Shown: piece after piece, positions 1 to 44,934 of the stretch
How positions within the stretch are numbered: position 1 is the first letter of the stretch
How the letters are laid out: each line of letters begins with the position of its first letter
NCBI GenBank assembly: GCA_027621355.1
Contig: JAQCBZ010000011.1
Location: forward strand, 1-44,934
DNA length: 44,934 nucleotides
Source: Bacteroidota bacterium
GTDB lineage: Bacteria > Bacteroidota > Rhodothermia > Balneolales > Balneolaceae
Reading direction: 5' to 3'
Program-made: the position numbers and the translations under genes
Notes under the pieces: generated by a model
Database searches by the model: none
Told to the model about the DNA's origin: nothing
The model's input: the letters and a program-made list of their open reading frames with translations, nothing else

Positions 1-198
1 GTTGATCAAATATGACGTACAACTCACATATATGCGAAACAAACATTCGCCTATACACCCAAATTGGCTTCATAGGCGCTAGTTTTTTGCGTATGGATCA
101 AGATACAAATTTTCATAATTTCGGGTTTTCAAGAGAACCTATTTCCTTTTTTTCTTAAACATAAATCTTAATTACGCCCTCAGGCCTTTAGAAAAGAA

Positions 199-228
199 AA
201 AAGCCATACGCCGCGGCGCATGGCTTTT
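199..228 (-). terminator. Intrinsic terminator, probably of nrdBA
   Basis: A long inverted repeat pairs 199-207 with 220-228, with an inner CGCC/GGCG stem and one mismatch. Read on the minus strand it is followed by a T-rich run (about 191-202), as expected of a rho-independent terminator. It is the first such structure downstream of the leftward nrdA gene, with only a decayed SRAP gene on the opposite strand in between. It may also work in the other direction, but the T-run is weaker there. Confidence 0.65.
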
Positions 229-235
229 CTAAGTT

Positions 236-656
236 GGCTCCCCCAGCTGGGCCGACAAACCGATGAACCTAATCAATGCACGAGTGGAGACATTGAATGC
301 AAAGCCTTCGTTTCGGGAGGCAGCAAGGAACCTCAGCAAAGCAACCATATTATCACAAGTCGCCAGAGGGATCGCTCCTGTTGTTTGCAGGAATTTGGAA
401 TGACCATGGGGCATGCATTGTCACGCGAGAAGCTGCCGAAGATCTGGCAAACATTCACCATAGGCAGCCACTGCTGCTGTCGACCGAAACCATGATTCAG
501 TGGCTATCGTCGAACGCAACGCCTGGCTCTTTTGTGACTGAGGACCAGCCGCCCATTGAGGCGTATCCGGTGAGTCAGCGGGTCAACAAGCCTGCCCATA
601 ACGATCCATCGTTACTCCACCACGTGGAACCGTTTAGCGGTGACTTGTTTCTGTAG
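236..656 (+). pseudogene. SRAP (HMCES/YedK) family pseudogene
   Basis: These are remnants of an SOS-response-associated peptidase, the family whose N-terminal Cys crosslinks abasic sites in single-stranded DNA. One frame at about 242-320 reads PSWADKPMNLINARVETL then NAKPSFREA, matching the conserved NAR.ET...PSFR block. A second frame from about 333 reads KQPYYHKSPEGSLLLFAGIW, then the NIHHRQP histidine block and an EAYPVSQRVN block, ending at 656. The start with catalytic Cys2 is absent. The part that normally carries RCLIPADGFYEW, including the active-site Glu, is deleted at the frame junction. The gene is therefore 5'-truncated, internally deleted and frameshifted. It is convergent with nrdA, with 7 bases between them. 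Family identity is clear from the motifs; non-function is inferred from the lost residues. Confidence 0.8.
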
Positions 657-663
657 CACCGCT

Positions 664-2370
664 TTATCCCTCACATGCCACGCAGGTCATGTCATTGAGC
701 TGTAGCTTCTTGCGGGCAAATGCCTGAGCCGAGTTCATGGAGTGTTGATAATACAACGTCTTCACGCCAAGCTTCCAAGCGTCGACGAGGAGCGTATTAA
801 TCTCCTTAACACTCAAGTCAGGCGGGATCATCAGGTTCAAAGACTGTGCTTGATCGATATAATCTTGACGAATCGCCGCCTGATTAATGATCGACGACTG
901 ATTAATCTCCGCAAACGTCCGGAACACCTCTTTCTGCTCATCTGTCAGGAAGTCTAGATGCTGGACCGATCCATCGTGGGCTTTGATGCTATCCCAAACG
1001 TCTTTTGAGTTTTTGTTGAGATCCTTGAGCAGCTCGATCAACACTGGGTTTTTGATCGTGACTTTCATCTTGGCAAGATCTTTGACATAACAGTTTGACC
1101 AAAGCGGCTCGATCGATTGTGACACCTGGCCAAGGATAAACGCCGAGGAGGTGGTCGGGGCGATTGCGTTGAGCGTCACGTTGCGTCGGCCGATTCCTTT
1201 TAGATACTCCGGCTCTCCAAATTTGGTCGCTAGCTCCTCGGAAGCCGCATACGACTTTTGCTGGATGAGCTTGAAGACTTCGACATTGAGTTTGGCTGTT
1301 TCTCGGGTGTCAAATCCAAGCATTTTGCTCTGGAGGTACGAATGCCACCCCAAGACACCAAGGCCGAGCGCCCGTTGACGCTTGGCAAAATTGTAAGCGC
1401 GCTCCATAAATTCGAAGGCCTTTTTCCCTTCCGGTGTGCCATTATCGCGAATGGTTTCGAGTTTGGTCAGAAACTCAGACACCACCGAGTCGAGGCAATA
1501 GACCATCGTTTCCACGGCGTCCGTGTCTTTCCATTCATCATAATGGAGAACATTCATGGAGGACAACACACATACGAATGACTCATCAGAGCTATCCGCT
1601 AGGGCGATTTCGGAGCATAGGTTGGAGTGGGTAATTTTAGCACCACGGTCCTTGTAGACGTCGGGAGCTTTTTTGTTCATTGTGTCGGTAAACATGATGT
1701 AGGGATACCCAATCTCCCCTCGACGCTGGATCACTTTGGCCCAGCGCTGGCGCTTATCACTATCTCCATCGATCATTGCCTCCATGAACTCATCACTTAC
1801 TGTGACCGCATGGGTGAGCTCTTGGATGGGCGCACCCTCCGTTCCAATGTCGAGGAACTCCATGGCATCGGGGTGATCCAATGGGAGGTAGGGTGAAAAT
1901 CGACCTCGGCGTGTGGATCCTTGGGAGATGTTATCCACGATGGACTCAAACAGGCGCATAAAATGGACGGCCCCAGGGGCTTCGCCGTTGTCTGTGATAG
2001 GGGCTCCACGGCCACGGATATTGCCAAAATATCCGCTTGTTCCACCACCCATTTTGGACATTTCTCCCACCTCAGCGGCCGTTGAGAGGATGCTCTCGAT
2101 GTTATCGTCGATGTACGATCCAAAACATGACACAGGGAGTCCACGTTTTTTGCCATAATTGGCCCAGACTGGGGACGAAAGTGAATACCACCCTTTGCCC
2201 ATGTATTCATAGAACTTGTCGGCAAACCCGTCAATTCCAAGCAAAGACTCAGCATGATCAGCAATGGCACGAATTCTCGTCAAGGCATCTTCTCCTTCGC
2301 TCAAATATCCTCTGCTTAGGAAGGTTTGGGTTTCTTCAGTGACCCAGTCAAATGGTTCGCGTGTACTCAT
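664..2370 (-). CDS. nrdA: Class I ribonucleotide reductase, catalytic subunit NrdA
   Basis: This is the large subunit that reduces ribonucleoside diphosphates to deoxyribonucleotides in the cytoplasm. At 568 residues it is short because it has no N-terminal ATP-cone. Visible catalytic features are Cys82 in LPVSCFGSY, the NLCSE block (Asn250, Cys252, Glu254) carrying the thiyl-radical Cys, partner Cys267, a PTTSSAFI phosphate-site block, the radical-path pair in LYYQHS, and a C-terminal CVAC redox pair. The ATG start at MSTREPFDW fits the compact N terminus of ATP-cone-less NrdA. It lies downstream of nrdB in the same direction with a 169-base C/A-rich spacer (mRNA sense), and is very likely co-transcribed with it. 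Confidence 0.96.
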   Translation of the reverse strand: MSTREPFDWVTEETQTFLSRGYLSEGEDALTRIRAIADHAESLLGIDGFADKFYEYMGKGWYSLSSPVWANYGKKRGLPVSCFGSYIDDNIESILSTAAEVGEMSKMGGGTSGYFGNIRGRGAPITDNGEAPGAVHFMRLFESIVDNISQGSTRRGRFSPYLPLDHPDAMEFLDIGTEGAPIQELTHAVTVSDEFMEAMIDGDSDKRQRWAKVIQRRGEIGYPYIMFTDTMNKKAPDVYKDRGAKITHSNLCSEIALADSSDESFVCVLSSMNVLHYDEWKDTDAVETMVYCLDSVVSEFLTKLETIRDNGTPEGKKAFEFMERAYNFAKRQRALGLGVLGWHSYLQSKMLGFDTRETAKLNVEVFKLIQQKSYAASEELATKFGEPEYLKGIGRRNVTLNAIAPTTSSAFILGQVSQSIEPLWSNCYVKDLAKMKVTIKNPVLIELLKDLNKNSKDVWDSIKAHDGSVQHLDFLTDEQKEVFRTFAEINQSSIINQAAIRQDYIDQAQSLNLMIPPDLSVKEINTLLVDAWKLGVKTLYYQHSMNSAQAFARKKLQLNDMTCVACEG

Positions 2371-2379
2371 AATGCTAAT

Positions 2380-2434
2380 GGGGTTTTGGGCGTGGGGCTA
2401 CGTCTTGTGGGTTGGGGTGTGGGTTACGGTGTGG
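2380..2434 (+). other. G-rich tract in the nrdB-nrdA spacer (G-quadruplex motif)
   Basis: On the plus strand there are seven runs of three or four G (2380-2383, 2388-2390, 2393-2396, 2409-2411, 2414-2417, 2421-2423, 2432-2434) separated by short loops. The last four runs have loops of 2, 3 and 8 bases and so meet the usual G-quadruplex pattern. This is the template strand for nrdA. The mRNA leader is therefore C/A-rich, almost without G, and probably unstructured immediately before the nrdA start. No Shine-Dalgarno sequence is visible there. Confidence 0.55.
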
Positions 2435-2539
2435 GCTGTCTTGTGTGATGTCAAGTAGGATGCGAGGCAGACTCCATTAGACAGAAGAGCCCAGCTGCAT
2501 TTCTCCAGCTAGGCATATTCTGCTCGGGGGCCGTACTGC

Positions 2540-3787
2540 TTAAAAGAGGTCGTCTTCGGTGACCGACTGCTGCCTTTTGGTATAGTTAATGCTTCGTTTG
2601 TTGAAGAAATCGGTGTGCTTGGTGGCAACCGTTTCGTCATCAAACCATTCGGTCTTGGCAAGGAGCTCTTCGTCGATTTCGAAGATGGGGTCGATGCCAA
2701 TTTCACCGAGAGAACGATTGAGTCTGTGTCGGATAAACTCTAGCGTTTCTGCTTTGGATAAGAAGTCTAGGTCTCCCTGCTCAAACATCCACTCTACAAT
2801 GTCACGCTCCGCATCCCATGCCTCGAGTGAGGCAATCTTGATATCTGTGATGAGGTTGTCTGTCCACCATCCTGGATTCTCTTCTTTGATCGTGTTGATC
2901 AGCTCAAAGCCAAATTCAGCGTGAATTTGTTCCTCTTTGGATGTTGCCTCCACAGCATTGGAGATTCCCTTGAGCGCATTTTTGAACTTATTGAAGCTCA
3001 TAATGACCAAGAATTGGCTAAACAAGGAGATGTTTTCTACAAACATCGAGAACAGGATTATACTCTCGAAGTACTCTTCATTGGGGACTTCGCGTGCCCC
3101 AGAAATCACACGCTCTAGGTACTTAATACGCTTGCGAATCGCGGGCACTTCGATCAATTTTTCGAACTCGCCATTGAGCCCCATAATGTTGATGAGGTGG
3201 GAGTACGCATCGGCGTGACGCACTTCAGACTCGGCAAAGGTCGCACCAACATTACCCACCTCCGGCTTGGGCATCTTTTTGTAAAGATCACCCCAGAATG
3301 TTTTGACGGCTATCTCAATTTGGGAGATGGCGAGCATCGCACGAGTGACGGTCTGTTGCTCTTTGTCATTGAGCGTAACCTTCATGTCTTGAATGTCTGA
3401 GTTGTAATTGAACTCAGTATGCACCCAGTAGGAGTGACGGATTGCATCGACATACTCTGCAAGATTTGAGTACTCGTAGGGCTTGAGGTTGGTGCGCTTG
3501 CGGAAAATATCGGGCTTCTTTTTGCTACGATAGACGATGTATGACTTCGCTGCCTCATTGGCGCGATGGTTCATTAACTCATCTTCGACCGTGTTGTGGA
3601 TCTCTTCAACCGTTGGGATTTTGGTTTCATCCTCAAGCACGCGACGGGCCACATCTTGGACAACCTCTTCGGCCACATCCATATTGACCTGGTCCACACT
3701 ACGCATCGCCTTCAAGACAGCTTGTCTGATTTTGTCTTCTTCGAAGGGTCTTTTCTCACCCGTTTTTTTGATAACGTATTTACTCAT
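2540..3787 (-). CDS. nrdB: Ribonucleotide reductase radical subunit NrdB with N-terminal ATP-cone
   Basis: This ferritin-like subunit generates the radical for NrdA. Residues 1-92 form an ATP-cone (VIKKTGEKRPFEEDKI...), an allosteric module usually found on NrdA. The ferritin-like domain follows, with candidate metal ligands Glu158, Glu188-x-x-His191, Glu251 and Glu286-x-x-His289, and Tyr195 in the radical-Tyr position (ExxHxxxY). I chose the ATG at 3787 because MSKYVIKK starts the ATP-cone directly; an in-frame start at 3874 would add 29 residues with no domain sense. ATP-cone NrdB proteins are known from Leeuwenhoekiella blandensis, where dATP acts through NrdB and the cofactor is dimanganese. 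Whether that cofactor applies here cannot be read from sequence. DnaA-box-like sites lie upstream. Confidence 0.95.
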   Translation of the reverse strand: MSKYVIKKTGEKRPFEEDKIRQAVLKAMRSVDQVNMDVAEEVVQDVARRVLEDETKIPTVEEIHNTVEDELMNHRANEAAKSYIVYRSKKKPDIFRKRTNLKPYEYSNLAEYVDAIRHSYWVHTEFNYNSDIQDMKVTLNDKEQQTVTRAMLAISQIEIAVKTFWGDLYKKMPKPEVGNVGATFAESEVRHADAYSHLINIMGLNGEFEKLIEVPAIRKRIKYLERVISGAREVPNEEYFESIILFSMFVENISLFSQFLVIMSFNKFKNALKGISNAVEATSKEEQIHAEFGFELINTIKEENPGWWTDNLITDIKIASLEAWDAERDIVEWMFEQGDLDFLSKAETLEFIRHRLNRSLGEIGIDPIFEIDEELLAKTEWFDDETVATKHTDFFNKRSINYTKRQQSVTEDDLF

Positions 3788-3988
3788 AGTGCGTCGCCTA
3801 ATGCAATTAATGCTCAAGTTTGTTTGGGTAACAGAACCGATCCTGTAAGGAATAACTCTAAATAGTCTCTTCACGGCCTCTTGATTTTACCGTGATTATT
3901 GGACTAGATTTTAAAGTTAAAGTTCGTTCTAATCACTAGTTTCAAATTAGACGAGTGGACTGTTAGCGTCAACATAAAATTGGATTAC

Positions 3989-4186
3989 TTTTCCACAAAA
4001 TGCACAACTTGTCCACATCGAAAAATCTTGCGTCGGTGCGGTGCGACTGTGTTATCTCGGTATTGATGTGTGGATAACTTTGTAAAAAGCCTTTCTAGGC
4101 GGCCTAGAGGGGGTTTTTCATGCTGTCCAACAGCTTAATCATGCCTTAACAGTCTCGTAACAATGGGTTTATGAGAGTTATCCACA
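3989..4186. promoter_or_regulatory. DnaA-box cluster upstream of nrdBA
   Basis: The non-coding stretch 3788-4206 contains four DnaA-box-like 9-mers: TTTTCCACA at 3989-3997, TTGTCCACA at 4009-4017, TTATCCACA on the minus strand at 4069-4077, and TTATCCACA at 4178-4186. Two are exact matches to the strong consensus. DnaA is known to control nrd transcription in Escherichia coli, so a replication-linked switch for nrdBA is a reasonable reading. A replication origin is the alternative, but I see no AT-rich unwinding element or dnaA/dnaN neighbours. Apart from the hairpin at 4085-4117 I see nothing else in this gap. Confidence 0.5.
4085..4117 (-). terminator. Terminator-like hairpin after the 4.3-5.1 kb gene
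   Basis: A perfect short palindrome CTAGGC-G-GCCTAG at 4095-4107 is flanked by A-rich sequence at 4085-4089 and T-rich sequence at 4113-4117, so the pairing extends outward with some mismatches. On the minus strand it lies downstream of the membrane-protein gene and the T9SS remnant, where a terminator is expected. It sits between DnaA boxes of the nrdB upstream region. Confidence 0.4.
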
Positions 4187-4206
4187 GTTGAGTGTGGGAT
4201 CTGGGT

Positions 4207-4337
4207 TATTTGATCAGCACAAGGGTCCGGGTTTGCACGAAGGGTTGACCGGTGGCCTGGTTGACGGCTCGTAGGCGGTAGATGTAGGCGCCGCTGGCCA
4301 AGGCGCGGCCATCAAAGATCGCAGTGTGGTAGCCCAC
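4207..4337 (-). pseudogene. Remnant of a T9SS type A C-terminal sorting domain
   Basis: The minus strand reads VGYHTAIFDGRALASGAYIY followed by RLRAVNQATGQ and ends TRTLVLIK before TAA at 4207-4209. This is a typical tail of a type IX secretion cargo: a GR..ASG.Y.Y.L core and a short basic end. No start codon or cargo domain precedes it. Its upstream part overlaps, in another frame, the last codons of the membrane-protein gene ending at 4312. The simplest reading is that a cargo gene was deleted and only its last 43 codons remain. The motif is visible; the deletion is inference. Confidence 0.7.
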
Positions 4338-5076
4338 CCACTGACACAGCTTCTGCCTCATGCCCACCCTCAGGCCACTCCACCTGCTGACCCAAGTGCA
4401 ATGTCCCGCGATAAAAGAAATACAAGCTTATGGCCATTACCGTGTGGCTTACGTCTAGGTGATTAAACCATGTGTGAAGCCCTATTTTGGTGGTGAAGGT
4501 GATCGCTGCGATGGAGGCAAAACACACCGACAAAGCGATGATGCGACTGCCTTGATTGCGCGTTTTCCACCAAGCATAGGCATGGAGTGGCAACACGATG
4601 AGCCCCAGGCCATACGCCGAATGGACCTTGATATAAAAGAAATCCAGTGTCGTAAAGGTGATCACCGCAAAAATGATCAGCTCAAGGATGTTGGCCACCT
4701 CCAATAATTTCGCAAACCGGGAGGGAATGAGCGGATGGACATACTGTATGGTGGCCCGCTCAATGGCCGAGACCGCCAACATGGATATTAGCCAGCCTGG
4801 AAGCTTCCATTCAAGCCCAATCACATGCTGAAAAGCATGGCCAAGCAATCCACCAAAGAAGGTGGCAATCCCCATCAGCAAAAAATACCACCGCATGTAG
4901 GCATGCATCGCCCCCGGTTGATTCCAATTCCGCAGCTTCCAAAATGCAAATAACGCCACCCCCGTGATCCAGAAATCGGTCAACGTGACCATCGGTTCCA
5001 TGATGGTCAGGCCAAACAGCTCTATCGAGGGTTGTCCACTAGGTGAGTCCTCTTGAATGACTCGGAAAAAATCCAT
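4312..5076 (-). CDS. Multi-pass membrane protein of unknown function
   Basis: This 254-residue protein has about seven hydrophobic segments, for example around residues 32-46, 66-85, 92-103, 129-145, 150-165, 183-195 and 212-224, and a hydrophilic N terminus. It resembles small Bacteroidota integral membrane proteins of the DUF6962 type, but I hold that assignment loosely. Several His residues (GHAFQHVIG, a conserved-looking WFNHLDVSHT) lie in or near membrane segments and could bind metal or act in catalysis. The last 10 or so codons run into the T9SS remnant in a different frame, so the natural C terminus may have been altered by the deletion there. The ATG gives MDFFRVIQED. Confidence 0.6.
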   Translation of the reverse strand: MDFFRVIQEDSPSGQPSIELFGLTIMEPMVTLTDFWITGVALFAFWKLRNWNQPGAMHAYMRWYFLLMGIATFFGGLLGHAFQHVIGLEWKLPGWLISMLAVSAIERATIQYVHPLIPSRFAKLLEVANILELIIFAVITFTTLDFFYIKVHSAYGLGLIVLPLHAYAWWKTRNQGSRIIALSVCFASIAAITFTTKIGLHTWFNHLDVSHTVMAISLYFFYRGTLHLGQQVEWPEGGHEAEAVSVGGLPHCDL

Positions 5077-5105
5077 GGTTGGTAGCGGGCATTATCGCGT
5101 CAATA

Positions 5106-5681
5106 TTACTCTGCAGGCATCGCAGCAACACCAATCACACCACATCCAAGGCGTGCGCCGGCTGCCCCCGTAGGTTGTGACACGAGATCATCCTCGCTGG
5201 CATGGACGATCAAGCCACGACCGGTGATCATACCCATATCAACAGCAGGAAAAAACGCATCAAACGTTGCGATACCCTCTGCGTTGGCCTCAATATTTCC
5301 AAGATCGCCCATGTGGCTTACCTCAGCTTCGGGGCCAGCATGATCTACGCCAGAAGGATTATAGTGCCCCCCGGCAGAGGTGCCATTCGCGGCGGAGCAA
5401 TCACCATACTGATGGATATGGAATCCATGCAATCCTGGACTAATGCCGGCAATCTCACCAGAGACTTGCACACCACCCTCCACAGCATCAAAGTGAACAA
5501 CACCACTTGCGCTATTGCCTTCTGTAGGATGAACCACAGCAATCAAGTGCACAGCGGCTTCACTGGCCATGCTCGTGTGGGTGACTTCCTCTTCCACCTC
5601 TTCCACTGAGGAGGTTTCTGGGGCCATGCAGGCGGATAGGAGTAAAAGCGACGAAAGTGCGTAAAATAGAATGGATTTCAT
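5106..5681 (-). CDS. sodC: Cu/Zn superoxide dismutase, lipoprotein
   Basis: This extracytoplasmic enzyme dismutates superoxide. The N terminus is a lipoprotein signal (MKSILFYALSSLLLLSAC), so the mature protein starts at a lipid-modified Cys and is anchored in a membrane facing the periplasm or surface. A Glu-rich linker follows, then the SOD domain with metal ligands in HGFHIHQYGDC (two Cu His), GGHYNP (bridging His), a VSHMGDLG block (Zn His and Asp) and LIVHASEDDL (Cu His), plus GARLGCGVIG with the disulfide Cys. I chose the ATG at 5681 because it begins the signal peptide; the longer frame to 5783 adds 34 residues that would bury the signal. Confidence 0.95.
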   Translation of the reverse strand: MKSILFYALSSLLLLSACMAPETSSVEEVEEEVTHTSMASEAAVHLIAVVHPTEGNSASGVVHFDAVEGGVQVSGEIAGISPGLHGFHIHQYGDCSAANGTSAGGHYNPSGVDHAGPEAEVSHMGDLGNIEANAEGIATFDAFFPAVDMGMITGRGLIVHASEDDLVSQPTGAAGARLGCGVIGVAAMPAE

Positions 5682-5746
5682 GGGATGAAATTTGATTTGA
5701 TTTGCATTATCTGAACGTAAGTCTACAAGGATTTCGTTTGAAAGCC

Positions 5747-6031
5747 ATGGCAAATCCCAAAAAATCGCCCAATAAATCGACAATGGCTTCCTCTCTTAGC
5801 TCGGCCGACATCTCTCGCATTATAGAAATGGCGTGGGAAGATCGCACACCCTTTGAAGCCATTGAGCACCAATATGGATTGCCCGAGAAAGAGACCAAGG
5901 CGTTGATGAAGCAACAAATGACGACCTCCAGCTACCGAATGTGGCGTAATCGCGTCAATACCCGCGCTACAAAGCATCTAAAAAAACGCCCTTTCGAGGT
6001 AGGCCGATTCAAGTCGAAGAATCAGAAGTAA
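5747..6031 (+). CDS. TIGR03643/DUF2805 family protein
   Basis: This small basic cytoplasmic protein of about 94 residues matches a family widespread in Bacteroidota and some Proteobacteria. The core reads SADISRIIEMAWEDRTPFEA, then EHQYGLPEKETKALMK and SSYRMWRNRV, ending in a Lys/Arg-rich tail. The first block looks like a helix-turn-helix-like fold, but no function is established. ATG 5747 (MANPKKSPNK) and ATG 5783 (MASSLSSADI) are both plausible; the frame also opens at 5702. Its 3' end overlaps the convergent propeller gene by 23 bases, so there is no room for separate terminators. Confidence 0.8.
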   Translation: MANPKKSPNKSTMASSLSSADISRIIEMAWEDRTPFEAIEHQYGLPEKETKALMKQQMTTSSYRMWRNRVNTRATKHLKKRPFEVGRFKSKNQK

Positions 6032-7738
6032 GGCGAACGATGTCGCGATCAATCTGCAACACTCGGTATCGGCGATCTACAGGACTTCGGACTATGTGAA
6101 GGATTTCAGCTCCCGCTAGCGAGTTCACCCGCTCTACAAATCGCGCCCTGGTTCGTGTGCGTTGGGGTTGCTTGACCCCCGCATGAAACACCGCCTCATC
6201 AATATCTTGCAGTGGTAACGACTCTTGTCCGCGTCGGATGGCATCGAGCAACAACGCCCAAAATTTTTGGTATTGCCCATCACGAGTTACATCCTCTTCT
6301 TGGCCATCCACGACGACACCCACAAAGGCCTCTTGGTCCATCATGGGGCGAAGCACGACGCCCTCATGTGCTTCCGCTCCGTTTGCATCAGGGTTTTGCA
6401 ATGTAGCTCCCACCCAAGAACGAGCGCGTTGACGTCGGAAAAAGACGAGCAGACCTACGAGGGCGGTGCTGCCAAGACCTGCTGCGGTGGCTTGGAGGGC
6501 TCGCTCACGTTTTTGACGCTGTAGTCCATTAGCAAGGAGCGTTGCGTTGGTGCCATCCTCGTGAATCTCCACAAAATTGAAGTATACATCAGCGTTGTTG
6601 TTGTGCATTTGAGACATCACCACCCAGGACTCCTCTAAGTCGAGATAAAATATCGCCAACAAACGGTGCTTTGCACCTAAATCAGGATTATAGAAAGACC
6701 ATACCTCATTATCTTGAGAATCAAAGAGCAATACACCCCCTTCAAAGTGACCCTTACGGGTATACTCAGATTCAACAACGAGGCCATGCAGCGTGTAATC
6801 AGGAGTACTGGAGTGCAATGTTGGCATTTGGGGATTGCGTCTTCTTGCTGAGATAGGCGACGAGGTAAATTCATGCATTGTTGTCCAATCACTGTAGGGT
6901 GCCTTGGAGGACACAACTTTGAACCCATCAAAGGATCCAGGATTTGCATTCAAATCCACATTAGGAACGAGACTATAAAGCTGATTTTCAAGCCCCTTGA
7001 AATAGATTCCATTCATAAAGCTGGGTAATGGATTGGATTGTTTGACGGACGACCACTTTGCATTCGAGCGGTCGAACCTGGTAACAAGGTTGTGATTTTC
7101 CCAAAATCCATAGCCACTCAAAAAAAGCATTGTGTCATCTATGGGTATCATCCCACTGCCGATCATGCTCTTTCGCTGTGGCTCTTCTGTATACATCTCG
7201 ATGGCGCCATTTGATAAGTCAAAAGAAGCAATCTCCCCACCTGAATTATCCCAAATCAACACTTCGTCTGGATGGTCCCGAGTGATGATATGACGAAATC
7301 GCCGATCTCTAAAAATGGGTGGAATGGTCACGGTCCGGATGGTCTCCTCCAGAGGGTCCAGGAAGTAGTATGTAGGTGTGCCTGCAATCCATACCATGAC
7401 CTCTCCCGTTGACTGACGAACACTCACATCAAAGCGAGAGACATCCCTGAGTCTTTGATCGCCAATGTTTAGACGCTCGTCTATTCCACGGAACACCACT
7501 TGCTTTGTAACGGAAAGACCTTGGGTTGTTTCTTGAGCCTCTGACTGTGATTGTGACTGTAACTGGCTGGATGACTGGCTGGTCGTCTCTCCCTAGATGT
7601 CTGGCTTGATTCGGCTAGATTCTGGGCATCGACGTTTGTCGGTGTTACACTACCATATGCTACAAGCAAACATGCTACGAGTAGCATGAACCATGCCCAT
7701 CGAACAGCGCAAGGAAAACGACTTACATTCTGTTGCAT
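6009..7738 (-). pseudogene. Propeller-TM-winged-helix-like protein A, frameshifted
   Basis: Two frames make up this gene. The first, 7738 to 7481, starts with a clear signal peptide (MQQNVSRFPCAVRWAWFMLL) followed by a Ser/Gln/His-rich stretch and stops at 7481. The second runs from before 7499 to 6009 and carries the body. In the body frame the bases around 7510-7590 read SQSSSQLQSQSQ then EAQETTQGLSVTKQVVFRGI, so a single-base shift between about 7530 and 7600 would join signal and body. Body residues 1-330 have repeated kelch-like or beta-propeller strands. A transmembrane segment lies near residues 335-355 and is followed by RRQRAR. The last 90 residues are cytoplasmic, with a KFWALLLDAIRRGQESLPLQ block resembling a winged-helix fold. 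Residues align with paralogue B at 10753-12708. Function unknown; a periplasmic sensor with a cytoplasmic output is inferred. Confidence 0.65.
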
Positions 7739-7765
7739 GAACCAAAGGATTGAGCCTATTGTATT

Positions 7766-7812
7766 TTATCGGTTGACCAATAGCGTAGATTATCGGTTGA
7801 ACCAATAGCTTA
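7766..7812. repeat. Imperfect tandem duplication of a gene's 3' end
   Basis: TTATCGGTTGACCAATAGCG at 7766-7785 and TTATCGGTTGAACCAATAGC at 7790-7809 are near-identical copies 24 bases apart. The second copy encodes the last residues and stop of the DUF5916 gene (YWFNR). The first lies just beyond the stop, so the gene's end appears to have been duplicated in place. Confidence 0.7.
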
Positions 7813-10525
7813 ACTTCAGTAAAAATACATTCGTAGGCGCAGAGTCCAAAATATCATTTGTCCGATCCCAGACATCAAAAGCAGCAATATCTTCTAACTC
7901 TGAGTCCTTGGCATGTTGCCATACCACAAACAGCGCGGATCCAGGACGATACTCCCAACGGTAAACAATATTGGCCTGCAACGATGAGTACGTAAAATCA
8001 GGTACGTCAAAGTTAAACGACGGCGCTTCCCCTTGCCCATCTGCATCCACGGTTATAGTATTTCCTTGTCTTGAGATAGATCCAATGTCGGTGCCATACT
8101 CATCAAACTCAAAACTGTTGGGCTTGGCAAAGGCTTTGAATCGATCATAAGCCCCTGTGGTCGAGTAGAATCGCATGAAACTCTGCAGGGTCATGTTTGG
8201 AGAGAACGTCCAATTCAAGCGCATGGTGGTTTCGAAGTTCTGTTGCTCAAGATCCGCAAACATATACCGACGGAAGTACGTATTTGTGGCGGTGGGGTCT
8301 GCGTAGTCGTCTACATATTGACGATTATTTTGGTTGAACCCATACTCAGATGAGACAAAGAAACTCAATGCTTGGGTGGGCCTCCACTCCAAGCCAAGAT
8401 CAAATGCGTAGGTGTAGGCGCCAAGTTCATCACGTTCAAATTCTCCTTGAAGCCTTCCTGAGAGCTTCTTGTCATCGTTGGAATTCAGCGAAAGATCGAG
8501 GCTAAAACGGGCAGGACTCTCAGCTACTGGGCCGCCCCGCGTGAGTCGAACATCCGCCCCTCGTGAAACAATGAAAGCGCGCTGGTTGATCCGCCACAAA
8601 TTGCTAAGTTCCGTATCGGTGAAGAAGCCTAGAAAGAGGCTTTCTACATCATTATCGACTGTCCATTCAGCTCCTGTGATACTGGAAAAGGTCAATTCAT
8701 TGATCCCAGGAATGTCTCGATTGCGGAAGCGACTGTAGAGACGTATCGTTTTGACCCCTGCCTGGTTTTGAAAACCAAGGTCGTTAATCTCATAGCCTGA
8801 AGAGGTGTGAGTGAATGTTGCAGATACTGTGAAAATATCCCCACCTCCTTTTTGGACCGAAACGTCCAAATGACTGCCTGTGAGTGACGTTTTGGTTGGA
8901 TCAAAAGGGTTCTCTGTGTGATCAGGGCGTTGAAAGTATCGTGCAGAGGATTCCTGCAAGTCAAGAATAGCCGTTTCGCTTCCTTGGACGTGACTCACAG
9001 AGTACACACCACTCACTGTGTAATCGCGTGAGCCTAGATTGGACTCAAAATCTACACCATTGACAATGGCCGATCGGTTCAAAACATCATCAAAATAAGA
9101 TCCTTCGATATCACGCTGGACAATGCTTGTGTACGTCCCTGCGATGAGGTCGATCTTTTGAAATTCTTGCTTGAAACGTAAGACACCAAATTGACTTAGT
9201 GGGTTGGCGCGGAATGTCTCAATCTGACCATTTGTGAGCTCTACATCACCATTCACAACCGGCGTAAAGGCGTACAAAGCTCCGACATTGAGCCCATTTG
9301 ACAAGCGACCACTTAGTTTGGTTGCCGTGCCAATGTTGGTCTGGCGTGGCACATCTTCATAGGCGGCATCAAGGCCAGCATCGCCCGCATCTGCCACGGG
9401 TGAACTTCCTATGCGACGGCTATAAAAGCCACGAGGATCGCCAAAATTTGTGAATTTCTTTGAGCTACCAAACTGAAAAATATCACTCCCTTCGAGGAAG
9501 AAAGGTCGTCGTTCCTCAAAAAAGAGCTGGTTGTCTGTAAGATTTACCTGTGTTGGATCCGCTTCGACTTGGCCAAAATCTGGGTTTATGGTGGCCGAGA
9601 GTGTTAACCCATTACCAAACGTATTGCGCAGGTCGACCCCAAGTCTAGTGGCTGGATCCGTAGGCTGATAAAAAGGATTTCCCGGCTCGTTGGGCGCACG
9701 ATAGAGCTCCTGACTCACATAAGGAAGGACTTCCAACGATTGAGTTTTGGGCAAGGGGCCCATGTTTTGGAGGATGGCCGATTGGGACGTGAACGCATAA
9801 AGGTCAGGTGAGACAGGATCCCATGCACTGAGCTCACGATAGCGTCCGAACTCGCGGAAAAAATTGATACCCCATGTGTGATTCTCAAGGTCTGCGTCAT
9901 ACCGAAGTTGGCTCAAAGGGATTTTGAATTCGGCCGTCCAGCCCTCTTCATTGATTTGAGCGGCTCCTTCCCACACCGCGTCCCAAAGGTTATCCTCCTC
10001 TGTATCCTTAAAATATTTAACATCGCGCAGTACCCCCCTCGGATTCACACCAAAGGCAAAGCCCGTAAGCCCATCCATGTTGGAGTCGATGAAAAGCCAG
10101 ACCCAATCGCTGGCCACCCGGTTTTCATCCCGCCGTATCAAGGGTGCACTCATTTGAGAGGGATCCGTTTCGTAGGCGCGATAGGCTGCATACACATATC
10201 CATCGCGGATAAAAAACTGCGTTTCTGTTTTTTGGCTGGCAGCCGCCCCTTTTTGAGGCATAATTTGATTGAAACCTGTGTATCGAGGCAACTCACTCCA
10301 TGCATCCTCATCAAGTTGGCCATCGATACGAATGGCCTGATCGCTGGTGGGATTTTGTAGCTCCAGTGTCAACGGACGGCTGTAAATATCTTCGCCTGGA
10401 GCAAAAAAAGTACTGGCGTCGTATCGCGCATTGTGTTGAGCATACCCAACAAGTGGGGCCAGAAATACTGCCATCAACATCGCAGTTTGGCTGAAGAAAG
10501 AAGGCTTATTAAAAAAGGACGTCAT
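7790..10525 (-). CDS. DUF5916 outer-membrane barrel protein with CBM9-like domain
   Basis: At 911 residues this has the usual architecture of the family: a signal peptide ending near VGYAQ, an N-terminal carbohydrate-binding family 9-like beta sandwich (about residues 55-260, starting RIDGQLDEDAWSELPRY), and a long C-terminal region of alternating strands expected to form an outer-membrane beta barrel. A conserved block reads ATINPDFGQVEADPTQVNLT, followed by LFFEERRPFFLEGSDIF. The final residues LLKLSYWFNR end in an aromatic pattern with a terminal Arg, consistent with a barrel. Substrate is unknown; the CBM9-like part suggests carbohydrate or polymer binding. It lies between the two broken propeller paralogues and is probably transcribed on its own, since a terminator precedes it at 10636-10671. 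Confidence 0.88.
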   Translation of the reverse strand: MTSFFNKPSFFSQTAMLMAVFLAPLVGYAQHNARYDASTFFAPGEDIYSRPLTLELQNPTSDQAIRIDGQLDEDAWSELPRYTGFNQIMPQKGAAASQKTETQFFIRDGYVYAAYRAYETDPSQMSAPLIRRDENRVASDWVWLFIDSNMDGLTGFAFGVNPRGVLRDVKYFKDTEEDNLWDAVWEGAAQINEEGWTAEFKIPLSQLRYDADLENHTWGINFFREFGRYRELSAWDPVSPDLYAFTSQSAILQNMGPLPKTQSLEVLPYVSQELYRAPNEPGNPFYQPTDPATRLGVDLRNTFGNGLTLSATINPDFGQVEADPTQVNLTDNQLFFEERRPFFLEGSDIFQFGSSKKFTNFGDPRGFYSRRIGSSPVADAGDAGLDAAYEDVPRQTNIGTATKLSGRLSNGLNVGALYAFTPVVNGDVELTNGQIETFRANPLSQFGVLRFKQEFQKIDLIAGTYTSIVQRDIEGSYFDDVLNRSAIVNGVDFESNLGSRDYTVSGVYSVSHVQGSETAILDLQESSARYFQRPDHTENPFDPTKTSLTGSHLDVSVQKGGGDIFTVSATFTHTSSGYEINDLGFQNQAGVKTIRLYSRFRNRDIPGINELTFSSITGAEWTVDNDVESLFLGFFTDTELSNLWRINQRAFIVSRGADVRLTRGGPVAESPARFSLDLSLNSNDDKKLSGRLQGEFERDELGAYTYAFDLGLEWRPTQALSFFVSSEYGFNQNNRQYVDDYADPTATNTYFRRYMFADLEQQNFETTMRLNWTFSPNMTLQSFMRFYSTTGAYDRFKAFAKPNSFEFDEYGTDIGSISRQGNTITVDADGQGEAPSFNFDVPDFTYSSLQANIVYRWEYRPGSALFVVWQHAKDSELEDIAAFDVWDRTNDILDSAPTNVFLLKLSYWFNR

Positions 10526-10635
10526 AGGGTCATTGTGTTATGTAGATGACTCCTATACGTAACAGGAGAGCAACTTGTTGCCACAAATTCGTTCATGAAA
10601 CGTTCTCTGAAAGAAATTGTCCAAAACACTGCAAC

Positions 10636-10671
10636 AAAAAAAAGCCCAGCGGGGTTCAATCGCTAGGCTTT
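10636..10671 (-). terminator. Intrinsic terminator after propeller gene B
   Basis: AAAGCCCAGCG (10641-10651) pairs with CGCTAGGCTTT (10661-10671), with one mismatch and a nine-base loop. On the minus strand it is followed by a run of T (plus-strand A-run 10636-10643). It lies 80 bases beyond the stop of the gene ending at 10753 and separates it from the DUF5916 gene. Confidence 0.75.
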
Positions 10672-10752
10672 GCGTTCTCATTATCAATCGTGGTAAATCT
10701 GAACGCAACCTAGTGCCTTGCGACTCAAGAATAAAGGTGAAATAGTTATCAA

Positions 10753-12708
10753 TTAGTTAACAGATTGTGTAAATCCCTGTGTAATAACCTGTGGAAACGT
10801 TTTTGTATGAAGCGTGATGATTTTCTTTCGCTTGTCTTGAGGGTCTGGGTGTTGCTCAAGGATCAGAGTATTGGGGCGATCTATGAGCCGGGACAGCAGT
10901 GAACTGAAATGGTCAAGGATCTCTCGACGCTTCGTATTGCGGATAGATGGACTCAACTCTTGAAACCCTAGCGCCTGGTCAAATTCTTGAATCGTCCATG
11001 ATAACTGCTCTCGTTGAAATGGATATTTGCGTAGAATCATCGTGAAAAGGGCCACCAAATCTTGCCTATGAACTTCGTTCACCGGTCGTAATCCTTTGGT
11101 GATTTTGATGTGTCCATTTACTCGTTTAAAGGTGTACGGCTTACGTTGTCGGTGTCTTATCCAAACCACCAGCCCGAACAAGCTGACTGTACTCAAGATG
11201 GCAATGAGGATGAATCCAAATGGTGATTTGTTGGGAACTAAGGTTGACCCAGATAATGTCAAAGTTGCTATTTCCTCTGCCGTAAACTGCTGACTCGACA
11301 CGGGCCGTGGGGTCCAAATAGCTTCTAAACGAATAAGCTCCAAATGGAAATGGAAAATGATCCAACCATCACTTGTTGGATCATAAAATGCCTGACTAAA
11401 ATGGTATTCATCACTATAAGAGTCCTGGGTTGGCTGATAAGCGTACGACGTCATCGATTCTGGATGGATAAATACGAGTTCGCCACAGTGATCATAGACC
11501 GCCAACGTAGAACGATTGGGATCAAGCCTGTAGGTCCCAGGCTGCTTGTGAACAACGGATGCCTTGAACGATTCCACACATTCCAGCAGATCATCATGTG
11601 CACTCGGTAGTTGAATGTCGACGGGCTCTTGCCAAGCTCGGTCCATGAATTGTTGAAACTTGAGTTGGGACACCGGTTCTCCCTGTTCGTTGATGAGTGG
11701 GTGAAGAAGCCACAAAGGCATTTCGCCCACTGATATCGACTCTGTGTTTGAGACTCCTTCTGGGCTATCACCACGACCACCGTACCCAATAAATGGATAC
11801 TGAAACAATTGGGCTCGCGCCCCCCTTGGAGGGTTCAAATCAGCCGATTGCGGAACCAATAACCACTCTTGTGTCACCTCATCCAAATAAATCATGAGTT
11901 GTTTGTAGAAAAAGTTGCCATAGCCACCATATGTAATGATTTGGTAGGGTGTGAGAACCGCTGCGTGGTCGTACATATTTCGGTGGGGAAACGACTTGTC
12001 AAATCTGATCAGTTCTTCGGAAAGATCCGCTCTCATGACTGGGGGTGAGGTGTCACCCGGCGCTCCTTCGTTTGAGTTGGTCCTTTCGTTTGATTGCGCT
12101 CCTGCGTCTGGCGACAATCCCGAGATTAGATGAACACTACCCACGCCATCATCCCAAAATACCAAGCCCCCCGTGGTGGGATGAATATCCATTCGTTGAG
12201 GATCAAACGAATCAAATTCTAGTCGATGAATGTTTTGTTGAATACCTGAGCGGTTATACTCAATCAACCATGCTATTCGTGAGTCCCAAAGTTGCTCTTT
12301 AGAGGAGTGAGGCTCGAAGGTCAGCGTGAAGAGCCGCTGGTTTTTACTATCCCATGCGGTCACAGGAAGTGGGGTGTCGGTCGAGTACTGGGGTAAAGGC
12401 TTATCAGGGTGAGGTGCATACCCCGAGGCAGGAAAGCTCGACGAAATGCGCTGCGATGGCGGGGCGGCTTGGGATGCTTGGGCAGTCTACGTTGGCCGTT
12501 CAGTCTGCGTTGGTTCTACCAAGGAATCTTGTTGTTGACCTTGGGTTTGGCTTAATGGCTTAGCGATCAACTTTTCCGTCACTGGGCCAATCGTTGCACT
12601 TATACTAAGAATACCAACTATGAATCCACCTCGCGCAACGACATGAAGGTCCCTAAACCTTTCGACACCCAAGACTTCCTTGATATAGGCTAGTACTCTT
12701 TTTTCCAT
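10753..12708 (-). pseudogene. Propeller-TM-winged-helix-like protein B, interrupted by TAG
   Basis: A 73-codon frame from the ATG at 12708 (MEKRVLAYIKEVLGVERF, then a hydrophobic stretch GGFIVGILSISATIGPV) stops at TAG 12487-12489. The same frame continues without further stops to 10753. It reads TAQASQAAPPSQR and onward into the body, so the gene is one frame split by a single amber codon. The neighbouring residues are Gln-rich, so a CAG-to-TAG change is the simplest origin. The body has kelch-like propeller repeats, a transmembrane segment (FGFILIAILSTVSLFGLVVW) followed by RHRQRK, and a C-terminal module with RREILDHFSSLLSRL that aligns with paralogue A. A GTG at 12363 could start a shorter protein, but without signal peptide. 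The start overlaps the upstream TamB-like gene by 19 bases. Function unknown. Confidence 0.65.
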
Positions 12709-13553
12709 CGTATATCAATTCCTTGCCACCGCTGATCCCCTTGTGTTAACAATACATCAAGGTTTTCATTCATGTCAAATTCTAAGACAAATCTATTGGA
12801 AGGGTAGGCACTTCGAACCTCTTGCACAAACCATAATTGGGTCCGCTCATTCATCTGCCATCCGGCTCGAAGTTCCGTGGCTCGGGCAGAGCCTCTTTTT
12901 ACACTTGCATAACCAAACTCCTGAAAACCCATACGGTCAAAAAGAAAGGACTCGGCTTTGTCCGCCAATAATTCAATCTCTTCCCCCTGAATGCCTAATT
13001 GAGGGATATCTGGGAAAGCCGAGATCGTATTGGATGAGGACACCTCTGTCGGGGACCAACCAAGTGTAGGGCTCGATAGTGAACCAGAGCTTGTAAGTAA
13101 TGGGCTCACAAGAAGGTTTAAGATGGCCGGCTTAGCCATTTCTTGGCCCTTATTGCTTTGGAGTGTGGGTTGAAGCTTCACCTGAAGATTCTCCCCCGCA
13201 ATAACTGGAGTCGAGGGTGTGCACTGTATAGACGTCGCATTGAGTGGTTCACACTGTTGGGTGATGTTGAGACCACTTAGCGTTCCAACTACGAGCATTT
13301 CTGCTTTGGATAGACTGGCTGGGTCTAAGGTGTCTGAAAATGTGAATCTAACAGGCTGCCTCTCATTGTTCACGAGGCCTCCTTCCTTGGGAGAGGTCTG
13401 CAAAACTGAGAATTCACCCTGTGGGTCTTGAGCCATGATTGGACTTGGGCTCGCATACCCAACAAGTAGCAGGAAACACCCTAGTAGCCAGCAAATTTTG
13501 AGTGGATGCAGGCCCTGTAGGATGATGGGATTATGTTGCGCGCGTGGACTCAA
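12690..13553 (-). CDS. Short TamB-like secreted protein with Ig-like domain
   Basis: This 287-residue protein begins with an N-terminal hydrophobic signal ending near IMAQ. Residues 45-155 resemble an SbsA/Big_5 Ig-like domain (TSPKEGGLVNNERQPVRFTF ... LQVKLQPTLQSNKG). The last 100 residues look like the C-terminal end of TamB (FGYASVKRGSARATELRAGW ... LDVLLTQGDQRWQGIDIRWK), the part that contacts a TamA barrel. Its start overlaps the stop of the TamA-like gene by four bases (ATGA), which is the usual tamA-tamB order. True TamB proteins exceed 1,000 residues, so the long lipid-groove region is missing. The TamB relation is an inference from pattern and position; the start and operon are well supported. 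Confidence 0.6.
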   Translation of the reverse strand: MSPRAQHNPIILQGLHPLKICWLLGCFLLLVGYASPSPIMAQDPQGEFSVLQTSPKEGGLVNNERQPVRFTFSDTLDPASLSKAEMLVVGTLSGLNITQQCEPLNATSIQCTPSTPVIAGENLQVKLQPTLQSNKGQEMAKPAILNLLVSPLLTSSGSLSSPTLGWSPTEVSSSNTISAFPDIPQLGIQGEEIELLADKAESFLFDRMGFQEFGYASVKRGSARATELRAGWQMNERTQLWFVQEVRSAYPSNRFVLEFDMNENLDVLLTQGDQRWQGIDIRWKKEY

Positions 13554-15586
13554 AACGGATCCCCAATTTGAAGGTGAAGAGAAAATCGCTGCAAGGCAGA
13601 TCCGTAATCAATGCCTTGATATCGGCTCATGTCTTGATTGTTTGGATTCACTTTCATTGCCACATCGATTCGTACAGGTCCAAAAGGGGTCGTCGTGCCA
13701 ACCCCAAACCCCGCACCAAATTGGATCTCCTGAAAATTTATCGCCTCAAAATCGGACCAAACTTGCCCTCCATCGACAAAAACGGCCCAATCGAGTCGCC
13801 TGAGTGCGCCAGGAAGCGGCTGAATGCGTTCAATCCCTCCTACAAGCATCGCGCGGCCTCCCACAGGAATATAACGGTCAAATTCATCGTTTTCATTAAA
13901 CCTTGACTCCTTGGGGCCCAATTCATTGCGCTGCCATCCCCTCACAGTGTGTGTCCCACCGGCATAGAGTTTCAAGTCTAGTGGCAATGAAGGGGTAGCC
14001 GGAGCCCAAAGCCCTCCTAAACGCCCCTTTATGAGCCATGCAGCCTCTGGATTCCAACGAGTCGCTCTTCGGTGCCGAAAAGCAATCGTTGCCTTCTGAT
14101 ACGTGTAGGTCCCGAGCAAAAATGGACTCGAAATCTCCATAAATGTCTGGATACCATTCCATTGCCCCGTAGGTTCAAGTGGCAAATAGGTCCCTGTCAA
14201 CGAAAATGCACTGATATTATAGTTCACCAGCGGATCTTTTGGATTGCCCCGACCAGCATCGGCTCGCCCCTCATTCGCCGACAATTCATACGAAAGAATC
14301 GCCCGGAGATCACGCCGCACGTCGATACGAAGTGCCTGAATCACCCCTACTTGAAACACTTCATAGGAGCGTTTTACCCCAAATCGGTGAGCCAAAAACG
14401 GGGTAATGGAATAGGAGTTTTTTGGACTGCCCACATACGGAATAAAGTAGGACGCATTAAGTTCTTGCTCCAAAAAAGAGGCTCTTGCCATAGAGCTGAG
14501 GACATGCCCCCTCCCATTGGTATTACGGTGCTCCCATTGCACCTTACCACGAAGATACTCCTCCGTTCCCAGCCCTATCGAGGTTTCGAGCTGGCGAAGC
14601 GGGGCTTCCACAATCTCAAGGGTTAATGTCACCGAGGAATCGGTCGTTAGACGCATAGGAAAGCGTGCTTCCTCAACAATGGAATGGCGTTCGAGCGAGG
14701 CTTTTGCCTCCTGTAAGTCGTGCAGTGTGATGCGTTGACCCTCTTTGAGTCTTGCATCGCGGGTAATGGTGCGGCGATTGAGCGTTTTTTGGCCAAAAAC
14801 AGCCACCGAATCAATGGACGTCTTTTCTCCCGGGGTCAAGGTAATGTCGAGGGTTACGCGCCGCTGGTCTCGATCTAACTGCTCGGTGAACGACGCCTTG
14901 CCGAAAAAGTACCCTTGCTCCATCAAAAACTGACTCAGAGCTTGTTGCGTTTGCCATAGCGCTCGACGTTGGTAGACATTACCTGGTTTCAGGGCAAGGC
15001 CTTTGGTGAGCTCGCGGTATTCGGGGGTATTTTGAAGATCCGCAGCGGCTGGCTGGTTTTTGGCATCAATCGTGAGATTCCAATCGTTGACTGTATAAAG
15101 AGGACCTTCACGAATCACCACTTTGAGCCATACATTCTCAGGCTGTTGTTGCAAAACGTCGATGGCAACCTCGGCATCCAAAAATCCCCTGTCTTTGTAA
15201 AATCGCTGGAGGGCCTCTTGATCGGCCTGGCGTAATGATTCTCGATAATTTGGGAATCGGTCAAACGTGTTTGATTCAACCACGCGATCGAGCCACCCCT
15301 GTGGGCTCAGGGTCATTTGTTGTGACAGTAGCCAGTCACTGAACGTCGTATTACCGATGAAAATCGCTTGGGTCACTTCGCCCGGGGTCGTTGTGTCGGG
15401 CTGCGTGGGTGATGTTGTGGCGAGCTGTGTGGGTGATGCGGCGAGCTGCGTCTCCGTTGACTGCCCAAAAAGTTGGTGTTGCAAAGGAGCCACAATCCAA
15501 AGCAAGATTGATGTGGAAATCGTAGCTTGATTCCAGTATCGGAAGATTGTCTTGATCCCCATCACATGATTGCTCGTTTGTGTCAT
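13550..15586 (-). CDS. BamA/TamA family outer-membrane protein
   Basis: At 678 residues this has a signal sequence, POTRA-like domains (about residues 95-330; for example SIDSVAVFGQKTLNRRTITR) and a C-terminal Omp85 barrel. Barrel features include RGKVQWEHRNTNGRGHVLSS, the LYAGGTHTVRGWQRNELGPK block (the conserved VRG..), and a terminal strand QRFSLHLQIGDPF. Length and the adjacent TamB-like gene favour TamA over BamA. After the signal it carries Thr/Gln/Pro repeats of the type TQLAASP, TQLATTSP, TQPDTTTP (15380-15460). ATG 15586 or ATG 15562 (MGIKTIFRYW) are both possible. Either start abuts the divergent M14 peptidase gene. Confidence 0.88.
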   Translation of the reverse strand: MTQTSNHVMGIKTIFRYWNQATISTSILLWIVAPLQHQLFGQSTETQLAASPTQLATTSPTQPDTTTPGEVTQAIFIGNTTFSDWLLSQQMTLSPQGWLDRVVESNTFDRFPNYRESLRQADQEALQRFYKDRGFLDAEVAIDVLQQQPENVWLKVVIREGPLYTVNDWNLTIDAKNQPAAADLQNTPEYRELTKGLALKPGNVYQRRALWQTQQALSQFLMEQGYFFGKASFTEQLDRDQRRVTLDITLTPGEKTSIDSVAVFGQKTLNRRTITRDARLKEGQRITLHDLQEAKASLERHSIVEEARFPMRLTTDSSVTLTLEIVEAPLRQLETSIGLGTEEYLRGKVQWEHRNTNGRGHVLSSMARASFLEQELNASYFIPYVGSPKNSYSITPFLAHRFGVKRSYEVFQVGVIQALRIDVRRDLRAILSYELSANEGRADAGRGNPKDPLVNYNISAFSLTGTYLPLEPTGQWNGIQTFMEISSPFLLGTYTYQKATIAFRHRRATRWNPEAAWLIKGRLGGLWAPATPSLPLDLKLYAGGTHTVRGWQRNELGPKESRFNENDEFDRYIPVGGRAMLVGGIERIQPLPGALRRLDWAVFVDGGQVWSDFEAINFQEIQFGAGFGVGTTTPFGPVRIDVAMKVNPNNQDMSRYQGIDYGSALQRFSLHLQIGDPF

Positions 15587-16951
15587 CCTTTTGTTAACGG
15601 CCCATGGCTGCTCTTGAGTGTCCTGCTCTTCTTTGCAGGATGTAAGTCCTCAGAATATAAAGCCTATGTCTATGATCCTGTTGGAGCTACACTGACCGAA
15701 GATAAGCCTTTGGATGCGTATCACCGACGGACAATCGGATTTGCTGAGGACGGTGTGTGGTTTACAAACGAGTTTGCGGGTGCGCGGTTGAATGACGTGG
15801 TTCGGGTTGCACCCTTTGAGTATGAGCTTTTGGTTGCCGCCGAAAATACGCCCATTAATAATAGTGCCTGGTATGGTTTTGGCGTGGGGCGGGGTGGTGT
15901 GCCGGGGTTGGAAGGTGCGCCAGGATTTGATGATGTGTCAATTTCAGGCAAGGGTGCCGAGGATGGTTTGCGTGAGGTCGCCGATAGTGTTGAGTTAACG
16001 CTCAGGATAAAGTATGAGGGAGGAGCGCATCGTTATCAGCCAACTATTATGGAGCGTGTGGATTCAGAGGCGCACTACATTGTTCGTCAAATAGACTCGC
16101 TCCAAACCAGGATTATTTGGCAAGGGGTGCAAAATAATCCTGGTTTAGAAATAAGGGTTTCGTTATCACAACACCCAGTTCTCATTACAGCCCAACGATT
16201 GGAAACCACACATTCGCTTCAAGACACTCTCCAAGCTTGGCAAAACCTCTTCCCTTTTGTACGCATTGACACCGCAGGATTATCCAAAGAGGGACGCCCC
16301 ATTCCTGGACTGACTATAAGCCAAAACCCCACCGTCAAACGCCCAACCCTCATGGTGATCGGGCGTCAACACCCTCCAGAGGTACCTGGATATGAGGTTA
16401 TGCGATCTTTTCTGCGCCGATTTGCAGCAAATGACTCCTTGGCTAAGACATTTAGAGAGGCTTTTCATGTGGTCGCGATACCGATGGCCAACCCAGATGG
16501 AGTCGATCGAGGTCATTGGCGCCACAACGCCCGTGGAGTCGATCTAAACAGAGACTGGATCAATTTTAATCAACAAGAAACCCAGGTAGCACGACGTTAT
16601 TTTCAGGAAAAAGCTACCTCGCTTGGTCAACCTGTGTACGCCATTGATTTTCACTCCACCCAAATTCATTTGATGTATCCGATTGATGCATCCATTCCAC
16701 TGCAAGGTCCTGCGATCTCAACACCCTGGTTCGAGCATTTGCTGGCTCCCAGCACGGGGTACCCTTTTGATGTTGTGATTGAGCCCTTTGATACCTCGGG
16801 TCCTGTGGCCAAAAACTGGTTTTGGCGTGCTTTTGGCATTGACGCTCTGACCTATGAAGTAAGCGATCTCTCCACTCCGGCACAAAATGACAAGGCAGGT
16901 GTGATCGCAGCGGAATCCCTGATGCAAACACTTTTGGACGCCCTTGACTAA
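15566..16951 (+). CDS. M14 zinc carboxypeptidase family lipoprotein
   Basis: A lipoprotein signal (LLLSVLLFFAGCKSS) is followed by an N-terminal beta domain typical of cytosolic-carboxypeptidase-like M14 proteins, then the peptidase domain. Zinc ligands are in GRQHPPEVPGYE (HxxE) and the DFHST His. The NARGVDLNRDW block is the substrate-binding segment, and the Glu in LTYEVSD is the catalytic base. It probably trims C-terminal residues from peptides outside the cytoplasm. I chose ATG 15566 (MIARLCHPFV), which gives a normal lipoprotein leader; the frame is open from 15527. This start is within a few bases of the divergent TamA-like gene's start codon(s). The sco gene follows after 11 bases. 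Confidence 0.9.
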   Translation: MIARLCHPFVNGPWLLLSVLLFFAGCKSSEYKAYVYDPVGATLTEDKPLDAYHRRTIGFAEDGVWFTNEFAGARLNDVVRVAPFEYELLVAAENTPINNSAWYGFGVGRGGVPGLEGAPGFDDVSISGKGAEDGLREVADSVELTLRIKYEGGAHRYQPTIMERVDSEAHYIVRQIDSLQTRIIWQGVQNNPGLEIRVSLSQHPVLITAQRLETTHSLQDTLQAWQNLFPFVRIDTAGLSKEGRPIPGLTISQNPTVKRPTLMVIGRQHPPEVPGYEVMRSFLRRFAANDSLAKTFREAFHVVAIPMANPDGVDRGHWRHNARGVDLNRDWINFNQQETQVARRYFQEKATSLGQPVYAIDFHSTQIHLMYPIDASIPLQGPAISTPWFEHLLAPSTGYPFDVVIEPFDTSGPVAKNWFWRAFGIDALTYEVSDLSTPAQNDKAGVIAAESLMQTLLDALD

Positions 16952-16962
16952 CACCTCACACC

Positions 16963-17604
16963 ATGACATCAACCTCGACCTCACCCCTGACATTACCCAG
17001 ACCCTTTGCACAACTCCTGGTAATACTCGCATTATTCACCTTATCTAGTTGCATCAGCGAGCCCACAGAGTCCTTCAGGGATCTCAGCGTAACCCTGACG
17101 GATCATCGTGGCCAAACGGTTACGTTTCCCGATGATTATCTAGGCTCTCCCATGATTATTGGGTATGTGTACACCAACTGCCCAGACATTTGTTCGCTCA
17201 TTACCGCGAATGTGAACCAAATTGAGGGCCTCGTGAGAGAAGCCAATCCAGACCTAACCAATCCGTCTGCCGCAAATCAGCCTTCTTATATCCTCATGAC
17301 GTTTGATCCTGCGCGCGATACGCCTGAGCAATTGGCCAAGTACGCCGCTAGTTTTAATATGAGCGAAGAGCCCTTCCATTTTTTGACCGGGGATTCCACG
17401 GCTATTCAGACCGTGATGGAGCGAATGAGAGTGCGAACGAGCGTGAGCTATGATACCGTGAGCGCAAGTGGACAACGGGTTTACTTTTTGAGTCATTCTG
17501 ACAAAATCTATCTTCTCGATGAGGATGCCTCACTTGTATATGAGTATGGTGGAAGCATGACTACACCCACGATGATGGCAAACGATCTTTCCAATGAGCT
17601 GTAA
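16963..17604 (+). CDS. Sco1/SenC family copper chaperone
   Basis: This thioredoxin-fold protein helps build the CuA site of cytochrome oxidase. It has a lipoprotein-type leader (LLVILALFTLSSC), the copper-binding CPDIC motif at Cys73 and Cys77, and the distal His in VYFLSHSDKIYLLD. Length (213) fits the family. It follows the M14 gene closely and precedes a PCu(A)C gene by 63 bases; the two chaperones are known to cooperate in CuA maturation. No cytochrome oxidase subunit gene is in view. Confidence 0.94.
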   Translation: MTSTSTSPLTLPRPFAQLLVILALFTLSSCISEPTESFRDLSVTLTDHRGQTVTFPDDYLGSPMIIGYVYTNCPDICSLITANVNQIEGLVREANPDLTNPSAANQPSYILMTFDPARDTPEQLAKYAASFNMSEEPFHFLTGDSTAIQTVMERMRVRTSVSYDTVSASGQRVYFLSHSDKIYLLDEDASLVYEYGGSMTTPTMMANDLSNEL

Positions 17605-17667
17605 TTCTCTGAACACAGACTCATCGACTCCCAACAAAATAAACTCTTAACCTAAAGCCCACTCCTT

Positions 17668-18186
17668 ATGAAATTTTTCCTTACCAAAACCTTTTTTGCC
17701 CCCTTTTTTAGCGCAGTTGTCTTGTTGACCGCTTGTCAGCCAAGTGATTCTGAGATGAACAAAAATCCTGAGATGGCCCCTTCGACCCCTAACGTTGCCG
17801 AATCTACAGCCACAATCACGGATGATGCCTTTGTGGTCGATGGCGCTTGGGCTCGTGTTGGAATGCAAGGCGGCATGAGTGCAGCCTATTTTACCATTTC
17901 CAATGGGCTGGATCAGGATGATGTTTTGCTGGGCGCTACATCTTCTGTTGCTCAGGCCACTGAAGTACACGAAACCTATGATGTCGGCGAGGGAATGATG
18001 GGGATGCGTGAGCGTGAGTCGTTGCCAATTCCTGCAAATTCACTCACCGAATTCAAACAGGGAGGGCTTCATGTCATGTTCTTGCGGTTGACCGAAGAAC
18101 TCAGCGAAGGGGACGAGGTTCAATTCACCCTACAATTTGAAAACGCAGGGAATGTCACTGTGACTGCCCCAGTTCGGATGCGGTAG
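17668..18186 (+). CDS. PCu(A)C-type periplasmic copper chaperone
   Basis: A 172-residue protein with a lipoprotein signal (AVVLLTACQPS), a low-complexity linker, and a PCu(A)C domain from about residue 50 (GAWARVGMQGGMSAAYFTI). The Cu(I)-binding pattern is visible as VHETYDVGEGMMGM ... GGLHVMFL (H-x10-M and H-x-M). It likely delivers copper to the CuA site with the adjacent Sco protein. Its 3' end overlaps the convergent MFS gene by 32 bases. Confidence 0.93.
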   Translation: MKFFLTKTFFAPFFSAVVLLTACQPSDSEMNKNPEMAPSTPNVAESTATITDDAFVVDGAWARVGMQGGMSAAYFTISNGLDQDDVLLGATSSVAQATEVHETYDVGEGMMGMRERESLPIPANSLTEFKQGGLHVMFLRLTEELSEGDEVQFTLQFENAGNVTVTAPVRMR

Positions 18187-19594
18187 ATTGGCCCGTTTGG
18201 CGAATGCCCCATGCGACACCAATGGTGGACAAAAGGACCAACGAGGTTGCCACAAAAGCCGATTCGGGGATCCAGCCATAAAAGAGCCCGCCCCAAGTGG
18301 GCCCAAGCATGCGACCAAGCCCCGAAAAGCCTTGAGCGGTTCCCATGATTTCACCGACTTGATCGGCACGAGCTTGCTTGGAAATGAGGCTCGTGATCAT
18401 AGGAGTGTTTAGGCTTTTGCCTAGGGCAAGGAGCCCAAGAGCTAGGGTCAAATGGAGTATGGTGGCGCTCCATGCAATAGCCGCTAAGCCAATGACCATG
18501 AGTATATTCCCCACCAAAAAAAGACTCTCCTCCCGAAATCGTTTGGTTAATGGACGGATTAGCCCCCCCTGGACAATCACGGCAATCATGCCAATGTAGA
18601 AAAACTGAATTCCCACGTCTTGAGGAGCTAGGCCAAGTTTGGCTTCTGCGAGAAGGGGAAATGCTGCATAAAGACTCGCCTCCCCAAAGGATAACAATAG
18701 ATAGGTAATGAGTAATGGGATCAGAAAGCCCCCGGTTTGACGCTGTTGGTCTACAAGTTGACGCCAAAATCGAGGGGAAAACACACTCGGCCGAGCGCGC
18801 ATTGGGGAATCATTCTCCGGGGAATGGGTTTTCGATGAATCCTCTGTCGCCACCCCCTCTGTCGCCACATCATGGGCTGCAACCTCCATCGCCGCCACTT
18901 TACTTGGAGCTGTTTCTGGTAACGCCCATACAACCCAAACAAAACTAATGGCTGACATTAAAGCGGCAACAATCCCTGGCAAGCCAAATGGAGTAGAAAC
19001 CAACGCGGGCAAGAAGCTGTCTGGCGCCCACTGTGTAGCCAACTGGGAGGCCCATTCCAGCACACCTGGGCTAGCCAGCCCAGAAGCCATCGCCGGGCCT
19101 AGCACAAATCCAATCCCAAAAGCCGCGCCAATTAGGCCCATCCCTGCAGCGCGCTGATCTGCGGGGGTCGAGTCCGAAATCGCAGCTTGAGCGGTGGAGA
19201 TATTTCCACCCATCATGCCGGCAAGAATCCGTGAGGCAAAGAGCATCGCTAACGATGTAGAAAAGGCAAACAAGAGGTAGGCAAGCACAGCGCCAAAGGT
19301 GCTCATCATCATAATGGGGCGTCTTCCTACTCGATCTGACAAACGACCCCAAAGGGGTGAAAAAATCAACTGCATGAACGAAAACACACTAAACAAAGCT
19401 CCCGTGACCCAAGGTGAAGCCGCAAATTCTTGAGCAAAGAAGGGTAATAATGGCAATACAATTCCAAATCCCATTAAATCGATGACCACAACCAAGAAAA
19501 TGGCGCCAAGCGTACGTTTGGACGCCTTTGGGGATGCCTCTGAGCTAGCTTGCGACGATTCAGACGGTTTCTTTGAGCGAGATGACTTTGCCAT
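18155..19594 (-). CDS. MFS transporter, TetA/drug efflux type
   Basis: A 479-residue 12-TM carrier. Motif A is seen in GRLSDRVGRRPIMMMSTFG after TM2, and the TM5 region contains GFVLGPAMASGLAS, like the motif C of drug:H+ antiporters. The N terminus is a Ser/Lys-rich cytoplasmic leader. The central loop carries a short internal repeat (EVAAHDVATEGVATED). Substrate cannot be told from sequence. It is divergent from an SDR gene with 65 bases between. Confidence 0.85.
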   Translation of the reverse strand: MAKSSRSKKPSESSQASSEASPKASKRTLGAIFLVVVIDLMGFGIVLPLLPFFAQEFAASPWVTGALFSVFSFMQLIFSPLWGRLSDRVGRRPIMMMSTFGAVLAYLLFAFSTSLAMLFASRILAGMMGGNISTAQAAISDSTPADQRAAGMGLIGAAFGIGFVLGPAMASGLASPGVLEWASQLATQWAPDSFLPALVSTPFGLPGIVAALMSAISFVWVVWALPETAPSKVAAMEVAAHDVATEGVATEDSSKTHSPENDSPMRARPSVFSPRFWRQLVDQQRQTGGFLIPLLITYLLLSFGEASLYAAFPLLAEAKLGLAPQDVGIQFFYIGMIAVIVQGGLIRPLTKRFREESLFLVGNILMVIGLAAIAWSATILHLTLALGLLALGKSLNTPMITSLISKQARADQVGEIMGTAQGFSGLGRMLGPTWGGLFYGWIPESAFVATSLVLLSTIGVAWGIRQTGQSTASELGQSQ

Positions 19595-19604
19595 TCCTTA
19601 AAAT

Positions 19605-19629
19605 ACCATGTTTGACGACCATGTTTGAC
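19605..19629. repeat. 13-bp tandem repeat in a divergent promoter
   Basis: ACCATGTTTGAC occurs at 19605-19616 and again at 19618-19629, one unit being 13 bases. The second copy contributes the -35 element of the SDR promoter; the first offers a second TTTGAC. It may be a binding site or a simple duplication. Confidence 0.65.
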
Positions 19630-19653
19630 AACGGATCACGATAGAGGTAATAT
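19625..19653 (+). promoter_or_regulatory. Sigma-70-type promoter, likely leaderless transcript
   Basis: TTGACA at 19625-19630 and TAATAT at 19648-19653 are separated by exactly 17 bases, close to the sigma-70 consensus. A start site about seven bases beyond the -10 falls on the ATG of the SDR gene at 19660, so the transcript would have little or no leader. There is no Shine-Dalgarno sequence. FCB bacteria often use a different -10 (TAnnTTTG), so the fit may be partly chance. Confidence 0.5.
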
Positions 19654-19659
19654 CGATTT

Positions 19660-20454
19660 ATGACAAAGCACACATCCCCTACAGTTTGGGTACTAGGCGC
19701 TTCCTCTGGGATTGGAAAGGCGGTTGCGCTAGCCTATGCAAAGAAAGGTGCGTCGTTGGTGTTGTCTGCTCGACGAGTCGCAGACCTTGAGCAAACCCAA
19801 AGGGAGTGCCAAGCCCACACGGATCATGTTTGGGTAGAGCCACTGGATTTAGCGGACACATCGAGCCACCAAGGCGTTGCAGACCGGGTCAAAAATCATC
19901 TTGGTCATCTGAATGTCTTGTTTCATAGCGGTGGAATTACCAGTAGAACCGAGGCGTGTGAAGCGGCGATGGATGTGGAGCGACGCATGATGGAGGTGAA
20001 TTATTTTGGAGTGATCTCTGTGACAAAGGTGGCGATGCCCATGCTAGAAGACGCAAAAGGGCATGTGGTGGTGATTACGTCGGTCGCTGGAAAGTTGGGA
20101 ACCCAATTTCGGAGTGCTTATGCGGCGAGTAAGCACGCACTTCACGGATGGTTCGACTCGTTACGCCTCGAAATTGAACCCAAAGGCATGCATGTTACGT
20201 TGGTCTGCCCTGGCTATATCGCCACACCCCTCACACTCCACGCCCTCACAAATGACGGATCTGCACTGGGTGAGATGAGTGAAAAACAAACCAAGGGGAT
20301 GCCAGCGGATGTGTTTGCATCCAAATTATTGGCAAAATTATCTTCAAAGCCTCATGAAGTGATCATTGGAGGCGCTGAGGTGATGAGTATTCGCCTCAAG
20401 CGGTGGGCACCCAAGCTTCTACATGCCATCCTTAAACGCTCCAAAGTGACATAA
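19660..20454 (+). CDS. Short-chain dehydrogenase/reductase
   Basis: A 264-residue classical SDR. It has the nucleotide-binding GASSGIG motif at residues 14-20, an SGG block in place of NNAG, the catalytic Ser in VITSVAG, YAASK carrying the catalytic Tyr and Lys, and the PG.I.T block (CPGYIATPLT). It uses NAD(P)H to reduce a carbonyl of unknown identity. The C-terminal hydrophobic or basic part resembles DHRS7-like oxidoreductases. The promoter at 19625-19653 would give a leaderless mRNA. Confidence 0.9.
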   Translation: MTKHTSPTVWVLGASSGIGKAVALAYAKKGASLVLSARRVADLEQTQRECQAHTDHVWVEPLDLADTSSHQGVADRVKNHLGHLNVLFHSGGITSRTEACEAAMDVERRMMEVNYFGVISVTKVAMPMLEDAKGHVVVITSVAGKLGTQFRSAYAASKHALHGWFDSLRLEIEPKGMHVTLVCPGYIATPLTLHALTNDGSALGEMSEKQTKGMPADVFASKLLAKLSSKPHEVIIGGAEVMSIRLKRWAPKLLHAILKRSKVT

Positions 20455-20531
20455 AGAGTGTTGTGATTCCATTTCTGGGTCGTACTTTTCAACTATGTGA
20501 ACCGCTCATTTCACGACCCAAATAAAAGGAT

Positions 20532-21416
20532 ATGATTTACACGACTAAAGATCGTTCACTCGATCTTCAAGCGCTGCCTGTATTGCCACCTGCAAACACT
20601 GTCTTGATGGCAAGGCCGACCTATTTTGATGTAGAATATGTGATTAACCCTCATATGGAGGGGCAAATCGGAAATGTTGATCAATCTCTGGCGATGAACC
20701 AGTGGCAAGCGATGCATGATGCCTTGGTGAGTTTGGGGCTCCAAGTTGAAGTGCTAGATGGGGTTGAAGGGCTCCCCGATATGGTGTTTTGTGCCAATCA
20801 ATCCCTGCCCTTTCTGAATCAAGATGGGGAACCCCATGCGGTCATGAGCCAGATGCACAGTCACCATCGTACGGAAGAGGTGAATCACATTGCACAGTGG
20901 CACGAAGCACGTGGCATAGCAACGGTTGCACTGCCTCAGGATGGAGATTTTGAAGGCATGGGAGACGCCCTTTGGCATCCTGGACGTCGGTTGCTGTGGG
21001 GTGGATATGGGTATCGGACCGATCTGACGATGTATGAAGCCATTTCTTCGCTCGTTGATGCCCCTGTGGTCGCTCTTGAGCTGATCGACCCCTCGTTTTA
21101 CCATCTAGACACCTGTTTTTGTCTACTTAATGAGTCCACTGTGATGATGTATCCAGGGGCTTTTACTGAGGATGGACGTGAGCTCATTCACTCCATATTT
21201 GACCAGGTCCTGGAGATTGGGCAAGAAGACGCGATGGATCGATTTGCACTGAATGCGTTTTGTCCGAATGGGCGTGATGTGTTGTTACAGAAAGGCTCAA
21301 CGGACACGATTTCGGCGCTTCACAAAGCCGGCTTTGTGACTCATGAGCTTGATACATCCGAGTTTATAAAGAGCGGGGGTTCTGTATTTTGTATGAAACT
21401 TCAAACATGGGCATAA
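20532..21416 (+). CDS. Dimethylarginine dimethylaminohydrolase-like amidinohydrolase
   Basis: A pentein-fold enzyme of 294 residues. The guanidine-binding acids and catalytic triad are visible: Asp83 in LPDMVFCANQ, Glu141 in DFEGMGD, His191 with Asp193 in FYHLDTCF, and nucleophile Cys287 in SGGSVFCMKL. Members hydrolyse methylated arginines or related guanidino compounds, or act as amidinotransferases. The simple fold and FYHLD motif favour a hydrolase. The specific substrate cannot be read here. Transcribed with, or just ahead of, the acylase gene. Confidence 0.88.
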   Translation: MIYTTKDRSLDLQALPVLPPANTVLMARPTYFDVEYVINPHMEGQIGNVDQSLAMNQWQAMHDALVSLGLQVEVLDGVEGLPDMVFCANQSLPFLNQDGEPHAVMSQMHSHHRTEEVNHIAQWHEARGIATVALPQDGDFEGMGDALWHPGRRLLWGGYGYRTDLTMYEAISSLVDAPVVALELIDPSFYHLDTCFCLLNESTVMMYPGAFTEDGRELIHSIFDQVLEIGQEDAMDRFALNAFCPNGRDVLLQKGSTDTISALHKAGFVTHELDTSEFIKSGGSVFCMKLQTWA

Positions 21417-21493
21417 TACTGCGTGATACTATTGACATCATGCACCCTTTGAATGACGCGCAACCGACATGACGCACACTTGATTAGACTCAT

Positions 21494-23992
21494 ATGATTC
21501 GAACCGTAGCTTCCCTCCTCCTATTAATCGTTTTGACGATTCTGCTTGCCAACCCTTGGGGTCAAATCCCCGCATTGGCACCGGTATTGCATCCTGTGAC
21601 GGGAGTTATGGCTAATGCAGATCGTGTGAATCCTCCTGCTGAGCTTACCTACACGCTTGATGGCTTGCAGGATTCGGTTCAAGTATGGATTAATGACCGT
21701 GGTGTGCCGCATGTATTTGCAAAAAATGACCCCGATCTATACCTCGCCCAAGGATTTGTGACTGCGCGGGATCGCCTGTTTCAATTGGAGTTACAGACCA
21801 AAGCCTCTAATGGCACCCTTCATGAATGGCTAGGTGAGGACGTGTTACCCTATGATCGAACGAGGCGGCGGATCGGAATGACCTATGGGGCGGAACAAAC
21901 CCATGGAGAGGTCGTTGGGTCCGACATGGAGCCATTGCTTCAAGCCTATTCGGATGGAATTAATGCGTGGATTGCACAACTTCGTCCCTCGGATTACCCA
22001 TTGGAATACAAATTGTTGGGGATCGAGCCCGGTCCTTGGGAACCTATTCATGTGAGTAATTTCTTGATGGCCATGACACGAACGTTGGCCGGTGGGAGTA
22101 ACGATTTGACCGCGACCAACACGATGGCTCATTTTGGAGCTGATTTTATGGACGAATATGTATGGGGGCAAAGTCGATGGGGAAATCCGTTCATTACGCC
22201 GGTGCGTTCATGGACGTTTAATCCGCTCCGTCGAGAGGCGCCCGAGACGGTCTTTGCGCCGGAATGGGTCCAAGAAATTGAACCTTATCAACCGGTACCA
22301 GGGATTGGGTCCAATAACTGGGCCTTAAGTGGCGAAAAAACTGCGAGCGGTCATGCGATGCTTGCTGGTGACCCCCATTTGAATCTTACGCTTCCCTCCA
22401 TTTGGTATGAAATGCAGCTCTCTGCGCCAGGTGTGAATCGTTATGGCGTCACCTTTCCAGGAGCGCCTAATGTGATTATGGGCTTTAGCGAGGCGACAGC
22501 CTGGATGAACACCAATACTGGGGCGGATGTGCAGGATTGGTATGTGATTACCTACAAAGACTCGACGCGTCAGCAGTATCTTTTTGAGGGTGAATGGCGA
22601 GAGGTCGAGACACGGTTGGAGCTCTACGAGTGGAAGGATGGGCGTAAAACACAGACGCTTGTCGACACGGTGCGTTACACACATCATGGACCCGTGGTCT
22701 ATGATCGGCAATTCAAAGGAGCCGGGGATTCTCGAGCGGCATATGAAGGACTTGCCATGCGTTGGATTGGGCATTATCCATCGAATGAAGGGTTGGTGTA
22801 CCATCGATTGAATCGTGCAACCACCGTGGAGGAATCGATTGAAGCACTCTCAACGTTCAAAGCGCCTGGGCAAAATTATGCAGTGATCGATTCTACAGGT
22901 GATATTGCCATGATTGTCGCTGGGAAATTGCCCGTACGTTGGGCAGGACAAGGATTTACACTTAGCGATGGCGCTTCGGCAGCGTATGAATGGGACCCGT
23001 GGATACCCTATGATCACATGCCGTTGGATGTGAACCCCGAACGAGGCTATGTGGCCTCTGCGAATCAATGGGTCGTGAATGATGCGTATCCCTATGATAT
23101 CGGCAATCGATTTGCCGCTTTTGAGCGTGGAAAACGACTAGATGACGTGCTAGGCGAGGCGTCTGAATGGACGCTTCAGGACATGATGCAACTACAACTT
23201 GATAATGCAAATTATCTGGCTGAGGTGGCAATGCCTTCAGTCTTTGAGAATCTTGAGACTGAACGCGCACAATTGTCCGACCTTGAAGCCAAAGCCTTCA
23301 ATGCTTGGCTCGGGTGGTCCCTTCAGAATCGTGCCGATGAGATGGGGGCAAGTCTTTGGAGTCGATTCTGGCCAGCGTTTCGGGCAGCTGTGTGGGATGA
23401 TGAATATGATGCGGTGGATGTGCCCATGTTGAAGCCTACGCGTGACTTAACAGCAGAATTACTTGTCGATCACCCTGAATCTAGCTTTTTTGACGATGTG
23501 AGTACTCCTGACCGCGTGGAATCATCGACTGATCAGGTCCTACGTGCATTCCAGGTGGCGGTTGCGTCGCTGGCAGAAGAAGCCGATGTGATGTCTGAGT
23601 CAATGGACGACATCCAGAGTCAAGATCCGACAACATGGCTTTGGGAGTTTTTTGGAAATGTTCATGTGCCCCATTTAGCCCAAATAGATGCTTTGGGACG
23701 ATTCAATCTTGGCTCAAGTGGTGGTGATGAGTCGGTCAATGCTGTAGACGAGGACAACGGGCCTTCCTGGAGAATGGTGGTGGAGTTATCGCCTGAGGGC
23801 CCAACAGCGTATGGTGTCTTTCCGGGGGGTCCGTCTGGCAATCCAGGGAATGCGTTGTATGATTCCGATGTCGATCGGTGGGCTGAAGGTGGGTATCACA
23901 AATTGGAGCTTTTGCAAGCCCCCCCGTCTGCAGGGCGTATGGCTGAGGAAGGTTGGCGTGTGCTGTATCTGCATCCTGCAAGCGTAGAGTAG
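21494..23992 (+). CDS. Penicillin acylase family (Ntn hydrolase) precursor
   Basis: An 832-residue self-cleaving precursor. A hydrophobic N terminus (VASLLLLIVLTILL) should export or anchor it. The A-chain contains DPDLYLAQGFVTARDRLFQL, typical of the family. The autocleavage site is Gly272-Ser273 in PGIGSNNWALSG, which makes Ser273 the N-terminal nucleophile of the B-chain. FPGAPNVIMGFSEATAWMNT is the conserved oxyanion-region block. Likely substrates are amides or N-acyl compounds such as acyl-homoserine lactones; penicillin itself is unlikely to be the natural substrate. Confidence 0.92.
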   Translation: MIRTVASLLLLIVLTILLANPWGQIPALAPVLHPVTGVMANADRVNPPAELTYTLDGLQDSVQVWINDRGVPHVFAKNDPDLYLAQGFVTARDRLFQLELQTKASNGTLHEWLGEDVLPYDRTRRRIGMTYGAEQTHGEVVGSDMEPLLQAYSDGINAWIAQLRPSDYPLEYKLLGIEPGPWEPIHVSNFLMAMTRTLAGGSNDLTATNTMAHFGADFMDEYVWGQSRWGNPFITPVRSWTFNPLRREAPETVFAPEWVQEIEPYQPVPGIGSNNWALSGEKTASGHAMLAGDPHLNLTLPSIWYEMQLSAPGVNRYGVTFPGAPNVIMGFSEATAWMNTNTGADVQDWYVITYKDSTRQQYLFEGEWREVETRLELYEWKDGRKTQTLVDTVRYTHHGPVVYDRQFKGAGDSRAAYEGLAMRWIGHYPSNEGLVYHRLNRATTVEESIEALSTFKAPGQNYAVIDSTGDIAMIVAGKLPVRWAGQGFTLSDGASAAYEWDPWIPYDHMPLDVNPERGYVASANQWVVNDAYPYDIGNRFAAFERGKRLDDVLGEASEWTLQDMMQLQLDNANYLAEVAMPSVFENLETERAQLSDLEAKAFNAWLGWSLQNRADEMGASLWSRFWPAFRAAVWDDEYDAVDVPMLKPTRDLTAELLVDHPESSFFDDVSTPDRVESSTDQVLRAFQVAVASLAEEADVMSESMDDIQSQDPTTWLWEFFGNVHVPHLAQIDALGRFNLGSSGGDESVNAVDEDNGPSWRMVVELSPEGPTAYGVFPGGPSGNPGNALYDSDVDRWAEGGYHKLELLQAPPSAGRMAEEGWRVLYLHPASVE

Positions 23993-24064
23993 GGCCGACA
24001 CGTAGCAACTCGCTGAACGGATTTGGTGTGGCCATTGTTTTGAGAGCCATCAAACATTAATTCC

Positions 24065-25021
24065 ATGAGCTCAACCCCTTCAATACGAGGTATTCACCAT
24101 ATTTCTGCGATTTCCGGATCGCCTAAGTTGAATTTTGACTTTTATACTCGAGTCTTGGGTCTTCGTTTTGTCAAGAAAACGGTCAATTTTGATGATCCCT
24201 TCACCTACCATCTCTATTATGGGAATCATCATGGGTCGCCGGGAAGTGCTATCACCTTTTTTCCTTGGGCTCATGTGGTGCAAGGATCCCCACAAACGGG
24301 CGAAGCAACCGCTACGTCCTATGGTATACCTTTTGGCGGCCTGGAGGGGTGGCAGGAGCATTTATCACGCCATGGCGTATCCTTTGAAGGTCCTTTCGAT
24401 CAATTTGGACAGAAAGTTCTAGAACTAAAAGACCCTGATGGGCTACAAATACAACTTGTGGAGGATGCGGGAGTCTCTGGGGTCGAACACCCCCATTTGG
24501 AGGTGTTAGACGAATCGTCGGCCATTCGCGGTTTCTTTGGAGCAACCCTAGACGTTGCAGATATTGGCCCGACAGCAGAGCTTTTGGAGGCCTTTGGGTG
24601 GTCTTTTGAGGCGGAGGAGTCTGGGGTCCACCGTTATCGAGCGCCAGGTGAGCATGGCATTGGGAAAGTCATCGATCTCGTTCAAAACCAGCATGGCGAA
24701 GGACGCTTTGGTAAAGGAACCATACACCATATTGCCTTTCGTGTACCTGATCAAGAGGCTCAAGCCGCTTGGGTGGATCAGCTGAGTCATATGGGCTTTT
24801 CTCCTACGCCTGTCCAAGAGCGATTCTATTTCAAGGCGATTTATTTCCGGGAGAAGAATGGGATTTTGTTTGAGATTGCAACCGATGAGCCTGGGTTCAC
24901 AGCAGATGAATCGATCGAAGACCTTGGTTCATCGCTCATGCTCCCTGCATGGTATGAGCCTCATCGCACAAAGATTGAACAGACCCTTCCTGAGCTAGAA
25001 GCACCCATCGCTCGAATATAA
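24065..25021 (+). CDS. VOC ring-cleaving dioxygenase, MhqO-like
   Basis: A 318-residue protein with two vicinal-oxygen-chelate modules (residues 6-130 and about 150-280). The metal ligands are His in IRGIHHISAI, His in GTIHHIAFRV, and Glu near the end of the second module (GILFEIATDEPGF). It matches the hydroquinone-type dioxygenases called MhqO in Bacillus. The next gene, 19 bases downstream, is an MhqD-like hydrolase, the same partnership seen in quinone-stress operons. Role as a defence against (methyl)hydroquinones is inferred from family and pairing. Confidence 0.85.
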   Translation: MSSTPSIRGIHHISAISGSPKLNFDFYTRVLGLRFVKKTVNFDDPFTYHLYYGNHHGSPGSAITFFPWAHVVQGSPQTGEATATSYGIPFGGLEGWQEHLSRHGVSFEGPFDQFGQKVLELKDPDGLQIQLVEDAGVSGVEHPHLEVLDESSAIRGFFGATLDVADIGPTAELLEAFGWSFEAEESGVHRYRAPGEHGIGKVIDLVQNQHGEGRFGKGTIHHIAFRVPDQEAQAAWVDQLSHMGFSPTPVQERFYFKAIYFREKNGILFEIATDEPGFTADESIEDLGSSLMLPAWYEPHRTKIEQTLPELEAPIARI

Positions 25022-25040
25022 TGCCTTAGGTTACGTACCC

Positions 25041-25715
25041 ATGCATTTAATAGGACTCAAAAAGCCTTCGGTTCACCCTCATGAGACGATGCCGGCACAT
25101 TTTTCAGGTGTACCTTTATCGGAGGCAGAGTATGTGTTGATCCTTCTCCACGGGCGTGGAGCGACCGCAGAGAGCATTGAACCGTTATCGCACCATCTAG
25201 GGCTGCCTGCTCAAACGACGGTGATTTGCCCTCAAGCAGCTAACAACACTTGGTATCCCCTTTCGTTTATGGCACCAAGACAAGACAATGAACCCTTTCT
25301 TACCTCGGCGCTGATGATCATTCAGAGATATTTACAGAAAGTGGTGGAGCAAGGCGTTAGTCCAAGAAAAATTATGCTTGCGGGGTTTTCTCAAGGTGCC
25401 TGTTTGGCTAGCGAGGTTTCCGCTCGATTGGATCAAGCTGTAGGCGGGCTGTTGGGTTTCAGTGGGGGTGTGATCGGGCAAGAGATAGATGTTGCATTGG
25501 ACCGATCAGAAACCCCACTGGCTGAGATGCCTGTCTTTCTTGGGTGCTCGGATATAGATTTGCATATTCCTCAAGAACGGGTGCATGAAACCGCAAGGCT
25601 TCTTCAAAACCTTGGCGCAAACGTCGATTGTCGTATCTATCCTGGGATGGGGCACACGATTAATTCAGACGAATTAGAAGCTGCCAGTCAACTCATTAAA
25701 CAACAGTGGAGTTAA
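25041..25715 (+). CDS. Alpha/beta hydrolase, MhqD/YpfH-like carboxylesterase
   Basis: This 224-residue esterase has the HGRG oxyanion segment (ILLHGRGATAES), nucleophile Ser117 in GFSQG, Asp in FLGCSDIDLHIP and His in GMGHTI. Family: phospholipase/carboxylesterase; the nearest known type is MhqD, which acts with MhqO on quinone-derived products. It is 19 bases behind the MhqO-like gene in the same direction, so they are probably one transcript. Confidence 0.85.
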   Translation: MHLIGLKKPSVHPHETMPAHFSGVPLSEAEYVLILLHGRGATAESIEPLSHHLGLPAQTTVICPQAANNTWYPLSFMAPRQDNEPFLTSALMIIQRYLQKVVEQGVSPRKIMLAGFSQGACLASEVSARLDQAVGGLLGFSGGVIGQEIDVALDRSETPLAEMPVFLGCSDIDLHIPQERVHETARLLQNLGANVDCRIYPGMGHTINSDELEAASQLIKQQWS

Positions 25716-25785
25716 TTCCTGACATCCATTAACCGATAGGAATGTGTACATTTCCTCAAACTCAATCCTCTGATAAACAGTCACT

Positions 25786-27231
25786 ATGAAGTCTTTTTTC
25801 CAGGTTCAGCCTAGGTTTCATAAGGCCTTTTCCCTCGCTGTAATCGCAGGTACTTTGCTTTGGATCGGGGGGTGCTCGGATAACACAACGTCTGATGTTG
25901 TGGAGGAGATCGATCCGTTAGATTGCATCGATGGGTTGGCAGGTGATGGTGTGTATCCTTGCTCAAATGTCCATTACCGCGCATATCTATCCCTTGGCGA
26001 AATCAATGAGCGTGATCAAAATGCAAATGACATTTGGGGCTGGAAAGATCCTCAGACCGAGAAGGAATATGCACTCGTTGGGCTCACGGATGGAGTGGTG
26101 ATTGTTGATGTAACAGATGCTCGCGAGCCAGTGTATGTCGGTAAATTACCTGAAGCCGACCTAGTTGCCACGTCAAAGGATGGGGACGTGAGTCAAGGGG
26201 CAGTGGATAATGAGGCGATGAACAAAGGGGCGACACCCACCGTTGTTTCCTCTGGTGGACAAGACCCACGCATGGCTTTTCATGATGATCAGGACGGTGG
26301 AGAAGGGAAAGGCGCTTCCGCATGGCGTGATATCAAGACGTATCAAAATGCCATGTATGTGGTGACCGATGTAAACCCACGAGGCATGCAAGTCTTTGAT
26401 CTTGAGAAACTTCGCAATGTCCCAAAAAGTGCCATGCCTGTTACGTTTGAGCATGATGCCCATTATACGGAGTTTGGACAGGCACATAATATCGCCATCA
26501 ATGAGGAATCAGGCTTTGCGTATGCCATAGGGTCCACCAAAGGACGTACCTGTGCTACGAATGGTGGATTGTATATGATCGATATTCGTGATCGACTCAA
26601 TCCCGTATATGCGGGGTGCCATATCGAGCTCGAGGCAGGTGGATACATCGCTCCAGGGTATATCCATGATACACAATGTGTGATCTACGATGGACCCGAT
26701 GCGCGCTATCAGGGGCGCGAAATTTGTGTGAGCTCAGCCGAGTTGAGTGTGTTGGTGAGTGATGTGACCGACAAGGAGAATCCTCAAACCGTGAGTGTGT
26801 TTAAGTATACGGGCAATCGTTATGCGCACCAGGGTTGGTTCTCGGAGGATAAACGTGTGTTTTTCTTGAATGATGAGTTAGATGAAATTCGCAATGGGCA
26901 CAACACCCGCACGTACATCCTTGACATGACCAATCTAGAAGAACTTCGAGTGGACAGCTATTATCAACACTCCACTCAATCTATCGATCACAACAACTAT
27001 GTCGTCGGCAATCGTTTGTACCAAGCAAACTACCTGGCAGGTTTGCGCGTGCTTGATATCACGGTACCCACTGGAAGCGCCATGTCTGAAATTGGGTTTT
27101 TTGACACCACTCCTAGTAAAACTGAGATTGAATTTGATGGCCTTTGGTCCGTCTACCCGTGGTTTGAGAATGGAAAAATCGTTGTCTCTGACATATCACA
27201 GGGGTTGTTTGTACTGGAGATGGATCCGTAA
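25786..27231 (+). CDS. Choice-of-anchor B family lipoprotein (LVIVD-repeat propeller)
   Basis: A 481-residue secreted protein with a lipoprotein signal (GTLLWIGGCSDN). The family signature appears as ALVGLTDGVVIVDVTDAREP followed by VYVGKLP, and again as VLVSDVTDKENPQTVSVFKY and LRVLDITVP. These LVIVD-type repeats form a beta-propeller. Family members reach the surface by different routes, some with a T9SS tail. Here only the lipobox is present and the C terminus ends plainly at FVLEMDP. An acidic/Asp-Gly-rich insert occurs around residues 125-180. Function unknown. Confidence 0.88.
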   Translation: MKSFFQVQPRFHKAFSLAVIAGTLLWIGGCSDNTTSDVVEEIDPLDCIDGLAGDGVYPCSNVHYRAYLSLGEINERDQNANDIWGWKDPQTEKEYALVGLTDGVVIVDVTDAREPVYVGKLPEADLVATSKDGDVSQGAVDNEAMNKGATPTVVSSGGQDPRMAFHDDQDGGEGKGASAWRDIKTYQNAMYVVTDVNPRGMQVFDLEKLRNVPKSAMPVTFEHDAHYTEFGQAHNIAINEESGFAYAIGSTKGRTCATNGGLYMIDIRDRLNPVYAGCHIELEAGGYIAPGYIHDTQCVIYDGPDARYQGREICVSSAELSVLVSDVTDKENPQTVSVFKYTGNRYAHQGWFSEDKRVFFLNDELDEIRNGHNTRTYILDMTNLEELRVDSYYQHSTQSIDHNNYVVGNRLYQANYLAGLRVLDITVPTGSAMSEIGFFDTTPSKTEIEFDGLWSVYPWFENGKIVVSDISQGLFVLEMDP

Positions 27232-27372
27232 CGTCCAGTCGAGCCTAACCCTTTGTTTTATTTGAGAAACCTAGCCATTCCTCGTAATTTTATGGGTCGT
27301 ACAATTTTTTGCTGTAAAAGCACTTCTTTACATATCTCACCTGTCGCCCTTTCTATATAGACATTCCTCCCT

Positions 27373-28608
27373 ATGGATTTATTTGACAAGCTTATAGACC
27401 GTCCTGGACCCCTGGGGTCCTTCACCAAAGACGGCTATGGGTACTACACGTTTCCCAAACTTGAAGGGCCCATTGGTCCTGAAATGACATTCCAAGGCAA
27501 AGAGATGGTTGTATGGAGTGTGAATGACTATTTAGGCCTTGCTAACCGACCAGATATCCGTAAAGCAGATGCAGATGCGGCAGCGGAGTTTGGCTTTAGT
27601 AATCCCATGGGCGCACGTCTCATGACCGGTAATACAGAGGAGCACGAGGAGCTTGAGAAAGAGTTAGCAACCTTTATCCATAAGCCATCGGCCTTGTTAC
27701 TCAACTTTGGGTACCAAGGGATCATGTCGGTTGTCCACTCGTTGGTCGATCGGAATGATTTCTTAATCTATGACGAATTGAGTCATGCTTGCATTGTGGA
27801 TGGGAAGCAATTGGCGATGAGTGATAAGAGTGTCTTTAAGCATAATGATCTCGAGAGTCTAGAAAAGCAGCTCCAAAGAGCTGTGAAGCGGATGAAACCC
27901 CATTCATCGATTCTTGTTGTGACCGAAGGCGTTTTTGGCATGACGGGGGATCAGGGACGACTCAAAGAAATCATCGCGCTCAAAGAAAAGTACCCCTTCC
28001 GTCTGTTGGTTGATGATGCGCATGGATTCGGGACTCTTGGGCATGATGGATCAGGTGCAGGTACGGAGCAGGGATGCATGGACGGTATTGACGTCTACTT
28101 TGGCACCTTTGCCAAGTCTTTAGCGCTGATTGGAGCGTTTGTTGCAACAGAACCTCATGTCGTAGAGTTTATGAAGGCGAATCTGCGAAGTCAGATTTTT
28201 GCCAAGTCGTTGCCGCGTGCTCTAGTTCGCTCTGCACGTAAGCGTCTTGAGGTGATTCGTTCACATCCTGAGCTCCGCGAGAAGCTCTGGGCAAATACGA
28301 ATGCTCTGCGTAATGGGCTCCGAGAGATTGGGTACAATGTCCTGCCTTCTGAAAGCCCCGTAACGCCCGTTCTCACCCAAGGTAGCACCGACCTTTGTAC
28401 AGACATCATGCGCATTCTGCGTGAGGAGCATGGCATTTTTGTCAGTGGCGTTACTTACCCAGTCGTGCCCAAGGGGATGGTGATTATCCGGTTAATCCCT
28501 ACCGCTGCCCATGAACCTCATCACATTGAGAAAACGCTTGATGCATTCAGGGCGATTTCTGAGATGGTGTTTGAGGAAGCCGCAAAGCTAGAAGCTCAGC
28601 CCGCTTAG
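27373..28608 (+). CDS. Serine palmitoyltransferase-like alpha-oxoamine synthase
   Basis: A PLP enzyme of 411 residues that condenses an amino acid with an acyl-CoA. It has the alpha-oxoamine synthase blocks: NDYLGLANRP, LNFGYQGIMS, the PLP-ring Asp in LLVDDAHGFGTLG, and the Schiff-base Lys248 in GTFAKSLALIG. The GTFAKS form and overall length match the Bacteroidota serine palmitoyltransferases that start sphingolipid synthesis. 8-amino-7-oxononanoate synthase or 2-amino-3-ketobutyrate ligase are alternatives, but no biotin or threonine genes are near. The stop is five bases from the convergent DEAD-box-derived gene. Confidence 0.85.
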   Translation: MDLFDKLIDRPGPLGSFTKDGYGYYTFPKLEGPIGPEMTFQGKEMVVWSVNDYLGLANRPDIRKADADAAAEFGFSNPMGARLMTGNTEEHEELEKELATFIHKPSALLLNFGYQGIMSVVHSLVDRNDFLIYDELSHACIVDGKQLAMSDKSVFKHNDLESLEKQLQRAVKRMKPHSSILVVTEGVFGMTGDQGRLKEIIALKEKYPFRLLVDDAHGFGTLGHDGSGAGTEQGCMDGIDVYFGTFAKSLALIGAFVATEPHVVEFMKANLRSQIFAKSLPRALVRSARKRLEVIRSHPELREKLWANTNALRNGLREIGYNVLPSESPVTPVLTQGSTDLCTDIMRILREEHGIFVSGVTYPVVPKGMVIIRLIPTAAHEPHHIEKTLDAFRAISEMVFEEAAKLEAQPA

Positions 28609-28613
28609 CTGTA

Positions 28614-30341
28614 CTAGTTACCAAAGATTTTTTTAATCGCTCCGAAAAGCCCTCCCGAGGTTTTGGCACCTTCTTTACCACCATCGAGTCGATCAAAATT
28701 GGCTCGAGGCAACCCATACGGAGTAATCGGTTTCTCTGGGGCACGCTGCCCACGTCCTTTTCCTTTTGGCTTTTGTGGCTTGCTGCCACCTTTGCCACGA
28801 TTTTGGGATCCTTTTTGACCTTCCTTAGATGGATCGCCCTGTGATTGCCCACCCAGCGACTTGTTCGATCCTCGTGATCCTTTGGTGGAGCGCTTATCCT
28901 GGGAGCTTTTTGCTGTTTTTTCGTCCTTTCCATCCTGTCCTGATTTTGAAGAAGACGAATTACGGTCATTTGAGCGTTTCTCTTTGCGTCGGTCAATCAA
29001 TTCAACTGGCTTTAGCTCACTAAGTCCATCAAGTACTAGTGGAGTGCAATCGAGACCTGAGTCTGCTTTGAATGTCTCAAAAGACTCTTTGTCTTTCTCT
29101 TGTACAAGAAATAAGGCTTCTTGAGGGGTATCGGACCACTGCACTAAGCTCATGTCGTGCAAAAAAGTATCTCTTGAGCGAGGGAGTAAAGTGTAGATCG
29201 CTCGAGACACCTGCTTAAGAGGCTCTTGTGATTTTAGACGTCCACCAATTATGGCGAAGTTTACGTCCCCAGATTGAAATCGATTAATTCGATAATCATA
29301 GGTAGAGCGTCGCAATTTAGAATGAACGGATATCACTCCTAAGTCAGCTGCACGAAGCTCTTTGAACAAGGCATCGGCCTCTGCAGGACCTTGACAAAAA
29401 ACGACTGCACGTTGAGAGGAGGACTCTTTAAGTCGTTTAACTACCGTGGCCAAAGGGAGGTCATTAGGAATCATCGCACGCTTCAGCAACGGGGTAATCG
29501 TTTCTAAGAGCTGCGTATCATCCTGACGGCTACTTGATTGCTCTTTGGACTGAGTCGTCTGCTGTGATTCGGAGGTGGCTGCTTTCTGCTCTGGCAACTC
29601 TATGGATGCGTCTGCGCTATCCGTCGCCGGTGGTGTATCTATCAGCGACGCAGGTGCTTCGTTTTGCACAGGTGCTTCTTGCTCAGGCGTTGTAGGCACA
29701 ACGGCCTCAAGGCCCTCAATGGGTGGATCGATTCCTACATGATGTGGGTCTCTTACCCAAGTCAGCACCTCAAGTCGAAGCGCCATGGTCGCTTTTTTAC
29801 CAAGTTGGACTACACGCTGTTTGGGTGAAATAACTCGAGGAAATACAGCCTTCACATCCTCAAGCGTATCCATTTTATGGGCACCCATCATATAAAGAAG
29901 ATTTATGTCACGCAAAAGAGCTCTGTTTGTCTCTAATGCCTCTTTGAGTACAGTAGGTGTTCCAACAATTGCATGGGGTGCTTTGCCGATAATGTTGGCC
30001 ACTTTCTGCGCCTCCATATCCGCAGTGATTGCCTCTGCATCGAATGCGATTTGCTCACCTAATTTTCGGAGAAATGTTACCACCTTTTTGACACGTGACT
30101 CATCATCGCATAGGACAAGCATGCGAGTCCCATAGCCGAGTGTTGTTTTGGAAAGCTCGTTCATCGTCCAGATGAAAGGGCCTTTCTCTGCGTGATCTTT
30201 TTGAGTTGATGCCAGAATGAGATCTTGGCCTGTTGAGCAAAGCTTTAAAACTTCTTTGAGCTCTGGAGTGGGTTCGCTGAGTTGCACATCAGCCAGCCCC
30301 TTTAATACAGGAGCTTTGAAACGAAATGTAGTATATGACAC
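28614..30341 (-). CDS. DEAD-box helicase-derived protein lacking catalytic motifs
   Basis: The 575 residues follow a DEAD-box RNA helicase from end to end, with the signature motifs eroded. The Q-motif region reads SEPTPEL (Gln lost). The Walker A position reads ASTQKDHAEKG in place of A.TG.GKT. Motif Ib keeps VGTP (126-129). The DEAD position reads MGAH (152-155), and SAT reads KAT (183-185). A Ser/Glu/Gln-rich linker (about 210-275) joins a second RecA-like domain. That domain keeps AVVFC (312-316), but motif V reads IIGGRLKSQEP and the HRxGRxGR position reads HDMSLVQWSD. A Lys/Arg/Ser/Gly-rich tail (about 450-545) looks RNA-binding. The frame is open throughout, so this is probably a functional non-ATPase RNA-binding scaffold, not a decaying gene. 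Function is inference. Confidence 0.85.
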   Translation of the reverse strand: MSYTTFRFKAPVLKGLADVQLSEPTPELKEVLKLCSTGQDLILASTQKDHAEKGPFIWTMNELSKTTLGYGTRMLVLCDDESRVKKVVTFLRKLGEQIAFDAEAITADMEAQKVANIIGKAPHAIVGTPTVLKEALETNRALLRDINLLYMMGAHKMDTLEDVKAVFPRVISPKQRVVQLGKKATMALRLEVLTWVRDPHHVGIDPPIEGLEAVVPTTPEQEAPVQNEAPASLIDTPPATDSADASIELPEQKAATSESQQTTQSKEQSSSRQDDTQLLETITPLLKRAMIPNDLPLATVVKRLKESSSQRAVVFCQGPAEADALFKELRAADLGVISVHSKLRRSTYDYRINRFQSGDVNFAIIGGRLKSQEPLKQVSRAIYTLLPRSRDTFLHDMSLVQWSDTPQEALFLVQEKDKESFETFKADSGLDCTPLVLDGLSELKPVELIDRRKEKRSNDRNSSSSKSGQDGKDEKTAKSSQDKRSTKGSRGSNKSLGGQSQGDPSKEGQKGSQNRGKGGSKPQKPKGKGRGQRAPEKPITPYGLPRANFDRLDGGKEGAKTSGGLFGAIKKIFGN

Positions 30342-30343
30342 GA

Positions 30344-31345
30344 TTATTGTGGATTTGAGCTAACCCCTCCCCCGTGGTCAGAAGCTGATGAGCCCTTCGT
30401 CGTAGCTTTATTGGAGCTAGCAGACATAAATTCTGGTGGGGCTTCATTCAACGTATAAAAACGGGTAGTTGGATAAGCAAAGTCTAAGGTTGGATCGGCA
30501 TTGAATCGATCTAAAATCTCTTCCCAGAAATCTTCCGCCATTTTGCGACGTCTTCTAGGGTGAGATAAATATCGAACGGTCAGCCGAACCCCAAAGTCCG
30601 TCACATCTGTGTAAACGATGGGGGTTAAGTGTGTGAAATGTATGAGATATGAATTGGATGCACGGCGTAATTCCTTTTCGGCAGTTGGCTTAAAGTCTGC
30701 TATTAACTTGTCTGCAACGTCTTGTAGCAAGGCTTTGGCTTTTTTCCAATCACTTTCAAAGGTGACAACGACAGCGATTTCATTCCAAATAAACTCGAAA
30801 TCAGAGGTGTAATTGAAGATATTCTCCCGAAACACTTTTTGGTTTGGTATGTGGATCACACGTCCTGTGCTTTGATCCGCCTCCACCCAATTTCCAATTT
30901 CGAGAAGTGTAAACTTCATCATCCGAATATCGATTACGTCACCTTTTACATTCCCCACTTGTATACGATCACCTACAGTAAATGTTCGCTGAGTGACTAA
31001 AAAAAGCCACCCTGCAAAATCACTTACAGGATCTCGAAGTGCAATGGCCAACCCAGCGGACAAGAGTCCAAAGAATGTGGCAAGCGATCCTATGCCATCA
31101 AACCAAATCTGGATGATAAAGACAAAGGTGAGGAAGGTAAGAATGGTTCCAAGGTTCTTTCGCCAACGGTAACGTTCTGCTGTGTCTTGTACTCGATTGG
31201 ATAAAAAGCGCACAATGACACTGCGCAAAAACCAAAAAATGACAATAACGGCAAACGTTTCAATCAGCTGGAGAGTGATGTTACCCTCCTTGAATACTTC
31301 CCGAAAGAAAGCTGGAATTTGTTCGGTAATCGAATCCATATTCAT
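30344..31345 (-). CDS. MscS family mechanosensitive channel
   Basis: A small-conductance channel of about 333 residues. It has transmembrane helices near the N terminus, the pore-lining helix block GLLSAGLAIALRDPVSDFAG, and the beta domain signature FTVGDRIQVGNVKGDVIDI. The C-terminal cytoplasmic cage domain follows. It releases solutes on hypo-osmotic shock. I chose ATG 31345 (MNMDSITEQI); the frame is open to 31426, but that would abut the divergent secG start. The gene ends two bases from the DEAD-derived gene, so the two may be co-transcribed. Confidence 0.88.
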   Translation of the reverse strand: MNMDSITEQIPAFFREVFKEGNITLQLIETFAVIVIFWFLRSVIVRFLSNRVQDTAERYRWRKNLGTILTFLTFVFIIQIWFDGIGSLATFFGLLSAGLAIALRDPVSDFAGWLFLVTQRTFTVGDRIQVGNVKGDVIDIRMMKFTLLEIGNWVEADQSTGRVIHIPNQKVFRENIFNYTSDFEFIWNEIAVVVTFESDWKKAKALLQDVADKLIADFKPTAEKELRRASNSYLIHFTHLTPIVYTDVTDFGVRLTVRYLSHPRRRRKMAEDFWEEILDRFNADPTLDFAYPTTRFYTLNEAPPEFMSASSNKATTKGSSASDHGGGVSSNPQ

Positions 31346-31429
31346 ACATTCTAAAATTACCAAAAAAAAGCCTGAGATTTCGGTAGAAACCGTTATTTTT
31401 ACCTGTTCATAAAAGATTGGTGTCAAACT

Positions 31430-31840
31430 ATGTTATACGGAATTATCCTTGGGGTTATTGTCCTCGTCTGCGTGTTATTAATTATTGTTGTCTTGCTACA
31501 GCCTGGACAGAAACAAGGCTTAAGTGGTGGATTAGCTGCTGGCATGACCGGTGGAGGGGGTATGGGTGCTCGCCGAACTGCTGACTTATTGAGTAAGAGT
31601 ACGACTGTACTCGCAAGCATCTTCTTAGGTCTATGCGTGCTTGCCAACTTTGCGATTGATCGAGGTGGACAAGCTACTCAAAGTGCCGTCCAGTCATCAG
31701 GAGTCCCTGTCACGCAAGGCACCGGCTCTCAAGCTCTACCAATGCCTCCACAAGAGGATGCTTCAGGTGCTGCCACAGAAGAGTCCGTAACAGATGGTGG
31801 TAATGTGCAACAAGTCACACCACCAAATCAGGATAATTAA
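31430..31840 (+). CDS. secG: Preprotein translocase subunit SecG
   Basis: The 136-residue protein has two membrane helices: MLYGIILGVIVLVCVLLIIV, followed by VLLQPGQKQGLSGGLA, then a Gly-rich loop (GMTGGGGMGARRTADLLSKS) and a second helix (TVLASIFLGLCVLANFAI). This is the SecG pattern of the SecYEG channel. The Ser/Gln/Thr-rich extension after residue 80 is longer than in E. coli SecG but common in this phylum. It is divergent from the mscS-like gene. Confidence 0.93.
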   Translation: MLYGIILGVIVLVCVLLIIVVLLQPGQKQGLSGGLAAGMTGGGGMGARRTADLLSKSTTVLASIFLGLCVLANFAIDRGGQATQSAVQSSGVPVTQGTGSQALPMPPQEDASGAATEESVTDGGNVQQVTPPNQDN

Positions 31841-31901
31841 GAAAGATTCTAACCACACTTGATTTTAAAAGTGGGTTTATAGATAATCACTTATACCCCA
31901 A

Positions 31902-31915
31902 TGGAAGCGCTTCCA
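31902..31915. promoter_or_regulatory. Perfect palindrome resembling a LacI-family operator
   Basis: TGGAAGCGCTTCCA is a perfect 14-base palindrome with the central CG and TG.AA/TT.CA arms of LacI/CcpA-type operators (TGNAANCGNTTNCA). No LacI-type regulator is in the window, and the site lies between convergent genes, so it is not upstream of a visible coding gene. A plain RNA stem is the main alternative. Confidence 0.35.
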
Positions 31916-31999
31916 TTTCAGCGTGCGCCACGTAACCTGTAGCACGCCTATCGGAAGCCGATTTAATTCATGATTTGATTATTGAACAAGCAGAAAGAG

Positions 32000-32037
32000 G
32001 GCCGGCATTCATTGAACTGTTTGCCGGCCATTTTTTT
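32000..32037 (+). terminator. Strong intrinsic terminator
   Basis: GGCCGGCA (32000-32007) pairs perfectly with TGCCGGCC (32022-32029) around a 14-base loop and is followed by seven T (32031-32037). It ends plus-strand transcription from secG or from a small RNA gene in the preceding region. Confidence 0.85.
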
Positions 32038-32119
32038 CTAGATTTCCATCCTTGCCCCGCTATCCTGTGGACTAGACTATCCAAGACCCAATAGCAACCT
32101 ACTCAACTGAGATGGCAAT

Positions 32120-32191
32120 TGTACATATTGTGTACATATATGTGATATCACCCTTAAATCTGTAGTTATTAAGAATAATGCACATATGTGC
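32120..32191. repeat. AT-rich direct repeats and palindrome near the end of the HMA-MauE gene
   Basis: TGTACATA occurs at 32120-32127 and 32131-32138, followed by a TATATGTG run. A perfect 12-base palindrome GCACATATGTGC lies at 32180-32191, eight bases beyond the HMA-MauE stop. These could be protein-binding sites or the hairpin end of the leftward transcript. No T-run follows on the minus strand, so I do not call a terminator. Confidence 0.45.
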
Positions 32192-32198
32192 ACATATA

Positions 32199-32993
32199 TT
32201 ATAAAAGGAAGAGCATGGCGCCAGCCATGGCTACCATCGTCACATCCTCAACAATGGTCACGACGCTCATGGGCAGGTCAAAAACATCGCCAAGGCATGC
32301 ACATTGGATTTTCTTCTTGTTGAGATTGCTCTCGATCACCCCCAAACTGCTCACGCCAAGGACGATCACGGTGGCCCAATTGGTAAAGATTGGTGCTGCG
32401 TTCGTTAGATAAAGAACCCCGAGGGATAGTTCAACAAAGGGATAGATGAATCCCCACACAGGAAATTTACGAGCTACCCAGTCATACATACGATAGGATG
32501 AGGCAAATCCCGCGATATTAAGCAGCTTAAAAAACGAAAACGCTAGGAAGAAGCCTGCCATAAAATGGCGCATCCACAGCATGGGGTCTATGCTGGAAAG
32601 CCCACCCAAAGGCTGCGTCGGTTCGACTTGGACCATTGTGCAGGTGAGTGCGATGAATCCTACGATGAGTAGCAGCGGCTTATAGGTTTCCAAGAAACCC
32701 CTCTTCTGCGATGAGTCAAATGAAGATCCTGCGAGCGGTTCCGTGGTAGTTGTCGCCTCCTTGGGCGCAACAAGAGGTGGATTATCCACAACCGTGTATG
32801 GACCCGCCTTGGCTACTACTTTTTTTACGTCCAATACATCTAAAGGCTCCCCTTCATACTGCACCAAGACCTGGGAGGGCTCCATGCTTACTTTAGCACT
32901 GGCAAACCGCTGATCTTCATCAAATTGTTGTTGAAGCTTTGCCACGCACCCATTACAGGTCATCCCTTCGATTGCGTACACTTCTGACATCAT
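32199..32993 (-). CDS. HMA metal-binding domain fused to MauE/DoxX-like membrane protein
   Basis: Residues 3-70 are a heavy-metal-associated domain with the Cu(I)/Zn(II) site GMTCNGCVAKL (Cys13, Cys16). A polar linker follows, then four or so membrane helices (from about residue 107) of the MauE/DoxX redox-associated type, with the paired cysteines KIQCACLGDVFDLP near the end. The fusion suggests that metal delivery and membrane thiol chemistry are linked, for example in copper handling or disulfide transfer. It is followed upstream, on the same strand, by the sugar dehydrogenase gene with four bases between. Two adjacent ATG codons begin it. Confidence 0.82.
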   Translation of the reverse strand: MMSEVYAIEGMTCNGCVAKLQQQFDEDQRFASAKVSMEPSQVLVQYEGEPLDVLDVKKVVAKAGPYTVVDNPPLVAPKEATTTTEPLAGSSFDSSQKRGFLETYKPLLLIVGFIALTCTMVQVEPTQPLGGLSSIDPMLWMRHFMAGFFLAFSFFKLLNIAGFASSYRMYDWVARKFPVWGFIYPFVELSLGVLYLTNAAPIFTNWATVIVLGVSSLGVIESNLNKKKIQCACLGDVFDLPMSVVTIVEDVTMVAMAGAMLFLL

Positions 32994-32997
32994 CTAT

Positions 32998-34188
32998 TTA
33001 CTCGGTTTTTACAGCTGGGTCATTTTCTGGGACAAGCCTCATGAGATAACTTGGCCCCTCTGCTAAGACATATAGGTACCCATCAGGACCCATTTCAAGC
33101 TCACGAATGCGCCCTATTCCCTCTAAAAAACGTTCTTCAGCCACAAACTGTTCCCCTTCAAGCTCGACGCGTACCAACATCTGATATTTGAGCGCTCCTA
33201 CCATTAGCGCTCCAGGCCACCCTTGATATCGATCCCCTTGAATAAATTCCATCCCTGAGGGCGCAATCGATGGGTCCCAATAATGCAGTGGTGGCTCCAT
33301 CCCCTCCCGCTCTGTTTCCGTCGAGATGATCGAATTATCATAATCAATGCCGTAGGTCACGACTGGCCATCCATAATTCGCCCCTTTGCGAATGATATTG
33401 ATTTCATCACCCCCCTTGGGCCCGTGCTCGTGTGTCCAGATGGCCCCTGTCTCAGGATGCATCGCCATTCCTTGCGGGTTACGATGTCCATAACTGTAAA
33501 TAGAGGCAATGGCGTCGGAATTGTCAACAAACGGATTATCCTGGGGCACTCGCCCATCGTCATGGAAGCGGTAAACATTCCCAGCGGCATTGCTGAGGTC
33601 TTGAGATTGCTCCATTCGTCCACGATCGCCTATTGATAGATATACAAAACCTTCCTCGTCAAACTCAATCCGGCCTGCAAAATGGACGCGACCACGTGTT
33701 GGAGGGTCTGCGGCAAAAAGCTCCTCTTGATCAATCAGTTTGGCAGGCACACTAGATGCATCCAGTCGTGCACGCATCAATGCAGTATGACCTCCACCAC
33801 GACCTGGTTTGGAGTAGCTAATGTATATCCAGCCATTGTCCTCCACATTAGGGTGAGGCTCCAGGTCGAGCAATCCACCCTGTCCAACAGCGTACACCTC
33901 AGGAACACCCTCAACAGGCTCTGGGTCCATCATCCCATTACGATAGAGTTGAATCCTGCCGTCCCTTTCCGTTAATAAGGTGTGGCCATTAGGTAAAAAA
34001 GCAATCCCCCAAGGTAATTGAATGGCATCACTGAGTGTGTCAAGATGAAAGGTTTGAAGCTCTGTCTCAATAGGTTCAGAAAGACGCTCAAAGGCAGGAA
34101 AATGGGATGATTGGGCTGCACCAGAGTGCCAAATGGCTGTGAAGGTCAGTAAGGCCGTCCAAAAGACAACCGAAAAGTGTGAATTCAT
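32998..34188 (-). CDS. PQQ-dependent aldose sugar dehydrogenase family protein
   Basis: This is a six-bladed soluble glucose dehydrogenase-like propeller. Characteristic blocks are LPWGIAFLPNGHTLLTERDG, GQGGLLDLEPHP, the catalytic-region YSYGHRNPQGMA, HEHGPKGGDEINII, and GANYGWPVVTYG. It oxidises sugars outside the cytoplasm using pyrroloquinoline quinone, if the family activity holds. No PQQ synthesis genes are in view. I chose ATG 34188 (MNSHFSVVFWTALLTF), which starts a signal peptide; the frame is open to 34272, directly next to the preceding gene's stop. Confidence 0.88.
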   Translation of the reverse strand: MNSHFSVVFWTALLTFTAIWHSGAAQSSHFPAFERLSEPIETELQTFHLDTLSDAIQLPWGIAFLPNGHTLLTERDGRIQLYRNGMMDPEPVEGVPEVYAVGQGGLLDLEPHPNVEDNGWIYISYSKPGRGGGHTALMRARLDASSVPAKLIDQEELFAADPPTRGRVHFAGRIEFDEEGFVYLSIGDRGRMEQSQDLSNAAGNVYRFHDDGRVPQDNPFVDNSDAIASIYSYGHRNPQGMAMHPETGAIWTHEHGPKGGDEINIIRKGANYGWPVVTYGIDYDNSIISTETEREGMEPPLHYWDPSIAPSGMEFIQGDRYQGWPGALMVGALKYQMLVRVELEGEQFVAEERFLEGIGRIRELEMGPDGYLYVLAEGPSYLMRLVPENDPAVKTE

Positions 34189-34272
34189 TGTGTCTAGGGG
34201 TTTGAGTGGTTTATCCATGAAGGGTTGTCCATGAAATGGAGTCTCTATCGGGTTTTGTGAGCCATCATGCAA

Positions 34273-35376
34273 TTACACATCCATAAATTGCTCGATGGGG
34301 ACATGATTTTTGAATAACTCGATGGCTCGATTCACTTTCCACTGTGTGTTGGTGTTAATCTTTACCTCAATCCGACTAATCATCACAACAGCATCATAGG
34401 TTTCATATCGCGTTGCAAGGATTGGGATTCGGTTATCTGTGATATAGGGGTGATCAAACTCGTCGGGGGTGTATTGTGAGCCATCGCGACCATCCCCTGT
34501 GACCACAATACCTGCTATCGGTACGCGATCCAGTTCAAGTTCTCGGCTTTTTTCAATCATATATTCTAGGGATTCTTTGAAACGGTGTGGGTTCACAACT
34601 AGTAAGATGCCATCCAAATGATCGACTAAATCGATATCAATCAACGATCCAGCAAGATAGTCTTGCACCTTGTTGAGCAACCCTTCTGGGTGCAACAAAC
34701 ATCGACCTCGAATCGCATCCTGAACCGTATAAAGAATAGGATACGACAGAGTGGGATCATAAGGAATGTAGCCTAGAACCGGGACGCCAAGACGTGTTAG
34801 ACGAGGCCCAAGAATGGCTTGAATCTCCTCCATTTTCTCTTGTTTCACCTTATTAATAATGACCCCATGGACAGGCACTCCTGCTTTTTCGAAAAGTGCG
34901 AGATTGAGTGTGATTTGATCAAGAGTATTACCAATTCCCCCTTCGACCACTAGTATCGCTCGTGAGCCGAGCACTTTGGCGACTTCGGCGTTGGAGAGGT
35001 CAACGACGCTTCCCACACCTACGTGACCCGTTCCTTCAAAGATTACCACATCATGAATGGATTGAAGGTGTCTAGCTGCATAAAGTATATCTTCTTTGAA
35101 GTCAAAACCCGAGGGATCTTGGAGGTATTGCTTTGTGACGCCAGATGCCAAGATGACCGGACTATGCATCTTTGGCTCAAGTTCAAAATCGAGGAGCTTT
35201 TCAAACAGCACGCAATCCTTATCGGCCATTTTGCCGTTGACTTCCACATGCTTTTGACCAATCGGTTTGCAATACCCTACATTGTAACCCTTAGCTTGAA
35301 GGTTGGCAGCCAATCCTAGGGTTGTGGTGGTCTTACCCTGATGCTGACCTGTTCCGGCGACAAAGAAAATGGGCAT
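34273..35376 (-). CDS. BioD-like P-loop protein with DRTGG domain
   Basis: Residues 1-210 form a dethiobiotin-synthetase-like NTPase with Walker A GTGQHQGKTTTTLG (about residues 8-21) and a KPIGQK motif. Residues about 215-320 are a DRTGG domain. This pair is the N-terminal half of long phosphotransacetylases (Pta), but the catalytic PTA domain is absent, so it is a stand-alone regulator-like protein. Similar stand-alone proteins occur widely but their role is not known. The Walker motif supports nucleotide binding. It lies at the head of a leftward group with the sugar dehydrogenase. Confidence 0.82.
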   Translation of the reverse strand: MPIFFVAGTGQHQGKTTTTLGLAANLQAKGYNVGYCKPIGQKHVEVNGKMADKDCVLFEKLLDFELEPKMHSPVILASGVTKQYLQDPSGFDFKEDILYAARHLQSIHDVVIFEGTGHVGVGSVVDLSNAEVAKVLGSRAILVVEGGIGNTLDQITLNLALFEKAGVPVHGVIINKVKQEKMEEIQAILGPRLTRLGVPVLGYIPYDPTLSYPILYTVQDAIRGRCLLHPEGLLNKVQDYLAGSLIDIDLVDHLDGILLVVNPHRFKESLEYMIEKSRELELDRVPIAGIVVTGDGRDGSQYTPDEFDHPYITDNRIPILATRYETYDAVVMISRIEVKINTNTQWKVNRAIELFKNHVPIEQFMDV

Positions 35377-35391
35377 TTGGTAGGGTGTTGA

Positions 35392-35991
35392 CTATTGAGC
35401 AAGCTCTATCTTGAAAGGTACTTTGAGTGACTCCCAATGCAAAAAGGCTGTTGCACCTGATGGGGTAATGGCATCAAATCCATAGAGCAGCCATTCCTGA
35501 AACGGTGCTTGGGCCGGGGCAACGGTGATACGCAACGCATCTTCATCCGCATTATAGCCAAAGCTTCCCCATTGATTAGACTCATTGTTGAAGGCAATCA
35601 CCCACTCATCGGCTGAGGGGAACATATGAATCCCATACGTGCCTGCAGGTAAGGATTCGCCCTCTATCAAAAGATCTTGATTGGTGGAAAAGGTCGTGTT
35701 TTCGTTCGCTCCTGCTCTCCATGGAGTCGCCTCGTCATCCTCAGGCGAGACATAGGGGACCAACTCTCCCCAAATCGTCCTGCCTTTGACCGCTGGACGT
35801 CCAAAAGTAAACGTGAGCTCCGCTGTATCGCCCACATACTGTGTGATTTTAGCCGTTTGACTAGCGCGCACCTCCGTTTCCTGTGCCACTGCAGCGGCTG
35901 GGAAAAGCTGAATTATCACAAACAAAGCGCTTAATGTTGTGGCGGCAATTATTGACTTGAAAGAGGGAATACTGGGTGAAATTTGGGCCAT
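35392..35991 (-). CDS. DUF2911 family secreted protein
   Basis: About 199 residues with a signal peptide (SIIAATTLSALFVIIQLF ... AVAQ) and the DUF2911 core: SQTAKITQYVGDTAELTFTF, GRPAVKGRTIWGELVPY, GENENTTF-like (here GANENTTFSTNQDLLIEG) and LPAGTYGIHMFP. The family is common in Bacteroidota and its function is unknown. I chose ATG 35991 (MAQISPSIPS); the longer frame to 36054 adds 21 residues ahead of the signal. It ends 15 bases before the BioD-like gene in the same direction. Confidence 0.85.
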   Translation of the reverse strand: MAQISPSIPSFKSIIAATTLSALFVIIQLFPAAAVAQETEVRASQTAKITQYVGDTAELTFTFGRPAVKGRTIWGELVPYVSPEDDEATPWRAGANENTTFSTNQDLLIEGESLPAGTYGIHMFPSADEWVIAFNNESNQWGSFGYNADEDALRITVAPAQAPFQEWLLYGFDAITPSGATAFLHWESLKVPFKIELAQ

Positions 35992-36067
35992 GTGTGGAGA
36001 CTCATCGTTGGGTGTTAAAATTTGACTTGACTGTGTGTCTGCACATAGGTCCATGCGTCTTCACAGC

Positions 36068-37270
36068 TCAATTTGGTTTCATCCTCAGTTTAATAAAGAT
36101 TGAGGAGAAAAGGGTCAATCCAGCAATCGTATATATCGCGACCTCCATAGAGATTGTATCGGCCAGGATGCCTGTGAGAATCGCTCCAAAGACATACCCA
36201 AGATCTCGCCATAATCGGAAGATGCCAATCGAGGACGCACGCTGTTGAGGGTGCGTATTATCGGCAATGGCGGCGAGAAAAGTGGGGTAGACTGCGGCGG
36301 TACCAAGCCCCAAGATCACGCTTAAAAGAGTCATGGAAGCAAACGTCGAGGCAAGAGGAAATCCAGCAATCGCAATGGCTTGACCTAGCATTCCCCAGAA
36401 TAGGATCTGTTTCTTGGGCAGTTTATCGGCTGCGGCTCCCGTAAACAATTGCCCCAGCCCCCACACTGCAGGATAAATGGCAACCAGGGTGGCAATTTCC
36501 TGAATGGAGAACCCTTTTGAGGCTAACAAAAGCGGAAAGATTCCCCAAATCATCCCGTCATTGAGGTTGTTAATTAAACCCGCTTGTGTAATGGAACCAA
36601 GATTTGGGTGTTTGAATGTGGTTTCACGGAAAATATTTGTGAGCATCGGTTGTGTGGACGATTTTGTCTCAGCCTGAACATGACCTGCCGTGTCTTTGAC
36701 AAACAGAAGCGTCAAGAAAAAGCCTGCAACAACAAATCCTATGCCGAGGTAAAATGGAACCGGGCGTAGTCCGTACTCCGAGGCCAACCAGCCCGTTAGG
36801 AACGCAACGAGACCTACCGCCATATACCCTGCCGATTCATTAAACCCCATGGCCAGCCCTCGCTGTTTTTCGCCTACGAGGTCAATTTTCATCACTACTG
36901 TACTACTCCAGGCCAAGCCTTGATTAATGCCCAACAACACATTTGCAGCTATAACCCACCCCCACGAAGGGGCAAACATCAACATGAGCGGAACAGGCGC
37001 ACCCACAATCCATCCTATCAGAAGCAGGTTTTTTCGGCCAATCTGGTTGGCAAATGCTCCTGCATAGTAGTTGCTCAGGGCTTTGGTCAATCCAAAGACA
37101 GCAATGAATGACAAAATGGCTGTTTTGGCTGCAAGACCAAACTCCTGCTCGGCAAGTTCGGGTAGAATCGCTCGCTCAAGGCCTACCATCCCTCCGACGA
37201 ATGCATTAATCAGAACAAGAAGTGAAAACTGTACGCCGTTTTGCCGGAGTCCTAATGTGGGTTGGGTCAT
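36068..37270 (-). CDS. MFS transporter
   Basis: A 400-residue 12-TM carrier, with AGAFANQIGRKNLLLIGWIV as motif A between TM2 and TM3 and AAADKLPKKQILFWGM as its second-half counterpart. The closest general type is the sugar or drug efflux carriers (arabinose-efflux permease-like). Substrate not assignable. It is divergent from aminopeptidase P; the 111-base gap holds TATAC-N6-GTATA (37321-37336). Confidence 0.82.
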   Translation of the reverse strand: MTQPTLGLRQNGVQFSLLVLINAFVGGMVGLERAILPELAEQEFGLAAKTAILSFIAVFGLTKALSNYYAGAFANQIGRKNLLLIGWIVGAPVPLMLMFAPSWGWVIAANVLLGINQGLAWSSTVVMKIDLVGEKQRGLAMGFNESAGYMAVGLVAFLTGWLASEYGLRPVPFYLGIGFVVAGFFLTLLFVKDTAGHVQAETKSSTQPMLTNIFRETTFKHPNLGSITQAGLINNLNDGMIWGIFPLLLASKGFSIQEIATLVAIYPAVWGLGQLFTGAAADKLPKKQILFWGMLGQAIAIAGFPLASTFASMTLLSVILGLGTAAVYPTFLAAIADNTHPQQRASSIGIFRLWRDLGYVFGAILTGILADTISMEVAIYTIAGLTLFSSIFIKLRMKPN

Positions 37271-37320
37271 ATTTGGGGAATGGGGGAAACCTGAAATCTC
37301 GGTTTAAGCATAAAATTGAA

Positions 37321-37336
37321 TATACTAGGATGTATA
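37321..37336. promoter_or_regulatory. Short inverted repeat between divergent genes
   Basis: TATAC (37321-37325) and GTATA (37332-37336) form an inverted repeat with a six-base spacer, midway between the MFS and aminopeptidase P start codons. It could be an operator or overlap a -10 element (TATACT at 37321-37326). The repeat is short, so chance is possible. Confidence 0.25.
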
Positions 37337-37381
37337 GACTTGGTCTTCCTGTCCAAGTAAACAAACCCGAATATCCTTGAT

Positions 37382-38866
37382 ATGAAACGATTCATCACAC
37401 TATACTTTCTTTTATTTCTGACCCTCTCCAGCATGGGTCAATCAACGTGGAACGAGTCCATTGAGATGGAAGAGCGACCCTATTTTACAGAACATTTTTC
37501 TGTTGAGGAATTTGCTGAGAGACGTGTTAGTGTTTATGAAGCGATTGGGAGTCAGGGAGTCGCGTTGATTCAAGGGGCGCCCATGCCCATGGGATTTGAA
37601 GCATTTCGCCAGAATAATGAGTTCTATTACCTATCAGGTATTGAATCCCCATTTGCCTACCTCTTGCTGGATGGCGCCTTGCAAGAGGCAACCGTGTATG
37701 TACAAGATCGCAACGAACGACGGGAGTATAATGAGGGGAAAATGTTGTCATATCAGGATGCAGAGCTTATTAAAACACTCTCTGGGATTGATCATGTGAA
37801 ACATGTTGGTGAGTTTAGAGACGACATTGCCGCTTTGAATCGTACCTCGAGCTCCCTACAATGGTACACACCCATGAGTGCCTATGAGAATCTTAAGGTG
37901 ACACGCTCTATGGCACGACGCACCTTGGCAGATCGTGAGTTAGACCCAATGGATGATCGACCAGGGAGGCATGTCGAGTTTATCGCTCATTTACAGGATA
38001 TGACCCCAACCGTAGAGTGGCAAAATCTAGACCCTATCATTGATGAACTTCGAAAGATCAAAAGTGAAGCTGAAATTGAGCTCATTGAGTGGTCTACGCA
38101 TCTGCAAGGTGAAGCAATTTTAGAAGCGATGCGCTCGACGAAACCTGGCGTTACAGCCAACGAACTAGAGGCTACCTCACGTTATATTTTTTGGAAAAAT
38201 GGGATAGAGGAGGAAGCTTATTATGCTTTGATCCATGTGGGTCCTGACGCCTACATGAATCACTACCACAACTCTCAACGACCTGCTCGTCCTGGGGATA
38301 TGATCTTGATGGACTATGGGCCTGTGTACAAGTACTACACCAGCGATATGGCGCGCATGTGGCCCGTGGATGGAGTCTTCAACCCTGTGCAACGCGAATT
38401 GTATACATTTTATTTAGAGCTTTATGAAGCTATTCTGGAGAATATTGAGATCGGACTTACGCCCCAGCAGGTGTATCAAAATGCATTGGACGATTTTGAT
38501 GAGGTCTTCCCAACCTTGACGTTCACCCATGAACATCACAAAGAGGCCGCCATCGCATTTGTAGATTCCTACCGCGAAAGAGCCTTGAATCCACGCACAG
38601 GGCTCGGCCACGGTGTTGGGATGGCTGTCCACGATGTAGGCGACTATAGCAAACCTATTGAACCTGGAATGGTCTTTGTGATAGAGCCTCAATTTCGGAT
38701 TCCAGAGGAGAGGGTGTATGTACGCCTTGAGGACATGATTATTATCCGCGAAGATGGTCCTGATGTGATTACGGATCGTTATCCAAGGGATATGAAAAGT
38801 ATCGAGGCTATTATGCGCGAAGAGGGGATGCTACAGCGGTTTGATGTGAAGCCCGATCTGTATTAA
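37382..38866 (+). CDS. Secreted Xaa-Pro aminopeptidase (aminopeptidase P, M24B)
   Basis: A 494-residue protein with a signal peptide (FITLYFLLFLTLSSMG), an N-terminal creatinase-like domain (about residues 45-200), and the pita-bread catalytic domain. Metal ligands are visible: Asp in LMDYGPVYKYYTSDMAR (two Asp), His in GLGHGVGMAVHDVG, Glu in FVIEPQFR and Glu in VRLEDMIII. It removes an N-terminal residue preceding proline. It is probably periplasmic and serves peptide nutrition. The stop lies seven bases from the convergent mnmE stop. Confidence 0.93.
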   Translation: MKRFITLYFLLFLTLSSMGQSTWNESIEMEERPYFTEHFSVEEFAERRVSVYEAIGSQGVALIQGAPMPMGFEAFRQNNEFYYLSGIESPFAYLLLDGALQEATVYVQDRNERREYNEGKMLSYQDAELIKTLSGIDHVKHVGEFRDDIAALNRTSSSLQWYTPMSAYENLKVTRSMARRTLADRELDPMDDRPGRHVEFIAHLQDMTPTVEWQNLDPIIDELRKIKSEAEIELIEWSTHLQGEAILEAMRSTKPGVTANELEATSRYIFWKNGIEEEAYYALIHVGPDAYMNHYHNSQRPARPGDMILMDYGPVYKYYTSDMARMWPVDGVFNPVQRELYTFYLELYEAILENIEIGLTPQQVYQNALDDFDEVFPTLTFTHEHHKEAAIAFVDSYRERALNPRTGLGHGVGMAVHDVGDYSKPIEPGMVFVIEPQFRIPEERVYVRLEDMIIIREDGPDVITDRYPRDMKSIEAIMREEGMLQRFDVKPDLY

Positions 38867-38873
38867 ATGGAAG

Positions 38874-40295
38874 TTATTTCCCGATACAGAATCGGCTGAA
38901 GATCGAGTCCAACACATCCTCATTGGAGATGGCTCCCGTAATGAGCCCAAACTGTTGAATGGCTCCACGCAAATCAATGGCAATGAGGTCCCCGGGTAGA
39001 GATTGATCAAGTCCTTGGATAGCTGACTGGATGTGCGCCCGTGCTTCCGTGAGCGCTTGACGGTGGCGGCTAGACGTGACCAGCGTAGTCTCTTCGTTGA
39101 GATACTCGGCTTGAAGGGTGCGCTCAATCATGAGATCAGAAAGGGCTCCGAGTCGTGACGCATCAGGGGTGGTGAGGTCAAGCGCTAGATCCCAGTTGGC
39201 AAAATCTAAGGTGGGGTCTTTCGCAAGGTCTTGATGCGTCAATACGCGAATGACGGGAGCTTTGGCTTCCACCATAGTCTCCTGCAGGGTGATCTCTTCG
39301 GGACCTAATGGTTTAGACTGATCTTTGACCCACAAAATGAGGTCGGCATCGCGCATGGCGGCTTGGGATCTCTTGACCCCTTCAGCCTCAATATCATCGG
39401 TCGTCTGGCGAATGCCAGCCGTGTCAATTAACCGAAAATAGACGCCATCAATGGAGAAATCAGCCTCGACGGTGTCTCGAGTTGTTCCTGCAGTGGGTGA
39501 AACAATCGCACGGTTCTGGCCTATCAATGCATTTAGAAGCGTCGATTTGCCCGCATTCGGTTGCCCTAAAATGGCGGTTTTGATCCCATCGCGAATCAGG
39601 CGTCCCGTTTCGTACGTGTCTAAAAGATGAGCACACCCTTGGTCTAGTTCTGTGAGCAGTGCTTGCAATCGTTCTTTATCGGCGAATTCCACATCCTCTT
39701 CCGAAAAATCAAGCTCTAGCTCCACCATCGCTGTCGTATCGATAAGTGCCTGCCTGAACGCATGTACTTTTTCACCCAAAGCGCCTGTCAACTGCTGACG
39801 TGCTGCACGAAGACCTTGCTCGCTCTTGGCATGGATCATCTCTGCCACTGCCTCCGCTTGAGAGAGATCCATCTTGCCATTCATAAACGAGCGGTGAGTG
39901 AATTCACCAGGCTTTGCTGCATCCAACCCGGCAGCAAGTAACGCTTCAAACACCGATTGTGTCACTAAATACCCACCATGACATGTGATTTCGACACTGT
40001 CTTCTCCTGTAAAACTAGCTGGCGCCACAAACTTTGTCACCATGACCTCGTCCACAAACTGTTGCCTCACAGGGTGGACTAACTTTGCATAATGGACCGT
40101 ATGACTGGGCGCTTGGGTGAGCTTATCTGATTTGAAGCATGCCTGAACTCGCTCAAACACCCCACGTCCTGAGGCCCGAATGACAGAGAGACCTGCATTA
40201 CCAGGCGCCGTGGCGATGGCGACAATCGCAGGCCCTTGAGTGATCGTGTCAGACGGCGAATCTAGATTGTGATGTGAACCCTCGTTACTTGACAT
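38874..40295 (-). CDS. mnmE: tRNA modification GTPase MnmE
   Basis: MnmE, with MnmG, installs the cmnm5 group on U34 of tRNA. At 473 residues it has the N-terminal folate-binding domain (IVAIATAPGNAGLSVIRASG), a helical domain, the G domain with GQPNAGKSTLLNALIG (P-loop), GTTRDTVE (G2), DTAGIR (G3), and the terminal FCIGK carrying the essential Cys. Its start overlaps the end of the POT transporter gene by 11 bases, which suggests translational coupling. Confidence 0.97.
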   Translation of the reverse strand: MSSNEGSHHNLDSPSDTITQGPAIVAIATAPGNAGLSVIRASGRGVFERVQACFKSDKLTQAPSHTVHYAKLVHPVRQQFVDEVMVTKFVAPASFTGEDSVEITCHGGYLVTQSVFEALLAAGLDAAKPGEFTHRSFMNGKMDLSQAEAVAEMIHAKSEQGLRAARQQLTGALGEKVHAFRQALIDTTAMVELELDFSEEDVEFADKERLQALLTELDQGCAHLLDTYETGRLIRDGIKTAILGQPNAGKSTLLNALIGQNRAIVSPTAGTTRDTVEADFSIDGVYFRLIDTAGIRQTTDDIEAEGVKRSQAAMRDADLILWVKDQSKPLGPEEITLQETMVEAKAPVIRVLTHQDLAKDPTLDFANWDLALDLTTPDASRLGALSDLMIERTLQAEYLNEETTLVTSSRHRQALTEARAHIQSAIQGLDQSLPGDLIAIDLRGAIQQFGLITGAISNEDVLDSIFSRFCIGK

Positions 40296-41775
40296 CCCCC
40301 ATTAACTTCTGGACAAACGGTGAGGCAAGTAATGCAACCAGTCCCGCACCGCCTACAAACATGGCCACTTGACCAAACAATGCAGTAGGAGCAGCTGATT
40401 CTAGCGTTCCGGCAAGCAGTCCTGCGATGAGATTACCCAAGGCAGCGGCTACAAACCAAATACCCATCATTTGACCTACACGATTTTTGGGTGCGAGTTT
40501 TGTCATGGATGAAAGACCCACAGGCGACAAACATAACTCACCACAAGTGTGGAAAAAGTAGGTAACAACGAGCCAACTCATCCCAACTTGATTGGTTGCG
40601 CTCGCATTGGCAGATCCCCAGGACAAAACAAAGAAACCTAACGCAAGCCCGAGTAAACCCATCGCAAATTTCACAGGAATTGGAGGGTTGGCGTGCATTC
40701 GATCGAGTGTCGTCCAGAGGATGCCGAACAAGGGGGCCAAAAGGATAATAAAGAAGGAGTTCACAGACTGTAACCAACTTGGAGGTACGTCAAAGGTGCC
40801 TAATGACAGGTCTGTAAGCTCACGCGCGAAGAGATTCATCGACGATCCCGCCTGCTCAAATCCTGACCAAAACAACGCTGCAAGGATGAACAGCCAAAAA
40901 ATGACCCCCAATCGCTTCTTTTCCTCGCCATTATGCCCACCAAAAAAGGTGACATAGGCAAAATATCCCAGGGTAATTAAGACGGCGACCACACCAAGAT
41001 TGGCCGCAATTGAGGTAATCTCAAGATTCACCGCGCCCGTGCCAATAAGGCTCCCAAGTGTGATGATACCAGCAGCAAACACGGAAGCAATCGCATAGAA
41101 TGAACGGGATCGTTTGGCTACTGTCTCCGGTGCATCTTCAGTGACAAACTCACCTGCTGTACCCATCCAAGACTCACCCCATTTGAAAAAGATGAGACCC
41201 AACACCATACCAATCCCAGCCAGCCCAAAGCCAAAATGCCAATGGGTTTCGGCAAGCCATCCACAGAGCAGCGGCCCTGCGAAGCCCCCAATATTAATCC
41301 CCATGTAAAAAATGGAAAAACCAGCATCGCGTCTTGCTCCACCTTCGGGGTAGAGATCCCCAACCACGGTGCTCACATTGGGCTTGAGTAGGCCTGTCCC
41401 CACAACAATGAGAGCAAGGCCTGCAAAAAATGTCGCATCACTTGGGATCGCCATGCTAAAATGACCCAACGCGATAATGATTCCACCAATGAAAACAGCC
41501 TTTCGTTGTCCCCAGAGATTATCCGCAACCCATCCGCCTGGGAGTGAAAGGATGTACACAAAAAACGTGTAGAGTCCATATATCGCCGTGGCTTCGGCAA
41601 CGCCAAGACCCATCCCTGGATTGGCGCCTACGGTTTCTGCCGTCATATAGAGGACCAGCAGGGCTCGCATTCCGTAGTAACTGAAACGCTCCCATAATTC
41701 GGTAAAGAACAGCGCCGCTAGACCTTTTGGGTGTCCAAAGAACGATGTGTCCTCTGTGGCTATAGAGTTTTGCAT
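40285..41775 (-). CDS. POT family proton-dependent peptide transporter
   Basis: About 496 residues, 12-14 transmembrane segments, with the signature ELWERFSYYGMRALLVLYM near the N terminus (ExxERFxYYG), the second PTR2 signature region (FSIFYMGINIGGFAGPLLCG), and the EQ-containing helix (SGFEQAGSSMNLFARE). It imports di- and tripeptides with protons. I chose ATG 41775 (MQNSIATEDTSFFG); the frame to 41826 runs into the preceding terminator. It overlaps mnmE by 11 bases. Confidence 0.93.
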   Translation of the reverse strand: MQNSIATEDTSFFGHPKGLAALFFTELWERFSYYGMRALLVLYMTAETVGANPGMGLGVAEATAIYGLYTFFVYILSLPGGWVADNLWGQRKAVFIGGIIIALGHFSMAIPSDATFFAGLALIVVGTGLLKPNVSTVVGDLYPEGGARRDAGFSIFYMGINIGGFAGPLLCGWLAETHWHFGFGLAGIGMVLGLIFFKWGESWMGTAGEFVTEDAPETVAKRSRSFYAIASVFAAGIITLGSLIGTGAVNLEITSIAANLGVVAVLITLGYFAYVTFFGGHNGEEKKRLGVIFWLFILAALFWSGFEQAGSSMNLFARELTDLSLGTFDVPPSWLQSVNSFFIILLAPLFGILWTTLDRMHANPPIPVKFAMGLLGLALGFFVLSWGSANASATNQVGMSWLVVTYFFHTCGELCLSPVGLSSMTKLAPKNRVGQMMGIWFVAAALGNLIAGLLAGTLESAAPTALFGQVAMFVGGAGLVALLASPFVQKLMGDVK

Positions 41776-41813
41776 AATCTGTTTGACAAAGTTGCGGGGA
41801 ATCCTTCGAAAAC

Positions 41814-41844
41814 AAAAAAGGGGCACTGTCCGTCAGCACCCCTT
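41814..41844 (-). terminator. Intrinsic terminator after the Spy/CpxP-like gene
   Basis: On the minus strand AAGGGG (from 41844) pairs with CCCCTT (to 41818) with an inner CTG/CAG stem, followed by TTTTTTG (plus-strand A-run 41814-41819). It lies between the Spy/CpxP-like gene and the POT start at 41775, so it either ends the former transcript or attenuates the latter. Nothing else of note is seen in 41845-41988. Confidence 0.75.
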
Positions 41845-41988
41845 CCATAGAACATTATGCAAATGTAACCGATTGCCAACGAACCACCAAGCTTGGCAGT
41901 GGAGTCAAGCGCTGTAGGCGGTCCTAACTAGGCTCATCGGCAAAGGTAAGCGCTCGTTTTCGAGGCAACCTCTTCGCACTTCGTTTGA

Positions 41989-42627
41989 TTAGTACATCAT
42001 TTTGTGCTTTTTGTGCATGTCTTGACGATGCTCGTAAACTTTCTTCACCATTTTGGCACGGCGCACAGGTGCGTTCTCACGCTCAGCTGCCATTCTTGCC
42101 CATGGCATTTGGTCAAATCGAACTTGTTGATCTTCAGTGAGCATGGCACGGACGTCCATACGTAGATCCCACTCTAGTTTTTTGATGTCTGCCTCCAATT
42201 GATGCATGGAATCAATGAGCTTTTTTGCTTCCTTTTCATTGATTTCTGAGCCTGTGGAGACGGTTTTGAGCCGAGCCTTGGCTTCATTCAGTTGGTTTTT
42301 GAGGGGTAGTCGCTTCTCCATGACGTCCAAGCGTAACTCTTTGATCTGTTCACGTTGCTCAGGATTCAGCCAGGATTGCATCCGGGATTCTGCACCACGC
42401 ACTGTGTTTGTGGTGGCACTTTCACGTCGTTGTGTCATCTGTTCGCGAAGCGCTTCACGTTGCTCTGGTGTGAGGTTTTGGAGTCGTTCACGCATCTCTT
42501 CTCGTTGCTCTTGGCTCAACTGTTGGCCGCGTTGTCGTTGTTGAGCTTCGACTGGCTGAGCGATAACGGAGCCAACCAGTAATCCTATAAATAGGAGTGG
42601 GAATGATTTATGGAATAGGTTTTTCAT
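41989..42627 (-). CDS. Spy/CpxP-like periplasmic protein, Gln/Arg-rich
   Basis: A 212-residue protein with a signal peptide ending near VIAQPVEAQ, then heptad-like repeats of the type LTPEQREALREQMTQRRES and NPEQREQIKEL. Residues about 35-180 are predicted to be long charged helices. The segment LTEDQQVRFDQMP matches the LTxxQ motif of Spy/CpxP envelope-stress chaperones and their metal-resistance relatives. It may bind misfolded proteins or metals, but no partner regulator is nearby. The C terminus is strongly basic and Met/His-rich (MHKKHKMMY). Confidence 0.72.
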   Translation of the reverse strand: MKNLFHKSFPLLFIGLLVGSVIAQPVEAQQRQRGQQLSQEQREEMRERLQNLTPEQREALREQMTQRRESATTNTVRGAESRMQSWLNPEQREQIKELRLDVMEKRLPLKNQLNEAKARLKTVSTGSEINEKEAKKLIDSMHQLEADIKKLEWDLRMDVRAMLTEDQQVRFDQMPWARMAAERENAPVRRAKMVKKVYEHRQDMHKKHKMMY

Positions 42628-42753
42628 AACTTTGATGTCATTTTGTTTTAATAGTTGTCTACTCTGTAAGGCACGGGTTCGATGATGTTCTATAATGTGT
42701 GAGACAGTCCATTAACGCAGCAACACCCTATTATTGTATATGAGTTCTACCTT

Positions 42754-43839
42754 ATGATTGCATTTCTTACCCTCGCTGGGTTTGTCTTATTAATTGGGGG
42801 CGCTGAAATCCTCGTGCGTGGCGCATCAGGCCTAGCACAATCCTTTCGGTTGAGTAAGGTCGTGATTGGATTAACCGTTGTCTCTTTTGGCACCTCAGCG
42901 CCTGAATTTGCCGTGAGTTTGCAGTCAGGCTTTGCCGGCCAACCAGACATTTTGATGGGGAATGTGATTGGTTCCAATATTGCCAACGTGCTACTTATCC
43001 TTGGGTTAACCTCCATTTTTGTACCACTCATTGTCCATGAATCTTTAATCCGTATGGATGTCCCTATTATGGTGGGGCTCTCCGGACTCTTATACGTACT
43101 TGCACTGGATGGTCAATTGGTGAGGCTTGAGAGCGCCTTTCTAGCAGCCTTGCTATTCGCTTACCTAGGTTTGCTCGTTTGGATGAATAAGAAGGGAAAG
43201 GGACCCGCTGTCGACCTCAGCCAAGCGGCTGAACAAGACCAACCGACACCCATCTGGAAAGATCTTCTCTATATCACTCTTGGCCTCGTGGGTTTGGTCC
43301 TAGGCGCGCGTTGGTTGGTGGCAGGAGCGGTGGATGTCGCAGAGTATTTTGGGGTAAGTGAATTGATCATAGGGATCACCATTGTGGCTATAGGCACCTC
43401 GCTACCGGAGTTGGCCACCTCTATTGTAGCGGCTTTCAAAGGGGAAAAAGACATTGCTGTAGGTAATGTCGTAGGAAGTAATATCATGAATATTCTCGTG
43501 GTACTCGGCGTGTCTGGAGCCATTTTACCCGTAGATATACCTATTCAAGTCTCATCCACCCGCATCGATCTTCCATTTATGCTCATTGTGGCGGCTTGTT
43601 GCTTTCCAGTCATGCTCGGTGGCTTTACCATTCACCGTTGGGAAGGTGCGTTATTTTTTGCATGGTTCGTAGCCTTTATGGTGTATTCTGTGTTGAGTGT
43701 CAAGGCCCCTGAGATTGCGGCATCAATGGAATTCTGGACCTATCGAGTGGCTGGACCACTGACGCTTTTGGCCATTTTTGGAGGAGGTTTTGCGAACTAC
43801 TGGATGGATCGGAAAAAAAACCTCTCTGCGTCTGACTGA
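42754..43839 (+). CDS. Calcium/sodium antiporter, CaCA family (YrbG-like)
   Basis: A 361-residue protein with two inverted sets of five transmembrane helices. Each set carries an alpha repeat: VSFGTSAPEFAVS with GSNIANVLLILG, and VAIGTSLPELATSI with GSNIMNILVVLG. These acidic (Glu) motifs bind Ca2+ and Na+. The stop codon lies inside a 14-base tandem repeat (43827-43877), so the last residues (LSASD) come from the first repeat unit. TATAAT at 42691-42696 could be its -10 element. Confidence 0.93.
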   Translation: MIAFLTLAGFVLLIGGAEILVRGASGLAQSFRLSKVVIGLTVVSFGTSAPEFAVSLQSGFAGQPDILMGNVIGSNIANVLLILGLTSIFVPLIVHESLIRMDVPIMVGLSGLLYVLALDGQLVRLESAFLAALLFAYLGLLVWMNKKGKGPAVDLSQAAEQDQPTPIWKDLLYITLGLVGLVLGARWLVAGAVDVAEYFGVSELIIGITIVAIGTSLPELATSIVAAFKGEKDIAVGNVVGSNIMNILVVLGVSGAILPVDIPIQVSSTRIDLPFMLIVAACCFPVMLGGFTIHRWEGALFFAWFVAFMVYSVLSVKAPEIAASMEFWTYRVAGPLTLLAIFGGGFANYWMDRKKNLSASD

Positions 43840-43877
43840 GTGCTTCTGGCTAAGTGCGTCTGACTGACTGCGCTTGC
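43827..43877. repeat. 14-bp tandem repeat spanning the antiporter stop
   Basis: Three adjacent copies run TGCGTCTGACTGAG (43827-43840), TGCTTCTGGCTAAG (43841-43854) and TGCGTCTGACTGAC (43855-43868), followed by a decayed fourth (TGCGCTTGC). Units one and three are nearly identical. The stop codon of the antiporter is in unit one. Confidence 0.8.
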
Positions 43878-43890
43878 AACCTGCGAATTA

Positions 43891-44655
43891 TTACAAGTAA
43901 AAGACCTTTTGGTCTCGTTTTTGGTCCGCAGCCACTAGAGCAGCTCCCACCATACTGGCATCATTTTCGAAAGCCGCAGGTTTCACAGGGGTTTGAATCT
44001 TGATATAGGGGAGGGTCTTTTCCGCATTCTTACTCAGCTGTCCACCAATAATGAACAGATCTGGGTGGAAGATTTGCTCGTATGCATTCAACACAAACTC
44101 TAGGCGTTTGGACCAAGCCTTCCGGTTAATCCCTTCCTCCTTTCGAGACTTATTTGAGGCCCGATCTTGGGCAGATATTCCACGCATTTCGATGAGTCCA
44201 AGCTCTGTATTTGGCACCAGTTGCCCATCGATAAATAACGCCGACCCAATACCCGTTCCGACCGACAAAAACATGACAACTCCGGCTTCATTTTTGCCTG
44301 CACCCAAATGTAGCTCAGCGATTCCACCCGCATCGGCATCGTTCAAGAAATAGACATCGGTATCAATCACCTCAGAGAACAGATCCACGGCATCCATATC
44401 TTCCCACGCGCTATCGAGGCGACGGGCTGACAACACGCGCCCTCGTCTGACAGATTCTGGGATCGCAATGCCTATGGGGCCACGCCACTCAAAATCGGTG
44501 GACACAACTTGATGAATTCTAGAGACAATTTTGTGAGGTGAGGTCCCTTCTTTGACCTTCTTGGCGATCACCTCTGAGGTATATTTCCCTTTGTCGGTGT
44601 CAAAAATACACGCCTTAATGGCTGCTGTTCCGATATCAATGCCAAGGACTTTCAT
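43891..44655 (-). CDS. ROK family sugar kinase, polyphosphate-glucokinase-like
   Basis: A 254-residue kinase starting MKVLGIDIGTAAIKACIFD with the phosphate-1 motif, and MFLSVGTGIGSALFIDGQ as the phosphate-2 block. Catalytic Asp is in LNDADAGGIAE. It follows the short, zinc-less pattern of polyphosphate glucokinases, which phosphorylate glucose with polyphosphate or ATP. Other hexoses are possible. The stop of the upstream probable secA gene lies three bases away. Confidence 0.82.
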   Translation of the reverse strand: MKVLGIDIGTAAIKACIFDTDKGKYTSEVIAKKVKEGTSPHKIVSRIHQVVSTDFEWRGPIGIAIPESVRRGRVLSARRLDSAWEDMDAVDLFSEVIDTDVYFLNDADAGGIAELHLGAGKNEAGVVMFLSVGTGIGSALFIDGQLVPNTELGLIEMRGISAQDRASNKSRKEEGINRKAWSKRLEFVLNAYEQIFHPDLFIIGGQLSKNAEKTLPYIKIQTPVKPAAFENDASMVGAALVAADQKRDQKVFYL

Positions 44656-44658
44656 AGG

Positions 44659-44934
44659 TTACACCCGAATCCATCCTTGATCTTGCATCCTCTTGGCCAC
44701 CTTCCACTTAATCTTTTTGGTTTCCCCAGACTGGACATTCTTCATAGTCACAAGGTCGTTTCTACCAGGTTCTGATTCAACTAGTTCCGGGGATTTTTTT
44801 GCTTGGAGAGGGCCTGTGGATGTAGCCCGTGCACCTGAACCGGTGATACCCGTGGCGGAAGGTACTGCAGGGGCCGTCATTTGAGGAGCAGAGAAGCCCA
44901 TATTCGTTGATTCCTGATGCTGCGTTTTGGCTTT
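44659..44934 (-). CDS. Probable SecA C-terminal end, partial
   Basis: The frame is open to the window edge: upstream of the in-frame ATG at 44901 it continues KAKTQHQEST, so this is the 3' end of a longer gene. A linker is followed by EPGRNDLVTMKNVQSGETKK and IKWKVAKRMQDQGWIRV. The GRND..T block plus a short basic end resembles the tail of Bacteroidota SecA proteins, which lack the usual zinc-binding CxCxSG...CH motif. The identification rests on this tail alone; the remainder is outside the window. Confidence 0.5.
   Translation of the reverse strand, partial: KAKTQHQESTNMGFSAPQMTAPAVPSATGITGSGARATSTGPLQAKKSPELVESEPGRNDLVTMKNVQSGETKKIKWKVAKRMQDQGWIRV

Follow-up and report, generated by a model that had tools for sequence, protein, structure and literature searches.

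A DEAD-box protein stripped of its catalytic motifs appears to be kept by selection across one family of Bacteroidota

The window analysed here, a 44,934-nucleotide stretch of contig JAQCBZ010000011.1 from a Bacteroidota bacterium of the family Balneolaceae, carries an intact gene for a DEAD-box helicase homologue in which all the catalytic motifs have been lost. The protein almost certainly belongs to a pseudohelicase family maintained by selection. Strong selection has kept the dead version in nearly all of the host's taxonomic family, so the protein probably now serves the RNA machinery as a partner without enzymatic activity. Conservation across the family, disappearance of the RNA groove, a C-terminal tail in common with an active helicase and a graded loss of the gene in one genus go beyond the original prediction for this gene. 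A literature search on bacterial DEAD-box pseudoenzymes or Balneolaceae DEAD-box proteins found nothing relevant, and as far as that search could find, there is no earlier description of a dead DEAD-box protein that a whole bacterial family keeps beside an active paralogue ending in the same tail. The features of the locus are as follows.

27373 to 28608, forward strand: PLP-dependent enzyme (kbl-like; PF00155), a convergent neighbour that adjoins the pseudohelicase in most relatives
28614 to 30341, reverse strand: pseudo-DEAD-box gene, an open reading frame of 575 aa with a GTG start; family profile E 1.5e-154, the window sequence itself being one row of the profile
28617 to 28652, reverse strand: C-terminal amphipathic tail GLFGAIKKIFGN, common to the active DEAD-box paralogue
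28653 to 28721, reverse strand: family-specific box YGLPRANFDRLDGGKEG and spacer, consensus LPRPTYDGLSGGRxGK
28722 to 29003, reverse strand: basic Lys/Gly/Ser-rich arm, probably disordered, residues 447-540, net charge +16 over 93 residues
29004 to 29468, reverse strand: RecA-like domain 2, residues 292-446, aligned with eIF4A domain 2; without motifs V and VI; dN/dS of 0.025 over residues 275-450
29136 to 29162, reverse strand: position of motif VI (HRIGRTGR), reading LHDMSLVQW
29220 to 29249, reverse strand: position of motif V, IGGRLKSQEP in place of ATDVxARGID
29469 to 29723, reverse strand: long linker between the two domains, residues 207-291, acidic with a net charge of -10 over 85 residues, mostly unconstrained (pN 0.41 over residues 207-274)
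29724 to 30341, reverse strand: RecA-like domain 1, residues 1-206, aligned with eIF4A domain 1; ATP motifs lost; dN/dS 0.032 (NG86)
29877 to 29888, reverse strand: position of motif II (DEAD), reading MGAH
30186 to 30212, reverse strand: Walker A (motif I) site, with ASTQKDHAE in place of AxTGxGKT; GKT or GKS in no member
30344 to 31426, reverse strand: mscS (PF00924), a neighbour by synteny across a 2-bp gap, likely co-transcribed here
31430 to 31840, forward strand: secG (PF03840), a neighbour by synteny

The undamaged frame that had been predicted is exact in the open reading frame listing, with GTG as start codon and zero internal stops over 575 codons, a run that the base composition of the window would produce by chance with a probability of ~3e-14. 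Searched alone, the protein gives weak matches to helicases: in Pfam, zero DEAD matches and Helicase_C at E 8e-5, just below the cut-off; in NCBIfam, a match of domain 2 to SrmB at 2e-11 (43.6 bits versus an equivalog cut-off of 507 bits) and of domain 1 to DbpA at 6e-9; and in the PDB, eIF4A at E 1.5e-7. The doubt left by these weak single-protein matches is removed by the family profile, which covers eIF4A over its first (residues 15-222) and second (residues 222-382) RecA domains at E 6e-47. The two RecA-like domains thus align end to end, as expected from DEAD-box ancestry and from the lengthwise alignment originally claimed, and chance similarity to helicases is ruled out. Pfam searches of family members found PF00270 in 23 of 27 and PF00271 in 26 of 27; weak matches to DNA polymerase III chi (HolC) in 8 of the 27 possibly reflect just a shared fold. 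An AlphaFold prediction made from two sequences only, the window protein and its closest relative, reached a pLDDT of 33.

The loss of all catalytic motifs was borne out by a motif-by-motif reading. The window protein has ASTQKDHAEKG (residues 44-54) at the Walker A site, MGAH (residues 152-155) at motif II, GKK at motif III with SAT absent, and HDMSLVQW at the motif VI site, and even the Q-motif glutamine and the Asp/Glu of motif II are replaced. None of the marks of a DEAD-box enzyme (Walker A, the DEAD of motif II, motifs V and VI) is present, and ATPase activity is, as read from the sequence, lost. The same holds beyond the window: neither a Walker A/P-loop nor the HRxGRxGR of motif VI occurs in any of the ~46 distinct members read. 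We compared the pseudohelicase columns with those of 20 canonical relatives. Members retain the Walker A lysine in 7% and its threonine in 0%, the motif II glutamate in 41% and last aspartate in 11%, the SAT threonine in 7%, the motif V threonine and arginine in 0% each, and the second and third arginines of motif VI in 2% and 7%. Residues that contact RNA have fared no better, with the motif Ia arginine at 0%, GG at 0-9% and the two positions of QxxR at 13% and 7%. What survives is mostly structural to judge by its positions: in motif Ib the proline (100%) and the arginine (80%), in motif IV the phenylalanine (93%), then the phenylalanine after QxxR (98%) and INYDxP (>90%). The Q-motif glutamine is retained in 93%. 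Motif II itself reads IDEAH in one part of the family, IVDQAE in another and MMGAHK in the genus of the window, and there are other variants besides.

Within the host's family, a first search gave matches in 52 of 58 genomes. A profile of 27 rows then matched 72 of the 80 genomes sampled there at E<1e-50, and in one further genome the locus holds a copy that has diverged, while zero of 37 other genomes of the order reach this level; their best matches (1e-25 to 1e-45) look like canonical helicases, which was borne out at the loci read. Scanning 395 genomes of the phylum with a profile of domain 2 plus the tail, we found members at E <=3.6e-62, except for one genome of genus g5 that has no copy, and the best outsider at 5.7e-33; the class-level scan with this profile gave the same picture. 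All outsider loci read have GKT, DEAD and HRxGRxGR, and this, with the gap in profile scores, indicates that the protein family is confined to one taxonomic family. Scans of viral contigs for further relatives found none. In a maximum likelihood tree a branch supported at 100/100 separates all the pseudohelicases from the other sequences, and in that tree the window genus and its neighbour G015 are on long branches, among the fastest-evolving of the family. The closest relative is the copy in L034 (Bacteroidetes bacterium UBA1860), a second genome of the same genus, assembled separately; this copy is intact and 82% identical over the whole protein.

Using L034 as the partner, we estimated dN/dS for the window gene by the method of Nei and Gojobori (NG86); dS is high in places, which makes single values approximate. 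Domain 1 gives 0.032 and domain 2 gives 0.025, the C-terminal box 0.13 and the basic arm 0.20, and the linker is unconstrained. Seven neighbouring genes have values of 0.021-0.085, so both degenerate domains lie within or below the range of their surroundings, and in nine other pairs across the family domain 1 has values of 0.02-0.075. At the sequence level, this pattern is the signature of a functioning protein. Together with the lack of Walker A and motif VI in every orthologue read, it gives good support at that level to the selected, non-ATPase role that had been proposed. As the term is used in PMC9539457, a pseudohelicase is a helicase homologue without catalytic residues that is kept by selection rather than decaying, and both are found here, with the exception of genus g5.

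The host genome has one canonical DEAD-box helicase, of 527 aa and with every motif (G000:C9:7615-9195), which is the sole other clear full-length match. This helicase and its orthologues in the order have in common with the pseudohelicase (i) the two RecA domains, (ii) an N-terminal start of MKF or MSF, (iii) a GYH segment after motif Ia, (iv) a non-ATG start, (v) a basic arm and (vi) an amphipathic tail (KGFWGIVKSFLPKF, GVWSKIKNIFGSD). It differs in having AQTGTGKT, DEAD, SAT and HRIGRTGR, in lacking the LPRPTYDGLSGGR box and in being at another locus. Among canonical helicases, those with the tail score 187-235 bits with the family profile versus 125-189 bits for those without it. A tailed DEAD-box helicase, still carried in active form, thus appears to be the ancestor of the pseudohelicases. 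We infer an origin by duplication from the common start codon, GYH segment, tail and profile scores; the tree is unrooted and does not fix the sister group.

Downstream of the basic region, the retention of which had been predicted, are a conserved box and an amphipathic end, neither of which had been singled out before. The end was described by a pattern (G-hydrophobic-aromatic/hydrophobic-small-x-hydrophobic-K/R/T-x-x-L/I/F within the last 22 residues) that occurs in 38 of 49 pseudohelicase entries and in 13 of 46 canonical DEAD-box entries, these being all of the tailed group. It occurs in none of ~330 unrelated control ORFs, the two matches in the control set being a pseudohelicase and a helicase fragment. 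The pattern was composed after the sequences had been seen, so the contrast with the controls carries more weight than the exact fraction. Relatives of the window protein end in, for example, GVFGWVKKLFD. In the box before the tail, L544, P545, L552, G555 and G558 are invariant in the 27-row family alignment. A search of seven genomes found LPRPTYDGLSGGRxGK in no protein but the pseudohelicase, and a shared box therefore points to no partner. The sequence of the basic arm drifts while its net charge stays at +13 to +23 in all 46 members. In part of the family the linker is long and bears a strong negative charge (down to -45), and in the rest it is short and neutral; acidic linker and basic arm might pair within the protein, or the linker might mimic RNA.

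Among the roles considered, we favour that of a partner or regulator of an active helicase, acting by the tail common to the active paralogue. Duplication of a tailed DEAD-box helicase would have been followed by a single loss of catalysis near the base of the family, and the pseudohelicase would now function without ATP. Its amphipathic tail and that of the active helicase would dock at one common site, either a membrane surface or an RNA-processing complex. There a partner or RNA would be held by the basic arm together with the rigid core of RecA domains, and the pseudohelicase would recruit, space or compete with the active helicase. Docking of this kind is a tentative suggestion, since the tail may have been inherited without a common function, and we put forward with similar reserve the idea that the dead paralogue regulates or scaffolds the active one through the common docking tail, as an ATP-independent brake or platform. 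Utp25 and Deinococcus PriA, both described below, are the precedents for such a role. As a working account, the selected family and the docking mechanism taken together seem to us, on balance, somewhat probable. The host has RNase E/G; a search of its assembly, which is 90% complete, gave no RNase Y, a possible membrane dock.

The RNA-binding scaffold of the original prediction survives in part. RNA binding through a retained helicase groove finds no support in the retention figures, and with the RNA-contact residues mostly lost (motif Ia arginine, GG, QxxR, and threonine and arginine of motif V at just 0-13%) binding by this route is unlikely; the basic arm or a new surface is the route left, if any. 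A non-catalytic RNA scaffold or chaperone, in which the arm binds rRNA or mRNA and the core serves as a protein platform with no relation to the active helicase, would fit the constant charge of the arm and the retention of fold-defining residues. However, basic Gly/Ser/Lys arms are common among ordinary DEAD-box proteins, which makes the arm unspecific, and the tail in common with the active paralogue would be left unexplained. We consider this reading possible and rather doubtful, and prefer the partner or regulator of an active helicase.

The surroundings of the gene bear on a further alternative. In most relatives the gene order is secG, mscS, SRAP, CAAX-protease-like, pseudohelicase, kbl-like, and inheritance at this one locus is shown by the comparison of sequences to have been vertical over a long time. 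The assemblies of the window genus, at just 1.5 Mb, are without the SRAP and CAAX genes, and the pseudohelicase there abuts mscS. The neighbours are not RNA genes, and synteny thus points to no pathway. A membrane-tethered scaffold, with the tail in the inner membrane and the core recruiting a partner in the membrane or envelope, with a possible link to mscS, secG or the CAAX protease, would account for these conserved membrane-protein neighbours and for the amphipathic end, the mean maximal hydrophobic moment of which is 0.557 versus 0.432 in controls. But that gap is ~1 control standard deviation, the active helicase has the same tail yet sits elsewhere in the genome, and conserved neighbours, partly on the opposite strand, need not share a function. 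This tether is improbable in our estimate, and the partner or regulator of the active helicase remains the reading we favour.

Continued use of nucleotide through a non-canonical pocket is very improbable. Some members do keep IDEAH, and the motif II glutamate and the Q-motif glutamine are retained in 41% and 93% of members; but no member has kept the P-loop, the two motif VI arginines in contact with the gamma-phosphate are retained in 2-7%, and the window protein is without both the Q-motif glutamine and the Asp/Glu of motif II.

Loss of the gene is, from the genomes compared, under way in genus g5, where it is divergent, broken or absent. The copy in G046 is intact and very divergent. At the syntenic place in G023 (L178:4029-5487) is an apparent pseudogene in at least 4 fragments, with several frame shifts and stops, some of which could be assembly errors. 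In G004, G032, G040 and G055 there is no copy between the CAAX-protease and kbl genes. Disruption or deletion in most of g5 means that the gene is not essential everywhere. In three other genomes of the family no copy was found; two of these are ~80% complete and are missing the kbl gene too. A decaying pseudogene or assembly artefact in the window, which we reject on dN/dS and conservation, is the most improbable of the readings: the window genus and G015 are fast-evolving, with small genomes, and g5 is genuinely losing the gene, but dN/dS is 0.025-0.032 in both domains, the separately assembled L034 of the same genus has an intact copy, the protein is conserved family-wide, and true decay as in g5 (frame breaks in G023, an empty locus in the four genomes without a copy) looks unlike the window gene. 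The original prediction had named orthologues with intact motifs, together with relaxed selection, as the signs of decay, and we found the opposite on both counts.

Other features of the locus were observed. At 15 syntenic loci an SRAP-family gene (HMCES/YedK-like, PF02586) lies two places from the pseudohelicase (e.g., L067:6281-6922, L076:6192-6863 and L069:6247-6918, all on the reverse strand); the window genome has no such gene. We take Cys at residue 2, GFYEW and the His of HxRMP to be the catalytic residues of SRAP proteins, as in HMCES. These genes have E, K, S, N or another residue at position 2 and GFYKW or GFYIW for GFYEW, and they lack the His of HxRMP, so that the SRAP gene seems, by its residues, to be a second conserved pseudoenzyme at the locus. 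The start codon of the pseudohelicases is TTG in most members, GTG in the window genus (30339-30341), G015 and G011, and ATG once (L027); the tailed active paralogues across the families of the order mostly start with TTG, and one locus (L099) was called with ATG. A non-ATG start kept for so long may reflect translational control. In relatives (e.g., L033, L007 and L013) the ~45 bases upstream of the gene hold a conserved leader, TTTGAAAATTGAAC or TTAATTGAAATATTGA, and then a GAGGT Shine-Dalgarno sequence; the leader resembles the Bacteroidota promoter -7 box (TAnnTTTG) with a short 5' UTR. No such leader was seen in the window genus, in which the gene directly adjoins mscS.

The dead and live paralogues form a natural pair for studying the function of a DEAD-box core in the absence of ATP and for asking if dead copies serve bacteria as regulators of RNA helicases, and the graded loss in g5, from divergent to broken to absent, offers a ready comparison of phenotypes. 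Pseudokinases and pseudoproteases are well known. Pseudohelicases are rare; Deinococcus PriA and the Utp25 of eukaryotes were the two proposed cases in a count made in 2022 (PMC9539457).

Among bacterial DEAD-box proteins, the best matches of the family profile in NCBIfam, and some of the best in the PDB, are CshA, RhlE, SrmB and DbpA; these are catalytic, however, and the window protein falls far under their equivalog cut-offs. Utp25/Def, a pseudohelicase of the eukaryotic SSU processome proposed to be a helicase cofactor or scaffold, is likewise derived from a DEAD-box protein, with two RecA domains, functional motifs missing and a protein kept by selection (PMC9539457). It differs in being eukaryotic, in keeping motif Ia and partial motifs Q, IV, V and VI, in having its disordered region at the N-terminus and in being essential in yeast (PMC9539457). 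The window protein has no match to PF06862 (Utp25_C), and one of 27 members has a weak one (E 0.0036). The PriA of Deinococcus radiodurans is, like the family described here, a bacterial pseudohelicase with lineage-specific loss of helicase motifs, and it binds a partner helicase, DnaB (PMC4504706). However, it is a PriA of DNA replication restart rather than a DEAD-box RNA helicase, and it is the organism's own PriA (PMC4504706), whereas here an active paralogue coexists with the dead one.
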